DNA of 64,000 nucleotides from Veillonella denticariosi JCM 15641 (GTDB lineage Bacteria; Bacillota; Negativicutes; Veillonellales; Veillonellaceae), in NCBI RefSeq assembly GCF_002959855.1, contig NZ_PPDB01000003.1, positions 434,001 through 498,000 of the forward strand. The letters are read 5' to 3'. Shown piece after piece: positions 1 to 64,000 of the stretch; positions within the stretch are counted from its first letter, which is position 1; each line of letters starts with the position of its first letter. Both the position numbers and the translations under genes were made by a program. The notes under the pieces are model-generated. The model was not told where the DNA came from, searched no databases, and saw only the letters and a list, made by a program, of their open reading frames with translations.

Positions 1-1827
1 CGGTTTATGTTGCGGTATAGGACCCATATTCGCCAGGAATACCTTCACATTGTCCTTCGTCCGTTGTTTGTATTCTTCCGTACGCATTCTGAGCGCCTCA
101 AATTGTTCCGTCCAGCGATGAGGCGTGATGGCTTCGATCGTTTCCGATGAAATATCACCCGCATCCAAAGCCTTGCGGATTTGACGCATCGTCAATTTCT
201 GCAACGCCCCCAGTTCGATGAGGCCGATCAATGCACCCGGTTCCGTCGTACTCGCCTCCAGCGCCGCCTGAGCTTTCACAACCGCATCAGGGTCGGCTCC
301 GGACAGGTAAGCCTCGATTTGCGCCGTCCGTTTTTGACGCAATGTATCCTGGTTTTCAGGTTTAGAATCCAAGAGCTCTTCGGTCATGTTCGCATACATG
401 TTGTTCCCTACGGCAACGTCTTTGCGGTATGCCAGGTTCTTGAAACGCTCCGCCAACACGGCTTTCACCTGCGCCTGCGGATACCCTTCCTTCAATGCGG
501 CGACAATCCCGCCTTTCGCTTCAATAGCCTGGAATTCGGCCCAAATTTTTTCACACAGTTCGGCCGCCAAGGTTTCCACATACCAGGAACCGCCTACAGG
601 GTCAACCGGTTGACGCAATTCGAATTCCGTCTGCAACATGACCTGAATATTACGCGCAATACGACGGGAGAAATCGTCGGATTTGCGAATCGGCTGGTCA
701 AACGGAGATACCTCCAAACTGTCCAAACCGCCCACAACGCCGGAGAATGCCTGTGTCGTGTTACGCAACAGATTTACATACGGATCGTATACGGTCTTTG
801 TGAAAGCCGATGTTCTGCCGTGAACATGCACCGCGCGATCGCTTTCATCAGCACCGAAAGCCTCCATGATACGCGCCCAGATCACACGCAAAGCCCGTAA
901 TTTCGCGATTTCCATGAAGAAGTTGGCCCCTAGAGAGAAGGTGAACATCATGCTGTTCGCAATGGTATGAATGTCCACATTACGTTGCGCCAACTCACGT
1001 ACGTAACACGCCGCCGTCGCCAAAGCGTAAGCCACTTCCTGCACGTCATTAGCACCACCGTTTGCATAGGCGTCGCCGGAAATAAGGACGGTCTTGAGCT
1101 GTGGCGCCTGTTCGGAAGCCCAGATCACGCTATGTGCCATTTCATCAAACGCCGTGTCCAACGACATATGCAGCGCACCGTCCTTCACCCATACGCCGAT
1201 AGGATCCGCACCTACGAGACCTTTCAGGTCGGACGTCTGCTTTTTCGTCGCTTTCACAGTGGCGGAAATCATCCCCAACAGGATGGCGGATGATGCACCG
1301 GCCTCGATGTAGAGAGGATTTTCCTTGAAGTTAAACCGTTCCAATAATTGCGCACAATCTTCAACAGTCGATAACGATGTACCGCCCACGCCTACAGCGG
1401 CACCAACCTGCACATCCTGATCATGACGCGTCGCTTCATCCAGACGGATGTTATGAATCGTACTGCCCTTGACAATTTCGTACAGGCTCGCATGATTTGC
1501 GTCCTTCGGTAACGACTCATCTACGTATTGCGACACGCCCCAGGAATCCTTAATATAGCCGCTCGCCTTGGTGCCTCTCAAAAATTGACCCGCACCGGGA
1601 TACACGCCCTTCGGAATTTTTTCCTGATGCAACGCTGGCGTATAAATCGGCTGTAAAGTAATTCCTTCATAGGTTTTGGTGAACATCTTTTTATGAAAGT
1701 CCCCGCCCTTTAAAGCCTTTTCAACCTCAGCCTTCCATTTTTCATACGTAGGTTTCTCAAATTCATCAAATGACACAGGAGCTAGCAGTTCGCTATTTGC
1801 GGCATTTGAAGCCATTTTATCAGACAT
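1..1827 (-). CDS. mutA: Methylmalonyl-CoA mutase small (non-catalytic) subunit, 3' end cut by window edge
   Basis: 609 codons are visible and the frame is still open at base 1. The protein pairs with the catalytic MutB chain in the AdoCbl-dependent interconversion of succinyl-CoA and methylmalonyl-CoA in the propionate pathway. The start EKPTYEKWKAEVEKALKG followed by TYEGITLQPIYT, and MGPIPQHKP just before the edge, are typical of the small chain. The large-chain motif ISGYHMQEAGA, which holds the catalytic His, reads ISGDAYANGGA here near residue 250, so the His is missing. That supports the small-subunit call. The start ATG at 1827 follows an AGGAGG site. A long leader with a cobalamin riboswitch lies upstream. 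The missing C-terminus should be the degenerate B12-like domain, and mutB would be expected to the left of the window. Confidence 0.9.
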   Translation of the reverse strand, partial: MSDKMASNAANSELLAPVSFDEFEKPTYEKWKAEVEKALKGGDFHKKMFTKTYEGITLQPIYTPALHQEKIPKGVYPGAGQFLRGTKASGYIKDSWGVSQYVDESLPKDANHASLYEIVKGSTIHNIRLDEATRHDQDVQVGAAVGVGGTSLSTVEDCAQLLERFNFKENPLYIEAGASSAILLGMISATVKATKKQTSDLKGLVGADPIGVWVKDGALHMSLDTAFDEMAHSVIWASEQAPQLKTVLISGDAYANGGANDVQEVAYALATAACYVRELAQRNVDIHTIANSMMFTFSLGANFFMEIAKLRALRVIWARIMEAFGADESDRAVHVHGRTSAFTKTVYDPYVNLLRNTTQAFSGVVGGLDSLEVSPFDQPIRKSDDFSRRIARNIQVMLQTEFELRQPVDPVGGSWYVETLAAELCEKIWAEFQAIEAKGGIVAALKEGYPQAQVKAVLAERFKNLAYRKDVAVGNNMYANMTEELLDSKPENQDTLRQKRTAQIEAYLSGADPDAVVKAQAALEASTTEPGALIGLIELGALQKLTMRQIRKALDAGDISSETIEAITPHRWTEQFEALRMRTEEYKQRTKDNVKVFLANMGPIPQHKP

Positions 1828-1974
1828 ATATGTGCCTCCTTTTCAACTCGAAACCATACTAGGAACAGCGAATCCGTCATCGTACCTATAAACTGTTCGG
1901 GATGTATCCGACTCGAGCAAATCCGGCATTATCAAATCGTAATACAAAGCTCCTAATACGCCCCTCCCGAATGG

Positions 1975-2008
1975 CAACAAAAAACGTGCCACCCTGGAGT
2001 GACACGTT
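1975..2008 (-). terminator. Intrinsic terminator in the mutA leader
   Basis: Read on the minus strand, a 10-bp stem (AACGTGTCAC / GTGGCACGTT, one mismatch) with a 7-nt loop is followed by a T-rich run. It lies between the riboswitch and the mutA start, where a transcription-attenuation platform would be expected. A competing pairing is possible just upstream (AGGTTT/AAACCT around 2009-2040). Confidence 0.7.
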
Positions 2009-2084
2009 AGGTTTCTTGTTGAAAGGTACACAAAAACCTCTAAGCAGTATACCTCAATCCCCTTCCTATCGCTCGTAGGTACAT

Positions 2085-2252
2085 AACGGTGATTATCAAA
2101 TAGGCAGTTCTCCTGGCTCGGGGTCATCGCCTCGCTTTCGCCTTCCCAGATTGCTCCAGTGACATTATGAAAGCAGGCTCGTCCTTACAGTGGCGGGACC
2201 GCATCGGCTTATACCGATTTCTCTATTAAGTCTTGTGACACCTATTCTCAAT
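2085..2252 (-). promoter_or_regulatory. Cobalamin (B12) riboswitch in the mutA leader
   Basis: On the minus strand the segment opens with AGGTGTC and continues through GCGGTCCCGCCACTGTAA and then GAGCCAGGAGAACTGCCT. These are the conserved core blocks of the cobalamin aptamer, in the right order and spacing. It is followed by a terminator hairpin about 80 nt before the end of the leader and then by mutA. The aptamer call is strong. Whether ligand turns mutA off (the usual case) or on cannot be told from sequence. Confidence 0.88.
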
Positions 2253-2437
2253 ATTTTGTTGTTCTCCCTTAAATATAGTGTAAAACACTGCATTCAGTCA
2301 ACATTTATAAAATCAATTCATAAGTACCTAATTTTATATTATATGTAAAAAGCATATAGCATAACTTAAAGTAATATATTCGCATCACACATGAATAATG
2401 CTATAATAAATCATATTTATCAGGAGGCATCTATTCT

Positions 2438-3322
2438 ATGGAACATACAAATAAAAAAGGGCTGCTTATGGCCCTCAGCTGTTATATCATATGGGGATTA
2501 CTCCCTATTTACTGGGCACTCTTACAACATATTTCCCCTTATACCGTGCTGGCCCATCGCATCATATGGTCCGGCATCTTTATGGCTTTCATCGTTATAG
2601 GCATAAATTTTACACAATTCAAAAAGGACTGCCACCATTTATGGACACATCGCTCACAAATCGTGCTGCTCCTATGTGCCGCACTACTGGTCAGCCTCAA
2701 CTGGGGCACCTATATCTGGGCCATCGCGAATAATCATGTTATGGACACCAGTCTCGGCTACTATATCAACCCGCTCCTCAATGTCCTGCTGGGTGTCATC
2801 ATTTTTAAAGAGGTCCTCACGTTTCCGAAAAAGCTCAGTGTCGCTATCGCCGCCTTGGGCATCGCCTTTCTTACGTGGCAACTGGGCTCTCTGCCGTGGA
2901 TTTCCGTAGCCCTCGCCGTCTCATTCGGTCTCTACGGCGCGGTAAAGAAAAAACTGATCATCCATCCGTTCACGAGCATCGCCCTCGAAGCATGGATTGT
3001 AACCCCTCTCGCCGTATTGTATACGATGTTTATCGACACATCGTCATGGTCCTATTTCGGCACGGACTGGAATACGACCTTGCTGTTCATCGGATCCGGC
3101 CTGACCACATCGGCTCCGCTCATACTGTTTTCGTATGGCGCCCGCCTGTTGCCGCTTAATGTACTCGGCTTTCTGCAATACGTATCGCCTACCATCGCTT
3201 TACTCTTGGCGATCTTCTACTTCGGTGAAAGCTTCACTACGACGAACATCATCGCCTTCTCCTGTATCTGGCTCGCCCTCATCATCTTTACGATGTCGAA
3301 TCAGTTGCAACGGAACAGATAA
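2438..3322 (+). CDS. rarD: RarD-type EamA/DMT permease
   Basis: A 294-residue integral membrane protein with about ten hydrophobic segments. The opening KGLLMALSCYIIWGLLPIYW and later AHRIIWS and NWGTYIWA are typical of RarD (chloramphenicol-sensitive protein) in the drug/metabolite transporter superfamily. The substrate is unknown for most RarD proteins. The start at 2438 follows CAGGAGGC, and a TATAAT-like hexamer lies near 2402. It is a single gene, convergent with the TPR lipoprotein gene and divergent from mutA. Confidence 0.88.
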   Translation: MEHTNKKGLLMALSCYIIWGLLPIYWALLQHISPYTVLAHRIIWSGIFMAFIVIGINFTQFKKDCHHLWTHRSQIVLLLCAALLVSLNWGTYIWAIANNHVMDTSLGYYINPLLNVLLGVIIFKEVLTFPKKLSVAIAALGIAFLTWQLGSLPWISVALAVSFGLYGAVKKKLIIHPFTSIALEAWIVTPLAVLYTMFIDTSSWSYFGTDWNTTLLFIGSGLTTSAPLILFSYGARLLPLNVLGFLQYVSPTIALLLAIFYFGESFTTTNIIAFSCIWLALIIFTMSNQLQRNR

Positions 3323-3347
3323 AATATATATTCAACATATAAACAAT

Positions 3348-3446
3348 ATAGCCTCTCCGCTATGAGAGATTAACATCTATTGTACGCCCCGATATTAGAT
3401 TGAACTTGATCTGATATCGGGGCGTACTTCATAGTGAAGAGGCTAT
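3348..3446. terminator. Nested bidirectional terminator between convergent genes
   Basis: The inner inverted repeat is 14 bp and perfect (GTACGCCCCGATAT at 3382-3395 against 3414-3427). It is enclosed by 17-bp arms with a few mismatches (3348-3364 against 3430-3446), with A- and T-rich ends. The position between rarD (+) and the TPR gene (-) fits a shared terminator. Confidence 0.75.
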
Positions 3447-3468
3447 TTTACTATATAAATTGAGTAAC

Positions 3469-4083
3469 TTATTTTATCAGTGCTTCAAAGCGGGGCTGAC
3501 CGTGATATTTCATAAAATGATCCTGCTCCGCCGCCACGGCTTTCACGGACGGGTCGATCTTAATCGCCTGTTCCAACCAGTCGAGGGCTTTTACATCATC
3601 CCCCTGATCCGCATAAATGGTGGCGATACCGTAAACGGACCATGTATTGCGAGGATCCTTTTCCAGTACCCGCTCAAACCATTCCTTGGACTCGTTCAAG
3701 CGCCCCTGCAGTTTATAGACCATCGCCATATTGTAATAATTGGCCACGTTATCGGAATCTAAATCGTAAGCTTTCCTGGTATCCTGCAGGCCCTTGTCCG
3801 TATCCCCCTGTAACGCCTCCGCCATGCCGCGCACAGAGTACGCCTCCGCATTACCCGCATGAGCCGCTATCGATGCGGTCGCCTCCTGTACGGCCTTGTT
3901 GTAATCGCCCGCTGAAAGAGCCGCCTTGGCCGCCGTTACATGCGAATCGGAGTCCTCATTCACCTTGGACTTCTCTACCGTTGTGTCCGCACCGGTCGCC
4001 TGCGTCCTGTCCGTATCGACGCCACACCCCCAAACACCAAACAAACTTACAAACAAACCTATACATAATAGAGTAGATCTCAT
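3469..4083 (-). CDS. TPR-repeat lipoprotein
   Basis: 204 residues. The N-terminus is a short hydrophobic signal ending in a lipobox-like GVWGC, so it is probably lipid-anchored in the envelope. The rest is tandem tetratricopeptide repeats (for example AKAALSAGDYNKAVQEATAS, NWAYYNMAMVYKLQGRLNES-like spacing and WSVYGIATIYADQGD), which normally mediate protein contacts. The start ATG follows GAGGTG. It stands alone. No partner can be named from context. Confidence 0.8.
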   Translation of the reverse strand: MRSTLLCIGLFVSLFGVWGCGVDTDRTQATGADTTVEKSKVNEDSDSHVTAAKAALSAGDYNKAVQEATASIAAHAGNAEAYSVRGMAEALQGDTDKGLQDTRKAYDLDSDNVANYYNMAMVYKLQGRLNESKEWFERVLEKDPRNTWSVYGIATIYADQGDDVKALDWLEQAIKIDPSVKAVAAEQDHFMKYHGQPRFEALIK

Positions 4084-4199
4084 AAAACACCTCGCTTATC
4101 AATTCTATCGATTTAGACACAATTTGGGGAGATGCAGTTCAGGTAACTCGTCCTTTTCGTTATATCTCGGAGAATTTAAATGTGTAACTCATTAACTTA

Positions 4200-7022
4200 T
4201 TACTTTTTACTTGTAGAGCACCGGTCTAACAGGTACGCAATACCGACGAACGGGATGCCCGAATTTTCACCGAGCCCGATTTCACAAGTCGAACTGGAGC
4301 TGACGCCAAGGGTCGCACCGTATTCGGCCACTTCGCCGGACAAGTCTTTCGTAGCGCATTTATTGAGTTCCGGCGTAAAGAACCCCTTTTGTCCCGCGAA
4401 GCCGTCACAAGCGAACGATTTGATATTGAATACATGATCAGAGCAAAGATTTGCGAGCCGTTCAATATATTCGGACTTGCCTGCTGATTTAATCTTACAT
4501 TGTTTATGTACGAGAACGCGTTCATCGCATTTACGGATATCAAGGCGCGGCACCACGTGATTATACAAGTATTCGGAAATATCATTAATTTCCAAATCTG
4601 TAATATGTTTGAAAGCATGGCTAAAACATGCACTGTGGTCGATTACGATAGGATATTTACCGTTTTCCGAGGCAGTCATCAATGCATCGTGAAGATCCTT
4701 GAGCGCCCGTTTATCGATGTCTTCATAATTTTCAAAGCTGAGACCGCAGCAGAGGTTTTCAATATGCGGCGGATACACCACATCGATATGCGCTTTACTG
4801 CATAAGCTTTCAAAAACTTGTTGCAAACTCCGTTCATCATTATAACCCTGGTTCGGACGGAATGCGCGGTTTGCACAGGTACTGAAGTATACGACCCGTT
4901 CAAAATTGCCCGGCTTGATGCGGTTCTTCAATTTATAACGGTTCGCCTTAGGTGTCGTCTTCGGCAAGTACGGCGTCATCCCGGTCACGCCATGTAAGCC
5001 ATCCGTGATTTTTGAAATCGCCTTCTTCGTCACGATAGCGCCGGCAATGCCTTCAAGGCTCACGCCGGCACGGCACATATCAAGGGTCGTCGCGAAATTA
5101 TCGTAAATCGTCTTCGCGAGACTCGGTGCAGGCGGATCGATTTTACGCATGGACAATGCAATCTGCGCCGTATCGATACTGAGCGGACATAGACCTTTAC
5201 ACATGGAACATGCCGCACAGGTGTCCACACCATAGTACTGATAGCCTTTTTTAAGTTCAGCGGCAAGCGTGAAATTGCCTTCCGCTTCAAGTCGTTTCGT
5301 TTCACGTAATAACGCGATACGTTGACGCGGTGTCAATGTTAAATTGCGGCTCGGGCAATGCTTTTCACAGAAACCGCATTCCATACAAATAGTGAAAGCA
5401 TCATCAATAACGCATTGCGCTTTCAGATTTTTCTTGTATACATCAGGATCATCGGTAATGATAACATCAGGATTCAAGATGCCCGTAGGGTCGAAGATAG
5501 CCTTGATACGACGATTGATTTCGTACGCCTTCTTGCCCCATTCCATTTCAACAAACGGAGCGACCATGCGACCTGTACCATGTTCCGCTTTCAAGGAGCC
5601 CCCGAATCCGGATACGCGCTCGGACATTTCTTTCACCAAATCGGCGAAATTCTTGGTATCCTTAGGATTGCTGAAATCAGGGGTAATATTAAAATGCACG
5701 TTCCCGCTCAAAGCATGACCGAAAATAACGCCGCCGTCCACAAAGTCGTATTTATGGAATAACTCCGTAATCATTTCGATGCCCTTGGTGAAATCCTCAA
5801 TTTTGAAGCACACATCCTCGGTGATAACCGTTGTGCCTTTCTTGCGCTGCCCGCCGACAATCGGCAGGATCCCCTTGCGGATAGCCCACCACGAATCATA
5901 TTCCTTCGGATCTTGGGAATATAGGCTCGGCATAGCCGTCGGAATATCCTTCAACTGATCTTTAATAAACGCTAAGTTCGCATCCACCGTTTCCTTTGAA
6001 TAGCTTTCAGTTTGGAATAGAATCGCACTGGTACCTTCCGGCACTTCGCTAAGAAAAGCCGGCACATTTTCAAGACTTTGTACCGCGCAGAGCGATTGGT
6101 AGTCCATCATTTCCGCAGCGACGACCTTCTCGCGGCCCATGTTGGCAAGGGCGACAACCGCAAGAGAAGCGTCGTTCAATGTGCGGAAGAACATGAGACC
6201 GCACCCCTTATGAGGCACGTCCTCAACGGTATTGTACACGATTTCGGACACGAAGCCTAACGTGCCTTCGGAGCCGATAAACAGATGATTGATGATGTCA
6301 ATAATATCTTCAAAATCAACAAGCGAATTCAAGCCGTAACCGGTAGTATTTTTAATCTTGTATTTATGATGAATCATGTGCGTCAATTCTTCATCCGCTA
6401 AGATATCCCTGCGCAATTGCAAAATATCCTCCACCATTTGCGGTTTTTCCTTGAGGAACTGCTTGACGCTCTTCGGATCCGATGTATCGAGAATCGTTCC
6501 GTCCAACAATACGACGCGAATGGAACGGATCGTCTTGTATGAGTTCTGTGCCGTACCGCAGCACATGCCGGATGAGTTGTTATTCAAAATACCGCCAATC
6601 AAAGCGGTCGCAATGGTTGCCGGATCAGGTCCGATTTTGCGGTTATACGGTTGTAGCATATCATTCGCATCAGAACCGATTACACCGCAATCACATTTTA
6701 ATGCAAGTCCGTTATCCAGAACCTCCATCTTTTTAAAACCGTCATTACATACGATGAGCACATCTTCACAGGAACACTGCCCGGATAAGGACGACCCCGC
6801 AGCCCTGAATGCGAATGGCGTACCGCATTGCTGACCCAGACGAATCAAGCGGCGTACCTCGGATTCATCCTGCGCTTTCACCACGACCTTCGGCAAATAG
6901 CTGTAACAGGATGCATCCACGCCATATGCATAACGTCTCAGATAATCTGTATACACACGATCTTTACAAATCTCCTGCGCCTCTTTAGCAAAACGGTCAT
7001 AATCTCTTACTAATGAATTCAC
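4200..7022 (-). CDS. FAD/Fe-S D-lactate dehydrogenase (GlcD-GlcF type fusion)
   Basis: About 940 residues. The N-terminal half is a PCMH-type FAD domain (GTPFAFRAAGSSLSGQ, GPDPATIATALIGGILNN) with an FAD-linked oxidase C-terminal domain (KAEHGTGRM). Next come two ferredoxin-like clusters (CMECGFCEKHCP and CAACSMCKGLCP) and a GlpC/CCG-like segment (NLCCGLSFEN). This architecture oxidises D-2-hydroxyacids such as D-lactate and passes electrons to a quinone or flavoprotein. I place the start at a GTG at 7022, because GGAGG lies 8 nt upstream, not at the longer TTG reading. The nearby racemase operon supports lactate as substrate, but glycolate or another 2-hydroxyacid remains possible. Confidence 0.88.
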   Translation of the reverse strand: MNSLVRDYDRFAKEAQEICKDRVYTDYLRRYAYGVDASCYSYLPKVVVKAQDESEVRRLIRLGQQCGTPFAFRAAGSSLSGQCSCEDVLIVCNDGFKKMEVLDNGLALKCDCGVIGSDANDMLQPYNRKIGPDPATIATALIGGILNNNSSGMCCGTAQNSYKTIRSIRVVLLDGTILDTSDPKSVKQFLKEKPQMVEDILQLRRDILADEELTHMIHHKYKIKNTTGYGLNSLVDFEDIIDIINHLFIGSEGTLGFVSEIVYNTVEDVPHKGCGLMFFRTLNDASLAVVALANMGREKVVAAEMMDYQSLCAVQSLENVPAFLSEVPEGTSAILFQTESYSKETVDANLAFIKDQLKDIPTAMPSLYSQDPKEYDSWWAIRKGILPIVGGQRKKGTTVITEDVCFKIEDFTKGIEMITELFHKYDFVDGGVIFGHALSGNVHFNITPDFSNPKDTKNFADLVKEMSERVSGFGGSLKAEHGTGRMVAPFVEMEWGKKAYEINRRIKAIFDPTGILNPDVIITDDPDVYKKNLKAQCVIDDAFTICMECGFCEKHCPSRNLTLTPRQRIALLRETKRLEAEGNFTLAAELKKGYQYYGVDTCAACSMCKGLCPLSIDTAQIALSMRKIDPPAPSLAKTIYDNFATTLDMCRAGVSLEGIAGAIVTKKAISKITDGLHGVTGMTPYLPKTTPKANRYKLKNRIKPGNFERVVYFSTCANRAFRPNQGYNDERSLQQVFESLCSKAHIDVVYPPHIENLCCGLSFENYEDIDKRALKDLHDALMTASENGKYPIVIDHSACFSHAFKHITDLEINDISEYLYNHVVPRLDIRKCDERVLVHKQCKIKSAGKSEYIERLANLCSDHVFNIKSFACDGFAGQKGFFTPELNKCATKDLSGEVAEYGATLGVSSSSTCEIGLGENSGIPFVGIAYLLDRCSTSKK

Positions 7023-7479
7023 TTGAATAACCTCCAATCCCAGCTTAAGGAAATCTTTATAAATTTAGTATACGCCGTTCTCATTATGCCTACCACAATT
7101 ATGCATAAATTATATCTCTTCCAATAATTATCGATATCGATGCGCCTTTTAAATTATATGTTGAAAGTACATCTCATTCGCATTATCATGTACCGATTTC
7201 TCCGCATGTAAAGCAAAAAGGCCCCTACCCATTCGGACTAGACAGACACGAATTAAAAAGTATCTCTAAATCCACATAGATAGGGACCTGGACATATGTA
7301 GTTCTACAAGAATCAGATTGCAATATATATACATAAAACCTTCATGTATATATATTTTATCCGTTACATTCTCAATTACAAATATGTATGATTTTTTTTC
7401 ATAGCAAAATAAAAATAGATGTACTATATAACTCAGCACAAATACATTTTACAAACTCTTTTACAAAAGCGACACCATA
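7023..7479. other. Gene-free stretch between tauE-like gene and D-lactate dehydrogenase
   Basis: 457 bases, AT-rich. It holds the intrinsic terminator listed separately at 7219-7289 and an AT-rich inverted repeat at 7324-7355 (ATATATACAT / ATGTATATAT). It presumably also holds the D-lactate dehydrogenase promoter near its lower end in transcript order. No coding potential was seen. Confidence 0.6.
7219..7289 (-). terminator. Terminator downstream of the lar-tauE operon
   Basis: On the minus strand AGGTCCCTA pairs with TAGGGGCCT (9 bp with one G-U) across a large loop and is followed by TTTTT. It is about 190 bp beyond the stop of the tauE-like gene, so assignment to that operon is likely but not certain. 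Confidence 0.55.
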
Positions 7480-8274
7480 TCAGAACAAAATGCCCGATCC
7501 GATGATCAGCCGCACCGCCAGTGCGAATACGCAGACACTCATCAATGCCAGAATGACCTTTGCTTTCAGACGTTTTGCAATCTGCGCGCCCGCCTGGGCC
7601 CCGAACAGAGCGCCGAAACTGGCAGGAACGGCAATACTGAATACGATATGATTCGACAGGAAGTGTGTAATAACACCCACCGTGGTGGATACCGCCAAAA
7701 TGGCCTGACTCGTAGCCGTCGCCAGATGTGTGGGAAAGCTCATCAGATAGATAAGCGCAGGCACGTGAATAAGTCCGCCGCCGATACCGAAGATGCTGGA
7801 GATAAATCCGACCACAATGCTGATAGCGATGCCTAGCGGCTTATTATAGGTAACCTCATCGAGCGTGAGAGACTCCGCCTGGCGCTCGCCTTTACGGAAA
7901 TTTTTAAATCCGATCAAAATAGATACACAGGCCAGGAAACACCCGAAGGCAAACATAAATTCAGGGCCTGAGAACCAGGCGGACATACGCGCCCCTAAAA
8001 TGGCGCCCGGAAAGGTGGCCAGGCTAAAAATAAGAGCGGCGCTGATAAACACCTTTTTCTGCCTGATGTACGCCAGCGAACCGGAAATAGCATTACACAT
8101 AACGGCAAATAAAGACGTGCCCACAATCATCGACGGCGACCACTGAGGAAACCAGTACATGAATAAAGGCACAAAAATGAGACCCCCGCCGGCGCCGATA
8201 ATCGTCCCTAACATGGCCGTAAAGAAACCGACGACGATAAAAAATAGATAGAATACAAACGGATTATCAATCAC
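7480..8274 (-). CDS. TauE/SafE family membrane exporter
   Basis: 264 residues with about seven to eight hydrophobic segments and the two family repeats (GAGGGLIFVPLFMY and IFGIGGGLIHVPALIYL). Members move sulfite, sulfonates or other organic anions. The GTG at 8274 is preceded by GGGAGG at good spacing, so I prefer it to the upstream ATG. It starts only 39 bp after the larC stop and looks like the last gene of the lar operon. That suggests transport of lactate, another 2-hydroxyacid or a sulfur by-product of cofactor synthesis. The specific substrate is inference. Confidence 0.85.
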   Translation of the reverse strand: MIDNPFVFYLFFIVVGFFTAMLGTIIGAGGGLIFVPLFMYWFPQWSPSMIVGTSLFAVMCNAISGSLAYIRQKKVFISAALIFSLATFPGAILGARMSAWFSGPEFMFAFGCFLACVSILIGFKNFRKGERQAESLTLDEVTYNKPLGIAISIVVGFISSIFGIGGGLIHVPALIYLMSFPTHLATATSQAILAVSTTVGVITHFLSNHIVFSIAVPASFGALFGAQAGAQIAKRLKAKVILALMSVCVFALAVRLIIGSGILF

Positions 8275-8313
8275 AATACAACCTCCCTGATGTGTCGAGG
8301 ATACCATAGTCTC

Positions 8314-9663
8314 CTACAGCTGCCGCTTCAATTCCAATAAGCTCATACCCAAAGCCTCGGACGCCGTTACAAGATCATCATGCTCATATTTGATCGATGT
8401 CCCGTCGGCCCCATAGGCCTTTTTATACCTGATAGCCTGCCCCTTATGCGTGATAGAACCGGACTCTCTATGTAAAATGTGTCGTTCCTTTTTCTGAAAG
8501 CGGAGCCCCAACGTTGTGGTATGTTTCAATAACAGCTGTTCTATCTCGGCGCGATGTTCTTCATGACATAACACGGTAATCATCGTGCCGGGACGCTGCT
8601 TTTTCATCATAACGGATGTCGTAAAGACATCGAGCGCCGGAGATGTTATCAGTTTCTCCACCGCATATCCGATTTCCTCCGCCGTCATATCATCAATATT
8701 ACATTGAATCTCTATGATTTCATCAGACTTGTAGACGGCATCGCGTACATTCTCCTGCTCAGGATTCTCTAGAGAATGTTCAGCTCTATCTCCTTTCAAT
8801 ATAATCGTATCCACAAAGGCTCGTACACAGTTAGGTCGATTATATGTCTTCGTCCCGAATCCATACGACACAGAGTCAACGTGCATCACGGGCATCGGTC
8901 CGAAATCCGTTCCGAAATATCGCAATAAAGCGACCCCTGTAGGCGTACAAAGTTCGCCTTCCACCTGATAATCCGTATAACACGGCAAGCCTTGTAACAG
9001 TTTCATCGTAGCCGGTGCCGGTACATTCAAGGTACCGTGAGCACAATGCACCGTACCGTATCCCATGTGAATGGGCGACACCATAATCCGATTGAACGCA
9101 AGATGATGCAATACATAACATACCGCCACTACATCGGCGATGGCATCATAGGCACCGACCTCGTGAAAGTGAATCATATTCACATCCCTTTGATGCACTG
9201 CGGCCTCCGCATCGGCAATTAACCGATACACTGCCAACGCATCGCGTTTGACCTCATCCGGTAAGGACAATCCATTAATAATTTGCTGAACATCTAACAA
9301 TGTATGATGAGAATGTGAGTGATGGGGATGTAAGTGATGATAATCCTGTTTATGTTGCTTCTGACTATCATGTCGCTCATGACCATAAGCCTGCTGATCG
9401 TGATTGTGCTGATTATAATTATGATGATCGTGATAATCAGGAATTACATCTTCACCCTCTATATAACCGTCAACGGCAACCGTACAATGATATCCCTGTA
9501 AGCTGCATTCTTCCTTCGGTTCCAATCGATAAGTCACCTTGGGGATGCCGACAGCATTTAATCTTTCAACCCATCGAAAAGGATCGTCCGTCAGGCCCAA
9601 CAACGTCGCCGTCAGCATATCACCGGCAACACCCATCTGACAGTCTAAAAATAACCGCTTCAT
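8314..9663 (-). CDS. larC: LarC, nickel insertion protein for the nickel-pincer cofactor
   Basis: 449 residues. It starts with FLDCQMGVAGDML, the DUF111/LarC signature, and contains NIDDMTAEEIGYA and ALDVFTTSVMMKKQRPG, typical of the C-terminal half. In known systems LarC is a CTP-dependent cyclometallase that inserts nickel into the dithio-pyridinium nucleotide. In Lactiplantibacillus the gene is split by a programmed frameshift, but here it is one open frame. A His-rich stretch around residues 80-125 (for example HHLHPHHSHSHH) probably stores or delivers nickel. Third biosynthetic gene of the operon after larE and larB. Confidence 0.93.
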   Translation of the reverse strand: MKRLFLDCQMGVAGDMLTATLLGLTDDPFRWVERLNAVGIPKVTYRLEPKEECSLQGYHCTVAVDGYIEGEDVIPDYHDHHNYNQHNHDQQAYGHERHDSQKQHKQDYHHLHPHHSHSHHTLLDVQQIINGLSLPDEVKRDALAVYRLIADAEAAVHQRDVNMIHFHEVGAYDAIADVVAVCYVLHHLAFNRIMVSPIHMGYGTVHCAHGTLNVPAPATMKLLQGLPCYTDYQVEGELCTPTGVALLRYFGTDFGPMPVMHVDSVSYGFGTKTYNRPNCVRAFVDTIILKGDRAEHSLENPEQENVRDAVYKSDEIIEIQCNIDDMTAEEIGYAVEKLITSPALDVFTTSVMMKKQRPGTMITVLCHEEHRAEIEQLLLKHTTTLGLRFQKKERHILHRESGSITHKGQAIRYKKAYGADGTSIKYEHDDLVTASEALGMSLLELKRQL

Positions 9664-9694
9664 TATCGTTACCCTTTACTCATAACCCATGCAA

Positions 9695-10477
9695 TCACTT
9701 GCTTTCACCGATATGATTAATCATATTCGCCATATATGCGGCACCGAATCCGTTGTCGATATTCACCACGGAAACGCCGCTGGCACAGGAATTAAGCATG
9801 GACAACAACGCCGTTACGCCGCCGAAAGCCGTTCCGTAACCGACACTGGTAGGCACGGCAATCACCGGAACATCCACGAGCCCGCCCACAACACTGGCAA
9901 GAGCGCCCTCCATACCGGCGATAACGACGATAACCTTGGCACTCATAAGCTCATCCAGATGATGAAGGAGACGATGAATGCCGGCCACGCCCACATCATA
10001 GATGCGCTGTACCGAATTTCCATAAAATTCCGCTGTCAAAGCACATTCCTCTGCCACATTATAGTCACTGGTACCGCCCGTCACAACCGCAATATGACTG
10101 CTTGTCGTTTCAACGGGCATATCACCGACGATGCCGATACGTCCGGCCTCATAATAATGTAGCGATACATGCATTTGCATGGTCTGTGATATCTGTGTTT
10201 GAATAGTCTCCGCCATCGCTTTCGGCAATCGTGTCACCAATATATTATCGATTCCGTTGGCTTTCATGGATTGGATAATGCCGACGACTTGTTCAACGCT
10301 TTTCCCTTCACCGTAAATAACTTCGGGTACGCCTTGGCGCACGGTGCGATGCAGGTCCACATGAGCATAGCCCAGATCCTGAAACGGTGCCTGCTTCAAG
10401 GTCATCAATGCCGTGTCGATATCGACAGTTCCATTTTTAACAGCCTCTAACAAAGTACGTACATCCTGACTCATCAT
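9695..10477 (-). CDS. larB: LarB, pyridinium-3,5-biscarboxylate mononucleotide synthase
   Basis: 260 residues with an N-terminal helical part and a PurE-like C-terminal domain (VVTGGTSDYNVAEEC, VVIAGMEGALASVVGGL and AVPTSVGYGTAFGG). LarB carboxylates and hydrolyses nicotinic acid adenine dinucleotide in the first step of nickel-pincer cofactor synthesis. Its start overlaps the larE stop in an ATGA arrangement, implying translational coupling. Two adjacent ATGs are possible starts and differ by one residue. Confidence 0.93.
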   Translation of the reverse strand: MMSQDVRTLLEAVKNGTVDIDTALMTLKQAPFQDLGYAHVDLHRTVRQGVPEVIYGEGKSVEQVVGIIQSMKANGIDNILVTRLPKAMAETIQTQISQTMQMHVSLHYYEAGRIGIVGDMPVETTSSHIAVVTGGTSDYNVAEECALTAEFYGNSVQRIYDVGVAGIHRLLHHLDELMSAKVIVVIAGMEGALASVVGGLVDVPVIAVPTSVGYGTAFGGVTALLSMLNSCASGVSVVNIDNGFGAAYMANMINHIGESK

Positions 10478-11217
10478 CGCACCTCTAAATCTAATAACAC
10501 CGCATCAAACAAAGGGCTCAACTGTTTTATTATGAGCTCCCTATATTGCAATACCTTTTCCAACTGTGATTGAGGCACCTGAATTTTAGCTATATTGCCG
10601 AGTAATCGTACGCGAAAGTCGGAAAATCCCAACGAAAAAAGATATCCTTCCGCCTCTTCCACCTTGCGAAGCCCGTCCTCTGTGATCCTCTGCCCCACAG
10701 GAAATCGCGTAGCAAGGCACGCATACGCCGGTTTATGCCACGTAAATAAACCCGCCTCATGTGATGCGTTTCGAATCATGGGCTTTGTCAGCCTGCACGC
10801 CCTAAGAGGAGAATATATGCGAAGTTCCTGAATCGCCTTCATGCCCGGACGGTCATCATACTCATCGCTCGCATTTGTACCGTCCGCCACATGGTGAAAG
10901 CCGTCATGATTCGCCGCCTCGATAATTGCATTAAATACATGCTGTTTACAGTAATAACAGCGATTATCCGGATTGGCGACAATCCTTTCATCCTTCAACG
11001 GGTCAACTGTTATTTCCTGTACCGAAACGCCCAGAGACGCGGCCAAACGCAATGCATCGGATCTTTCAAAATCCGGAACGAACGGAGATTTCACAAAATA
11101 AGGCTGCACCGTAAGACCCGCTTTCACAGCCGCATATAACAGATACGATGAATCGACGCCGCCGGAGAATGCGATAGCTAACCGCTCAAAGCGTTTTAAA
11201 TAATCAACCAGCTCCAT
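10474..11217 (-). CDS. larE: LarE, ATP-dependent sulfur transferase of the nickel-pincer pathway
   Basis: 247 residues from the ATG at 11217, which has GAGGAGG at proper spacing. An earlier frame extension has no site. The PP-loop SGGVDSSYLL near the N-terminus activates the substrate carboxylates with ATP. PAYACLATRFPVG holds the cysteine that is sacrificed in the Lactiplantibacillus enzyme. This copy also has a CYYC pair (NRCYYCKQHVF), so it has three cysteines of the kind associated with [4Fe-4S] LarE variants. Catalytic rather than sacrificial sulfur transfer is therefore plausible. Second gene of the larA-larE-larB-larC operon. Confidence 0.93.
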   Translation of the reverse strand: MELVDYLKRFERLAIAFSGGVDSSYLLYAAVKAGLTVQPYFVKSPFVPDFERSDALRLAASLGVSVQEITVDPLKDERIVANPDNRCYYCKQHVFNAIIEAANHDGFHHVADGTNASDEYDDRPGMKAIQELRIYSPLRACRLTKPMIRNASHEAGLFTWHKPAYACLATRFPVGQRITEDGLRKVEEAEGYLFSLGFSDFRVRLLGNIAKIQVPQSQLEKVLQYRELIIKQLSPLFDAVLLDLEVR

Positions 11218-11294
11218 CGACATCCTCCTCAAACCGTACAGATTCCAACATACACAATAAGATATGATTCATACTGAAGTTTCTAAACCATTTT

Positions 11295-12569
11295 CTACTC
11301 TACAATAACCGTGGTTCCGTTCGGAATAATCGTAATCGATGCATCCTCACCTTTAATTCCTCTCGCAATGGATACCGCTTCATCCAGCGTGGAGGCCGGT
11401 ATCATATGCATATCCCGTATCACCTGATGATCACAATCGGTCGTCACCACGATAACAGAATAATGATTCAAAATTCTTGCAAGAATCTGAATTTTCCATT
11501 GATACGGCTTTGTCTCATTCCTCGGAACACCGTGAATATCATCTAATATCTGCTGTGCACTGTCCATGCCCTTAATCGCATCGTACAAAGCCTGTCCGCC
11601 ATGTCCTTCTTTACAGGAAGCCGCCAGAATGATGACACCCCCGTCATTACAGGATGCCTCGGCCGCTGTCATCCCCTTTACGGATTGATAAATATTCTGA
11701 TCCGACGGATAGCCGCCATTACTGGTAATGACGATATCCGCAGGGATACGCTTCACCGACGATAAAGAACGGATAAATTCATACCCTTCTTTGTGAGCAT
11801 CTACGCAATCACCGGCAACAGCTTTGATGATTTCCTTTTTGCTGTCGATGACAACATTGAGAATAAACTGTAAATCGGCTTTTCTCGCGGCATACAGCAT
11901 ATCTTTATGAATCGGGTTTTCATCGATGATACCGGTCCGCGAAAACTCACTTTCAATAAATTCGGCACAATGATTGGCAAGAACAGTCACCTTAGATGCC
12001 ACACCGGGCAGTACCGATTTACGTCCGCCGGAAAATCCCGCAAAGAAATGAGGATTGATGAGCCCTTCCGCAATCAATAACTCCGTCTCTACAGCCAATC
12101 TGTTGATAATACATTTACCCCCTGACGGTAATGTACCGATTTCAACCATATTCGCATCATCCTCGGAATCATGATTGATCAACTTCTCATGATTAACGAT
12201 ATCCTCGCCGAAACGGGCGACCATTTCCTCATGAGTCATGGGCCTGTGAAAGCCTGTGGCAATCAGAATCGTAATATCAATTTCGGGATTCACGGCGCGG
12301 ATACGACGAAGCAAAATAGGCAATGTCACCTTGCTTGGCATCGGCCGCGTATGGTCACTCGTGATAATCACCATATTCTTCCTGCCTTTTACCAAAGCTT
12401 CCAACGAAGGACTGTTAACAGGATGGTCCAAAGCATACTCTACCAACTCGCTCTGACTCAACTCAGCCTGATACGAAGCCGCATTGGACTCCAACACGCC
12501 CGAAACGAAACGCTCATCAAGAGACACATTCAGCTTTTTATAATCATAAGGAAAAGTATACGTTTTCAT
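11295..12569 (-). CDS. larA: LarA, lactate racemase (copy 1)
   Basis: 424 residues from the ATG at 12569, which follows GGAGGG. A longer upstream reading has no site. LarA interconverts D- and L-lactate using the nickel-pincer nucleotide. The key residues fall at the same numbers as in the characterised enzyme: SDHTRP at 71-76, His108 in GFHRP, His174 in PHFFAGFSGGRK, Lys184 (cofactor attachment) and the nickel ligand His200 in ANHCAEF. It is the first gene of larA-larE-larB-larC-tauE, with 77 bp to larE. LarA homologues can act on other 2-hydroxyacids, so lactate is favoured by context but not proven. Confidence 0.92.
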   Translation of the reverse strand: MKTYTFPYDYKKLNVSLDERFVSGVLESNAASYQAELSQSELVEYALDHPVNSPSLEALVKGRKNMVIITSDHTRPMPSKVTLPILLRRIRAVNPEIDITILIATGFHRPMTHEEMVARFGEDIVNHEKLINHDSEDDANMVEIGTLPSGGKCIINRLAVETELLIAEGLINPHFFAGFSGGRKSVLPGVASKVTVLANHCAEFIESEFSRTGIIDENPIHKDMLYAARKADLQFILNVVIDSKKEIIKAVAGDCVDAHKEGYEFIRSLSSVKRIPADIVITSNGGYPSDQNIYQSVKGMTAAEASCNDGGVIILAASCKEGHGGQALYDAIKGMDSAQQILDDIHGVPRNETKPYQWKIQILARILNHYSVIVVTTDCDHQVIRDMHMIPASTLDEAVSIARGIKGEDASITIIPNGTTVIVE

Positions 12570-12683
12570 GATTAACCCTCCGTAGCCGCTAGAACTCATA
12601 TATGTTAAGTATAGCACCGAACCGTATAATCAATCTATAAAATCCACGTGAAAACAAACAGCTTTGAAGCCTTTCCCCCTCCC

Positions 12684-13089
12684 GGTTTCATGTGAAATGA
12701 GACACTCTCTATTAGAAGCTAATCATTTATTGCGTGCATTTCAATAAAAAACTCTTCGAAAAACGACTTAGCGCCGCAAGGGTAGAGCTTTAAATCCCCC
12801 TCTTGGTTTCATGCAAGGAGAGGCGCCATTAGAGACATTAATAATCGTTTTTTGTAAACAGTATTAGGACAATTGGCGCCTCTGTAGCCGAAGTTTTATA
12901 AATAAATAAAATACACCGGCAGGAAAACGACTTAGCGCCGTAAGGGGTGGCTTTGGAGGCTTTCCTGCCGGTGTATTTTTCAATATATTAAGTTCATATC
13001 AATAAAACTTCGGCTACAGCCAACAATCTTACATACTGGACGCAAAAAACGATTTAGCCTCCTTGAGGCGCCCTCGTTCGCATGAAACC
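12684..13089. repeat. Array of inverted clcA 3'-end copies with conserved cores
   Basis: The segment at 12805-12926, read on the plus strand, resembles the minus-strand transcript of the clcA end and its 3' flank (13089 down to 12961). Shared blocks include GGTTTCATGC, GGCGCC, AATCGTTTTTTG, CTGTAGCCGAAGTTTTAT and the 19-bp terminator arm. A second, more decayed copy lies at 12684-12762. Each copy is followed by the core (ACGACTTAGCGCC at 12927 and 12763). The homology covers about 19 codons of clcA plus its stop. Together with 12570-12683, which shows nothing else, this fills the gap between larA and clcA. Confidence 0.75.
12908..12979 (-). terminator. clcA terminator with conserved 34-nt apical core
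   Basis: A 19-bp perfect stem (12908-12926 against 12961-12979) with T-rich ends on both strands encloses a 34-nt loop, ACGACTTAGCGCC...GGTGGC...GGAGGC. It is one of five hairpins in the window with this loop and unrelated stems. Confidence 0.8.
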
Positions 13090-14576
13090 TGCAACTCATC
13101 ACCGGCCTCAATCACCACATCCCGCAACGGCACGATATATGTCCCGTTTCGTCTGATGCTGACAATCAAAACCCCGTCCGGTACACTCAGGTCCTGCAGT
13201 TGTTTGCCGATATACGGTGCCACTACAGGTACCTTAGTCTGAAAGAAGGTTTGTACCGCTTCCAGATTGCTTTGTCTGCTCATAGCACGCAATAAGGAGT
13301 CATAAATTGGCGGTTCTTTCAACAATTCCGCTACCAGATAGGCAACAATGGTCACGATACCGATGGCGTAAATATTTGAAAAACTGTTCGTCATTTCAAG
13401 AACCAGCAGAATTGCTAAAATCGGGGTTCGCATTGCCGCCGCCAGCATACCGCCCATCGCACAAATGACGAACTGCGGCACATAATCACCGGAAATAAGT
13501 TGAAGTGACGACAGGAGGCTTTCACAAAAAGCACCGGTCGCCGCACCGATAACGAGCATGGGCAAAAAGATGCCCCCCTGCGCACCGCTGCCATAGCAGA
13601 ACGTGGTCAACAAAATCTTGCCCATGACGATGCCCGCAAGGAGCCACACCCCATGCGACTGAAATGCCAAATGCCCCACCAGATCATTGCCGCCGCCCAG
13701 CAACAGCTGCGAATCAAAGCCGATAGCCGCCACGGCGACAAATGTAATGACTAATTTCAAAAACCGGGAACATTTGAGCCAGTCAAAGAAACTTTTAAAC
13801 GCGAAAATCATTCGGCAGAAAAAGACGCCGCACAATCCCGTCAGCACGCCCACACCGAGAAGGGACGGGAAATATTCCAGAGGCATCCCCGTCGTCACGG
13901 AAAATCCCAGCGCCGGCTCGAGGCCGAAGATACTGACCGTAATGTAATTGGAAATCAACGCCGCCACAAAGGTAGGAATGACGAGGTACGGATAAAAACT
14001 CTTATGCACCTCTTCAAAAACGAACATCGCCCCCGACACGGGAGCGCTGAAGGCGGCAGTCAAGCCGGCCGCAGCACCGGCGGAGGTGAGTATACGCTGT
14101 TCCCGTAAACCTGAATTCATCCAGTAAGACACGATTTTACCGGCAGAGCCGCCGATTTGTACGGCCGGACCTTCCCGCCCCACGGAGAACCCCGCAAAGC
14201 CCGTCAACACACCGCCAATCATCTTGGATACAAACGTACGATACGGTTTCATATCGAACAAGCCCAGCATTTCCCCTTCAATTTGAGGAATACCGGATCC
14301 GCCGGACAACGGCGCCCACTGTAGCAGGCGATCCACGATAAAGGCAAATAAAATCATCCCTGCGAGCCAAATGAGCGCCCATTCGAGTGAAATTCCATCC
14401 ATCAGTCCCCAACGCACATGCTCCGATTCAAGGATTAAATAGCGATACGTGGCGCCGCCGAACCCGGCGATAACACCGACCAAGGCGCCTTTCAGAATCA
14501 ATTCGGATAACAGAATGCGATTCATGGACATATTCGCTAAGGTGGAACTGCGTTTATTCAATTTCCATAATTTCAT
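13029..14576 (-). CDS. clcA: ClC-family chloride transporter with C-terminal TrkA_C domain
   Basis: 515 residues. The ClC ion-path motifs are present: GSGIPQ, GREGPAVQIGG (with the gating glutamate typical of Cl-/H+ exchangers) and GAQGGIFLPML. The last ~85 residues (VVAPYIGKQLQDLSVPDG... AGDELQVSC) form a TrkA_C/RCK-like regulatory domain. The start ATG follows GGAGGGAC. GSGIP argues for chloride and against the fluoride-specific CLC-F branch. It lies between the two larA genes, on the same strand as the lar operon. A role in balancing charge or pH during organic-acid use is inference. Confidence 0.9.
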   Translation of the reverse strand: MKLWKLNKRSSTLANMSMNRILLSELILKGALVGVIAGFGGATYRYLILESEHVRWGLMDGISLEWALIWLAGMILFAFIVDRLLQWAPLSGGSGIPQIEGEMLGLFDMKPYRTFVSKMIGGVLTGFAGFSVGREGPAVQIGGSAGKIVSYWMNSGLREQRILTSAGAAAGLTAAFSAPVSGAMFVFEEVHKSFYPYLVIPTFVAALISNYITVSIFGLEPALGFSVTTGMPLEYFPSLLGVGVLTGLCGVFFCRMIFAFKSFFDWLKCSRFLKLVITFVAVAAIGFDSQLLLGGGNDLVGHLAFQSHGVWLLAGIVMGKILLTTFCYGSGAQGGIFLPMLVIGAATGAFCESLLSSLQLISGDYVPQFVICAMGGMLAAAMRTPILAILLVLEMTNSFSNIYAIGIVTIVAYLVAELLKEPPIYDSLLRAMSRQSNLEAVQTFFQTKVPVVAPYIGKQLQDLSVPDGVLIVSIRRNGTYIVPLRDVVIEAGDELQVSCERGRLKEAKSFFASSM

Positions 14577-14913
14577 ACTATGTCCCTCCGCCTCGAACTA
14601 TTTCGGTCCGCACGCTCCATACAGATTAATACTATGCCGCATTATAATACCTTAATATATTTATAGCATATATTTATAACGACCTGAAAATAACTGAATA
14701 TCTCAATTTATATTGAATGCATATATATTAGTTATATTCATAACTAGTATACTTGTCCGTATTCACTTTTTCAAGAATATTGATTGTGAAAGTATATCTA
14801 CGAGTTTGTACACTTGTGAAAGATTTTTGTCCTCTTTAAGCGGATTTTCATTTCTATAGAATACAATAAAAGTATATCGTTCTGTAGTTTGATATACGTA
14901 AGGAGCAACACCA
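14577..14913. other. Divergent promoter region between clcA and larA copy 2
   Basis: 337 bases, strongly AT-rich, with two copies of GTGAAAG (near 14786 and 14816). It must hold the promoters of both flanking genes, but no hexamer pair is convincing enough to call. The ribosome site AAGGAG precedes the larA copy. Confidence 0.5.
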
Positions 14914-16191
14914 ATGAAAACGTTTCACCTTCCCTATTCTAAAAGCACCGTTGATATTCAAATTCCAGAAGCACGGATTGCAGGCGTACTGGAATCCAGG
15001 GCACACTCATACAAACCTGAGCTTTCACAGGAAGAGCTCGTCGAAAGTGCATTGGATCATCCTATAGGGAGTAAATCATTAGAAGAGCTGGTAAAAGGAA
15101 AGTCAAATATGGTCATCATTACAAGCGACCATACGAGACCCGTTCCCAGCAAAATCACGATGCCGATTCTGTTACGCCGTATCCGCAGCGCAAATCCGTC
15201 CATAGACATCACGATTTTATTGGCAACAGGATTTCATAGACCGACCACAAAAGAGGAAATGATCGATAAATTCGGTAAAGATATCGTGGCCCATGAAAAA
15301 ATTGTAAATCATATTTCGGGAGATGCGTCCCAAATGGTCAAAATCGGGGTTCTCCCATCCGGTGGAGATTGCATTATCAATAAAATCGCCGTCGAAATGG
15401 AACTGTTAATCGCCGAAGGCTTCATTGAACCTCACTTCTTTGCAGGCTTCTCGGGCGGTCGTAAATCGGTACTTCCGGGCATAGCATCGGAGGTGACGGT
15501 CATGGCGAACCATTGCGCGGAATTCATCAACAGCGCCTATGCACGAACCGGTATCATTAAAAACAACCCGATTCATAAAGATATGGTCTACGCAGCGCGT
15601 ACGGCTAAACTCGCCTTTATTTTAAATGTTGTCATCGATGCCGATAAACACATCATCAACGCCTTTGCGGGTGATATGGAGGAAGCCCACGAAAAAGGTT
15701 GTGCCTTTGTATCCGATTTAGCCAGTGTGAAAGCCGTACCTGCCGATATCGTTGTCACTACTAACGGCGGCTATCCGTTAGATCAAAACATTTATCAGTC
15801 CGTAAAAGGCATGACAGCGGCCGAAGCTACTTGTAAGAAAAATGGCGTCATTATCATACTTGCCGCATGTAATGACGGTCATGGAGGCCAATCCTTATAC
15901 GAAAATCTGAAAAATGCGACTACACCGAGAGAATTACTCGACAGAATCGCCAAAGTACCGCGAAATGAGACGATTCCCGATCAATGGGAAATGCAAATTT
16001 TAGCTAGGATCTTAGATCAGTTCACGGTTATTGTCGTAACAGATCAATGCGATCCGCAAATGTTAACGGATATGCATTTAGAACACGCCTATAACTTTGA
16101 CCAGGCATTACAAACAGCAATGAAAAAGGTCGGTGAAGATGCCAAAATCACGGTTATCCCTGACGGTGTATCCGTGATCGTGAAACAATAA
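14914..16191 (+). CDS. LarA-family nickel-pincer racemase (copy 2)
   Basis: 425 residues, closely similar to the LarA at 11295-12569 over its whole length and with identical numbering of the key residues: DHTRP (His73), His108, His174, Lys184 and His200. The start ATG has AAGGAG upstream. It is transcribed alone and in the opposite direction from the lar operon, so it depends on that operon for cofactor but is regulated separately. It may be a second lactate racemase or a relative for malate or another short 2-hydroxyacid. The sequence alone cannot decide. Confidence 0.88.
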   Translation: MKTFHLPYSKSTVDIQIPEARIAGVLESRAHSYKPELSQEELVESALDHPIGSKSLEELVKGKSNMVIITSDHTRPVPSKITMPILLRRIRSANPSIDITILLATGFHRPTTKEEMIDKFGKDIVAHEKIVNHISGDASQMVKIGVLPSGGDCIINKIAVEMELLIAEGFIEPHFFAGFSGGRKSVLPGIASEVTVMANHCAEFINSAYARTGIIKNNPIHKDMVYAARTAKLAFILNVVIDADKHIINAFAGDMEEAHEKGCAFVSDLASVKAVPADIVVTTNGGYPLDQNIYQSVKGMTAAEATCKKNGVIIILAACNDGHGGQSLYENLKNATTPRELLDRIAKVPRNETIPDQWEMQILARILDQFTVIVVTDQCDPQMLTDMHLEHAYNFDQALQTAMKKVGEDAKITVIPDGVSVIVKQ

Positions 16192-16280
16192 CCCCCTTTA
16201 AGGTTGTCTGCCACAATGGCGCCTATAGGAACAAATCGGAATTTTTATAGTTAACATCTATACATTTCAAACAGTTCCAT

Positions 16281-16296
16281 GTGAAAGCACTTTCAC
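16281..16296. repeat. Inverted pair of the GTGAAAG motif
   Basis: GTGAAAGCACTTTCAC is an exact inverted pair of the window-wide GTGAAAG/CTTTCAC 7-mer with a 2-nt centre, in the intergenic region after larA copy 2. Confidence 0.6.
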
Positions 16297-16336
16297 TCGA
16301 ACTCCGACTTATAAAACATATATAATCACATAGAAA

Positions 16337-16412
16337 AAGGCTATACATAATCGCTCGGAACAGCCCTTTATTACAAAGTCCTGTTCATATAAATACGATT
16401 ATGTATAGCCTT
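16337..16412. terminator. Bidirectional terminator between larA copy 2 and fucO
   Basis: A 17-bp perfect stem (AAGGCTATACATAATCG at 16337-16353 against 16396-16412) encloses an inner GAACAG/CTGTTC pairing. It has A- and T-rich flanks and sits between convergent genes. Confidence 0.8.
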
Positions 16413-16456
16413 CTTTTTCTTAACCTGCAGATTTCATTAAAACCTTGTAGATCTTA

Positions 16457-17608
16457 TTAGAAAATGGATTGATAAATGCTCACAATATCTTCCAATGTCA
16501 CATCCCTAGGATTTCCCGGCGTACACGCATCATGTAAGGCCGATTCGGCGAGGAACGGAATATCTTCACGTTTCACCCCCGCTTCACCGAGTGATCTAGG
16601 AATGCCTACATCATCGGCTAATTGCTGAATAGCATCGATAGCAGCCTGGCGATACGTGCTTTCATCCATATCATCCACATCGGCAACGCCCATAACACGG
16701 GCAATCTCGCGATATTTATGTCCCGTTTCGGGAGCATTGAATGTAAGGACCGCCGTTAACAGCATTGCACAGGCCTTGCCATGCGGAATATCATATAATG
16801 CGCTTAACGGATGCGCCATGGAGTGAACGATACCGAGCCCTACATTGGAAAAGCCCATACCCGCAATATATTGCCCCACAGACATGGCTTCCCGACCTGC
16901 GTAATCACCGGCCACTGCGCTACGCAACGATCGGCTGATAATTTCAATCGCTTTTAAATGGAGCATATCCGTCAATTCCCAAGCACCGCGCGTAATATAT
17001 CCTTCGATAGCATGCACAAGCGCATCCATCCCTGTCGCGGCGCATAGACCGGTCGGCATCGATGCGGACATATCGGGATCCACGATGGCCACAATAGGAA
17101 TATCATGCGGATCGACGCAGACGAACTTGCGATTCTTTTCAACATCTGTAATGACATAGTTAATAGTCACTTCAGCCGCCGTGCCGGACGTAGTCGTGAC
17201 GGCGATAATCGGCAAGCACGGATTCTTAGTGGGTGCCAACCCTTCAAGACTGCGCACATCAGCAAACTCCGGATTTGTCATAATCGTAGCGATAGCCTTG
17301 CTCGTGTCGATCGGGCTGCCTCCGCCGACAGCGACGATAACATCTGCACCGGCCGTTTTGCAGGCTTCGACACCGGCTGTCACATTTTCTATGGTCGGAT
17401 TCGGTTTGATACCGTCATAAACAGCGTACTCAATACCTGCGGCATCAAGTAAATCCGTTACCTTCGTCGCCACCTTGAACTCAAATAAATCAGGTGTGGA
17501 TGTAACAAGAGCCTTCTTAAAATGACGATTCCTGATTTCATTGACGATTTCCTGTATCGCGCCCTGACCGAAATAAGACGTACCGTTTAATATCATTCTC
17601 TGAGCCAT
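16457..17608 (-). CDS. fucO: Iron-containing lactaldehyde reductase / 1,2-propanediol dehydrogenase
   Basis: 383 residues from the ATG at 17608, eight bases after TAGGAG. This is the length of FucO. The protein follows FucO closely: RMILNGTSYFGQGA at the start, GGGSPIDTSKAI for NAD, AEVTINYVITDVEKNRKFVC in the middle, and the iron-ligand region AMDALVHAIEGYITRGAW with HSMAHPLSALYDIPHGKA. It would reduce lactaldehyde to propane-1,2-diol or oxidise a related alcohol in the cytosol. It is an isolated gene with no fucose or rhamnose genes nearby, so the physiological substrate is uncertain. Confidence 0.88.
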   Translation of the reverse strand: MAQRMILNGTSYFGQGAIQEIVNEIRNRHFKKALVTSTPDLFEFKVATKVTDLLDAAGIEYAVYDGIKPNPTIENVTAGVEACKTAGADVIVAVGGGSPIDTSKAIATIMTNPEFADVRSLEGLAPTKNPCLPIIAVTTTSGTAAEVTINYVITDVEKNRKFVCVDPHDIPIVAIVDPDMSASMPTGLCAATGMDALVHAIEGYITRGAWELTDMLHLKAIEIISRSLRSAVAGDYAGREAMSVGQYIAGMGFSNVGLGIVHSMAHPLSALYDIPHGKACAMLLTAVLTFNAPETGHKYREIARVMGVADVDDMDESTYRQAAIDAIQQLADDVGIPRSLGEAGVKREDIPFLAESALHDACTPGNPRDVTLEDIVSIYQSIF

Positions 17609-17732
17609 ATACATCACTCCTAACGTATATAAAAACAAAACCGACAGAGGATTACTATACTTAGTAATTCTCCATCGGTTATGTAAACTCCTGTATATAA
17701 TTTTCATCACGTACTATAGATATGACACGAAC

Positions 17733-18892
17733 TTATGCATCCCGACTCATTTTCATGAGCAGAATCCGTTTCACCGACGCATTGAGGCGTTCCTGCGAGA
17801 TACGGCCGTCTTTGACGGCTTTCATCAGCCCATTATAGGCCTCCTGCATATGTTCGTATTCATGGCAGACCAGGAGTAAATCGCTGCCCGCCAAGATCGA
17901 CTGTACCGCCATTTCCGAAAATGCATAATGTTTCGCCAATGCGCCCATATCCATATCGTCCGTAACGACGACGCCGTTATAACCAATGTCCTTGCGCAGC
18001 CAATCCGTAATAATCGTCTTCGATAAACTGGACGGATGATCGGGGTCAATCTGCGGATACACTGCATGAGAAACCATAATCATGTATGTATTTGGTTTCG
18101 AATCTTTAATCAGCGATGCGAATACTCTTGTATCCTCTTGTGAAAGCACCTCTTTCGACACAGGCACTACACTGGTGTCCGCATGTAAATCCACATCCGT
18201 TTTACCGATACCCGGATACCCGGAAAATGCTTATAAGAATACAACAGTCCCGCCTCGTCATAAGCCTTTCCGACGGCGCCGGCATAGCGAATGACCTCGT
18301 CAGGATTCGTACTGAAAGAACGTCCATAGGTTAATCCCAAATCGGCATCCGGCGCAAAATTGATATTAAATCCTAAAGACTTAAGCTCTTCCCCTGACTG
18401 TTTCGCCAACGCCACCGTTTCAGAGATATCGCGCTGCCCCAGCTGTTCAGCAGGCGGTACCTTTACAAGCTTCTCCTCCATGCGCGCTACGGCGCCGCCC
18501 TCCTGGTCAATCCCGATAAACAGCGGTATCAAACCACCACCCTTAGCGGTCTTCTTTATATCCGTAATAAGCGTTCGCACCTGCTCCTTGGACTCCATAT
18601 TGCGGTCAAACAAAATAATACCGCCCACGCGATATTCGTTAATCATGAATTTCGCATCATCATTCAAGGTCGTGCCGTGAACGCCGATCATCAACAGCTG
18701 TCCCACCTTGTCCGAATCACTCATGGACGCCACCAGCTTATCCACCTTTTCTTCCGGTGAAAGCTCGCTTTGAGCCACAGACTCATACGTCACGGATTCC
18801 GAAGTGTGACTAAACGGATTCAAACCGCAACCGCCTAATACAAGCGATATACAGACGGATAAACCAATCAATAAAGAACGAAATAAACTCAT
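17733..18892 (-). pseudogene. nagZ: Frameshifted beta-N-acetylhexosaminidase (NagZ-like, GH3) lipoprotein
   Basis: Two overlapping frames together give one GH3 protein. The first (18892 to about 18215) has a lipoprotein signal ending LVLGGC, then IGVHGTTLNDDAKFMIN, FIGIDQEGGAVARM and YKHFPGI. The second (18194 to 17733) carries on with DLHADTSVVPVSKE and the nucleophile motif VVTDDMDMGAL. NagZ removes N-acetylglucosamine from peptidoglycan fragments during recycling. The break falls at an exact 8-bp tandem duplication inside the catalytic KHFPGIGKTDVD segment. Deleting one copy restores the frame. It may be a true mutation, a reversible switch or a sequencing error. Confidence 0.85.
18208..18223. 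repeat. 8-bp tandem duplication that breaks nagZ
   Basis: ATACCCGG occurs twice back to back on the plus strand. One copy reads through as HFPGIGKT in the minus-strand gene. Two copies shift the frame and give HFPGIRVSV. Confidence 0.85.
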
Positions 18893-18959
18893 AAAGCCCC
18901 CTTTTTTCTCAATATACTTATTGTCCTTTGAAACAGAAACCCTGTCAACTCCCTAAGGG

Positions 18960-19236
18960 ACAAAGTTAGTAGCAAAAAAAATTGCTTGCTGAAAACGACT
19001 CAGTTCACCAAACGAATAACCTGCTAATTTCTATCTCTATTCTCTCAGAAAAAGCTTAATACGAAGAAGGGAATGTCCAGCTGAAAACGACTGCGCGCGA
19101 AGCAATACTCCTCCCCTAGGAAAAATGTTAATATGTAAAAATGGACTGTTCTAGGAAAACGACTTGGCGCTGCGAAGCAGGTGGCCTCCGGAGTCTTTCC
19201 TAAAACAGTCCATTTGCAAACCTATTAAATTTTTCC
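18960..19236. repeat. Array of inverted 3'-end copies beside the BFD gene
   Basis: Three segments ending in GAAAACGACT (about 18978, 19083 and 19155) each resemble the 3' end and 3' flank of the BFD gene read from the minus strand. The best copy, 19119-19158, matches 19236 down to 19196 and includes GGAAAAAT...TAAT, which is the gene's last codons and stop. The two upstream copies are decayed. The rest of the 18893-19224 gap shows nothing else. Confidence 0.6.
19138..19215 (-). terminator. BFD-gene terminator with conserved 37-nt apical core
   Basis: A 20-bp stem with one G-U (19138-19158 against 19196-19215) encloses ACGACTTGGCGC...GGTGGC...GGAGTC. On the minus strand it is followed by TTTTT and begins about 10 bp after the gene's stop. 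Confidence 0.8.
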
Positions 19237-19458
19237 GCTTTCCCGCATTTCCGCCAGCAGTTTCACAATCCGCGGTCCGCAGCCCTTGCCGCCGCATGCG
19301 CCGGTTCCTGCGCGCGTTGCTTCTTTCACTTCCGGAAATGTATGAGCACCATTCAAAATGGCTTCTTTAACCGTTTTACGCGTAATACTACGACATGTGC
19401 ACACCTTCGTGAGCTTGTCCAGAATTGCTTCCGGCACCGTATTTTCTTCAAAATTCAT
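19225..19458 (-). CDS. BFD-like (2Fe-2S)-binding protein
   Basis: 77 residues. CTCRSITRKTVKEAI and GACGGKGCGPRI place four cysteines (C-x-C and C-x4-C) in the pattern of the BFD [2Fe-2S] domain found in bacterioferritin-associated ferredoxin and as a module of larger oxidoreductases. It is a free-standing small protein and may pass electrons or sense iron or redox state. There is no partner next to it. Confidence 0.85.
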   Translation of the reverse strand: MNFEENTVPEAILDKLTKVCTCRSITRKTVKEAILNGAHTFPEVKEATRAGTGACGGKGCGPRIVKLLAEMRESGKI

Positions 19459-19577
19459 ATGATTCCTCGTCTATTCACTTGAATACTTTCATTAACTATA
19501 TCGAAATTTTACAATTTCTACAATCAGTATATCACAACTTTCAAACTATATCGATAGTTTTTAATATATCTAATGAA

Positions 19578-19635
19578 AAATACCTCTTGTGAAAGCTGAT
19601 GTAACTGAGTTTTTCTGCTTTCACAAGAGGTATTT
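19578..19635. terminator. Bidirectional terminator built around GTGAAAG motifs
   Basis: A perfect 19-bp stem (19578-19596 against 19617-19635) whose arms contain CTTGTGAAAGC and its complement. It lies after the M50 protease gene and before the BFD gene, both on the minus strand. Confidence 0.8.
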
Positions 19636-19656
19636 ACAGATCAATAGCATATAAAG

Positions 19657-20289
19657 TTATAAAATAAAACCCACTATACGCACAAAGAGTTGAAAAATGG
19701 TTTGTTGTAAAGGGATAAAAATCGCCCTTGCAATAGGACTGTTCAAGAATAAAACCAACAGAACCAGCCACACCATATTAAATTGGTAAATATTGAACTT
19801 CCATTCCCACGGCAATAAATTCGTGATGATATGACTGCCGTCGAGCGGCGGAATAGGCATCATGTTGAGTATAGCAAAGTTAATATTATACAGAACAATG
19901 AGCATTAATACGAGTTCTAACGACTGATTCTCAAGTAAACCATATTTATCGAGAATCCCCATAACAAGATAACCTATGAACGCCATGATAAGATTTGCCA
20001 CCGGCCCTGCAATGGACACAAGGGTATCATCGGTACGCGGATCATTAAAGTTCATCGGATTAATCTGGACCGGCTTTGCCCAACCGAACCCGGCGATAAG
20101 TAATGCCAATGATCCTATCAAATCAAGATGGACTATAGGGTTTAGCGTCAATCGCCCCATGGCGCGTGGCGTAGGGTCCCCTAACATATCAGCTACCTTG
20201 GCGTGTGCATACTCATGCCCCGCAGCAGCAATAATCAGCGCCGGTATGGCCGCAAGAATCATTTCCAGACTAAAACCAGATAATAACAT
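19657..20289 (-). CDS. Site-2 protease family membrane protein (M50)
   Basis: 210 residues from the ATG at 20289, just after AAAGGAG. A longer reading overlaps the upstream gene. The zinc motif HEYAH is in the first membrane segment, and NMMPIPPLDGSHI supplies the second motif (the third zinc ligand is Asp in PPLDG). Family members cleave substrates inside the membrane. This short form lacks PDZ and other regulatory domains. It starts 10 bp after the carboxymuconolactone decarboxylase-like gene and is probably co-transcribed with it. Confidence 0.88.
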   Translation of the reverse strand: MLLSGFSLEMILAAIPALIIAAAGHEYAHAKVADMLGDPTPRAMGRLTLNPIVHLDLIGSLALLIAGFGWAKPVQINPMNFNDPRTDDTLVSIAGPVANLIMAFIGYLVMGILDKYGLLENQSLELVLMLIVLYNINFAILNMMPIPPLDGSHIITNLLPWEWKFNIYQFNMVWLVLLVLFLNSPIARAIFIPLQQTIFQLFVRIVGFIL

Positions 20290-20299
20290 AAAATCTCCT

Positions 20300-21070
20300 T
20301 TATTGTTTCGCCTCCCATGCGGTAGCGCTTTCCTGGATGCAGCGCAACGCATTGAGCGTGCGAGGATAACCGATATACGGCACGCACTGGGATGCGATAT
20401 TAATCAAATACTGTTTACTGTTGCCTACATTCAAATTACCTTGTATGTGGGCTTTGAGCTGCACTTCGCAGCCTCCCTGCGCGGAGAGGAAACAGAACGT
20501 AATCATCTCACGATGGGCTACACTGAGGCCTTTACGAGTGTAATAATCGCCGAACATATTCGCCAACCACTTGTTGATATGTCGAATTTCTTCAGGGCCT
20601 TCCTGGTGGAGATTACGCACGCTTTCACCGAAAATTTCCACCTGTTTTTCAATGCCCTTTGCAAGACGAGAACCACGGGTAACGGTACTGCGTTCAGGAT
20701 TCCGAATCGTTTCACCGCGGTAATCAAAAATCTTATTCGTCACCTTGAAAAACGGACGTACGCGACCGATACCGAGGTACGGCACCGCCTGATAAATGAG
20801 CTCCACCACTTCGTCTGGAATGAGTCCGAAGTTAAGTGCCGCAGGCAACATCAACGCATATTCATCTACGGCCTGGGCCCCTACCAATGTGGCGAGAATC
20901 GCCAAAAAGCGGTCCTTCGACGGTACATTGCGGTCCTCTTCGGTGATAACCTCATCGAAGGCAAAATTATCAAATAATACTTCAAATTCCGGATCAATAT
21001 AACCGGCCGGGGCCGCAATATCAGGAAACATGCGCTCTGTATAGGCTTGAGCGAATTCAGATTTAGACAT
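20300..21070 (-). CDS. Carboxymuconolactone decarboxylase (AhpD-like) family protein
   Basis: 256 residues from the ATG at 21070, with GGAGG upstream. Two related all-helical halves are visible: KDRFLAILATLVGAQAVDEY with PDEVVELIYQAVPYLGIGR, and HREMITFCFLSAQGGCEVQLKAH with SKQYLINIASQCVPYIGYPR. The family includes decarboxylases and peroxidase partners. This protein has only one Cys-x6-His in its second half, so the AhpD catalytic pair is not evident. Exact function is unknown. Confidence 0.8.
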   Translation of the reverse strand: MSKSEFAQAYTERMFPDIAAPAGYIDPEFEVLFDNFAFDEVITEEDRNVPSKDRFLAILATLVGAQAVDEYALMLPAALNFGLIPDEVVELIYQAVPYLGIGRVRPFFKVTNKIFDYRGETIRNPERSTVTRGSRLAKGIEKQVEIFGESVRNLHQEGPEEIRHINKWLANMFGDYYTRKGLSVAHREMITFCFLSAQGGCEVQLKAHIQGNLNVGNSKQYLINIASQCVPYIGYPRTLNALRCIQESATAWEAKQ

Positions 21071-21217
21071 AGAATAACCTCCATTCACAATGGATACATA
21101 TCACCACCGTAACGATAACCAATACAGTTCAATACCGAAAGAAAAGACGTTAATATTTCATATATTTTATCATTAAAATATACACATGAAAAGTAATAAA
21201 AGGTCTATAAATAAAAA

Positions 21218-21246
21218 TGGTGAAAGCCCGATTAGGACTTTCACCA
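21218..21246 (-). terminator. Terminator made of an inverted GTGAAAG pair
   Basis: TGGTGAAAG (21218-21226) pairs with CTTTCACCA (21238-21246). On the minus strand it is followed by TTTTTATTT, 39 bp after the stop of the small secreted protein gene. Confidence 0.8.
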
Positions 21247-21284
21247 GCAATAGTTATGTAGTTATTACGGCAAAATGCCCTTAA

Positions 21285-21683
21285 TTATAAAGCAGGGAAT
21301 TCAAAATTAGTGCCGTAAACTTGTTTCCAGGTAGCCAAGAACATATTGTATTCATTTGTACCCGGATTGATTTGGTAAACCTGTCCGTCCGGAGCATAGC
21401 GATATACGGTACGAAGGCTTGGATGAACGATGTATTTGAACAACGATGCTTCACCATATTGGTTATTATGCATATTTACAACATTAATACCGAATACATA
21501 GTTACGACTGCCGTCGATACCTTTAAACTGCGATGCTTTATCAAAGTAATATGTTTCCGTACCATTAGCACTATTTGGAACTTCAGGATAATTATCCAAC
21601 CCGTTCCAGTTTGCCGCATTTGCTACACCGCCGACCAATAATGTACCGGCTAAAACGAATGCACCTAATAAGTTTTTATTCAT
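21285..21683 (-). CDS. Small secreted protein, family A
   Basis: 132 residues with a clear signal peptide (MNKNLLGAFVLAGTLLVGG, cleavage after VANA). The mature part begins ANWNGLDNYPEV and ends PGTNEYNMFLATWKQVYG. It resembles the small secreted proteins at 33073 and 36758 in having a W after the cleavage site, a (Y/W)xxDxxS segment and a C-terminal PGT...W block, but more weakly. Probably periplasmic or surface. Function unknown. Confidence 0.75.
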   Translation of the reverse strand: MNKNLLGAFVLAGTLLVGGVANAANWNGLDNYPEVPNSANGTETYYFDKASQFKGIDGSRNYVFGINVVNMHNNQYGEASLFKYIVHPSLRTVYRYAPDGQVYQINPGTNEYNMFLATWKQVYGTNFEFPAL

Positions 21684-21793
21684 AATGCTCTCCTTCTGCC
21701 CACAGGCATATCAACTAATCGGCCTGTTTTCATAAGGCCTTAGCGCTGTACGCTACATACAGTATACCATATTTATGAAAGAAGAAATGAAAT

Positions 21794-22312
21794 TCAGCCC
21801 TTCAAGCGATTACCGGTTCCTTCATTCGCTTTATCGATGGCATCTAATAAACGATTTAATAAACCGCGTAATTGGCGAGCTTCCTCTACATCAAAAATAT
21901 GACCTGAAGCCTCCGCCAATCTCTGAGGTACATGGATGGCACTTTCGCGTAATTTTTTACCGGAATCGGTAAGAATTACCATAACAACGCGTTCGTCCTG
22001 ACGGCTGCGCTTACGTTTCAAGAAATTCTTAGCTTCCAATTTTTTTAGTAACGGTGTCAGCGTACCGGAATCAAGGCGCAAGACTTTACCTAATTCCTTA
22101 ACGGATAACTCCCCATACTGCCATAAAGCCATCATTACGATGTACTGAGTATATGTCAAATTCAACGGATCCAAATGTAAGCGATATGCGTTAACAATTT
22201 CCTTCGCCACTACATAAAGAGGGAAACTGATCTGATTTTCTAGTCGTAAGAAGTCATCCGCAGGGATATCTTCAACGTGTTCGTATCCTTCAAGTGTTCC
22301 AATTTCTGCCAT
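21794..22312 (-). CDS. MarR-family regulator, OhrR-like but without the sensing Cys
   Basis: 172 residues. LENQISFPLYVVAKEI, YTQYIVMMALWQYGELSVKEL, LRLDSGTLTPLLKKLE and DERVVMVILT are the OhrR/MarR winged-helix blocks. In OhrR the peroxide-sensing Cys lies in ENQLCFALY. Here that position is Ser (ENQISFPLY), so a one-Cys peroxide switch is not possible at this site. An OhrR-box-like operator lies just upstream and suggests self-regulation. No ohr gene is adjacent. Confidence 0.88.
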   Translation of the reverse strand: MAEIGTLEGYEHVEDIPADDFLRLENQISFPLYVVAKEIVNAYRLHLDPLNLTYTQYIVMMALWQYGELSVKELGKVLRLDSGTLTPLLKKLEAKNFLKRKRSRQDERVVMVILTDSGKKLRESAIHVPQRLAEASGHIFDVEEARQLRGLLNRLLDAIDKANEGTGNRLKG

Positions 22313-22339
22313 CTTCTACCTCCATGTGCACACAATCTC

Positions 22340-22354
22340 TACAAACTAATTGTA
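22340..22354. promoter_or_regulatory. OhrR-box-like operator upstream of the MarR gene
   Basis: TACAAACTAATTGTA is close to the TACAATT-AATTGTA box bound by OhrR-type MarR proteins. It lies about 30 bp before the gene's start. Confidence 0.55.
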
Positions 22355-22477
22355 CACAATATGACGGCAAGCAGTCAACTTGAAAAGCAGTAATTTGAGC
22401 ACTTTTTTTAGATTTGTCAATTAATTTATATATTTTTTCTGATTAATTAATAATCCACATGTCGATAAAGCTAGTAC

Positions 22478-24412
22478 TTAATTAGATTCCAACACCTTAT
22501 TACGCGCAGCTTTCACGAGGACAAAGTCGTCGTCCGGAACGCTCGATTTATAAGCCCAGCTAAGCAATAGCGCAGAATTCGCCACTACGAGCAAACTGCC
22601 GCCGTTATGAATGAGCGCGCCCCACACGGGAGACAATGTGCCCATCATCGCCAGGATAATCGCTACAAAGTTCAGAATCAAGGAGAAGGACAGATTGATT
22701 TTAATTGTAGACATCATGCGTTTAGATAATGCCACGAGGTGAGGCAATTCCCTGATGTTATCGTTAACAAGAACGATGTCCGCCGCCTCAACGGCGATAT
22801 CACTGCCGATGCCGCCCATGGCGATGCCTACATCGGATTTTTTAAGGGCCGGCGCATCATTGACACCGTCCCCCACCATGGCCACGATGTTCCCCTCCCG
22901 TTGTAATTGAGCCACCGTATCCATTTTATCCTCCGGCAAGCAGTCGGCGATTACACGGGATACATTGAGTCGTTTAGCGATCGTTTTTGCCGTCGCCACA
23001 TGATCACCGGTCAACAGGACCGGCATCACATCGAGTTCATGCAGGGACTCAACAACAGAGCGGCTTTCACGGCGGACGCGATCAGCTAACGCCACATAAC
23101 CTGCCAAAGCACCGTCGATAGCTACATACACGATGGATGCGCCGCGATGTAAATGCTCACGAACGGCATTTTTCACGGAATCCGCAATCGAAATATCGGC
23201 CAATGTCATCATCGCCTCGTTTCCGGCTAAAACGGATTGAGCTTGTACACTTGCTTCTAAACCTTTGCCTGGAATCACGCGGAAAGAATCTACCGCATCA
23301 AAGCGTTCACCATAGCGGGACGTGAAGCCGGACACGATGGCCTTGCCCAAAGGATGCTCGGATTTCCGCTCGACAGACGCCACCAGGCGGTACAGTTCGG
23401 TATCAGATATATCGCTGACGGTTTCAACGGCAATGACCTCCGGCGTACCGTTCGTCAAAGTCCCCGTCTTATCAAAGGTCATCGTATTTACCTTCGCCAG
23501 CCGCTCCATAATGCTGCCGCGACGCACGAGAAAGCCGCGTTGGCTGGCATTCGAGATGGCCGCCATAATCGCCGCCGGCGTCGCCAACACGAGGGCACAA
23601 GGGCAGAACACGACGAGAATTGTTACGGCGCGGATGATTTCGCCGGCCACAGCATACGTGCCGGCCGCCGCCAAGAGAGCAATCACCACAATCCATGTCG
23701 CCCAGCGGTCCGCAATGCTCACGATTTTCGCATTTCCCGGATCCGTAGACTTCACGAGCTTAATCATCCGTTGAATCGAACTGTCCTCGCCCTCTTTCGT
23801 AGCCGTCATATCAAAGGCGCCGAACTGATTCACCGTACCGGAGAAGACTTCGTCACCAACGGTCTTGTCCACCGGCATGGATTCGCCGGTCATAACGGAT
23901 TGGTCGATAGCCGTATCACCGGTCACAATGGTGCCGTCTACAGGAATGACCTCGCCGGGCAACACGCGCACCACATCGCCTACGCTCACGATATCCGCAG
24001 GCATCACCTCTTCCTTACCGTTGCGGACAATACGCGCCGTCGTCGGCGTCAATTTTACGAGCCGTTCAATGCCCGCCTGCGCCTTGGAGACGGTAAACTC
24101 TTCTAGCATCGCCCCCAATTGCATGATGAAAGCGATCTCTGCCGCCGCAAATACTTCTCCGACCGCTACAGCCGCGATAAGCGCCAAGGATACGAGTAAA
24201 TCCGCTTTCACATCGAAATCCTCATACATAGCCACCGCAGCGCCCCACACGATAGGTGCCCCGCAAAGGACAATGGTAAACCATGCCCAGTCGAACGGCA
24301 CGCCCAACCGGATGCCCAATAAACTAAATACAACGCCGATTCCGCCGGCCACTAATGTGATCTTTTCGCGATTCAAATCGAACCACTCCGCTAATTTGCT
24401 CCACCGATTCAT
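22478..24412 (-). CDS. Heavy-metal P1B-type ATPase
   Basis: 644 residues from the ATG at 24412, which follows AGGAGG. The actuator domain (DKTVGDEVFSGTVNQFG), the membrane metal motif CPC (about 270-272), DKTGTLTNG (phosphorylated Asp, about 312), SEHPLGKAI and GDGVNDAPALKKSD are all present. It has no N-terminal metal-binding domain. The last membrane segment, HNGGSLLVVANSALLL, resembles the Zn/Cd/Co branch more than the Cu branch. It would export a metal from the cytosol. Two CsoR-like boxes lie upstream. Confidence 0.92.
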   Translation of the reverse strand: MNRWSKLAEWFDLNREKITLVAGGIGVVFSLLGIRLGVPFDWAWFTIVLCGAPIVWGAAVAMYEDFDVKADLLVSLALIAAVAVGEVFAAAEIAFIMQLGAMLEEFTVSKAQAGIERLVKLTPTTARIVRNGKEEVMPADIVSVGDVVRVLPGEVIPVDGTIVTGDTAIDQSVMTGESMPVDKTVGDEVFSGTVNQFGAFDMTATKEGEDSSIQRMIKLVKSTDPGNAKIVSIADRWATWIVVIALLAAAGTYAVAGEIIRAVTILVVFCPCALVLATPAAIMAAISNASQRGFLVRRGSIMERLAKVNTMTFDKTGTLTNGTPEVIAVETVSDISDTELYRLVASVERKSEHPLGKAIVSGFTSRYGERFDAVDSFRVIPGKGLEASVQAQSVLAGNEAMMTLADISIADSVKNAVREHLHRGASIVYVAIDGALAGYVALADRVRRESRSVVESLHELDVMPVLLTGDHVATAKTIAKRLNVSRVIADCLPEDKMDTVAQLQREGNIVAMVGDGVNDAPALKKSDVGIAMGGIGSDIAVEAADIVLVNDNIRELPHLVALSKRMMSTIKINLSFSLILNFVAIILAMMGTLSPVWGALIHNGGSLLVVANSALLLSWAYKSSVPDDDFVLVKAARNKVLESN

Positions 24413-24543
24413 AATTACCTCCTGTGAAAGCTGACTATCATTGATATGTACACATTTACCGTGGTATACGTACATGCGTCCATGTATATAACCCTGTTTG
24501 TAAACAGTTTCACTGATCCGTAAATCTATTTACATATGTCTCT

Positions 24544-24563
24544 ATATACCCCCATGGGTATAT
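24544..24563. promoter_or_regulatory. CsoR/RcnR-like operator 1
   Basis: ATATACCCCCATGGGTATAT is a near-perfect palindrome with the ATACCCC...GGGTAT form bound by CsoR/RcnR/DUF156 metal sensors, about 130 bp upstream of the P1B-ATPase start. The sensor is not encoded in the window. Confidence 0.6.
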
Positions 24564-24576
24564 CTTATGATTATGT

Positions 24577-24594
24577 TATACCCCTATGGGTATA
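24577..24594. promoter_or_regulatory. CsoR/RcnR-like operator 2
   Basis: TATACCCCTATGGGTATA is a second copy, spaced about 34 bp centre to centre from the first. The remaining 24595-24875 stretch up to the GlpT-like gene is AT-rich and shows nothing else that I can call. Confidence 0.6.
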
Positions 24595-24875
24595 TTCGTG
24601 TCAATAACAAAATATGTACAGATATTCATGTATGTTCACAAAACCATATAATTACTGCTTTGTTACAATGCATGCCATTTTTATAACTGTACATTACACA
24701 AATACATGAACGGTTATTCATATAACAAACATATGGATATCGCTGTATCTATGCAAAAATGCCAACTGATACAACCTTTAATAACTATTTATCATAATTA
24801 AAAATTAAATATAGTCGACGTAATACCCTACATGGTATTATTACAAAAGACATGTTGTAGAAAGGATGTGTGACG

Positions 24876-26198
24876 ATGTCGATTTTTTCTCCCGCTCCTC
24901 ATATCGAACGTTTACCTGAGGCGCAAATTGATTCCACCTACAAACGACTTCGCAAAGAGGTCTTTGCCGGTACATTTATCGGGTATGCTACATTCTACCT
25001 GATTCGACAAAACTTCAGCCTTGCTGTGCCGTACATGATTGCCGAGTACGGTTACGCCAAAGCGGATCTCGGTGTTGTTATGACCGTCTTATCCGTAGCT
25101 TACGGTGTCAGTAAGTTTGTCATGGGTAATGCGTCTGACCGCTCTAACCCGAAGTATTTTTCAACGGTAGGTCTATTGCTGAGTGCATTAGTAATGCTAT
25201 TATTCGGTACCTTGCCGGGCGTTATGAGCAGCATTCCTATCATGTGTGTTCTCGCTTTCCTAAATGGCTGGTTCCAAGGCATGGGGTATCCTCCATATGC
25301 GAAAAATATGGTTACTTGGTTCTCCCGCTCCGAACGCGGCGTGTGGTGGTCCTGGTGGAACGTATCGCACAATCTCGGGGGCGGTATCATTGCACCTCTT
25401 GCCACATTGGGTATCTATCTGTTCGGCACATGGCATAGTATTTTCTTCTTCCCTGCTATTATTGCTATCATACTTGCGATTCTCACCTTTGTTTTGCTGA
25501 AAGATACCCCTCAATCCTGCGGTCTGCCGCCTATTGAGGAATACAAACACGAACCGGTTACCCACACTCATAAAGAGGACCATACAAAAAGCACGTTTAA
25601 GGAAATTTTCTTTAAATATATTCTGCACAACAAATACTTATGGTACCTTGCTATTGCGAATATTTTCGTATACTTCATCCGCTACGGTGTAGTCAGCTGG
25701 GCTCCTACCTATTTAACTGCCGTGAAAGGCTTTACAAAGGAAGGTTCCCGTTGGGCCTACTTCCTCTATGAATGGGCCGGTATTCCGGGCATGCTCGTCA
25801 GCGGTTACCTGAGCGACCGTGTATTCCGCGGCCGTCGTGCTCCGGCTACGATCTGCTTTATGATTCTTGTTATCGTTGCCATTCTCGTATACTGGTTCAA
25901 TCCGGCCGGTAATATCTTCATCGATAACTTGGCGCTCATCGCGATCGGCTTCCTTATCTACGGTCCGGTTATGATGATCGGCCTCCAGGCAGCCGACATG
26001 GTGCCACGCGAAGCAACGGGCGGCGCTACAGGCCTTACAGGTTTGCTTGGTTACCTCATCGGTTCCGCCGGTGCAGGCGCCTTCATGGGCCTCATGGTTG
26101 ACCTCTATGGTTGGGACGGTGGATTTGTAGCACTCGTAAGTGCTTGTATCCTCTCCATCGTATTCTTGCTTCTTACCCTTGGTGATAAAAGACAATAG
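24876..26198 (+). CDS. GlpT/UhpT-like organophosphate:phosphate antiporter (MFS, OPA family)
   Basis: 440 residues from the ATG at 24876, ten bases after AAAGG. A GTG six bases earlier is too close. It has twelve predicted membrane segments. FYLIRQNFSLAVPYMIAEYG, YGVSKFVMGNASDR, NGWFQGMGYPP and WNVSHNLGGG are hallmark OPA blocks shared by GlpT and UhpT. It likely imports glycerol-3-phosphate or a hexose phosphate in exchange for phosphate. No glycerol or sugar-phosphate gene adjoins it. Confidence 0.88.
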   Translation: MSIFSPAPHIERLPEAQIDSTYKRLRKEVFAGTFIGYATFYLIRQNFSLAVPYMIAEYGYAKADLGVVMTVLSVAYGVSKFVMGNASDRSNPKYFSTVGLLLSALVMLLFGTLPGVMSSIPIMCVLAFLNGWFQGMGYPPYAKNMVTWFSRSERGVWWSWWNVSHNLGGGIIAPLATLGIYLFGTWHSIFFFPAIIAIILAILTFVLLKDTPQSCGLPPIEEYKHEPVTHTHKEDHTKSTFKEIFFKYILHNKYLWYLAIANIFVYFIRYGVVSWAPTYLTAVKGFTKEGSRWAYFLYEWAGIPGMLVSGYLSDRVFRGRRAPATICFMILVIVAILVYWFNPAGNIFIDNLALIAIGFLIYGPVMMIGLQAADMVPREATGGATGLTGLLGYLIGSAGAGAFMGLMVDLYGWDGGFVALVSACILSIVFLLLTLGDKRQ

Positions 26199-26257
26199 TA
26201 TAGATTACGGATCATAGACCATATACCATACCAATTACACTAACGATACTTTCACAC

Positions 26258-26305
26258 AAAAAGGACTCCAAGACAGCTTTATCGAGCTGTTTTAGAGTCC
26301 TTTTT
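26258..26305 (+). terminator. Terminator after the GlpT-like gene
   Basis: AAAAAGGACTC pairs with GAGTCCTTTTT and encloses a second helix, ACAGCT/AGCTGT. It ends in a T run 60 bp after the stop codon. Confidence 0.85.
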
Positions 26306-26354
26306 ATTAGTAATTCCGAGCTTATTAGATAAAAATTTATAAAACAAAACGTAT

Positions 26355-26449
26355 GGCAAATTTACGCCGTTGCAAATTTATATCGTTGCAAATTTATATC
26401 GTTGCAAATTTACGCCGTTGTAAATTTATGTCGTTACAACTTATGACGA
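26355..26449. repeat. Six tandem 16-bp repeats
   Basis: Units of GTTGCAAATTTAYRYC follow one another without spacers (GGCAAATTTACGCC, then GTTGCAAATTTATATC twice, then three diverging copies). The array ends 12 bp before the stop of the membrane-only ATPase relative. It could be a variable-number repeat or a set of iteron-like binding sites. Confidence 0.7.
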
Positions 26450-26461
26450 TAGTCAATCTAT

Positions 26462-27235
26462 TTATGCCACACATAAATATCCATCCAGTACTTTCAGATT
26501 ATACACGAGACCAAGTCGTGCGAGCCCATGTAAAACGACAGCCATCACGGGTCCGATGAGGCCGAATACGCCGGCTCCGATGATTGCTATGTGGAATACT
26601 ACGGATAGGATGAGCATACATAAATGGATTTGTTTGGCCCCCTTTGAAAGCGGCGCCGTCGGAGAGCTTTCATCAACAAGGGAGCCCATCATAAGAGACA
26701 CGAGGATCAGTTCCAACGAACACGGACAGAGTACCAGTAGCAACGTAACGGTATACATAAAATCGCGTGTTAATGCAAAAGCGCCCATGGAAAGCAGCAT
26801 TACCGCCACAACGATGACCGACGAATATCGGTTAAGCCCTTGTCTAATCGCCACCAGCGGTGCCGGCATAACGGGCAGCATATCATCATCGAGTGTATAG
26901 TGGGCCTCATCCGTAATTAGTTGTTCCAGGAAGAAACCGGCCTGCACGACAAGACCCACATAAGCGGCCGTGTGATAATCACCGATAGCAATGAGCGCCA
27001 ACATGGCTACGACGATAAGGAAATTCGCATGAATTTCCAAATTATCCCATATGCTTTGCACGCTATTGATCAACAGCGGTAAACCGCAAATAAGGACGGT
27101 CACCCATGCCAGATCAATAATCGGGCTCATGCGCTCCGTAATTATATCCAACATTATGAATACTGCACCAAGGGCCAATATGCTCCCCTGTGTGCGTAAT
27201 GACCAGTGCGCTGATAACGCTTTTAGTATTTTCAT
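26462..27235 (-). CDS. Membrane-only relative of a P1B-ATPase (no A, P or N domains)
   Basis: 257 residues from the ATG at 27235, after GAGAGG. It aligns with the membrane part of the P1B-ATPase at 22478: LAWVTVLICGLPLLI with ANFLIVVAMLALIAIGDY matches FDWAWFTIVLCGAPI with ADLLVSLALIAAVAVGEV. It also keeps the metal-site helix LLVLCPCSLEL (CPC near 166) and a last helix HGLARLGLVYN. The actuator, phosphorylation (DKTGT) and nucleotide domains are all absent. The frame is open and the start is good, so it may be a working membrane protein rather than debris. A CsoR-like box lies upstream, as for the full ATPase. Confidence 0.75.
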   Translation of the reverse strand: MKILKALSAHWSLRTQGSILALGAVFIMLDIITERMSPIIDLAWVTVLICGLPLLINSVQSIWDNLEIHANFLIVVAMLALIAIGDYHTAAYVGLVVQAGFFLEQLITDEAHYTLDDDMLPVMPAPLVAIRQGLNRYSSVIVVAVMLLSMGAFALTRDFMYTVTLLLVLCPCSLELILVSLMMGSLVDESSPTAPLSKGAKQIHLCMLILSVVFHIAIIGAGVFGLIGPVMAVVLHGLARLGLVYNLKVLDGYLCVA

Positions 27236-27429
27236 AAAGACCTCTCTATGAATAGATACCGGCCACACTTAAGCCGGAAATTCACATATACTTTGAAATA
27301 GATGCTTCTAACAATTTGTTTTTAAATAGTGGTTTTAAACTGACTAATCATTTACCTTTGAAGTAGTTAACAATTTACATTCTACGTAATTAGCCATTCA
27401 CCTTCTAAGTAATCAGCTATTCGCCAACG

Positions 27430-27445
27430 TACCCATAGGGGTATA
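27430..27445. promoter_or_regulatory. CsoR/RcnR-like operator 3
   Basis: TACCCATAGGGGTATA is the reverse complement of operator 2's core and lies about 195 bp upstream of the membrane-only ATPase relative. Confidence 0.55.
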
Positions 27446-27515
27446 TCTACTGTGAATATTATACAAAATATCTCCATGAATGACAATACCTATCAAAATA
27501 TAACCCCTAAAGCAA

Positions 27516-28125
27516 CCTTGGCGCACGAAGTGTAGGGTCTTCAAATCCTCCCTTACGAGGCTTAGTTAAAGATCTAATTTTAACTCATCAAATAGAACGC
27601 CCCTATCTCTAAAAACGACTTGGCGGCGCAGCAGTGGCCTTGGAGTCCCCCTGCGAGGTCTAGTTAAAGATCTAATTAGTCAGTAGCAGCTTAAATACAG
27701 GAATGAACATAGCTCCTAAAGCGACTTTGGCACACGAAGTGGGTGGCCTTCGGAATCCTCCCTTACGAGGCTTAGTTAAAGATCTAATTTTAACTCATCA
27801 AATAGAACGCCCCTATCTCTAAAAACGACTTGGCGGCGCAGCAGTGGCCTTGGAGTCCCCCTGCGAGGTCTAGTTAAAGATCTAATTAGTCAGTAGCAGC
27901 TTAAATACAGGAATGAACATAGCTCCTAAAGCGACTTTGGCACACGAAGTGGGTGGCCTTCGGAATCCTCCCTTACGAGGCTTAGTTAAAGATCTAATTT
28001 TAACTCATCAAATAGAACGCCCCTATCTCTAAAAACGACTTGGCGGCGCAGCAGTGGCCTTGGAGGCTTTTAGAGATAGGGGCGTTCCTTCATATTTGAT
28101 ATAAAATTAGAGCTTTAACGCCTCT
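27516..28125. repeat. Array of inverted arsC-like 3'-end copies, partly in 210-bp tandem repeats
   Basis: The block from about 27541 repeats with a period of 210 bp (2.5 copies; CCTTACGAGG at 27551, 27761 and 27971). Each period holds two diverged half-units. Each half-unit is a copy of the arsC-like gene's end (GAGGC..AGTTAAAGATCTAATT, compare its last codons, stop and flank read from the minus strand) followed by a core (ACGACTTGGCGGC or GCGACTTTGGCACAC). The last half-unit, 27977-28034, pairs with the gene end at 28068-28125. Confidence 0.8.
28015..28087 (-). terminator. arsC-like gene terminator with conserved 33-nt apical core
   Basis: A 20-bp perfect stem (28015-28034 against 28068-28087) encloses ACGACTTGGCGGC...GTGGC...GGAGGC. 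It begins 20 bp after the stop. The same 5' arm occurs in the two earlier 210-bp units without a matching 3' arm. Confidence 0.8.
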
Positions 28126-28460
28126 ACCCATTCGGCCTCTTTAAACCCGACGAGTACGCGGTCGTCCAGCACCAGAATAGGACGTTTCACCAACATCCCG
28201 TTCGATGCCAACAAAGCAAGTTTTTCCTCTTCACTGAGATTTGGCAACTTATCCTTCAATTGCTGCTCACGATATATCATACCGGACGTGTTGAAGAATG
28301 CTTTCAAATCCTTTCCGGATTGAGGATACCATGCCGCAATTTCCTCAGCTGTCGGATTTTCCGATTTGATATCACGATCGGTATATTTAATATTGTGATC
28401 GTCTAAAAATTTCTTTGCTTTTTTACAAGTTGTACATTTCGGATATTCTACGAATAACAT
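28107..28460 (-). CDS. ArsC/Spx-family thioredoxin-fold protein
   Basis: 117 residues, the family length. YPKCTTCKKAKKFLDDHNI gives a CxxC near the N-terminus, and NGMLVKRPILVLDDRVLVGF supplies the conserved RP loop. This is the YffB/ArsC-like group. Some members reduce arsenate with glutathione or thioredoxin, others act like Spx. No arsenic genes are near, so a specific role cannot be given. Confidence 0.88.
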   Translation of the reverse strand: MLFVEYPKCTTCKKAKKFLDDHNIKYTDRDIKSENPTAEEIAAWYPQSGKDLKAFFNTSGMIYREQQLKDKLPNLSEEEKLALLASNGMLVKRPILVLDDRVLVGFKEAEWVEALKL

Positions 28461-28517
28461 ATGGTCTCCTTTCCTATACTGTATAATCCTGCTTTTACCA
28501 TAAGTGTAACAAACATA

Positions 28518-28832
28518 TCAATTATCAACGGATTGATTAGCAACACATGTAATTTCTTTTAAATCTGCCTGAAGATTAACCATATCTTTCGCCTCAAGTA
28601 AGTCTAAATCCATTTGCATGCGAAGAAAAAAACCATTGGACATGCCAAAATATTTACATAATCTTAAATCTGTATCTGCTGTAATTTTACGCTTATTCTG
28701 CAAAATTTCTTGAATGCGAGACACAGGGACTTTAATATCCTTTGCCACACGATATGTACTAAGTCCTAATGGTCGCATAAACTCCTCCAATAAAACTTCA
28801 CTCATCTTTGGCACGGGAATCAGTTCACTCAT
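28518..28832 (-). CDS. higA: HigA-type antitoxin
   Basis: 104 residues. MSEVLLEEFMRPLGLSTYRV followed by VSRIQEILQNKRKITADTDL is the HigA/XRE helix-turn-helix pattern. It neutralises HigB and binds the operator of the pair. It begins 11 bp after the toxin stop, preceded by GGGAGG. Confidence 0.92.
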   Translation of the reverse strand: MSELIPVPKMSEVLLEEFMRPLGLSTYRVAKDIKVPVSRIQEILQNKRKITADTDLRLCKYFGMSNGFFLRMQMDLDLLEAKDMVNLQADLKEITCVANQSVDN

Positions 28833-28843
28833 TCTAATCCTCC

Positions 28844-29128
28844 CTAATGATAATCTACAATTTCTACATCATGTAAGTTGCAATCCTCATCTATACGAAA
28901 ACAAATACGATACTGCCTGTTGATTCTAATACTACACTGACCCTCTCTATCACCATGTAAAGCCTCAAATCGATTGCCTGGCGGAACCATAAAATCTTCT
29001 AAACATCGACAGGCATGAAGAAACCGTAATTTTAACAAAGCCTTCCGCTGAATATGAATCGGCAGATGCCGAGAATAACTACGGTAAAAAATTTTCTCTG
29101 TTTCCTTATCCTTAAATCCGATAATCAT
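28844..29128 (-). CDS. higB: HigB-type toxin (RelE superfamily mRNA interferase)
   Basis: 94 residues from the ATG at 29128, which has GGAG upstream. FKDKETEKIFYRSYSRHLP at the start and HGDREGQCSIRINRQYRICF near the end are HigB hallmarks. Members cleave mRNA on the ribosome. The toxin gene comes before the antitoxin gene, the usual higBA order, and a palindromic operator overlaps the promoter. Confidence 0.92.
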   Translation of the reverse strand: MIIGFKDKETEKIFYRSYSRHLPIHIQRKALLKLRFLHACRCLEDFMVPPGNRFEALHGDREGQCSIRINRQYRICFRIDEDCNLHDVEIVDYH

Positions 29129-29144
29129 AAACCAGCTCTCCTTT

Positions 29145-29173
29145 ATTATACCTGTAATACAGGTATAATTCAA
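29145..29173 (-). promoter_or_regulatory. higBA promoter and HigA operator
   Basis: ATTATACCTGTA-A-TACAGGTATAAT is a 25-bp palindrome around one central base (29145-29169). On the minus strand TTGAAT (29173-29168), 17 bp and TATAAT (29150-29145) form a good promoter, so the palindrome covers the -10 box and spacer. That is the expected layout for self-repression by HigA. Confidence 0.8.
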
Positions 29174-29417
29174 TATACTCTACCCGAATTGCAGGTACAA
29201 GAATGCTAATCTATGAATTATTTCTGTGAAAGTATGTCTAAAACCTGCTGATGTCACCAATGTTCACATCGTTCGCGGCCGAAAGATTCTCAAGGGCACG
29301 ACTGCCAATACTACAAAAGAGAAAACTACCGACAGCACATAGAAACATAAATTGACACCTCATTCTGAAGATAGCACGCTTACAACTAAAAATAATACAT
29401 ACAATATTTCTTTTGAT

Positions 29418-29543
29418 AGTAATCTACAGCATAAAAACTGAGTCAACAGAATGCTGAACTCAATCATAGTTGTATTAAATAGTAATCTACAGCATAAAAA
29501 ATGAGTCCGCAGAATAGCGAACTCAGTCATATGTTGTATTAAA
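29418..29543 (-). terminator. Two tandem terminators in a 63-bp direct duplication
   Basis: A 63-bp unit starting AGTAATCTACAGCATAAAAA occurs at 29418 and 29481. Each unit carries a hairpin (29502-29525 and 29439-29462) followed on the minus strand by a T run. They lie after the DUF554 gene. The rest of the 29129-29638 gap holds only the higBA promoter. Confidence 0.75.
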
Positions 29544-29638
29544 TTATATATTCGGATGTCTGATAGATGATTCATCGGAAGAACCGAAAAATTATATAAC
29601 AAAATCCTGAAGTAATGTATAGAGCCACCGCACAAGAA

Positions 29639-30355
29639 TCAAAGGAAAAACGTCAGCCCCATAGCTACAAATATGGCCGGCAACAAATTGGCGATGCGTA
29701 TTTTACCGGGCCAGATTAAATCGATGCCGACGCAGAAAATCAAAATCGATCCCACATAGGACAGATTATCGATAGCGCTTTGTGTCATGAGAGGCGCCGC
29801 AACGTGTGCCATAGCGGTAATAATCCATTGGGTCACGCCAACAGGAAAAAAGGAAAATAATGCACCTTTACCCATGGATGACGCCATGACCATAACGATA
29901 ATACCATCGAGGATGCCTTTCAGCAGCAATGTCTGATAATTACCGGTAAGACCGTCCTGAATAGAGCCGAGCACGCCCATGGCCCCCACGGTAAATGTAA
30001 GGGACGCCGTAATAAAAGCATGTGTAAATTGCGGATCTCCGGAATTGCCCGTACGAGCTTTCACCCAGTCACCGAGCATCGTAATGAGCCTGTTAAAATC
30101 TATGATTTCGCCGATAACAGCGCCCGCCACCATGCTGATAATCATCAACAGCGGACCGGACGTCTGAATCGTGCCGTTCACGATGACCAGCATAAACTGC
30201 ATGGCCCCGCTCATACCGAGAAGCAGAACGATGATACCGCTCACCATCATGAGGGTCTGCTTCAAATTGTCCTTCATGGAACGCCGAAACGCGAGCCCGA
30301 TAAGGCTCCCCGCAATAATAAGGACCACGTTAATAACCGTCCCCAAACCAAACAT
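29639..30355 (-). CDS. DUF554 family membrane protein
   Basis: 238 residues from the ATG at 30355, after AGGAAAGG. It has about six to seven hydrophobic segments. MFGLGTVINVVLIIAGSLIGL at the start and GKALFSFFPVG-like and ILIFCVGIDLIWP blocks match the DUF554 (YdfK-like) family. Function is not established. The upstream region contains GTGAAAG. Confidence 0.82.
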   Translation of the reverse strand: MFGLGTVINVVLIIAGSLIGLAFRRSMKDNLKQTLMMVSGIIVLLLGMSGAMQFMLVIVNGTIQTSGPLLMIISMVAGAVIGEIIDFNRLITMLGDWVKARTGNSGDPQFTHAFITASLTFTVGAMGVLGSIQDGLTGNYQTLLLKGILDGIIVMVMASSMGKGALFSFFPVGVTQWIITAMAHVAAPLMTQSAIDNLSYVGSILIFCVGIDLIWPGKIRIANLLPAIFVAMGLTFFL

Positions 30356-30447
30356 ACTGATTCCTTTCCTGTGAAAGCTGCCCCTCTTAGTCGGACGGAC
30401 TTTATTTATATGCATTTTCGCATTTAAAAATCAACTTATAGCCCGAA

Positions 30448-30541
30448 ACATTCAAGCATGAACAGTCTGTAAATATTCAAGCATGAACAGCCTATAAACA
30501 TTCACACATAAACAACCCGTAAACATTCACGCATAGAAGCC
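30448..30541. repeat. 25-bp tandem repeats (3.8 copies)
   Basis: ACATTCAAGCATGAACAGYCTRTAA repeats at 30448, 30473, 30498 and, in part, 30523, with increasing divergence. It lies directly after the tag stop codon. Confidence 0.8.
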
Positions 30542-30542
30542 T

Positions 30543-31145
30543 CTACTCATCATCTGCCGGCAAATGCACTACGTCCGCATTCTCATTGATTTCGTAAAAG
30601 CACGGACAGTCTTTAGCATGGTCGTTGATGAGGCCGGCCGCCTGCATATGAGAATAAATCGTTACAGGCCCGACAAACTTGAATCCCCGTTTCTTCAAGT
30701 CCTGACTGATCCGCGTGGACAAACCGTTCTTCGGCGGCACCTTTCCCTCCGGGTGACCGTCATAAATAATGGTCTTATGCCCTGTGAAAGCCCAGATATA
30801 GTCGCAAAAAGAACCGAACTCTCGCTGAATCCCCTGAAAAGCACGCGCATTATTGATGATGGCCTCTATTTTACGGCGTGCCTTAATCATGCCTTCCACC
30901 TTAAGGATACGCTGCACATCATCCTCGGTGTAGCGAGCCACCTTATCGATATCAAAATGATCAAAGCAGGACCGTATAATCTCCCGTTTGTTTAAAATCG
31001 TAAGCCAGCTGAGCCCGCACTGCAGATTTTCAAGGCAAAGATGCTCAAACTGATGTTGATCATCATGAACAGGCCGTCCCCACTCATAATCGTGATATGC
31101 ATGATACAACGGCGTCGTAGGCCATTCACAGATAAACTTTTCCAT
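30543..31145 (-). CDS. tag: DNA-3-methyladenine glycosylase I
   Basis: 200 residues from the ATG at 31145, after GGGAG. The zinc-binding Cys near the start (FICEWPTTPLYHAYHDYEWG), the helix-hairpin-helix region with GLSWLTILNKRE, and the late KDCPCFYE are all typical of Tag. It excises 3-methyladenine from alkylated DNA. Single gene. Confidence 0.93.
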   Translation of the reverse strand: MEKFICEWPTTPLYHAYHDYEWGRPVHDDQHQFEHLCLENLQCGLSWLTILNKREIIRSCFDHFDIDKVARYTEDDVQRILKVEGMIKARRKIEAIINNARAFQGIQREFGSFCDYIWAFTGHKTIIYDGHPEGKVPPKNGLSTRISQDLKKRGFKFVGPVTIYSHMQAAGLINDHAKDCPCFYEINENADVVHLPADDE

Positions 31146-31266
31146 AGAAAACTCCCGGGAAAATACAAAACAGTCTCTAACCGAACACCATTTCAAATTA
31201 CGAATAGATTGAAATACCTGACACTACTTTCACAATAAGAATTATCCTAAACGAATTGCACTATAC

Positions 31267-31773
31267 CTACGCTAAGCCCTGTGCCCACAGCAATATATCA
31301 TACATGAGGGCCATAACAAGCGCCATGATGAGATTGCCGCCGACATAAAACGGCACCAGATAATAGACGAACAGCAGCATTACGTGCAATGTTTTGCGAA
31401 TCCACGAAACCGACGTGCTCTTATGAACCTTATTATCGATTAAATCATATACGCGGCAGGCGGACTCTATTAGCCGCTGCATCCAGGCCGGGATGCTTTT
31501 ACCATCATTCAGCGCAGGGCAGTAAAGGAGCACAAGCGGCAGCACAATGGCATCAAGCGCCAACAACACGGCCAATGTGAGCGCAAAGAGATCAACATCG
31601 CCCTCCCACGTCAGAGGTCGAGCGATAAAATGAAGCCCCCACAAATAGGCTTTGTACACTATATACGGTTCTAACAGCCACAACAAAGGCTTCAATACAC
31701 TCATGAGACTACCTACACCAAACAGAATAATAAACGCATATGCACACGCTTCGGAGTGAACCGGCGATGACAT
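31267..31773 (-). CDS. Membrane protein of unknown function
   Basis: Up to 168 residues with about four hydrophobic segments (for example LFALTLAVLLALDAIVLPLVL and VMLLFVYYLVPFYVGG). No family is recognised. Neither the first ATG nor the internal ATG at MSVLKPLLW (residue 24) has a strong ribosome site, so the start is uncertain. Confidence 0.6.
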   Translation of the reverse strand: MSSPVHSEACAYAFIILFGVGSLMSVLKPLLWLLEPYIVYKAYLWGLHFIARPLTWEGDVDLFALTLAVLLALDAIVLPLVLLYCPALNDGKSIPAWMQRLIESACRVYDLIDNKVHKSTSVSWIRKTLHVMLLFVYYLVPFYVGGNLIMALVMALMYDILLWAQGLA

Positions 31774-31856
31774 ACGCGCAACAGTTTATAATATAAAACT
31801 AATTATAACAGATTTGAGGCAAATTGTGAGGTATAGATTCATAAAAATCACATAAA

Positions 31857-31891
31857 AATGTTGCTTTCAACATCATATTGAAAGCAACATT
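31857..31891 (-). terminator. Terminator after the flavin reductase gene
   Basis: AATGTTGCTTTCAA pairs perfectly with its complement over 14 bp and is followed on the minus strand by TTTTTATG. It lies 12 bp after the stop. Confidence 0.85.
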
Positions 31892-31903
31892 CTTACGAGG
31901 AGT

Positions 31904-32437
31904 CTATTCGACCACATCAATAATCTCGCCGATGTACATATAATGCGGTTCCCAACGATTGTGGCCCGCTTGCGTATACACAGGTGAATTAGCTGCATAA
32001 AACGCCTTCACATGATCTGCCAAATGAGCCTCATCAAATTGATGTTCATACAGTTTTCTGCATACGAATGTCAATTCCGCCTCCGCAAAGGTCACGTCAT
32101 CCCCTATCTTCACAGGCGTCAAACCGGAATTAGACACCTTATCCTCATTACGCCCCGAATGAGACCCCAAGTAACCGAGCGCCTGACGATAGCTGTCCGG
32201 AAAAAAGCTGACCGTAAATGTATCGTATTTAGCCATAAATTCCTGCGTATACCGTGCCGGATGAATATATACCGTCACCGTCGACATATCATCGTCATTA
32301 GGTCCCCAAATATTGCCGAGACTGCCCCAGCTGACGGTACATGTATTAAAATCATCTAGCGTGCCGGCCGTTACAAGTGCCCAACGGTCTGCGAACATGG
32401 TAAAAGCTTTGTAATTACGAGATTCAAACGGTTTCAT
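31904..32437 (-). CDS. Flavin reductase-like FMN-binding protein
   Basis: 177 residues. NTCTVSWGSLGNIWG, TVYIHPARYTQEFMAKYDTFTVSFF and ALGYLGSHSGRNEDK are the FMN-binding blocks of the flavin reductase-like domain used for reduced-flavin supply or small-molecule reduction. Monocistronic. The substrate is unknown. Confidence 0.85.
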   Translation of the reverse strand: MKPFESRNYKAFTMFADRWALVTAGTLDDFNTCTVSWGSLGNIWGPNDDDMSTVTVYIHPARYTQEFMAKYDTFTVSFFPDSYRQALGYLGSHSGRNEDKVSNSGLTPVKIGDDVTFAEAELTFVCRKLYEHQFDEAHLADHVKAFYAANSPVYTQAGHNRWEPHYMYIGEIIDVVE

Positions 32438-32505
32438 AGAGATACCCCCGTCATAACACTGACAATTTATTATCGAGCTATAATAGATTTGCTTTCAAAA
32501 ATATA

Positions 32506-32892
32506 CTAAAAAACTATCTTATTCTCCGGTTTATCTCCGTATTTATTTGTATTCTTATTCCCCGGGATAACCACTAACAGCAATTTAACAAACAGTAACA
32601 CCAAACCTATATCCGGCGACCAAATGGCAACGATACTGGATAAGATATAAACAAATGCAAGAAATGTCGGTCCATTCACATCATGAATGCGTCGCGAGGC
32701 CACCGCTAATTCTCGAAGGATAGCAATAAACACAATCGGTCCGCCGATACAAATACCGACTGTGGAAAATTTAGTCAAGCCCAGAATATATCCACCCACA
32801 AAACCGATAACAAAGACGATTAATAAATTAACTAAAAAAGATCGACGATTCATCCGTCCGGATAAAGATAACAGTGCTTTCAATTGTTCCAT
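32506..32892 (-). CDS. DUF805 family membrane protein
   Basis: 128 residues from the ATG at 32892, spaced well from GAGGATG. LLSLSGRMNRRSFLVNLLI and ASRRIHDVNG are the two DUF805 signatures, with three to four membrane segments. Function unknown. Confidence 0.85.
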   Translation of the reverse strand: MEQLKALLSLSGRMNRRSFLVNLLIVFVIGFVGGYILGLTKFSTVGICIGGPIVFIAILRELAVASRRIHDVNGPTFLAFVYILSSIVAIWSPDIGLVLLFVKLLLVVIPGNKNTNKYGDKPENKIVF

Positions 32893-32952
32893 ATGTATCA
32901 TCCTCTTTCTCATATCTATTCATGCAGACAATCATGACCATTTGTGAAAGAA

Positions 32953-32983
32953 AACGCACGCTCTCACTACAAGAACGTGCGTT
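32953..32983 (-). terminator. Terminator after the small secreted protein gene
   Basis: AACGCACG pairs with CGTGCGTT across a 15-nt loop. On the minus strand it is followed by TTCTTTC. Confidence 0.7.
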
Positions 32984-33072
32984 GTTGAAATCATTTATTT
33001 TCGCGCAGGAAATAAGCTTTCACCTGATTCAATCAGTATATGAGCCTATCAGAATTCAGCGAGAGCCGATTA

Positions 33073-33447
33073 TTATTTACCGCCCCAGATAAGTCGGTAT
33101 ACAGCATAAGCCGGTGTACCAGGAGTTACCTTATGAGCCTGTTTGTTGGTTTTTTCCTCTTTCACCACATATCCCTGAGGATTATATAAAGTGACTTTAA
33201 GATCCTTTACTTCGCGTTTTTTATTATTGAATTCTTCAGTCACGATATAGTGATAACCTTCAGCATCCATCGCCTTGATATCCAATGTAGCTTTCTTATC
33301 ATCCTTCTTAACGGAATCGTTATCGATAGACCAGGTAATACCGTTATTATCAGTACCTACAGTATACCAGTTAGCCGCATCAACACTACCGATACCGCCG
33401 ATTAATAAAGCCCCTGCTGCCAATACAGCTGCCAATGTTTTTTTCAT
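33073..33447 (-). CDS. Small secreted protein, family B
   Basis: 124 residues from the ATG at 33447, after GAGAGG. A signal peptide (KKTLAAVLAAGALLIGGIG, cleavage near VDA) precedes NWYTVGTDNNGITWSIDNDS. It is clearly homologous to the product at 36758: W(S/F)IDN(D/A)SV, KxDD, ATxxxK, EGxxYI and a C-terminal W-G-K. Probably periplasmic. Function unknown. Confidence 0.8.
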   Translation of the reverse strand: MKKTLAAVLAAGALLIGGIGSVDAANWYTVGTDNNGITWSIDNDSVKKDDKKATLDIKAMDAEGYHYIVTEEFNNKKREVKDLKVTLYNPQGYVVKEEKTNKQAHKVTPGTPAYAVYRLIWGGK

Positions 33448-33695
33448 ATCAATACCTCTCATAAAAAATAAAATATAAAGATAGTATATAAGGGAAAAAT
33501 AAATATTGTATGAAAATTATCTCTATCAACCGGCATCAAAGTATTTCCGAAATATACAATCACTCCAGAATTAAATCGATAGAAATCTACTTATAAAAAT
33601 CTTCCATCAATCTATTCAAATCAGTTTTTAACACTATTTGTCTCTGTGAAGTTAATTGACATATTAATGATATCAACATAGTAATTCATCTTCTC

Positions 33696-34793
33696 TCAAT
33701 TTCGAAAGAAACGATAAAAATTCGGCATAAGTTGAGTAACTAACTCTGTCGGTTCATATAGAACAAACTTCTTCACTTTTCTTGCTTTCAGTAACTTTGC
33801 ATCTTTTAAAATTTGTAAGTGTCTCGATACACTTGAATCAGTCATTAATAAAATTTGTGCTAAAGACTGCGTCGTACATGGTTTCTCCAAAACATAGTTC
33901 ATAATTTGCAGCCGCACTGAATCGCTCAAGGCTTTAAAAATAGTAACTAATCCCTCCGGTGTGGAGTTATAGTAACTTGGTTGCTCCATAATATCATAAG
34001 TAATAGCAATTCCTTGATTAAAAGATTCAACAAACAGATGCGGCCAAATAAAATAGCTTGGTAACAGCATAATAGAGTCACTGTCCTTTAAATGAATCTC
34101 TTGGTCAAAAGGTTTAATAATGGATAAGGCATCTTTTTTCCAATGAATTCGATCAATTTGTAAATGATTAAACATCTCTATAAAACCTTTTTCCCTCAAA
34201 AATGAAGATTGCTTTTGTATTTCAATTAAAAGCTTTTGCTCAATTGATTTTTCTTTCCAAGTATCATCAAAAATTGATTTTCTATACCAATCAATAAAAG
34301 AAAAAAGCCTCCGGTAAACACTTGTAGCATTTCGCTTCAAATCTTTAAGCAATTGATCATTTTCATTTAAAGAAAAATCTTTCCACTCTAGTCCTTTTGC
34401 TAATGTTGGAATAAAGGCATTTTCTCTATCATCTATTATTCTCTCCAAATACTCAATTAATCGAATAGTCGGATAATTAACAAGAAATTCCTTTAAATTT
34501 TGTATTTCCTCTTCAATCGTTGTCATATGATAACGAAAATTACAAAGCAAAATAGGAGAGACCCCCAGTTCATAAAAAAGTTGGAAATAATGAAGATTCT
34601 CATAAAATTCTTCAGTAAGTTTATCTTGTATCTCAATCACCCAATCAATATTAGTTCCATGATGGCGCGGATTTAAAAGCACATGTAAACTTCTAAAAAG
34701 TTCATTTAAAGGGGAATACACAAATTGTATTCTTTGTATTAACGTTTCATTTGTTTCCAAAGCATAATCGCTAAACCGAATTGTAATAGCCAT
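33696..34793 (-). CDS. ArsR-type winged-helix transcriptional regulator with large N-terminal domain
   Basis: 365 residues. The start is set at 34793, because GGAGG directly abuts the earlier ATG. The last ~85 residues form an ArsR winged helix (EGLVTIFKALSDSVRLQIMNYVLEKP, TQSLAQILLMTDSSVSRHLQ). The first ~270 residues are helical and of unknown role, likely ligand sensing. It is divergent from an MFS exporter, with an inverted repeat between them, so it probably controls that gene. Base composition is AT-rich with AAA- and TTA-type codons, unlike its neighbours. Confidence 0.82.
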   Translation of the reverse strand: MAITIRFSDYALETNETLIQRIQFVYSPLNELFRSLHVLLNPRHHGTNIDWVIEIQDKLTEEFYENLHYFQLFYELGVSPILLCNFRYHMTTIEEEIQNLKEFLVNYPTIRLIEYLERIIDDRENAFIPTLAKGLEWKDFSLNENDQLLKDLKRNATSVYRRLFSFIDWYRKSIFDDTWKEKSIEQKLLIEIQKQSSFLREKGFIEMFNHLQIDRIHWKKDALSIIKPFDQEIHLKDSDSIMLLPSYFIWPHLFVESFNQGIAITYDIMEQPSYYNSTPEGLVTIFKALSDSVRLQIMNYVLEKPCTTQSLAQILLMTDSSVSRHLQILKDAKLLKARKVKKFVLYEPTELVTQLMPNFYRFFRN

Positions 34794-34807
34794 AAACATC
34801 CTCCTAT

Positions 34808-34860
34808 ACGATTCGATATTTTTTGAATCGTTTGATTATAGACTTTAGACTTATTATATT
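34808..34860 (+). promoter_or_regulatory. Operator and promoter of the acquired MFS gene
   Basis: ACGATTC (34808-34814) and GAATCGT (34825-34831) form an inverted repeat directly upstream of TTGATT (34832-34837), 17 bp and TATATT (34855-34860). A winged-helix repressor bound here would cover both divergent starts. Confidence 0.55.
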
Positions 34861-34896
34861 ATACTTAAATAGTTTTAAAGAAAAGGAGAAATCTTT

Positions 34897-36249
34897 ATGA
34901 ATAAACAATTGCAAGATTTACTCATAACAATTGTTGCAGGTATGGGAATGTTATTATCCACTCTCGATACAGGAATTATCAATATAGCATTACCCTTTTT
35001 AAAAGAACAATTTCAAACTTCAACTGATATTGCAGCCTTCACAATAACCGGTTATACTTTAGCTTTAGCTATCTCTATCCTACCTTTAGGCGTATTAAGC
35101 GATAAATTTGGAAAATTAAAAATTTCGTATTTAGGATTCGTGCTTTTTGGTCTAAGTTCTCTATTTTGTGGCTTAATTAACAATATCAGTTTATTAATTA
35201 TTGGACGAATTTTTCAAGGCATAGGAGCGGCTGCTTTACAAGCTACTTCTGCCGCACTAATTACAACTTTAGTTTCTGAAAAACGTAAAAATAGCTCTAT
35301 TGGTATCCTCGGAATTATGATTGGTCTAGGCCCAATCCTAGGGCCCTCTTTAGGCGGGATCATACTTTCTTTAAGTTTCTGGCAACTTATTTTTTTGATA
35401 AATATTCCTTTTGTAATTCTCGGAATTGCATGTAATAATTTTCTTCTCAATAAACTCTCCGAAAAAAACAACAAACGGCAATTAGATATTCTTGGAATTA
35501 CCATAAACGCTCTAATGTTAGTTTCACTCTTATTAGGATTATCTTTATTAAACAAATTACATCTATTTATAGTTGGTATAATCCTGATACTATCCAGCTT
35601 GTTGCTCGGAATTATATTTTACTATGTGGAACTTAATAACAAACATGCACTTATCGATATCAAAGGATTAAAAAATAATCCTCAAGTAATCTCTTACCTT
35701 CTTCAAACAGTTACCTTCGGCTTTGCCTCCGCAATGATATTTTTACTTCCCCCCTTCATTTTTGAACAATCATATCATCTAGAAGTTGGGCAAACTGGAT
35801 TTCTTGTTTTAGGAGCTCCTACAGGGCTGGTGCTTTTTTCAAGAATATCCAGTAAAATCAATAACGGAGATAAAAATAAACTATTCAGCCATATTGGTCT
35901 AAGTATTATTATCATATCCTTGATTTTTCTTTTACTAATCAATCCTAACTGGCCTTATCAACTCTTAACATTAGGATTATTCATTTACGGTATTGGTGGT
36001 GGATACTTTCAACCGGCTAATATTGCCAGTATCATGCAAGCCAGTCCTATGGAAATCCAAGGAAGTACAGGAGCTTTGCAACGAATGCTGCAAAATATTG
36101 CGATTTCAATCGGTTCAGCTATTGGTGCAACTTGCTTAAATATTTGGTCAAATGATTTATTATTAGCAACTCGAATTGGTTGGGGAATTACACTAATTCT
36201 AGTTATCATAAGCTTAAAAGAAGTAATTAAATTTTTCCATCATAAATAA
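34897..36249 (+). CDS. MFS drug-exporter-like permease (DHA2 type), probably acquired
   Basis: 450 residues with about 12-14 hydrophobic segments. LLSTLDTGIINIALPFL is the first-helix motif of drug:H+ antiporters, GRIFQGIGAAALQATSAALI is motif B/C-like, and PILGPSLGGI is the antiporter motif. AAAGGAG precedes the start. The codon use is far more AT-rich than in flanking genes and matches the divergent regulator, so the pair was likely acquired together from a low-GC Firmicute. The exported compound is unknown. Confidence 0.88.
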   Translation: MNKQLQDLLITIVAGMGMLLSTLDTGIINIALPFLKEQFQTSTDIAAFTITGYTLALAISILPLGVLSDKFGKLKISYLGFVLFGLSSLFCGLINNISLLIIGRIFQGIGAAALQATSAALITTLVSEKRKNSSIGILGIMIGLGPILGPSLGGIILSLSFWQLIFLINIPFVILGIACNNFLLNKLSEKNNKRQLDILGITINALMLVSLLLGLSLLNKLHLFIVGIILILSSLLLGIIFYYVELNNKHALIDIKGLKNNPQVISYLLQTVTFGFASAMIFLLPPFIFEQSYHLEVGQTGFLVLGAPTGLVLFSRISSKINNGDKNKLFSHIGLSIIIISLIFLLLINPNWPYQLLTLGLFIYGIGGGYFQPANIASIMQASPMEIQGSTGALQRMLQNIAISIGSAIGATCLNIWSNDLLLATRIGWGITLILVIISLKEVIKFFHHK

Positions 36250-36266
36250 TTAATTTATTCTAATCT

Positions 36267-36305
36267 AGAGGCTGTAATTAAAACTTAGTTCTAATTACAG
36301 CCTCT
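36267..36305 (+). terminator. Terminator after the MFS gene
   Basis: AGAGGCTGTAATTA (36267-36280) pairs perfectly with 36292-36305 and lies 18 bp after the stop. Confidence 0.85.
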
Positions 36306-36470
36306 TTGTCATATTCATTCAACAACAAATCCTTCCTAAAAACGAAGGCGCACTCTCCTAGGAACGTTATGCCCTCTGAGGGAAAATTTAATCCAACACG
36401 CTTGAATATAGATATTCGCTCTGAATGCATAATGCCTGACAAGAAAAAGACACGAACCTCCTCTGAAAGC

Positions 36471-36603
36471 CGAACTTTATCCTCACTGTGGATTTTCCTT
36501 CACTGCTTCGCAGTTTGGTAAATCTTACGTTCGGAACTAAATGATGCTTGGCATCTATACGTCCCTACGGTCCTCTATCTGCTCAAGCCCTACTTAGCCG
36601 CAC
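36471..36603 (-). other. Structured insert in a core, copy 1
   Basis: 133 bp that share nearly all blocks with 46358-46475: CGAACTTTATCCTCACTGTGG, then a variable hairpin, then AATCTTACGTTCGGAACTAA and GATGCTTGGCATC, ACGTCCCTACGGTCCTCTAT, CTCAAGCCCTACTTA. It splits the core between ACGA and CTTAG. On the minus strand it could fold into several helices. Confidence 0.6.
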
Positions 36604-36667
36604 ATGGCGGGTGACCTTGGAGGCTATTTCTATTATTGCAAGGCCCTCTGAAAATAAGCTAATACAC

Positions 36668-36743
36668 AAAAGAATCCCCCTCCTAAAAACGACTTAGCGC
36701 ACGTAGTGGGTGGCTTGCTGGAGTTTTTAGGAGGGGGATTCTT
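36668..36743 (-). terminator. Terminator with conserved apical core after small secreted protein gene
   Basis: A 21-bp perfect stem (36668-36688 against 36723-36743) encloses ACGACTTAGCGCACG...GGTGGC...GGAG. It begins 14 bp after the stop of the gene at 36758. Confidence 0.82.
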
Positions 36744-36757
36744 TGCTCACTAATAGA

Positions 36758-37129
36758 TTATTTTCCCCAGAGGGCCTGCATAACTTCCGCCCCCATGGTA
36801 TCCCCTTCAATTTTCATCGGTTTTTGTGCTTTTTTATTGGTCAATAGCGCAATCCCCGCATTGCTGTACACGGTTGATTCAAGTTCCGTCCACATTTTTG
36901 CATTGCGATCGATACGCACCGTATAAATGTAGGTAAAGCCTTCCACGTTATTGACCTTTACCAATACGGTCGCCATATCATCCGTTTTATACACGGACGC
37001 ATTATCGATAAACCAGGTCGCATCATCAGCATCCGCATCAATATAATACCAATCTGCCGCATTCGCCTGTCCGAAACCGCCAGCAAACATTACCCCTGCC
37101 ATAACAATGGCAACTAACCATTTTTTCAT
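36758..37129 (-). CDS. Small secreted protein, family B
   Basis: 123 residues with a signal peptide (KKWLVAIVMAGVMFAGGFG, cleavage near ANA) and mature start ADWYYIDADADDATWFIDNA. It is homologous to the product at 33073 and more weakly to that at 21285. It ends MQALWGK. AAGGGG precedes the ATG. Function unknown. Its 3' end is the source of the inverted copies next to it. Confidence 0.8.
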   Translation of the reverse strand: MKKWLVAIVMAGVMFAGGFGQANAADWYYIDADADDATWFIDNASVYKTDDMATVLVKVNNVEGFTYIYTVRIDRNAKMWTELESTVYSNAGIALLTNKKAQKPMKIEGDTMGAEVMQALWGK

Positions 37130-37280
37130 ATGTTACCCCTTAATATACCCTTTACGACCAGAGGCGACCATCAACGATGGTCGCCCGCCAGTTTCTTACA
37201 TGAATATACATACAGTATATGACGAATGTACATATCCTTTCACAGAATACAATAGATGTACGAAACATCCCGATATTCTA

Positions 37281-39752
37281 TTATAATTCTTCTTCGTTTT
37301 CAATTTCCCCTGCCGGAATAACAGCAATACTTGCAACCTTATCGCCTTCGTCAAGGTTCTGCGTTTTCACGCCGGAAATAGCTTTGCCTTTCTTCACGGC
37401 AATATCGTTCATGTTGAAGCGGATAATCTTGCCCTGCTCGGAAATGAGCATCACTTCGTCATCATTATGAACGACCTCTACGGCCACTACGTCGCCGGTC
37501 TTGTTCGTGATTTTAAAGTTCTTCGATCCCTTACCACCGCGTTTCTGCAATGTGTACGCATCCGCATCATTGCGCTTGCCGAAGCCCTCTTCGGAAATGG
37601 TGAAGATCTGCACATCCCGTTCCTCCGTATCAAGAACGCCGGCACCGACAACTACATCGCCCGTATTGAGCTTAATACCGCGCACACCGTGAGCCGCCCG
37701 TTTCATGAGGCGCGCATCATTTTCGTTAAAACGGATAGCGATACCGAGTTTCGTACCGATCAGAATATCTTGATTACCGGTCGTTACATTGACGGAAATC
37801 AAGCGATCTCCTTCGTCGAGATTAATCGCATTGAGACCGGAACGACGAATGTTACGGTATTCTTCGATAGCTGTACGTTTCACAACGCCGAGCTCCGTCA
37901 CCATGAATAAGTTTACATCTTCCTGTATACGTTCAAGGTCGATCATGGTCGTAACCGATTCACCCACAGCGAGAGGCAATACATTGACCATCGCGGTTCC
38001 GCGGGAATTGCGGGAACCCGCTTCCGGCACTTCGTACGCCTTGAGGCGATACGTACGACCCGTAGACGTGAAGAATAGCAAGGTATTATGCGTCCGCACA
38101 TGCATAATCTGCGTTACATAATCATCTTCCTTCGTCTTCATGCCGATAACGCCGGCACCGCCTTTATGCTGGTTGCGATATACGTTCGCATTCATGCGCT
38201 TGATATACCCCTGTTTCGTCAAGGTAATAACCATTTCTTCGTCAGCGATGAGGTCCTCCACATCAAGATCGGACGTATCGATCGTGATTTCAGAACGACG
38301 AGGATCGCCGTATTTCTTCTTCATATCGTCCAGTTCGTCCTTAACGATTTGACGTTGACGCGCTTCGCTGGCAAGGATGGCTTTCAAATCTTCGATCAAT
38401 GCCAACAATTCCTTGTATTCGTCTTCGATTTTCTCACGTTCCAAACCTGTTAAACGGCGTAAACGCATATCGAGGATGGCTACCGCCTGTTTTTCTGAAA
38501 GCCCGAATTTCTCCATCAATGCGTTGCGTGCGATGTCGTCCGTTTGGGAACTGCGAATCGTCGCAATCACTTCATCGATGTGATCCAGTGCAATCAATAA
38601 GCCTTCCAAGATGTGAGCACGCGCTTCCGCTTTATTGAGTTCAAAGCGCGTACGGCGTACGATTACATCGAGGCGATGATCTAAGTAGTAGCCCAAGACT
38701 TCTTTCAAATTCAATACGCGAGGATGACCGTCCACGAGGGCGAGCATAATCACGCCGAATGTTTCCTGAAGTTGGGTATGTTTATACAATTTATTAAGCA
38801 CGATATCCGGTTGCACATCGGCGCGCAATTCGATAACGATACGCAAACCTTGGCGGTCGGATTCGTCGCGCAATGCGGTGATACCGTCCACAACCTTGTC
38901 ACGGCTGAGGTTCGCGATACTTTCAATCACGCGAGCCTTGTTAACCTGATACGGAATTTCGGTAACCACAATTTTATGCTTACCCTTGGACATCTCTTCG
39001 ATAGATGCACGAGCACGCATTTTCACGCTGCCGCGACCTGTGGCATACGCTTTTTTGATGCCTTCCCGACCCAAAATGAGAGCCCCCGTCGGGAAGTCAG
39101 GCCCTTTGATGGCTTTCATCAATTCATCCACAGTCACATCCGGATTGTCGATGAGCATCGCAAGACCGTTGCACACCTCGTTGAGGTTATGCGGCGGAAT
39201 ATTTGTCGCCATCCCTACGGCGATACCGCTGGAACCGTTGATGAGAAGATTCGGAATCTTCGCCGGCAAAACAGTCGGTTCCTGCAAGCTTTCATCATAG
39301 TTCGGCATAAAATCAACGGTTTCCTTGTCGATATCGGCAAGCATTTCCGTCGTGATCCTCGCCATACGAACCTCGGTATAACGCATCGCAGCAGCACTAT
39401 CACCGTCGATGGAACCGAAGTTACCGTGCCCGTCCACCAATAGGTAGCGGGTGTTGAAATCCTGCGCCAAACGAACCGTCGCATCGTAAACGGAGCTATC
39501 ACCATGTGGATGATACTTACCGAGTACGTCACCGACGATACGGGCGGATTTCTTGTACGGCTTGTTCGGCGTCATGCCTGTTTCGTGCATAGCGTACAAA
39601 ATTCGACGATGCACCGGCTTCAAACCGTCGCGCACATCCGGAAGCGCACGCATAACGATTACGGACATAGCGTAATCGATGTACGCGTTCTTCATTTCTT
39701 TATCAATCTGAACGGGATGAATGTTCCCGTGGGACCACTGTTGGTCTGCCAC
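37281..39752 (-). CDS. gyrA: DNA gyrase subunit A
   Basis: 823 residues, starting with a GTG at 39752 after GAGGTGAG. The catalytic Tyr is at 125 in AAMRYTE. The quinolone-determining region reads [10 protein letters not shown], with Ser86 and Asp90 (E. coli Ser83 and Asp87), so it is of the sensitive type. The gyrase box QKRGGKG near the C-terminus separates it from ParC. It introduces negative supercoils together with GyrB, which is not in the window. Confidence 0.97.
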
Positions 39753-39858
39753 AATCTCACCTCATTTTACTAACACTGATACTGATTCATCACATAATTA
39801 TAGCATTTTTCCTGATTTATCGCTATTGTTCTTATGAATTCCGTAAAAGTTTAGTTAC

Positions 39859-40674
39859 CTAATTAACTCTATTCTTCGCATCGCTTATTCTACGATTAAA
39901 ATATTCCCCTAATCCGCTCTCCAGTTTAGAGGTATCAAAAGAAGAACTACCGTAAACATTGAGCAACGTAGCACGCCAATCGTCTTTTCCCTTGAACCAG
40001 ATACCCTCAATATAAACGGCTTTGGTCTTATCCTGTTCACCAATCGGCAGATAGTAAAAAGAAACCTTCCGCCCGAATAAAGGACGCAACAGCGCCTCAT
40101 CATCATTCGGCTTATAGACTGCATAGATTTTCTTCAACATAGCGACCATGTCGGCACCTTTCACCGTGTGGTCTACGAAGATAAATTCACCTTCATCAAA
40201 GAGCGGTACTTCACTCATGCCGGTCTGTCGTTTTAATTTGGAACGTGTCAGCATCACCTACTCATCGACCGTAGCCGTTCGCATTCCATAATTCCGAGCT
40301 AATTCACTGATCTTACCGTTTAAATGAGTTAAATACACCTCTGCATACGCAAAATCCGCATTCGTATTCCTCTGACCACCGGGGACCGGCAATGTCGGAT
40401 GTTTTACATCAGAGCGCACCGAAAAAGAGAACCCATTGTGTTCATCATAAAACACATACACATTCCGCTAAAAGGGCTTCTCCTTTTCCACCACAGACGA
40501 CTGCAATACCAACTGAGGATTACAAACCTTAAATTCCTTCTCAATGCCGGCCTTTACATCATCCGGCGACGCAGGATCACCATTGGACGTCGTCCAGATG
40601 AAGTCGCAACCGGACAGAAGTAATATAAAACTACACATCAGAGCCGATACCATATACGTTATGTAACGTTTCAT
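39859..40674 (-). pseudogene. Lipoprotein gene with two in-frame amber codons
   Basis: Three open stretches lie in one frame: 40674-40468, 40467-40258 and 40257-39859. Together they would encode about 270 residues, with a lipoprotein signal (FILLLSGC) at the start. Both interruptions are TAG (40470-40468 after EKEKPF, and 40260-40258 after ATVDE), and each could come from CAG by one C-to-T change. TAG ends other genes here (larC, parB), so it works as a stop. The reading continues coherently across both stops, so this looks like a recently inactivated gene. No family is recognised. Confidence 0.65.
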
Positions 40675-40710
40675 ATACACACCTCATAGGTTATTGAAAA
40701 AATAACTCCA

Positions 40711-41349
40711 TTAGCTATGCTCTTTTACAAATTTATCAAAATCGGAAATAACATGTTGAGTCTTGTTGAAAACTGTATATTCGCCGATTGCTTTCTTTTG
40801 GGCCATTGTCATGGAAATATGACCTTTATGAGTCAAAATTCTGTATTCATTAAAATTCAAAAATTTATCAACAACACGACGCTCACTGGCACGAATGGAC
40901 CGAACCCGACGTAAAAGTTCCTTGAAATAATCTTGCCCAAATGATCGTCCATTTTTTAACATATCATCGTCAAGAGCAAAGCCCTTAACAATATATTCCC
41001 GCAATACTCCTGTCGCCCATATACGGAACTGAGTTGCCTTTTTACTATTAACCCGGTACCCTACTGCAATAATCGCATCTAAATTATAAAAATTAGTTTG
41101 ATAAATTTTACCATCTTCAGCAGTTGTTTCCATTTTGGAAATAACTGCTGACGCATCTAACTCTCCACTTTCAAATATATTCTTTAAATGCTTACTAATA
41201 GCAGGCACATTAACATCAAACAGTCGCCCCATATCCTTTTGTGTCATCCAGAATGTTTCATCTTTATATAGCATATTCGTTGAAATCGATTCGTCTGCAC
41301 CTTGGTATACAATAACATTCCCTGTAATCGCATTTTTTAACGATGTCAT
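40711..41349 (-). CDS. RhuM-family protein with large internal deletion
   Basis: 212 residues from the ATG at 41349, after GAGGG. The N-terminal 150 residues are typical RhuM: WMTQKDMGRLFDVNVPAISKH, FYNLDAIIAVGYRVNSKKATQFRIWA and GFALDDDMLKN. The usual protein is about 330 residues. Here SIRASERR joins directly to KFLNFNEYRILTHKGHIS, which is the C-terminal block, so roughly 110 residues are missing in frame. RhuM proteins occur in genomic islands. Function is poorly known, and this copy may be inactive. Confidence 0.8.
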   Translation of the reverse strand: MTSLKNAITGNVIVYQGADESISTNMLYKDETFWMTQKDMGRLFDVNVPAISKHLKNIFESGELDASAVISKMETTAEDGKIYQTNFYNLDAIIAVGYRVNSKKATQFRIWATGVLREYIVKGFALDDDMLKNGRSFGQDYFKELLRRVRSIRASERRVVDKFLNFNEYRILTHKGHISMTMAQKKAIGEYTVFNKTQHVISDFDKFVKEHS

Positions 41350-41518
41350 ATAATCCCTCATCCCTATTGCAACACCAGAACATATGTTTTATTTCAGTAT
41401 AAGCTAAAAACTACAAGAATTCAATCAAATAACAAGGAAAGCAAAAGGAATTTCACATTATAAAACATTATAAATCTAATAAAATTTACCCCTGAATCAA
41501 ATGGATAAAAAATTTCCT

Positions 41519-42841
41519 TTACCTATTTTTAATCATCGCATCCAGATGATTCATCCGAAACTCCTCAATCACCTCCATGAACGCTTTATTATGTATCGGA
41601 TTTTCGCTCATTCCGAATAGATGGCTGCTGCACTCACAGTCGCTGCAGCCGAAATTCGGTACGTTCCATTCCGCAATAGCTCGCACCGCATCAGCCAGAG
41701 CACACTCTACGTCAATTTCGGGTTCACCCATAGTTGTACCCTTAATTATTCCCCTATCGATTACGCTCACATCGATTGTGCCCATAGCGGTGCTTTCCCG
41801 AACAGGCGAGTCGTCGTTAGCGAACTCACATTCACGCTGTGTCTGAGCACCGAGCGTCATAGCCTGCGGCTTCCCACTGGTTCGTATCGGCAATCCTGCA
41901 ATCATTTCACAGTGCCCGCGGAAGTAATCTAGATGCCAGTGCATTTTCTTCCGTTTTCGTTTATGACGTTCAATACGTTTCGCCAAATTTGCCTTCGCGG
42001 AGCCGACGTACATATAGTACCCCTCCTTAAAATGCATCATTCCTTTTGAACCGATTTCAAGTTCCAAATCGCGATCCAGATGCATCACCATGACGTACAC
42101 ACCGCTATCATGAGCTTCGCTTTCAAGAACCTCACCGGGATACGTACATTCACGGGCGACCGTCGGCATGGCAAAGGTGTCATCCCACGCTACGGCAACG
42201 GCTTTCCAGTCAAGGTGCGGCGCCACTTCTTTAAAGGTCTGAGCAAACGCGAGATCCGTATGGTAATCCGGCAGGAACCACTGCGCCCAGTCCCATTGAA
42301 CGAGAAACAATACGCCCGTGTGATACCCTTCATCCTGTAATTCCTTTAAATGCAGCAAATGTTTGCGGCCGCGCTCGGTAATAGCATCCGGAAACATGGC
42401 ACCCGTCCTGGAAAACAATGTACAGGACTTGACCTCCAGCAGAAACTCCTCATCATAATCATTCGTTAAAAGCAAATCAAAGCGCGATGACGTGCCGTGA
42501 ACTTTCACGGTATATTCGCGGCGTACGACACGGCACTGTTCCCAGCCTGGGATGAGCCTGTTCTCAATGAGATGCTGCGCCACATCATTACTGTAATTGG
42601 TATCGAGCATGATGACCTGCCCGTCCCGTTCGATGCCGACCACGCGAAACTGTGTCTTCGCATCAGGCTTGCTGTGAGGCACCGCATACATGATGATACC
42701 GGGAAACAGCAATTCCCACATGCGCCCCGGATTCGGCAAATGAGCAGTCACAACCTCGCCGTCCAGTTCAATGTGAACGACGAAACGATTGGGCCGATCC
42801 ACAAAACGTCCCTTTAATATAGTGTCATATAATACTTTCAT
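41519..42841 (-). CDS. sfsA: SfsA fused to a DUF123 (GIY-YIG-like) domain
   Basis: 440 residues. Residues 1 to about 230 are SfsA (FVDRPNRFVVHIELDGE, HLPNPGRMWELL, EVKSCTLF, MFPDAITERGRKHL), a putative DNA-binding nuclease-like protein. About 245-430 is DUF123 (GVYVMVMHLDRDLELEIG, YYMYVGSAKANLAKRIERH, WHLDYF, FGCSDCECSSHLF). DUF123 is interrupted by a low-complexity stretch of about 60-65 residues between PIRTSG and ECALADA. Such fusions suggest a nucleic-acid role. The insert is unusual. Confidence 0.85.
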   Translation of the reverse strand: MKVLYDTILKGRFVDRPNRFVVHIELDGEVVTAHLPNPGRMWELLFPGIIMYAVPHSKPDAKTQFRVVGIERDGQVIMLDTNYSNDVAQHLIENRLIPGWEQCRVVRREYTVKVHGTSSRFDLLLTNDYDEEFLLEVKSCTLFSRTGAMFPDAITERGRKHLLHLKELQDEGYHTGVLFLVQWDWAQWFLPDYHTDLAFAQTFKEVAPHLDWKAVAVAWDDTFAMPTVARECTYPGEVLESEAHDSGVYVMVMHLDRDLELEIGSKGMMHFKEGYYMYVGSAKANLAKRIERHKRKRKKMHWHLDYFRGHCEMIAGLPIRTSGKPQAMTLGAQTQRECEFANDDSPVRESTAMGTIDVSVIDRGIIKGTTMGEPEIDVECALADAVRAIAEWNVPNFGCSDCECSSHLFGMSENPIHNKAFMEVIEEFRMNHLDAMIKNR

Positions 42842-43300
42842 ATAACCTCATGTGCTATGTATATAAATCAACTGAATCCACATTTTAATGATATACTATA
42901 AGAAAACTACCTTTATTATACAGAATATGACGGCGGGAATCTAATATGCCCATAATCCGATGCGGCATCTGTCCGCACTGTATATCATTTAGATAGTGCA
43001 TAGCTAGTATTAATAATTAGTATTGAAAGCTCCAAATTATGTAGCTAAGGTTACATTCATTATCATCGAAATGTATTATACTAAGGACCATAAGGTCAGT
43101 ATTCCAAATACCCATGCTGATCTCTGCGCCGGGTTTTGATGAGGCATCGCCCAGTTGATCTCATTACGCTGTTCGTATGTAAGTGCGAAGCTTTCACAAA
43201 ACCCTACGGCGTATATAGATAACATATAAAGAATTACATAGATTAACTAAGTAGTTTAGCCACAATCCTCCGCAGAGAGGGGCTCGAGAAAGGATTTATC
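42842..43300. other. Gene-free leader region of the siroheme reductase operon
   Basis: 459 bases. Small inverted repeats are present (TGCGGCATCTGTCCGCA near 42961 and GGACCATAAGGTC near 43085), and there is a GC-richer block at 43125-43165. GCTTTCAC occurs at 43191. I recognise no known riboswitch. A long untranslated leader is possible. Confidence 0.4.
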
Positions 43301-44257
43301 ATGGCACAAATCGCAGCAAATTTACAACGCATCAAAAACGGTCAACGCCGTTATGCAATTACACCGCGTATTCCGGCGGGGTTCATTCAACCGGATCAAT
43401 TACAAAAATATATCGACGTAGCGAACAAATTCGGGGCCGTCCTCAAATTGACAGGCAGCCAACGCATTATGATTACGAATTTGAAAGCGGAAGACGTTGA
43501 CCAGGCTTGGGAAATGCTCGGCATGGAACCGGCTTACACCGTGTCCAATCGCGTGCGCAGCGTCAAAATCTGTCCGGGCACAACGTTCTGTAAACGTGCC
43601 AAACAGGACAGCGTCCATCTCGGCATGCAGATTGAACGCAAATATCTATCCGAGGAAATGCCCAGCAAGATGAAAATCGGCGTTTCCGGTTGTCCGAATT
43701 CCTGTACTGAAAGTCGCATGAAAGACGTCGGCGTCATCGGTACCGTTGAAGGCTGGAATGTATACGCCGGCGGCAGCGGCGGTGCCCACCCTCGCATCGG
43801 CGACCTCATCGCGGAGGTGAAAACAGAAAAAGAAGCTCTTGCATTAGTTGACAGAATCATCGCATACTACAAAGAAAATGCACAAATTGAACGGATGGGT
43901 GAATTCATCGACCGCATCGGTTTAGAGGCTTTTAAAGCGGCCGTATTGGGCGATCTAGAAGGAGCTCCCGCTGAAAGCAAATCCGATGAGCCGGCTGTAT
44001 TCTTACCGGGCCAGGGCAACGATCCTATCGTGGAACAGCCTCGCCTCGAAGCAGGCGCTCCGATTACGCCGGACACAATCATTCGCGACATCGTCGATAC
44101 CTATCCGGTCGTTGTACCGGTATTACAAAGCGTCGGCATGGGCTGCCTCGGCTGTCCGTCTTCTACGGCTGAACCATTGTGGCAGGCCGCAGAAATTCAC
44201 GGTGTAAACGTATACGATTTAGTAGAAAAATTAGAAACTGCACGCAAAGGAGCTTAA
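43301..44257 (+). CDS. Siroheme nitrite/sulfite reductase-type protein fused to DUF1858
   Basis: 318 residues after AAAGGAT. The N-terminus has a ferredoxin-like half-domain (RYAITPRIPAGFIQPDQ). CPGTTFCKRAKQD with SGCPNSCTESR gives the four cysteines for a [4Fe-4S]-siroheme centre. The last ~65 residues are DUF1858 (TIIRDIVDTYPVVVPVLQSVGMGCLGCP), a redox-active Cys pair domain. It is shorter than assimilatory enzymes and resembles the small anaerobic reductase type. The electron donor and substrate (sulfite or nitrite) cannot be told. Followed after one base by an unknown gene. Confidence 0.87.
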   Translation: MAQIAANLQRIKNGQRRYAITPRIPAGFIQPDQLQKYIDVANKFGAVLKLTGSQRIMITNLKAEDVDQAWEMLGMEPAYTVSNRVRSVKICPGTTFCKRAKQDSVHLGMQIERKYLSEEMPSKMKIGVSGCPNSCTESRMKDVGVIGTVEGWNVYAGGSGGAHPRIGDLIAEVKTEKEALALVDRIIAYYKENAQIERMGEFIDRIGLEAFKAAVLGDLEGAPAESKSDEPAVFLPGQGNDPIVEQPRLEAGAPITPDTIIRDIVDTYPVVVPVLQSVGMGCLGCPSSTAEPLWQAAEIHGVNVYDLVEKLETARKGA

Positions 44258-44258
44258 C

Positions 44259-44924
44259 ATGTCCGCATTCTTAGGTCACATTCACTACTGGTTATACCGT
44301 AAAATTCAATTACTCGTGGAACGGGAAAACCTGATTCTGGAAAAAACATCCAAGGTTGTCGACGATTTGGCTGACGAACTGCACGCCATTTCCATCGACA
44401 CCTACGGCGAACCTATCAATCCGAGTATTCCTCTCGAAAATATCATCGACCACGGCAATATCCACGGCTGGTTGTCCAATCAGATGAACATCGCCTCCGT
44501 TCGCGAAGCGGCTTTCATCAAAGACCTGCTCGATACGAACTCCGGCGACGAAGCGGTTCACGTGGTGACGGCTATTCTGGATGCCTTTGCGGTGCAGGGC
44601 CAGGCATGCGGTATCGTCGCACAGGACAGCCTTGCGGAAAACACGGCGCCTGCGATTTACAACGCGCTGCAGAATTACTATGTAAACGGCATGCCTTGCG
44701 ACGGTGGCGACCGAATCGTTGCTGACAGCGAAAATGAATTCACATGGGTCGGCGCCCACAAATTACAAGCAGGCTACTGGCGCACAGCGGGCATCGACCC
44801 TAAATTCATGGAACTGGCGTACCAGACATGGTTCGAGGCCTTTGTGAAAGCAATCGATCCTGCATTCGAACTCGTCACAACAGAGGAAAACGGTACCCGT
44901 TTATATTCCATTCGTAAAAAATAA
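44259..44924 (+). CDS. Conserved-looking protein coupled to the siroheme reductase
   Basis: 221 residues, no family recognised. The start ATG is one base beyond the reductase stop, with AAAGGAG inside the upstream gene, so the two are translationally coupled. It is soluble, mostly helical, with a short GMPCDGGD motif, a lone Cys in GQACGIV, and WVGAHKLQAGYW. The tight coupling suggests a partner, assembly factor or electron-transfer accessory for the reductase. That is inference. Confidence 0.75.
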   Translation: MSAFLGHIHYWLYRKIQLLVERENLILEKTSKVVDDLADELHAISIDTYGEPINPSIPLENIIDHGNIHGWLSNQMNIASVREAAFIKDLLDTNSGDEAVHVVTAILDAFAVQGQACGIVAQDSLAENTAPAIYNALQNYYVNGMPCDGGDRIVADSENEFTWVGAHKLQAGYWRTAGIDPKFMELAYQTWFEAFVKAIDPAFELVTTEENGTRLYSIRKK

Positions 44925-44929
44925 TAAAG

Positions 44930-45021
44930 CTAATTAGAATAAAATATATGTACTAATTAGAATAAAATATATGTGCTAATTAGAATAAAATATCTGTACT
45001 GATTAGCATAAAATATATGTA
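44930..45021. repeat. Four tandem 23-bp repeats
   Basis: CTAATTAGAATAAAATATATGTA repeats exactly four times in register (44930, 44953, 44976, 44999) with two or three changes in the last two copies. It lies between the coupled gene's stop and its terminator. Confidence 0.85.
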
Positions 45022-45023
45022 CT

Positions 45024-45055
45024 AAAAGACGAGCGTAAACTTACGCTCGTCTTTT
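45024..45055. terminator. Terminator of the siroheme reductase operon
   Basis: AAAAGACGAGCGTAA pairs perfectly with TTACGCTCGTCTTTT around a 2-base centre. Between it and the cupin gene (45056-45240) I see only AT-rich promoter-like sequence. Confidence 0.88.
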
Positions 45056-45240
45056 CATATAATAACCTTGTAAAATTTTTATTATTTTGAATTTTCTATA
45101 TATTTCTACATAACTGTAGCTACAGACACATCATTGATAAGTAATTTCATTTATAATGTAACCATAAGGTAATTACACAATGTAAATTAAAAGTTAGCGT
45201 AAGCTTTCAAAATACAAAAGCTGGAATTAGGAGGTCTATT

Positions 45241-45528
45241 ATGGCAGGCACAGTAAATCAAGAATTAGGTTTATTATTTCAAGGTCCGAACTACGTCATC
45301 GTGAAAAAAGGCGGCAAAGCCGGTGAAAAAGTCGAAAAACACAACCATCCGGAAGCCAACGTCATCTTCACGGTCGTAAGAGGCAAAGTACAGGTATTCC
45401 TCAACGAAACAGAAGAACACATCCTCATACCGGGCCAAGTACTCGAATTCAACGGTGACAACTACATCCAGGCAACACTCGTGGAAGACAGCGAATTCGT
45501 GGTAAACCTCATCCATAAACCGGAATAA
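45241..45528 (+). CDS. Small single-domain cupin
   Basis: 95 residues after TTAGGAGG. The first cupin motif supplies KHNHPEANV (His, His, Glu). The second motif (PGQVLEFNGDNYIQATLVEDSE) lacks the usual second-motif His, so metal binding would be atypical. Such proteins include small isomerases and sensors. Function unknown. Confidence 0.85.
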   Translation: MAGTVNQELGLLFQGPNYVIVKKGGKAGEKVEKHNHPEANVIFTVVRGKVQVFLNETEEHILIPGQVLEFNGDNYIQATLVEDSEFVVNLIHKPE

Positions 45529-45598
45529 CAAAATTAATGGCTATAAAATAGCTTTTATATAAATAATGGACGGTTGATACTGTCCAATCAATAAATGT

Positions 45599-45637
45599 CC
45601 CCCTACGGTTAGACTAAGTAACATCTAACGTAGGGGG
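45599..45637. terminator. Terminator between cupin and nitroreductase genes
   Basis: CCCCCTACGGTTAGA pairs with TCTAACGTAGGGGG (one bulge). The genes converge here. Confidence 0.75.
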
Positions 45638-45739
45638 TTATTTGTAACCATTCGCGATTTATAATGATTAACCGTTCAGTACATGATCGTTCGGCCGATT
45701 CAGTATATAACTAACCCGTTCGGCAATGATATAAACCGC

Positions 45740-46261
45740 TTAAAACGAATTATACGTCGTTAAATCATTGATATCGAAACGCGTCGTATGCCCCGGAGCA
45801 GGAACACTGTCTGCATGAGGGTAACCAATCGGAATAACAGCCACAGGAATGATATTGTCCGGCAAGGAAAACAACTCACGGACCTTATCCGGATCAAAAT
45901 AAGCCACCCAGGTGCTGCCCAAACCTAAATCCGCCACCTCGAGTATAATATGAGTCGCCACAATACTTGCATCTACAACCCCCATATCCTCATTATCAAA
46001 AGAGCGTTTCCAACTGGCCTTGTTATCATAGCAGACAATAATCGCTAACGGTGCGTTAAAGTGACACGGCGTACAATCCTTCAACCGATTTAGACTATCC
46101 GCCGAATCGAGCACAAGAAGCCTCTGCGGCTGATTATTATGAGCCGTAGGCGCCAATCTGGCAACCTCTAAAAGCGAATCAACCTTCTCCTGCTCCACCT
46201 TTTTAGAATCAAACTTCCGAACAGAATACCGATTTGCTGCTAACGATTTAAAACCTTCCAT
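45740..46261 (-). CDS. Nitroreductase family protein
   Basis: 173 residues after AAAGGAG. SLAANRYSVRKFDSKKV, EVARLAPTAHNNQPQRLLVL and LEVADLGLGSTWVAYFDPDKV are the FMN-binding blocks of the family. It uses NAD(P)H to reduce nitro compounds or quinone-like substrates. The physiological substrate is unknown. Confidence 0.9.
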   Translation of the reverse strand: MEGFKSLAANRYSVRKFDSKKVEQEKVDSLLEVARLAPTAHNNQPQRLLVLDSADSLNRLKDCTPCHFNAPLAIIVCYDNKASWKRSFDNEDMGVVDASIVATHIILEVADLGLGSTWVAYFDPDKVRELFSLPDNIIPVAVIPIGYPHADSVPAPGHTTRFDINDLTTYNSF

Positions 46262-46357
46262 TGAGCCTCACTCCTTTTCTGTATAAAACACCTAAAAACT
46301 CTATACCCAACACCTTAAAAGAATAATCTATATAAAAGACAATCCCCCTTCGGAAAA

Positions 46358-46475
46358 CGAACTTTATCCTCACTGTGGATTCTTCTACGAAGAATCTTAC
46401 GTTCGGAACTAAGTGATGCTTGGCATCTATACGTCCCTACGGTCCTCTATCTGCTCAAGCCCTACTTAACCGCAC
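46358..46475 (-). other. Structured insert in a core, copy 2
   Basis: 118 bp matching 36471-36603, except that the variable hairpin is shorter (GATTCTTCTACGAAGAATC on the plus strand). The same split point in the core is used: AAAACGA, insert, CTTAACCGCACG...GGTGGGTGGCC. Confidence 0.6.
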
Positions 46476-46530
46476 GCTGGTGGGTGGCCTTTTCCTCTAT
46501 ACCCAACGCCTTAAAATAATAACTCAGCTA

Positions 46531-46604
46531 GATAAAAAAGACCCCAAAAACCGACTTAGCGCGCAACGCGGTGGCTTCGGAGGCTTTTTGGGGTCTTTTT
46601 TATC
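46531..46604 (-). terminator. ompH terminator with conserved 34-nt apical core
   Basis: A 20-bp perfect stem (46531-46550 against 46585-46604) encloses CCGACTTAGCGC...GGTGGC...GGAGGC. On the minus strand the stem ends in TTTTTTATC. It is 11 bp after the stop. Confidence 0.82.
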
Positions 46605-46615
46605 CTATAAACGGA

Positions 46616-47074
46616 TTATTTTTTAAGGCGTTTAATTACTTCATCGGTAATATTTTCAATTTTGCTGTCTTTATCAGCCGCACGGATTGTGTATGGATCA
46701 TCCAATACTACATCCATATGTTTTTCAACGCGGATTGTTTCTACTGCGTTGTGAATGGACTGCATCATAGGTTCAGCAATTTTATTGATTTCTTCGTTTT
46801 CCTTTTGAAGCAATGGAGCTACGGATTTATTGAATTCAGCTTCAGCTTGTGCTTTATCCTGAATTTTTTCAATTTCAGCAACTTTCTTCTCAATTTGTGG
46901 ACGGTATTGAGCATCTACCTGTTGCATTTTCATATCCAAAGCGCCATAACCGGGATAGCTGTTAACTACTTGACTCATATTCACCAAGCCGATATTAGCC
47001 GCACTTGCTACAGCTGCAGTAGCGGAAAGAGCGCCAACAATAGCCAGAGTTGTTAATTTCTTAGTTACGTTCAT
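46616..47074 (-). CDS. OmpH/Skp-family periplasmic chaperone
   Basis: 152 residues after GAGGAGG. A signal peptide (KKLTTLAIVGALSATAAVASA) precedes NIGLVNMSQVVNSYPGYG, the OmpH opening, and a long helical coiled-coil region (about residues 45-110). Such chaperones carry outer-membrane proteins across the periplasm, so the cell is diderm. It is not next to bamA or lpx genes here. Confidence 0.9.
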   Translation of the reverse strand: MNVTKKLTTLAIVGALSATAAVASAANIGLVNMSQVVNSYPGYGALDMKMQQVDAQYRPQIEKKVAEIEKIQDKAQAEAEFNKSVAPLLQKENEEINKIAEPMMQSIHNAVETIRVEKHMDVVLDDPYTIRAADKDSKIENITDEVIKRLKK

Positions 47075-47221
47075 CTAAAATCCTCCTCAACAGTAAAGTC
47101 TCATCACACTATCGACTAGTGCACTGTTTAACTATATCAAATCTCGGAAACTTTCACAAGACTCTATCATATAGAATAATAAGGGCCCATGAACTCATCA
47201 TGAACCCTTATAAATCAAGCT

Positions 47222-47602
47222 CTATTGCGCTTCATCATTCAAGTAAATATACTTGTCGGATTTGAGCTTGGACACGAGATCAGGCACCAAGCCGATAAGG
47301 CGGTCAAAGCTGCTGCTGTACGGATTCCCTTTGATGTTAAACAACTCGATGCGATCCCCCTTGATAACGAGAATGGCGCTCGGTTCCATGCGCGCACCGC
47401 CGCCACCGCCGTCGGATTCCTGACTTTTATTGGCAACATTATGATTTGTACCGGTCCCGAAACCGAAAGTTACGTCCACAAACGGCACCAATGTAGTATC
47501 GCCGATCTGCACCGCTTCACCGACAACGGTTTCCACCTTGATCATATTTTTGAATTTCTCAAATAGGACTTCCAAATTCTCTTTTACATTACTGTTCTCC
47601 AT
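47222..47602 (-). CDS. GerW/YtfJ family protein
   Basis: 126 residues from the ATG at 47602, after GGAGG. VVGEAVQIGDTTLVPFVDVTFGFG and GGGGGARMEPSAILVI are family blocks. In Bacillus the protein is made during sporulation. Here it sits next to a DUF2953 gene, the same pair as ytfI-ytfJ. No sporulation gene is seen in the window, so another envelope-related role is likely. Confidence 0.88.
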   Translation of the reverse strand: MENSNVKENLEVLFEKFKNMIKVETVVGEAVQIGDTTLVPFVDVTFGFGTGTNHNVANKSQESDGGGGGARMEPSAILVIKGDRIELFNIKGNPYSSSFDRLIGLVPDLVSKLKSDKYIYLNDEAQ

Positions 47603-47643
47603 CACAGTACCTCCGCTATTTCATCAGGTTACTATCGTGAAAG

Positions 47644-48804
47644 CTACGACGCCTGCTGCGTCTTCAGCTTTTCTAATTCTTTTGATTCCTTGCGCTTCGT
47701 CCAGAATACGCGTATGCTTTCACCAAGCAGATCACATACATGTTTTGAAAGCATAAATCGCGTTCCATGCCACGCCAGAACCCCTAGCATAATGCGCCCT
47801 TTAATATGTACGCTGCCGGCACAGGTGAGATTTACATAATCCAGCTCGATATGTTCGGCCTGTTCAGGCCAAATACTGTACAGCATGGACGCTATTATCC
47901 CCATTCGATACGGATTTCCCAGTCCGAAACGGCCCTCAACCTCTATATCCCGAGGTTTCGAATGATTATAACACCGCTTCGATACGAGAAACAGCTGACG
48001 CCATAATTCCGTATTAGTCACATGTTTCATGAACCAGAATGTAGGAATTTTTGATTTAAACGATGCCACCGGATCATCAGGATCAGGCTTTTTAAAGCGT
48101 GCCTTCACCGTCGTTTTCAAATCTTTCACCTTGGTGAATACCTTTTCCTTCACGGATCCGTCACTGTTGAAAGTAACGCGACTCACCACTTCATCATCGG
48201 CTTTTATATGTAACGTCGTCGGATCCTGTTGAATCGTATCATATCGGTCTGCACGCGCCTGAGCACCAGACCCTTCAACGGATTTCTTGACAGGCTCCGC
48301 CTTCTCAATACGAGTCTGAACCGGTTCTTTTACCTCATCATCGAATTCAGTTTCTATATCGTCTGTATCATCAAATCCTTTTGATGAACCTTGGCCGCTG
48401 TCTAAATCATCAAAACTCGTTCCGGACGAGCTTGCCGATGAGCCCTGCCCTTTTCCGTTCATAGCCTTCACAAAGGCCGCTTCCGGACTCATATCGACAT
48501 CATCCATGGCCTTATGATATTCCTCGTCCACACGATTTTCAAGCCATTCTTCGTAATCTTTCACAGGCCCGATTTTCAATACGCCCAGGAAATACAGTTC
48601 CTTGAAAAACGGTTTATCCTGCAGATATGCTAAATGCAAGGAAAATACGCGCCACAGCCATCTGATACGCAGTTCCCCGCGGTACGGTGTGCGGCCGTTG
48701 ATATCGATGCTATATGTGATTGGTGTCAGTAGGATAATCAAGATAAGCGCTATAATGATAGCCACAATACTGAGGACTACAATAGCCACTGTACTCAACC
48801 ACAT
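47644..48804 (-). CDS. DUF2953 family membrane-anchored protein
   Basis: About 387 residues. One N-terminal membrane segment (about 5-30), then LRIRWLWRVFSLHL, a low-complexity acidic middle (about 120-170, SSASSSGTSFDDLDSGQG), then KIPTFWFMKHV and the DUF2953 block (GLGNPYRMGIIASMLYSIWP). AGGAGG lies only 2 nt before the ATG, but 8 nt before a TTG two codons later, which may be the true start. It pairs with the GerW gene 41 bp downstream. Confidence 0.82.
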   Translation of the reverse strand: MWLSTVAIVVLSIVAIIIALILIILLTPITYSIDINGRTPYRGELRIRWLWRVFSLHLAYLQDKPFFKELYFLGVLKIGPVKDYEEWLENRVDEEYHKAMDDVDMSPEAAFVKAMNGKGQGSSASSSGTSFDDLDSGQGSSKGFDDTDDIETEFDDEVKEPVQTRIEKAEPVKKSVEGSGAQARADRYDTIQQDPTTLHIKADDEVVSRVTFNSDGSVKEKVFTKVKDLKTTVKARFKKPDPDDPVASFKSKIPTFWFMKHVTNTELWRQLFLVSKRCYNHSKPRDIEVEGRFGLGNPYRMGIIASMLYSIWPEQAEHIELDYVNLTCAGSVHIKGRIMLGVLAWHGTRFMLSKHVCDLLGESIRVFWTKRKESKELEKLKTQQAS

Positions 48805-48840
48805 CACCTCCTTAGGTGCTCATATGATGGTGAAAGTCTG

Positions 48841-49419
48841 CTAATTTTCAATCCCCTTTCGGGCCATCACACCTTGCAAGTAATAATGCTTAATTTCCTT
48901 CATTTCCGTAACAAGATCGGCCTCATCAATAAGTTCCTGAGGCGCCCCGCGACCGGTAAATACAAGTTCCGTTTCAGGATTACGGGCATCCAACAGGGCC
49001 TTCGTCTTTTCCCATGTAATAAGTTCGAAAAACAGAGCCATATTATATTCATCGAGGATAACCAGGTCATAATCGCCGCCGGAAATAGCTTCCAGTGCCC
49101 GTTCATAGCCCTTTTCGATAAGAGCCACATAATCCTTCGGAGGATTGCCGGACTCAAAAACGACTACCTCATCGCCCCATTTAGCGAGCTCATCCTTGCT
49201 CTTCATACCTTCCTTGATAATAAAGAACGGCTTGCCCACCGTCTCCAACGTCAGATTCTCTAAAGATGGCAATATATTATGTTCACTATATACTTTAGAT
49301 TTCATAAACTGTAAAAAGAGGACTTTCTTGCCAGCGCCGATGGCACGGATAGCCAAACCGATAGCAGCGGTCGTTTTACCCTTACCTTCACCGGTATAAA
49401 CTTGTACATAGGCCTTCAT
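48841..49419 (-). CDS. cobA: Cob(I)alamin adenosyltransferase (CobA/BtuR type)
   Basis: 192 residues from the ATG at 49419, after GGAGG. The P-loop is GEGKGKTTAAIGLAIRA. KKVLFLQFMKS, YDLVILDEYNMAL and ELVFTGRGAPQELIDEADLVTEM are the family blocks. It transfers adenosyl from ATP to cob(I)alamin or cob(I)yrinate, making the AdoCbl needed by methylmalonyl-CoA mutase. It may also be read for cobamide salvage. Confidence 0.93.
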   Translation of the reverse strand: MKAYVQVYTGEGKGKTTAAIGLAIRAIGAGKKVLFLQFMKSKVYSEHNILPSLENLTLETVGKPFFIIKEGMKSKDELAKWGDEVVVFESGNPPKDYVALIEKGYERALEAISGGDYDLVILDEYNMALFFELITWEKTKALLDARNPETELVFTGRGAPQELIDEADLVTEMKEIKHYYLQGVMARKGIEN

Positions 49420-49580
49420 AGATATACCTCCGTTCATTTACTCTTATTTTACAATATATACGTGGGTTAGTAAACCGGAATAGCCCCTTAAAAGCCTCGA
49501 AACGTCAAGGAGTAATTCATTTTAAGGCAGCGGTTTACCCGTGCATATGATTGTGTGAAGATACGCGGCATTATAATACA

Positions 49581-49613
49581 AAAGGACCTGCATCATAATG
49601 ACGCAGGTCCTTT
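49581..49613 (-). terminator. Terminator after the M23 peptidase gene
   Basis: AAAGGACCTGC pairs with GCAGGTCCTTT around 11 bases. It lies between the M23 gene stop (49660) and cobA. A weaker inverted repeat spans 49470-49535. Confidence 0.75.
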
Positions 49614-49659
49614 CAAATTCATTTAATTAAATATTAAATTCTCAGTTAATATTAAATTC

Positions 49660-50616
49660 TCAGTTACTGATAGGCAGGAATACCATCGGATCCACCGGTG
49701 CGCCGTTTAAGCGTACTTCATAATGGACGTGAGCACCTGTACTTTTACCGGTGCTGCCCATCAACGCGATGGTCTGTCCCTGTTTTACAGTCATACCAGG
49801 GGTGACAAGCACAGCACTGTTATGTCCGTAGCGGGTCACAAATCCGTTGCCGTGGTCGATTTCAACGAGGTTACCGTACCCGCCGCTCGTATAGCCCGCA
49901 ATGGTAACGACACCACCTGCGGTAGCCACGATTTGACTGCCGTAATCATCAGCGATGTCGATGCCTTCGTGGAATGCACCGATAGCGCCCGTCACAGGAT
50001 CGACACGACTACCGAATGGCGACGTAATAACACCCTTACTAGGCCAAATGCTCGGAGTTGTACTGTTAGCAGCACCGCCGGATCCGGCAGAGTAGTTGAT
50101 TTGTTGCAACGCCATCAAGTCCTGAGCGCCACCGTCACGAAGAATATTACGCATCGTATAGAAGCTGACCAACAGTTTTTGCGCTTCTTTATCCATTTTA
50201 GATAATTGTGCCGATAGTTGTGCCGCCGTTAACGTAGTCGGTTGCTCCGTATCAGCGGCTTCCGGTTTTGGGTCGCTGCCGTCCCCTCCCCCTTGTGCGG
50301 GAGTGCCCGATTCAGCGCCTTTCAGCATCTGCTTGTTCTCTTCACTGATTTGATTTAAGTTCTGAATCTTCTTATCCAAAACCTCTGTTTTCTGCTGTAA
50401 TAGTTTTAGTTGTTCCGATTGCAATTGAGTTTGTTGACGTAATTGCACCACCTCAGCCTGGCGCACGATGCCCCAGATACCGAGTGCTAATGCCAACAGG
50501 ATAACTGCGGAGCCGATAGCCGCCACAAGTTTTGCCTGCTTTACAGTCAATGTCAATGTGCAGTTTTCTCCATTTCTTTCAATTCTGTTCGAAATGAATA
50601 CTGGTAATTTCAACAT
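49660..50616 (-). CDS. M23 (LytM) metallopeptidase, membrane-anchored with coiled coil
   Basis: 318 residues. A membrane segment (about 30-52) is followed by a coiled coil (about 55-98), a Pro/Gly-rich linker and the LytM domain from about 205. HEGIDIAD gives the first zinc His and Asp, HVHYEV the HxH pair. It cuts peptidoglycan cross-bridges, or is an activator if inactive, but all zinc residues are present. Next to the DUF4446 and ParAB genes, so division or cell-wall growth is likely. Confidence 0.9.
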   Translation of the reverse strand: MLKLPVFISNRIERNGENCTLTLTVKQAKLVAAIGSAVILLALALGIWGIVRQAEVVQLRQQTQLQSEQLKLLQQKTEVLDKKIQNLNQISEENKQMLKGAESGTPAQGGGDGSDPKPEAADTEQPTTLTAAQLSAQLSKMDKEAQKLLVSFYTMRNILRDGGAQDLMALQQINYSAGSGGAANSTTPSIWPSKGVITSPFGSRVDPVTGAIGAFHEGIDIADDYGSQIVATAGGVVTIAGYTSGGYGNLVEIDHGNGFVTRYGHNSAVLVTPGMTVKQGQTIALMGSTGKSTGAHVHYEVRLNGAPVDPMVFLPISN

Positions 50617-50625
50617 AAACCTTCC

Positions 50626-51147
50626 CTATTTTGAAACGATGGCACTCGTTAACGCTTCCGCGTTCGTACGTTCACCCAACGCTTCGTTCAAACTTTCTAA
50701 TTCCTCCTGTGAAAGATTGACGAGACTTTTACCTTTCACAATCGGTTTACTAAAGATACGAGACTCGCTGCGGCCGTAAATACTGGAAATACAGATGCCG
50801 TTATTATTGCCGTCAAGCAACGTAAGGGCAAAGGACAAATCATTGCCGATATTTTCAAAGGCATTATATTTGATAAAGCCGATTTTCTGTATCGTATTGC
50901 TCTGAATATTACGGATGTTGGCCTGCTCGCTGAGCATGGATTCAAGCCCCTTCGCGGCATCGCGAATTTCGCTGACCTCAACAGATAATTTACGTTCCAA
51001 ACTGACACCGTTCTCGCCTTTCATAAAGAAATCGTATTTCTTTTTCAGGCTGTTCAAACGGATGTGCAAGGTCACACAATATGCAAGCAATGCTATCACG
51101 AGGATAATCATTACCGCGCCAATCCACGGTTGAATCGATTCGAACAT
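50626..51147 (-). CDS. DUF4446 family protein
   Basis: 173 residues after GGAAGG. One N-terminal membrane helix, a short coiled coil (about 30-75) and the block IGFIKYNAFENIGNDLSFALTLLD of DUF4446. The family is commonly found next to parB in Firmicutes, as here with hydF in between. Function unknown. Ends 9 bp before the M23 gene. Confidence 0.85.
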   Translation of the reverse strand: MFESIQPWIGAVMIILVIALLAYCVTLHIRLNSLKKKYDFFMKGENGVSLERKLSVEVSEIRDAAKGLESMLSEQANIRNIQSNTIQKIGFIKYNAFENIGNDLSFALTLLDGNNNGICISSIYGRSESRIFSKPIVKGKSLVNLSQEELESLNEALGERTNAEALTSAIVSK

Positions 51148-51240
51148 GTATATTCCTTCCTATCCAATCATCAAACCATCAACAGTTTATTATATCATTT
51201 CATTTGTGAAAGTAAAATGACTGTACACAATGTAATAATT

Positions 51241-52461
51241 TTACATCTTAATTTCATTCATAAATGGGCTTATAGCCCGTTCCAGTATACCATGCAACGA
51301 CGCGATGAGTACACCGTAATTTACGATAGGTGTGCCCTGTACGACGGCGCAGTCAATACGACGTAACACTTCACGACGAGTCAACATACAGGCACCGCAG
51401 TGAATGATGAGGTCATATCTCGATACATCCTTCGGAAAGGCTCCGCCGCTGGTAAATTCCAGATCTAAACCCTTATAGCCTTTCTTTTCCAGCCACATCG
51501 GGATTTTAACAGTTCCTATGTCATCACACTGACGTCGATGCGTGCAACCTTCACTGATAAGCACCTTGGAACCGGGTTTTAAATTATGTATAGCCTCTAC
51601 ACCGGCCACCAAATCCTGTAATTTTCCCTTAAACCGTGCCATCAAGATAGAAAAAGAAGTCAACGGTATAGTTTGTGGCGTTAACTCATCCACCCGCTCA
51701 AAAGCCTGGGAGTCACAAATCACAAGCTTCGGCGGCTTCTTCAGAGAACTGAGCATAGCCGGTAATTCTTCCGTCTGACATACCAAGGCAAGACCTTTAT
51801 GATCTAAGATTTCGCGTATAACCTGTACTTGTGGTAGGATAAGACGCCCCTTGGGCGCCGCACTATCGATAGGACACACGAGAACAATCGTATCTCCGAT
51901 TTCCACAAGGCCCTCTAACAATGTTTGCTCTCCTTCTACATCAAGAGGTGTAAGGCCTCCCAGTAAATCGAGCAACTCCGAACGTCTAGCATTCTCTGTA
52001 AAGTCAGCCGAGGCGATTACGGTCGCCCATTCCTCCAAAGAAACAGGCTTTTTAGCATAGCTTTCACCGGAAACACCGTCAATCTCATTGATAAAAACCG
52101 CTACCGGTACATGTTGCTGCTTTAATAGCCCCAGCCAGTGCATATCATCGGACGTCGGAGTTTCATCGGTACGCAGTACATAGACAGCAAGATTGATTTT
52201 CTTAATAATTTCTTCCGTTTTTTCGATACGTAAAGGCCCCAACTGAGATGTATCATCTACACCGGCCGTATCGGTAATCACCACAGGGCCTAACGGCAAA
52301 ATTTCCATGGCCTTGCTTACCGGATCCGTCGTCGTCCCTGCCACATCGGATACGAGAGATACCGGCTGGTCGGTCAACATATTAATCAGTGTAGACTTGC
52401 CCGCATTACAACGACCGAAGAAGCCGATATGTATGCGATTTGCCTTAGGTGTTTGTTCCAT
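51241..52461 (-). CDS. hydF: [FeFe]-hydrogenase maturation GTPase HydF
   Basis: 406 residues. GRCNAGKST and DVAGTTTDPVSK are the GTPase loops. The Fe-S cluster ligands are in EGCTHRRQCDDIGTVKIP and HCGACM. It is the scaffold on which the two-iron part of the hydrogenase H-cluster is built. hydE, hydG and the hydrogenase itself are not in this window. Its position between DUF4446 and parB is unusual. Confidence 0.95.
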   Translation of the reverse strand: MEQTPKANRIHIGFFGRCNAGKSTLINMLTDQPVSLVSDVAGTTTDPVSKAMEILPLGPVVITDTAGVDDTSQLGPLRIEKTEEIIKKINLAVYVLRTDETPTSDDMHWLGLLKQQHVPVAVFINEIDGVSGESYAKKPVSLEEWATVIASADFTENARRSELLDLLGGLTPLDVEGEQTLLEGLVEIGDTIVLVCPIDSAAPKGRLILPQVQVIREILDHKGLALVCQTEELPAMLSSLKKPPKLVICDSQAFERVDELTPQTIPLTSFSILMARFKGKLQDLVAGVEAIHNLKPGSKVLISEGCTHRRQCDDIGTVKIPMWLEKKGYKGLDLEFTSGGAFPKDVSRYDLIIHCGACMLTRREVLRRIDCAVVQGTPIVNYGVLIASLHGILERAISPFMNEIKM

Positions 52462-52905
52462 AATTCATCCTTAATTATCAATTACGATTATATGTACCTT
52501 CCTCCCCCATCAGAGGAGGGAAAACTATACCATAAAATATTTAATACATAAAATATTTATATCTATCCTTTAATAATATTCACCCTAATGATTCATAAAT
52601 ATTCAATCTATTCATTTAATTCATGCAGTTCAATGTATATCCCTTCGGACTTCCCTACCCCAAACTGAATAATCAGGATATTCACCGTACAAACACAATG
52701 AAAGCGCAGCCAGCAGACTACGCTTTCATTGCGATTAAAGAGAATGTTTATAGTAAACTGCAACTCTACGCCATAGCGATTAACTACATCATATACCATG
52801 GATTAAAAGATGTTAGCACACTATACCATGAATTGCAATTATACCCAATTATATATAGATTATTGCTTTTCGCTCTATAACTATTTATTGCTTTTTGATT
52901 TATAA
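52462..52905. other. Gene-free stretch between hydF and parB
   Basis: 444 bases, AT-rich. It holds the terminator at 52697-52730. Short repeats are present (CTATAACTATTTATTGCTTTT around 52860-52895). Two short open frames here lack ribosome sites and family features. Confidence 0.5.
52697..52730. terminator. Terminator after parB
   Basis: AATGAAAGCG pairs perfectly with CGCTTTCATT around a 14-base loop. Confidence 0.7.
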
Positions 52906-53838
52906 CTATACTCTGAACTCCATCGTAACCGAATCATTATCATCTTGTTCATGACCATCTATATATGCGATGAGTCGTTCCAATTCAGCTTCCGATGTAA
53001 AAGCAATCTCAATCTTGCCCTGTACCTTTTTACCGGCTCTGAATTTAATATTTACAGGAGACCCGAGACTGAGTTTCAAGCGTTCTACCAACGCACGTAC
53101 TTCAGCTGTATCTTGCGGTTTACCGGCTTTTTTGCGAACAGGCTTATTCTGCATCGCTTTTACTAATTGCTCCGCTTCACGAGCACTGAGATCTTCTTCT
53201 TTAATACGCTCAGCCGCTTCCATCTGTTGCGCCGCACTACGAAGAGCCAACAACGGACGAGCCTGACCGACGGTCAAGTCCCCTTCTATCAAGTCTTTTT
53301 GTACAGAATCACAAAGTTTTAATAAGCGAACCATATTTGCAATGTAGGAACGACTACGACCTAAGCGTGCAGAAATCATCTCCTGCGTCTGTTTATATAC
53401 ATTCATTAAGCCTTGGTATGCCAAGGCTTCCTCAATAGGATCCAACCCTTCACGCTGCAAGTTTTCTACAAGCGCAACCTCTGTCATTTCCTCGGTATTA
53501 TATTTCTTTACCACCACAGGAACTATTTTTAGACCCGCCATGATAGCAGCCCGATAACGACGTTCGCCGGCGACAATTTGATATTTATTTTTTTGTTTAC
53601 GAACTACAATCGGTTGAAAAATGCCAAGATTCTTAATAGACTCCGCCAAGGTAGCTAAACTATCTTCATCAAAATTTTTACGAGGTTGATCCACATTAGG
53701 GACTACTTCAGAAATCGGTAACTCATGAATCTCCTTCTCCCCTAGCGCAGCCTCTACGGATTCCATTCCTATTAAGCTGTCTATGCCTTTACCAAGGCCT
53801 AACCCTTTACCTTTTTTACTCTTAGTCTCTCTTGGCAT
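52906..53838 (-). CDS. parB: Chromosome-partitioning protein ParB (Spo0J)
   Basis: 310 residues. [14 protein letters not shown] at the start, [10 protein letters not shown] and [13 protein letters not shown] (CTP-binding ParB box), then the helix-turn-helix region [22 protein letters not shown]. It loads on parS and spreads as a CTP-dependent clamp. It overlaps parA by 17 bp. Three parS sites lie within about 4 kb. Confidence 0.97.
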
Positions 53839-54601
53839 CTTTAATAACCTCTTTCGCCAACTTACTATACACTACCGCCCCTTTTGACTTCGGATCATAA
53901 ATAATAATCGGTTCCCCATAACTAGGCGCTTCGCTTAAACGTACATTACGAGGAATAATCGTTTTATACACCTTAGACCCAAAAAACTTTTTCACTTCAT
54001 CCGCTACTTGAATGGAAAGATTAGTACGGCCATCAAACATTGTCAACAATACGCCTTCGATAACTAAATCCTTATTCGAAGTCTGTTGTACAATGGTAAT
54101 GGTTTTTACCAGCTGACTGACCCCTTCCAGTGCGTAGAATTCGCTTTGAATTGGAATCAATACACTGTCTGCCGCTGTAAATGCATTTAACGTCAATAAC
54201 CCCAAAGACGGCGGGCAATCGATAATAATAAAATCATATTCATCACGAACAGGTGTCAAAGCCTTTTTCAACATTGTTTCACGTGAAACAACGGAAACAA
54301 GTTCCACTTCCGCTCCAGCTAATTGAATCGTAGCAGGCGCAATATAAAGCTGTTTAATCATAGTCGGCTGAATAATTGACGTAATACTTTCACCATCAAT
54401 CAATACATCGTGAACACATAGCTCCAAATCATTCTTTTCTATACCTAAACCGGAACTCGCATTTCCCTGTGGATCCAAGTCTACAAGCAGCACTTTTTTA
54501 CCTTCATCAGCTAAACAAGCGCTCAAATTCACCGATGTCGTAGTCTTTCCAACCCCGCCTTTTTGATTAGTAATTGCTATAACCTTACCCACCTGATTCA
54601 C
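53822..54601 (-). CDS. parA: Chromosome-partitioning ATPase ParA (Soj)
   Basis: 259 residues. The deviant Walker A KGGVGKTT is near residue 13, with [12 protein letters not shown] and [13 protein letters not shown] downstream. It drives origin segregation with ParB. The gene itself carries a parS site. Confidence 0.97.
54275..54290. promoter_or_regulatory. parS site 1 (inside parA)
   Basis: TGTTTCACGTGAAACA is an exact 16-bp palindrome matching the canonical bacterial parS, the ParB loading site. Confidence 0.95.
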
Positions 54602-55389
54602 CTCGCATTATCGTTTAATATATTTCTTTTTCATTATAACATATATTTACGAAAATAATGATAATATCCTTATAATTAATTTTATATTCAAGATTAAATC
54701 CGAGATTTATATTTATTTACGAACACAATTTATATCTATATTACTGACACAATTTATATTACGGAAACAATTTATACTTATACCATACCTATATTACAAA
54801 CATAGTTCATATCATTAGAGTTATGGATTTGTACCCCATAACAAAACGATTCCAAGATATGTATTATGAATATATAAATCTTTAACTCAAATATATAGCA
54901 AGCATTACTTATTATATTCTCAAATGGTTGGTGAATCTATACCTTATTATATCCATAATCTACAGAGTAATTTCTGTAATCTATATGGTAATCCATATAA
55001 TAGCCCATATAGTAATCCATATAATAGAAGTAACATCTGTAATCCATACAATAAAGTCAAGATTCATAGAATATATAAGATGCTATAAGAAACTATATAA
55101 TAACCTCTGCAATCTGTACAACAACTTATTTAGAATAAAATATAAACCATAACTCACTACAGAGATAAATATTAGGCATGAATGTTTCACGTGAAACATT
55201 TATAATCAACATCTTAACCGCTATAGTTTCAGGCTATGTCAACAAAGCACTAAATTATATGAGAATATAGGCGCCATATGCTTTGACAGGCATTTGCTTT
55301 TCTTTATATACTAATTAATAGATTACAGATACTTAAACCTACATCAATTAATTTGTAGGTTTATATTTAATAAAAAAGGAGGCGTTTCT
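54602..55389. other. AT-rich gene-free stretch between parA and the MetH reactivation gene
   Basis: 788 bases of very AT-rich, loosely repetitive sequence (ACACAATTTATAT variants at 54722-54800, TAATCCATATA variants near 54980-55050). It holds parS site 2. An inverted repeat AAACCTACA/TGTAGGTTT at about 55346-55373 lies just before the next gene's ribosome site. A 74-codon frame at 54928 is low complexity and I do not accept it. Confidence 0.6.
55183..55198. promoter_or_regulatory. parS site 2
   Basis: An exact second copy of TGTTTCACGTGAAACA, intergenic, upstream of the MetH reactivation gene. Confidence 0.95.
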
Positions 55390-56190
55390 ATGCCCATATA
55401 TAACGGAATGCTTCCTGCTATTGATAAAGCAGAAGTAAAACGATACGCAGGACTACGTCATGCGGAAGACTTTCCGGAAAATTATGTAAACGAAGCATGT
55501 AAAGAGATTCAATTACTTGCTACACCTAAAGGTGTATACCAGGAATACGATTATGATGCAGAAACATGTACAATTTTAAGTAATCCGCCATTAAAAATCG
55601 TCGGTTCTACCATCGAAAAACATTTGGAAAAGTCTACAAAAGTCTATGTATTAGGCGTTACCGTAGGAGAAGATGTGGAAATTCGCAGCGAACAACTCTT
55701 TAAGCAAGGTAATTACACGGTAGGGCTGTTACTTGATGCAGCCGCAACAACGGCGGTTGAGCAGGTAGCCGATCAGGTCAATGAAGTGATCAATACGATT
55801 GCTAAAAAGCAAGGATATAAGCCTACATGGCGTTTCAGCCCGGGTTATGGTAACTGGCCCTTAGAAATACAAACGGAACTGACAAATATAATCAAAACGG
55901 AGCAAATCGGATTACAGGTAACAGAAAACTTTCTGTTATTCCCAAGAAAATCTGTAACAGCTATCATAGGACTTATGCCGGCTAATGAAGATATTAACAC
56001 AAAACGCGGTTGTACCTCATGTTCACAAAAAGACTGTGCCTCCCGCAAGCTACCAGAGAAAGTAACTACAACTGCCAAAGAAACCGGAGTTAATACGGTA
56101 AATAACACTAATAATACACCTTGTGAAAAGAGTATAAATACGGCTGATGCATCAGGTATTACCATGAAAGGACAATCGGAAATCAAATAA
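55390..56190 (+). CDS. Stand-alone methionine synthase reactivation-domain protein
   Basis: 266 residues after AAAGGAGG. It corresponds to the C-terminal activation domain of long MetH enzymes: the AdoMet-binding RFSPGYGNWPLEIQ and LLFPRKSVTAIIGLMP. The MetH downstream lacks this domain, so the two form a split enzyme, as known in some other bacteria. After about residue 210 there is a Cys-rich tail (CTSCSQKDCASRK) and then a low-complexity end. The cysteines could bind a metal or cluster for electron delivery to cob(II)alamin, which is inference. Confidence 0.9.
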   Translation: MPIYNGMLPAIDKAEVKRYAGLRHAEDFPENYVNEACKEIQLLATPKGVYQEYDYDAETCTILSNPPLKIVGSTIEKHLEKSTKVYVLGVTVGEDVEIRSEQLFKQGNYTVGLLLDAAATTAVEQVADQVNEVINTIAKKQGYKPTWRFSPGYGNWPLEIQTELTNIIKTEQIGLQVTENFLLFPRKSVTAIIGLMPANEDINTKRGCTSCSQKDCASRKLPEKVTTTAKETGVNTVNNTNNTPCEKSINTADASGITMKGQSEIK

Positions 56191-56201
56191 ATCATCATAG
56201 A

Positions 56202-56217
56202 TGTTTCACGTGAAACA
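56202..56217. promoter_or_regulatory. parS site 3
   Basis: A third exact TGTTTCACGTGAAACA, between the reactivation gene and metH. Confidence 0.95.
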
Positions 56218-56373
56218 TTTACTTTATAATTTATATAAAGATACTCTATAATAAACATACTTTATATAAATCACTATAAAATGCTGATAGAACGCTTATC
56301 AATATAGATAGAATGCTTATCAATATAGGATGATATAAATATTAAATTTAGGATAATACAAAGGAAGTAACAT

Positions 56374-58806
56374 ATGTATATATTTGACGGTGCCATGGGC
56401 ACAATGCTACAAGCCGCAGGCTTGGAAGAGGGGTATTGTCCCGAATTATTCAACATAGAAAAGCCAGATGTGGTAAAGAACATTCACATGCAATACCTAC
56501 AACATGGCAGTGATATTATTACAACAAATACATTCGGCGCCTGTGGTCTAAAACTGGAAGACTACGAATTACAAGATCGTGTAAAAGAAATAAATATAGC
56601 CGCTGTAAAGGTGGCAAGAGAGGCCATAGCGGAATGCAAGCCGAGTGCTCGCGTAGCCGGTTCAATGGGGCCTACAGGACGTTTTCTACAACCTTTAGGT
56701 AATATGAGCTTTGACTCTATTTATGATACGTATAGAGAACAGGCCGAGGCCTTAATTGAAGGCGGAGCCAATTTTATCATCATAGAAACAATCATCGATA
56801 TCCAGGAAATGCGTGCCGCCTTATTGGCATCCTTGGATGCTCGGGAAGCAATGGGGAAGACAAAGGAAGATGTTCAAATCATCTGTCAGTTTTCTTTCAG
56901 CGAAGACGGACGTACCATTACGGGGACACCGCCGGAGGTGGCGACTACCATTGTGGAAGCAATGGGTGCAGATATCGTCGGTATCAACTGTTCTCTAGGC
57001 CCGGAACAGATTAAACCGCTCATAGAAAAGATTGCAAGCGTCACTAATTTACCGACTATCTGTCAACCAAACGCAGGTATGCCGCAACTTATCAATAAAA
57101 AAACCGTATTTCCTCTCACGGCGAAGGAAATGGGACCGTTAATGTTACCTATTGTAGATGCAGGTGCCACCTATGTGGGCGGCTGCTGCGGCACTACACC
57201 GGCGCATATTAAATGCATTGCTGAGAACGTAGCGACACATACACCAAAAGAACGGGCTCATATAGAGCCTAAAACAATCATCACAAGCCGCACTAAATTA
57301 TTGGAACTGGGACATCATGTAAAACCGCTCATCATCGGCGAGCGTATCAATCCAACAGGTCGTAAGGTTCTCGCACAGGAGCTTCGCGACGGATCCTTCA
57401 TACGCGTAAAACGCGATGCTCTTGATCAGGTAGAGGCCGGTGCTGATATTCTCGACGTCAATATGGGCGTAGCCGGTATGGATCAGACACCGTTGATGGA
57501 AAAGGCGATTTTCGAACTGTCCATGCTGGTTGAGACACCCTTATCCATTGATACATTAGATCCTGCTGCGATGGAAGTCGCCCTTAAAAATTATCCGGGA
57601 CGCGCTCTTATCAACTCCGTAAATGGGGAGGAGGAGTCCATCACTCACGTTATGCCGTTGGCAAAACGATATGGCGCAGCACTACTATGCTTGCCGCTCT
57701 CCAGCGGTGACCTTCCTGAAAGGGCGGAGGATCGTGTTGCTTTAGCTGAAAGCATCGTTAATCGTGCCTATGAGTACGGTTTACAGAAACACGACCTATT
57801 GCTGGACCCTTTGGTACTGACACTTGCCAGCGGCGAGGACAGCGCACGCCAGACCTTACGTACATTACAGCTATACAAAGAAAAATTCGGCTTTCCGACG
57901 GTGATGGGTTTATCCAACATTTCCTTCGGTATGCCGCAACGACCATATTTAAACAGTCAATTCTTAACGATGGCCCTCGCATCCGGTTTGACAACACCGA
58001 TTATGAATCCGTTAAATTATCCTGCAAAAAAAGCCTTCGTATCCAGCTGCACTCTGCTCGGATGGGATCCGGGCTCCGCGGAGTTTATCAAGGAATACGG
58101 CTACGAAGACGAAGCGAGTGCGCCGGGCAATACAGCACCAAAAGGACCTGAAAAGAAAAGCTTTGACAGCAATGATCCGTTGGCCAATATCCGTGCCTGT
58201 GTAGAGCAGGGGGAGAAGGAGGCCATCATAGACCTCGTAAAGAAAGCCCTAGCTGACGGCATCGATCCGTTGGACATCACAAAGAAAGGCTTATCCGAAG
58301 CGATGAACGTCGTAGGCGATAAATTCGGTTCAGGCAAACTGTTCCTGCCACAAGTTATGCTCGCTGCGGAAACGATGCAGGCCGCTTTCAACACGATCAA
58401 AGAAATCATTCCGGCCAGTGAAAGTCTCGATAAAGGTACCGTCGTGGTAGCAACCGTAAAAGGGGATATCCACGACTTGGGCAAGAATATCGTTGCGGCA
58501 CTGCTCGAAAATAACGGCTACAAGATTGTCGACCTCGGAAAAGACGTAGATCCGGAGGAAATCGTGCAAGCCATCAAGGATAATAAGGCGGCCCTCGTCG
58601 GCATCTGTTCCCTGATGACCACCACGATGCCGCAAATCGACAACACCATCGCCGCCATCCGCGCAGCCGGCCTTAAAACCAAGGTCATGGTGGGGGGCGC
58701 CGTCGTTTCTCAAGACTATGCGGACCAAGCGGGCGCAGATATCTATGCAAAGGACGGTATCGCAGCCGTTAACCAGGCTAACGACTTTTTTGAAACATTG
58801 AAATAA
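56374..58806 (+). CDS. metH: Cobalamin-dependent methionine synthase, short form
   Basis: 810 residues after AAGGAAG. Domains in order: homocysteine-binding (FDGAMGTML, INCSLGP, VGGCCGTTPAH with zinc cysteines, about 1-290), methyltetrahydrofolate-binding (IIGERINPTGRK, LDVNMGV, about 305-560) and B12 cap/binding (KGDIHDLGKNIV, His near 700). No activation domain follows. That function is in the gene at 55390. It methylates homocysteine using the methyl-folate produced by MetF. Confidence 0.95.
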   Translation: MYIFDGAMGTMLQAAGLEEGYCPELFNIEKPDVVKNIHMQYLQHGSDIITTNTFGACGLKLEDYELQDRVKEINIAAVKVAREAIAECKPSARVAGSMGPTGRFLQPLGNMSFDSIYDTYREQAEALIEGGANFIIIETIIDIQEMRAALLASLDAREAMGKTKEDVQIICQFSFSEDGRTITGTPPEVATTIVEAMGADIVGINCSLGPEQIKPLIEKIASVTNLPTICQPNAGMPQLINKKTVFPLTAKEMGPLMLPIVDAGATYVGGCCGTTPAHIKCIAENVATHTPKERAHIEPKTIITSRTKLLELGHHVKPLIIGERINPTGRKVLAQELRDGSFIRVKRDALDQVEAGADILDVNMGVAGMDQTPLMEKAIFELSMLVETPLSIDTLDPAAMEVALKNYPGRALINSVNGEEESITHVMPLAKRYGAALLCLPLSSGDLPERAEDRVALAESIVNRAYEYGLQKHDLLLDPLVLTLASGEDSARQTLRTLQLYKEKFGFPTVMGLSNISFGMPQRPYLNSQFLTMALASGLTTPIMNPLNYPAKKAFVSSCTLLGWDPGSAEFIKEYGYEDEASAPGNTAPKGPEKKSFDSNDPLANIRACVEQGEKEAIIDLVKKALADGIDPLDITKKGLSEAMNVVGDKFGSGKLFLPQVMLAAETMQAAFNTIKEIIPASESLDKGTVVVATVKGDIHDLGKNIVAALLENNGYKIVDLGKDVDPEEIVQAIKDNKAALVGICSLMTTTMPQIDNTIAAIRAAGLKTKVMVGGAVVSQDYADQAGADIYAKDGIAAVNQANDFFETLK

Positions 58807-58930
58807 TTCATTATATTATTAATTTTTATATAATAATTAGAATTATTTATATAACTAAAACAATTTATATAAACAATGTAATCTATTTCATTACAATAAA
58901 CCATAACACTGAATTACTGAATTACACCGA

Positions 58931-58964
58931 TTATGGTGAAAGCTTTCGTATGCTTTCACCATAA
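58931..58964. terminator. Terminator after metH made of an inverted GTGAAAG pair
   Basis: TTATGGTGAAAGC pairs perfectly with GCTTTCACCATAA around 8 bases. It is about 125 bp after metH and 30 bp before metF. Confidence 0.75.
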
Positions 58965-58994
58965 CCATAATATACTTAATAAAAGAGGTACATA

Positions 58995-59852
58995 ATGACA
59001 TTACGGGAAAAACATAAGAACGGTCAGTTCACCATCACCGTCGAGCTTGATCCGCCGAAGAGCAGTTCCGCTCAAAAGGTATTCGACCAGGCGGCGCGAT
59101 TAAAAGGCAAGGTTGACGCCATCAACATCGCGGATAGTCCGATGTCCAAAATGCGCATGAGTCCTATTTCCTTATCGTATCTGTTGCAACATCACGAAGG
59201 AATCGAAACGATTTTTCACTTAACATGTCGCGACCGCAATATTATCGGCTTGCAATCTGAATTATTAGGTGCCGCAGCCCTTGGCGTGCACAATATTTTA
59301 ACCCTAACCGGCGACAAACCGGACAACGGGGACCATCCGTTCGCCAAGGCCGTTTTTGAAGTGGATTCCATGGGTTTACTCAATATTTCCAAAACCTTGA
59401 ATTCCGGTAAAGATATGGCCGGTAACGATTTGGATGAACCGACGAGTTTCTATATCGGTACCACCGGCAATCCCGGCGCTGAAGATCTTGAAATCGAACG
59501 TCAGAAATTGGCCGCTAAAATTGAACATGGTGCAAACTTCGTACAAACACAACCGATTTACGATTTGGAGCAGGCAAAACGCTATATCGATGCCATGTCC
59601 GGATTCAACATTCCCATCATGCTCGGCTTGATTCCTCTTAAAAGCTTCAAAATGGCCACATATCTTCATGAAAAGGTACCCGGCATCAGCTTGACACAGG
59701 AGATCCTGAACCGCGTAGAAAAGGGCGGTAAGGAAGCCGGAACCGAGATTGCCATCGAAACATTGGAAGAAATCAAAAAAATCGCCTCTGGCGTGCATAT
59801 TATGCCTCTCAATGACATAGACACTACGCTACACATAATAGACCACGTATAG
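58995..59852 (+). CDS. metF: Methylenetetrahydrofolate reductase
   Basis: 285 residues after AGAGGT. TVELDPPKSSS, HLTCRDRN, ALGVHNILTLTGDKP and FVQTQPIYDLEQAKRY are MetF blocks for FAD and folate binding. It reduces methylene-THF to methyl-THF, the methyl donor for MetH immediately upstream. Confidence 0.94.
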   Translation: MTLREKHKNGQFTITVELDPPKSSSAQKVFDQAARLKGKVDAINIADSPMSKMRMSPISLSYLLQHHEGIETIFHLTCRDRNIIGLQSELLGAAALGVHNILTLTGDKPDNGDHPFAKAVFEVDSMGLLNISKTLNSGKDMAGNDLDEPTSFYIGTTGNPGAEDLEIERQKLAAKIEHGANFVQTQPIYDLEQAKRYIDAMSGFNIPIMLGLIPLKSFKMATYLHEKVPGISLTQEILNRVEKGGKEAGTEIAIETLEEIKKIASGVHIMPLNDIDTTLHIIDHV

Positions 59853-59882
59853 GCTAAATTTTTGAATTTTCTGTTTTAAATA

Positions 59883-59977
59883 AAAAAGCACAATCACCAC
59901 GTATGAAGCTCTTCCCTTGTCAGATTAATCAATCTAACGATAGGGGAGGGGACTCAATACCGGGGATTGTGCCTTTT
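59883..59977. terminator. Bidirectional terminator between metF and rsmG
   Basis: AAAAAGCACAATC pairs with GATTGTGCCTTTT (one mismatch). An inner helix pairs CTTCCCTTGTCAGATT with AATCTAACGATAGGGGAGG imperfectly. Confidence 0.75.
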
Positions 59978-59987
59978 ATGTAGTTAT

Positions 59988-60737
59988 TTATAACGGTCTT
60001 TCTTTAATATTCTTAGGCTTACGAGGGTATTTTTTCGGCGTAGGGCCGATTTTTTTTATATATAACACAGCTCGTTTATCGGAGATGGTCGGCAATGTGA
60101 TAGGCCGGACCTCTGAAAGCTCGGCGCCCAATATAGAAAGTGCTTTTTCGGATTCACCGATTTCCTCCTCATATGCAGCGCCTTTAAGGGCGATGACAGA
60201 ACCGCCTACTTTCACATAGGGAACGGTCCACTCGAGAAGTACCGGCAATCTTGCCACCGCACGAGACATGGCAAAATCAAAGCTTTCACGGTAATTCTGA
60301 TGACTCAGGTCCTCAGCACGGCCGTGCAACGTCGTGCAATTATCGAGATGAAGTGCATCGATGACGGACTCGAGAAAGGTAAGCCGTTTTTTCAAAGAGT
60401 CGAAGAGGGTGATGCGCAAGGGCCTGTCATAAATAGCCAGCGGAATGCCGGGAAAACCGGCACCGGAGCCGACATCGATAATAGAGGAGCCGGACGAAAT
60501 GATTTTTTTATCGTAACAGGAGAGGGAGTCGATCACGTGTTTCACGACGACCTCCTGCATATCCGTAATTGCCGTTAAATTCAGATATTTATTGGTTTCA
60601 ATGAGCATCGTATAATACGTATAAAAATCCTTCGCCTGATCCGCCGTACAAGGTAGACCGAAAACCTCCATCTGTTCCAGCATATATGCTACAAAATCGG
60701 TCTCTGCAACGATAGGAATCATGTATTTTTCTTTCAT
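59988..60737 (-). CDS. rsmG: 16S rRNA (guanine527-N7)-methyltransferase
   Basis: 249 residues. The AdoMet-binding loop is IIDVGSGAGFPGIPLAI, followed by MSRAVARLPVLLEWTVPYVK. Located after mnmG in the conserved mnmE-mnmG-rsmG order. Two start codons five residues apart are possible and neither has a strong ribosome site. Confidence 0.95.
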   Translation of the reverse strand: MKEKYMIPIVAETDFVAYMLEQMEVFGLPCTADQAKDFYTYYTMLIETNKYLNLTAITDMQEVVVKHVIDSLSCYDKKIISSGSSIIDVGSGAGFPGIPLAIYDRPLRITLFDSLKKRLTFLESVIDALHLDNCTTLHGRAEDLSHQNYRESFDFAMSRAVARLPVLLEWTVPYVKVGGSVIALKGAAYEEEIGESEKALSILGAELSEVRPITLPTISDKRAVLYIKKIGPTPKKYPRKPKNIKERPL

Positions 60738-60788
60738 AATTTCTGTAAGCCTTTAACGTATAAAATTAATATGTCCATATACTGCCGA

Positions 60789-62660
60789 TTACCTGCTTCG
60801 GTTGTATTGTTCCAATTGAATCAACAGCACCGACACATCTGCCGGAGAAACACCGGAAATGCGGCTCGCCTGGCCGATGGAGTGAGGGCGGATTTTGTTA
60901 AGCTTTTGTTGAGCTTCAAGAGAAATACCTTTAATTTGCGTGTAATCCCATTCCTTTGGAAGAATTTTTTCTTCCAGTTTGCGAACTTTATCCACCTGAT
61001 CCATCTGCTTTTTGATATATCCTTCATAGGTGATGGAAATATCGATTTCCTCCTCCACATCCGGATCGAAACGCTTGAGGCCGAACGCATCAGCAACGAC
61101 ACCGTAGGATAATTCATTACGCTTCACCAAATCATAGGCTCGAATACCCGTCTTAATCGGTGCTGTCCCCATAGACGCAAGCAGTTCCTGTGTTTCCTTC
61201 GACGGATTGACCGGCGTTGTCTGCAGCAATTCCATGCCTTCTTCGATAGCGGCCTTTTTAGCGAGGAATTTAGCCCAACGGTCATCCTTCACAAGACCGA
61301 TGGCGCGACCTTTTTCAGTGAGGCGCAAATCCGCATTGTCCTGACGCAACAGTAAACGATATTCGCTGCGACTCGTCATCATACGATACGGTTCATTCGT
61401 TCCCTTCGTCACGAGATCATCGATGAGAACGCCGATGTACGCTTCGGATCGAGCCAGGATGAAAGGATCTTTGCCATCAATCCACAATGCCGCATTAATG
61501 CCCGCCATGAGTCCTTGCGCCGCCGCTTCTTCATAGCCGGACGTACCGTTCGCCTGACCGGCGGAGTAAAGGCCTTCGATATGTTTTACCTGCAAAGCCG
61601 GCGTCAACTGTAACGGATTCAGACAGTCGTATTCGATGGCATACGCCGGGCGCATGATTTCTACATTTTCAAGGCCCGGAATGGTCCGCAAAAATGCATA
61701 CTGCACGTCCATAGGAAGGGACGTGCTCATGCCTTGCACATACATTTCATTCGTGTTGCTGCCTTCCGGTTCTACGAACAGCTGATGACGTTCCTTATCC
61801 GCAAAGCGCACCACCTTATCCTCGATGGAAGGGCAGTACCGGGGGCCTACGCCTTCAATTTTACCGCTGTACATCGGAGCACGATGAATATTGCTTTTAA
61901 TAATGTCGTGTGTTTCCTTATTCGTATAGGTCAACCAGCACACACGTTCATTGCGGTCCGTCCATTCATTCATGAAAGAAAACGAATGATGGTGCACATC
62001 GCCTTCCTGAACGGCCATATTATCCAAATTAAGAGTTCTTTTATCCACACGTGCCGGCGTACCCGTTTTAAACCGCATCAGTTCAATGCCGTTATCGAGT
62101 AAAGATTGCGAAAACGACTCCGCCGTCCGCTGTCCGTTTGGACCGCCCGTATAGGACGTATCGCCGATTAGGATTTTGCCCTTCAGATACGTACCCGTAC
62201 AGAGAATGACGGCCTTGGCGCCGTAAAACTCGCCCAATTCCGTCACAATGCCCGTTACCTTGCCGTCTTCAACGGCGAGTTCGGTCACCATGATCTGTTT
62301 CACATTAAGATTTTCCGTATTTTCCACGGTTTCTTTCATCAAGTGCTGATATTTAATCTTATCAGATTGGCAGCGGAGGGAATGAACCGCAGGGCCTTTT
62401 CCCATATTGAGCATGCGCATTTGAATAGCCGTCGCATCCGCATTGATGCCCATTTGACCGCCCAACGCGTCAACCTCATAAACAAGATGACTTTTACCGG
62501 GTCCGCCCACGGCGGGATTGCACGGCATGAGCGCAATATTATCCAAACTGATGGTCGCCATCAACGTGCGATGACCCATGCGGGCACAGGCGAGAGCCGC
62601 CTCACAGCCGGCATGACCGCCGCCGATGACGATGACATCATAATTATCTACTGTATACAT
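60789..62660 (-). CDS. mnmG: tRNA uridine-5-carboxymethylaminomethyl modification enzyme MnmG
   Basis: 623 residues after AAGGAAC. The FAD loop is VIGGGHAGCEAALA. CNPAVGGPGKSHLVYEVDALGG and TGTYLKGKI are diagnostic, and the C-terminal helical part (ISGVSPADVSVLLIQLEQ) is complete. With MnmE it modifies U34 of certain tRNAs. Confidence 0.97.
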   Translation of the reverse strand: MYTVDNYDVIVIGGGHAGCEAALACARMGHRTLMATISLDNIALMPCNPAVGGPGKSHLVYEVDALGGQMGINADATAIQMRMLNMGKGPAVHSLRCQSDKIKYQHLMKETVENTENLNVKQIMVTELAVEDGKVTGIVTELGEFYGAKAVILCTGTYLKGKILIGDTSYTGGPNGQRTAESFSQSLLDNGIELMRFKTGTPARVDKRTLNLDNMAVQEGDVHHHSFSFMNEWTDRNERVCWLTYTNKETHDIIKSNIHRAPMYSGKIEGVGPRYCPSIEDKVVRFADKERHQLFVEPEGSNTNEMYVQGMSTSLPMDVQYAFLRTIPGLENVEIMRPAYAIEYDCLNPLQLTPALQVKHIEGLYSAGQANGTSGYEEAAAQGLMAGINAALWIDGKDPFILARSEAYIGVLIDDLVTKGTNEPYRMMTSRSEYRLLLRQDNADLRLTEKGRAIGLVKDDRWAKFLAKKAAIEEGMELLQTTPVNPSKETQELLASMGTAPIKTGIRAYDLVKRNELSYGVVADAFGLKRFDPDVEEEIDISITYEGYIKKQMDQVDKVRKLEEKILPKEWDYTQIKGISLEAQQKLNKIRPHSIGQASRISGVSPADVSVLLIQLEQYNRSR

Positions 62661-62756
62661 ATATGTTCCTTACTATATTTATATATTTTTGATTAATACT
62701 TATTTATTCAGTTTTCCAAAATGCGGGCTAATCACAGGGCATTTTAAAAATCAGGT

Positions 62757-62878
62757 TAATCATTCAAATTCCTTGTGTCCAGGTCGCTCGCTGGGCTTTC
62801 GAAAAATCCACGCTCCGACCAAAGTGAAGCTCGGGTTTCATCGTCGCTTACGCTCCTCTGCTCCCTCAAGCCCTACTT
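62757..62878 (-). other. Structured 3' region of mnmE related to the core inserts
   Basis: On the minus strand, directly after the mnmE stop, AGTAGGGCTTGAGGGAGCAG, then GAGCGTAAGCGACG, then GGTCGGAGCGTGGATTTTTC align with AGTAGGGCTTGAGCAGATAG, GACCGTAGGGACG and GTTCCGAACGTAAGATT of the inserts at 36471 and 46358. GGGCTT and AAGCCC could close the fold. No short core was seen here. Confidence 0.45.
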
Positions 62879-64000
62879 TTATTTCCCCAGGCAGAATCGG
62901 CTGAACAGTTCGTCGATCATGGATTCACGGATCGTATCGCCCGTGATATCGCCCAGTAATTCCCAGGCGTCGCGCAGGTCCGTCGCCACGAAATCAACGG
63001 GCATCCCCGCATCGATAGAGGAGAGGGCCTGCTCGATTTGTCCCTTTGCCTGTTCCATGAGGCTGATGTGCCGAACATTACTGATCATCGCGCTATTATC
63101 CTGTTTCACGCGACCGCCGTACACGAGCTCCTGCACCCATTTGGCAATAACTTGTGAACCTTCGCCGTCTTTGGCGCTGATGCGCTCTATGGCCGTGAAA
63201 GTTCCGTATCGCTGAATATCTTCATCCGTAACGATATGTCCGAGATCCGACTTATTAAGCAGCACAATGGTATTCAAACCGCTGACAGAGGTCAGAATTT
63301 CGATTTCTTCCGCCGTCAACGGTGTTGATCCGTCGATAACACAAAGAATGATATCCGCTTTATTGATATAGTCACGAGCGCGCTCCACACCGAGGGCCTC
63401 TACGGTATCCTGTGTGTCACGGATACCCGCCGTATCGATGAGGCGCAGAGAAATACCTTCCACAGTCATAAATTCTTCAATACTGTCCCGCGTCGTACCC
63501 GGAATATCCGTCACGATAGAGCGGTTTTCCCGCAAAAGTGCGTTCATGAGGCTCGATTTTCCCGCATTCGGCCTGCCCACGATAACCGTAGTAATGCCGT
63601 CGCGAATGAGACGTCCTGTATTCGCCGTCGCCAATAAATCATCCATGGATTGTAAAATCGGCGCCAACTGTTCACGCACCTCCCGGGATGTAACGTCTTC
63701 AATATCCTCCTCGGGATAATCGATGGTCACCTCTAAATGAGCAATCATGGCGATGAGCTGCTCTCGAATATTTTTCACAAAGGTCGATACGGTTCCATCC
63801 AGCTGCGATACGGCGAGGGAGAGGGAGTCCTCCGTTTTCGCCTCGATAATGTCGATGATCGCCTCCGCCTGCGTCAAGTCGATGCGGCCGTTCATAAAGG
63901 CGCGCTTCGTAAATTCGCCGGCCTCCGCCATGCGCACATCATGATTTACCAACAGTTTTAAAATCTGTTGAACCGGCACGATACCGCCATGACATTGAAT
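62879..64000 (-). CDS. mnmE: tRNA modification GTPase MnmE, 5' end beyond window
   Basis: 373 codons are visible and the frame remains open at base 64000 (…IQCHGGIVPVQQIL), so about 85-95 N-terminal residues, the folate-binding part, lie outside. GRPNAGKSSLMNALL, DIPGTTRDSIEE, DTAG and NKSD are the GTPase motifs. The C-terminus is the expected FCLGK. Partner of MnmG, first of the transcribed block here. Confidence 0.97.
   Translation of the reverse strand: MQCHGGIVPVQQILKLLVNHDVRMAEAGEFTKRAFMNGRIDLTQAEAIIDIIEAKTEDSLSLAVSQLDGTVSTFVKNIREQLIAMIAHLEVTIDYPEEDIEDVTSREVREQLAPILQSMDDLLATANTGRLIRDGITTVIVGRPNAGKSSLMNALLRENRSIVTDIPGTTRDSIEEFMTVEGISLRLIDTAGIRDTQDTVEALGVERARDYINKADIILCVIDGSTPLTAEEIEILTSVSGLNTIVLLNKSDLGHIVTDEDIQRYGTFTAIERISAKDGEGSQVIAKWVQELVYGGRVKQDNSAMISNVRHISLMEQAKGQIEQALSSIDAGMPVDFVATDLRDAWELLGDITGDTIRESMIDELFSRFCLGK

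Follow-up and report, generated by a model that had tools for sequence, protein, structure and literature searches.

Analysis of the window, the whole stretch of 64,000 nucleotides from Veillonella denticariosi JCM 15641 (genome G000, contig C3, about 4-68 kb from dnaA), revealed an imperfect palindrome of 285 bp with a loop of 34 nt at positions 12805-13089, 3' of a clcA-like gene. The gene (13029-14576, minus strand) encodes 515 amino acids and takes its name from reading of the sequence, without a family search. It is flanked by two genes, alike by eye and located on opposite strands (11295-12617 and 14914-16191), and lactate racemase (LarA) domains are present in the second of these.

The palindrome, recognised by alignment, shuffling and folding, is arranged around a loop (12927-12960, plus strand) in which pattern and covariance evidence identified a family core and a variable inner hairpin. 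The inner stem is formed by a 5' arm on the core strand (12908-12926, plus strand) and a gene-side 3' arm (12961-12979, plus strand), which pair perfectly at 19 of 19 positions; the 5' arm is further marked by the G.T bias of the inner stems of the family. On the gene side, inverted-repeat alignment extends the arm through the clcA 3' flank (12980-13028, minus strand) into the last 61 bases of clcA, comprising its last codons and stop codon (13029-13089, minus strand), which on species comparison are presumed to be the original of the inverted copy in the left arm. That copy, with the inverted 3' flank, makes up copy unit 1 (12805-12907, plus strand; alignment and shuffles) on the ACGACTT side of the core. 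Beyond it lie a second core (12760-12782, plus strand), represented in the sequence by its ACGACTT half only, and an older, decayed copy unit 2 (12684-12759, plus strand), which by eye is missing in the sister species G009.

Outward of the inner stem, three more inverted pairs were aligned as far as 12805/13089, and a fourth joins 12684-12696 to 13077-13089. Comparison of the outer arms alone (12805-12907 against 12980-13089) gave a local alignment score of 40, against a maximum of 17 in 2000 dinucleotide shuffles. The clcA coding part alone scored 25 (shuffle maximum 14) and the middle part of the arms 19 (shuffle maximum 16). Folded as single-stranded DNA, the palindrome stretch reached -74.5 kcal/mol (z -13.3). 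A chance origin of the palindromes is ruled out by the shuffled-sequence controls, and an assembly artefact is ruled out because palindromes recur at orthologous loci in separate genomes. An earlier note on this DNA had described 12805-12926 as an inverted copy of the clcA end and flank at 12961-13089, separated by a 34-nt core and perfectly paired over the inner 19 bp; this description was borne out, the arms outside the inner 19 bp outscoring all 2000 shuffles. Its claim of a further decayed copy with a core of its own held in part. Copy unit 2 is a weak copy (12684-12760 against the inverted clcA end, score 20, shuffle maximum 19; directly against copy unit 1 with the core excluded, score 20, matched by one of 2000 shuffles), but its core is a half-core without the GGAG half.

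Within the coding end of clcA, positions 13047-13060 on the plus strand read AAACGATTTAGCC, near the core half ACGACTTAGC. This is possibly a coincidence. Homologues without the palindrome have a different sequence at this place.

A Veillonella hairpin family with a conserved core

G000 has 11 occurrences of the pattern AACGACTTRGCG..GTGGC, including three in one tandem array; a reversed control has none. The core consists of two conserved strands lying across internal loops, with an inner hairpin that is variable and paired and an outer stem that is free in sequence. Among 10 sequences, 20 of 28 stem pairs were changed on both sides, a level reached in none of 500 shuffles. The core is found in different forms: in many hairpins of other Veillonella it is shorter and lacks the inner hairpin, and a third form is present in G006 and G013.

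A covariance-model search, in which the best 150 of some 320-600 first-look candidates were scored per Veillonella genome, found matches (E up to 0.01) in 13 of the 14 Veillonella genomes, and none (E up to 1e-4) in 14 genomes of other members of the family. The single match in G005 is without the ACGACTT core and the matches in G001 have a changed core. Spread outside Veillonella was rejected, as inspection by eye revealed no paired arms at six matches in other genomes and one on a viral contig, all of which appear to be chance matches. Comparison of positions 11000-47000 of the window with Rfam 15 (E up to 1) gave two weak, unrelated matches, neither on a core. The Veillonella core hairpin is apparently an undescribed RNA hairpin family.

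Scanning revealed further core palindromes on the plus strand of the window. The one at 19119-19236 has no called coding overlap. At 27565-28119 a core palindrome (27985-28119) and two further tandem units of 210 bp, supported by alignment, stand at the end of an ArsC-like gene (28107-28460). The palindrome at 36641-36777 overlaps the end of the gene 36758-37129 (alignment by eye), and that at 46505-46632, studied by species comparison, overlaps the end of an OmpH-like gene (46616-47074). Comparison by eye of 65 inner arms, a few of them from outside Veillonella, found no conservation between loci. Against this stand a weak common composition of arms and a G009 hairpin with 79% identity, over 110 nt that include the core, to another at a distance of 9 kb. 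No common function was found among 10 neighbouring proteins, nine of which adjoin a core palindrome and one of which has no Pfam match. Two cores of opposite orientation stand about 340-500 bp from each other at 113 kb and again at 134 kb of contig C1 of G000, and the first such pair is conserved in the orthologues of G003, G007, G008 and G010 (L099-L102).

Among the matches listed for five complete genomes, all lie less than 470 kb from dnaA (16 loci in G009, KS p 1.9e-6; six each in G007 and G008; five each in G010 and G012). In the G009 list, both core orientations occur on either side of dnaA, which speaks against a fixed relation to fork direction. Counting of long palindromes (at least 80 bp and 48 bits) gave 14 in 200 kb near the G009 origin versus three in 200 kb near the terminus. 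The counts elsewhere were 11 in 100 kb of G007, two in 80 kb of G010, 16 in 140 kb of G006 and 30 in 120 kb of G013, at least five of the last being another, unrelated repeat. None was found in 800 kb of shuffled sequence, nor in four genera from other families of the order, of each of which the first 80 kb, taken to be origin-proximal, was scanned.

Some long palindromes in the same genomes have no recognised core. Those of the window include 3315-3481, 16334-16415, 19555-19666 and 58804-58916, some of which reach the stop codons of neighbouring genes. Relative to G009, the right arm at 3315-3481 in G000 differs by a cluster of changes and an insertion of 9 bases, which seemingly make the pairing better. 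The other repeat of G013 is centred around TTAGAACAGGCSTGTTCTAA, palindromic, partly tandem and unrelated to the core (L157:9297-9463, L158:3142-3318, L159:17682-17911, L160:3154-3267 and L161:12422-12832). In G007, about 0.8 kb before dnaA, a palindrome of 306 bp (L155:19267-19572) has perfect outer ends of 24 bp and a core-like centre.

Inner stem and outer arms

Comparison of the arms of 27 palindromes revealed an identity of about 0.9 in the inner 20 nt, followed by 0.69-0.86 per 10-nt bin out to 139 nt; the value of 0.96 in the last bin (24 positions) is an alignment edge effect. Similarity is indeed lower outside, as the earlier note had it, but it drops in a step at about 20 nt and does not fall off gradually outward.

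The two zones also differ in their mismatches. On the core strand, inner-stem mismatches were G.T in 42 cases versus A.C in 11 (55 distinct clusters, p 2e-5), and 69 versus 16 over all 80 hairpins. The outer arms are without bias (62 G.T versus 52 A.C in 30 palindromes, p 0.40), and so is a count over all arms of G000 and G009 in which both layers are mixed (65 versus 55). Because the bias is limited to the inner stem, the inner hairpin, unlike the outer arms, appears RNA-like on the core strand. Covariation beyond all 500 shuffles and tolerance of G.T pairs on one strand, as expected of a structured RNA, are found in the inner stem; in the outer arms the G.T tolerance fails. Seven comparisons between G006 and G013 yielded 51 changed pairs that were paired in G013, of which 43 are unpaired in G006 (40 by one change and three by two); the other eight stay paired through two changes, against 1.2 expected, and most of them are near the core.

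An A-rich/C-rich order with a weak common composition was found in 36 arms, from which a T-rich 3' side follows by pairing. Judged by the resulting order of A-rich, C-rich, G-rich and T-rich segments, the inner hairpin probably acts as a transcription terminator or as the 3' terminus of a small RNA. An intrinsic-terminator scanner limited to loops of at most 8 gave no score for this hairpin. A structured Veillonella RNA hairpin on the core strand, whose internal-loop core is conserved and whose stem of about 20 bp is largely free in sequence, is well supported as a first layer.

Orientation, order and ancestry of the copies

Among 57 core palindromes scanned, 39 have a one-sided coding overlap, 11 have none and seven are mixed or crossed by an open reading frame. 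Of these 39, 37 overlap coding sequence on the GGAG side and two on the ACGACTT side of the core, with orthologous loci counted separately; G000 alone gives 9 of 9 and G013 alone 10 of 12. Open reading frames were called mechanically, and the eight overlaps called as gene starts include 46505-46632, which is really a gene end, and one at L049 that depends on an uncertain start codon. One gene-start copy is clear, at a glycosyl transferase family 3 gene (L014), where a Pfam match beginning at residue 3 supports the start. The earlier note had tied the pattern to the clcA gene end; the pattern does occur there, but it is not confined to clcA or to the ends of genes, since at least one gene start has been copied as well. 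By eye, the copies span up to 70 bp of gene ends.

The same polarity is seen in the stacking of units. Of 49 palindromes, 26 have extra AAGTCG half-cores within 260 bp on the copy side and one has them on the gene side, and the half-core motif on the opposite strand occurs nine times on the copy side and twice on the gene side. At the OmpH-like locus two copy units stand in opposite order in G000 and G009, each 96-98% identical over 52-53 nt between the two species, and in both species the gene-side arm pairs with the nearer unit. At the ArsC-like gene, read in nine species, the gene-side arm is of type A in four and of type B in five; the array is A then B in G011 and B, A, B in G003 and G002. 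A hairpin of that kind is absent at this gene in G006 and G013.

Analysis of 20 rows from four genes revealed that the gene-side arm matches the nearest unit in all 20 (z 6.8-12.5; the G013 clcA gene-side arm was cut at the wrong place by the pattern). Farther units number 20, of which 16 are unmatched (z up to 3.9), and the four that match are repeats of the nearest unit. Because hairpins were the basis on which the loci were found, some of the match to the nearest unit is built in, but this does not apply to the swapped order. At 55 kb of C1 in G000 the stretch between two cores has been lost and an arm left unmatched, which is plausibly an intermediate.

Comparison of species bears on which member of each pair is the original. 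Orthologues of clcA are present in all 14 genomes, and the end palindrome in four (G000, G009, G006 and G013). The ten genomes without it keep a related C-terminus, which indicates that the gene is the original and the copy derived, and rules out an inserted element as the source of the clcA C-terminus. As expected of a template-switch product, the inverted copy thus lies beside a pre-existing template. No clean empty site was available, as the palindrome-free loci carry other sequence downstream of clcA.

Across the deep split at clcA, pairs of a copy with its own gene agree at 49 of 57 positions in G000 and 29 of 33 in G013, versus 22 of 34 between the copies, and each copy thus fits the clcA of its own lineage better than it fits the other copy. 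At an aldo/keto reductase gene, against 42 of 56 between copies, the fit to the own gene is seen in G013 (57 of 63) and not in G000 (50 of 68); at three other genes the overlaps are too short to judge. Between G013 and G006 the clcA copies are closer to each other (30 of 33) than to the genes (29 of 33 and 28 of 33). G000 and G009 have only four double changes in 13 comparisons, and concerted evolution at every locus was not seen between this close pair. In these close species pairs (G000 and G009; G013 and G006 at clcA) the copies remain more alike than copy and gene, so no renewal has taken place there since the species diverged.

Proposed fold-back copying and its alternatives

The polarity, the stacking, the own-lineage clcA copies and the exchange of units make up a second layer, and from the comparison of species we infer that a DNA-synthesis process produced it. 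The earlier note had proposed repeated action of either a fold-back or template-switch process or an element copying whatever flank it enters; this proposal is supported by the ancestral clcA end, the own-gene fit at clcA, the stacked units and the arms matching their nearest unit. On the sequence evidence we lean, with modest confidence, towards a two-layer element in which an RNA hairpin is combined with recurrent fold-back (template-switch) synthesis centred on the core that builds and rewrites inverted units. DNA synthesis would repeatedly fold back at the core hairpin. A strand running through the flank on the GGAG/GCCTCC side and then through the core would end on the AAGTCG half, pair with itself and copy the flank from which it came, leaving an inverted copy of the gene edge and its flank on the other side of the core. 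Those events that replace non-coding sequence and re-establish the stem would be favoured by selection. Units would later be stacked, deleted and rearranged by further events, probably with recombination between half-cores, and the gene-side arm would be rewritten to agree with the nearest unit. Confidence in this fold-back reading comes mostly from the swapped units and the polarity. A stronger form is put forward tentatively, as something we rather doubt: the core may be a sequence-specific, polar fold-back writer that, through its hairpin (as DNA or as an RNA transcript) and a Veillonella factor creating or capturing a 3' end, stores inverted gene-edge cassettes in a tandem array and rewrites the gene-side arm, mainly near the origin.

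Alternatively, ordinary terminator hairpins with a conserved loop may have been lengthened and tidied by the usual, rare quasi-palindrome template switching, without involvement of the core in copying. The inner stem is terminator-like in composition, core-less palindromes occur in the same genomes, and creation and repair of stems by template switching are already described by Monttinen and Loytynoja (2022, PMC8794818). A bystander core, however, would not predict polarity relative to the core (37 of 39), and the absence of long palindromes from 80 kb of each of four other-family genera, together with the 14 to 3 ratio between origin and terminus in G009, also argues against this explanation, which we regard as fairly unlikely. 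Still lower in probability is selection for pairing on the entire palindrome, outer arms included, as a long functional RNA hairpin or antisense device. The RNA-type G.T bias of the inner stem is consistent with such a device, as is an identity of the palindromes between G000 and G009 about as high as that of their flanks, whereas the outer arms are free of the bias (62 versus 52) and most changed pairs that were paired in G013 (43 of 51) are unpaired in G006, the eight that stay paired being mostly near the core. Furthermore, because gene ends and a gene start are both copied, the copy has no constant sense relative to the mRNA, and the nine neighbouring proteins are without a common function.

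The units could also be mobile cassettes, moved within or between loci by a putative recombinase with the half-core as its site. Units bounded by half-cores do change order between sister species, and the pair of similar hairpins 9 kb apart in G009 would suit such movement, but arms are mostly specific to their locus and units hold copies of the adjoining gene, which would not be expected of a moving cassette. Y1_Tnp domains, with RAYTs and other Y1 transposases taken together, are present in 12 of 14 genomes without visible relation to element number (one match in G000; 14 in G004, many of them fragments, with no elements), which gives no sign of a Y1 transposase as the mover. RVT_1 was found in three of 14 genomes, with one match in G009 and none in the element-rich G000, G006 and G013, and copying by a resident reverse transcriptase or retron is disfavoured for that reason. 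We consider mobile cassettes highly improbable.

Under the preferred reading of core-centred fold-back, the loci form a natural series in which an inverted copy of a coding edge seems to have arisen, stacked up, changed places and decayed, and sister species apparently represent different stages. They allow tests of how long stems arise and stay paired, which is an open question in RNA evolution, and of whether a short sequence can direct fold-back DNA synthesis. To the genus Veillonella, common in the human mouth and gut, this study adds an apparently undescribed RNA hairpin family and a gradient away from the replication origin.

Among the papers listed in searches of the open-licence PubMed Central literature, some of them directed at Veillonella, no described element of such kind was found. 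To our knowledge, the combination of a conserved core, arms written by the locus, polarity and stacked inverted copies of gene edges matches no known system. REP/BIME, ERIC and similar families are small intergenic hairpins, often near gene ends, whose arms are conserved between loci. The Veillonella family likewise consists of small hairpins near genes, but it conserves the loop core while its arms vary by locus; the wide variation of stem pairs in 10 sequences sets it apart from REP/RAYT-type elements. Integron attC arrays combine folded palindromes, a conserved part with variable stems and ordered units of captured genes, whereas the Veillonella units are inverted copies of neighbouring gene edges. 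Fold-back inverted duplications of yeast and human genomes similarly copy a flank by hairpin priming, but they are large rearrangements, and the Veillonella inverted copies are short, recurrent and tied to a sequence. Template-switch mutation (PMC8794818) likewise makes reverse-complement copies beside their template and restores stem pairing. It is described there as a mutational process without a dedicated sequence, while the Veillonella copies come with a conserved core, a polarity and tandem units, in one genus and in one region of the chromosome.
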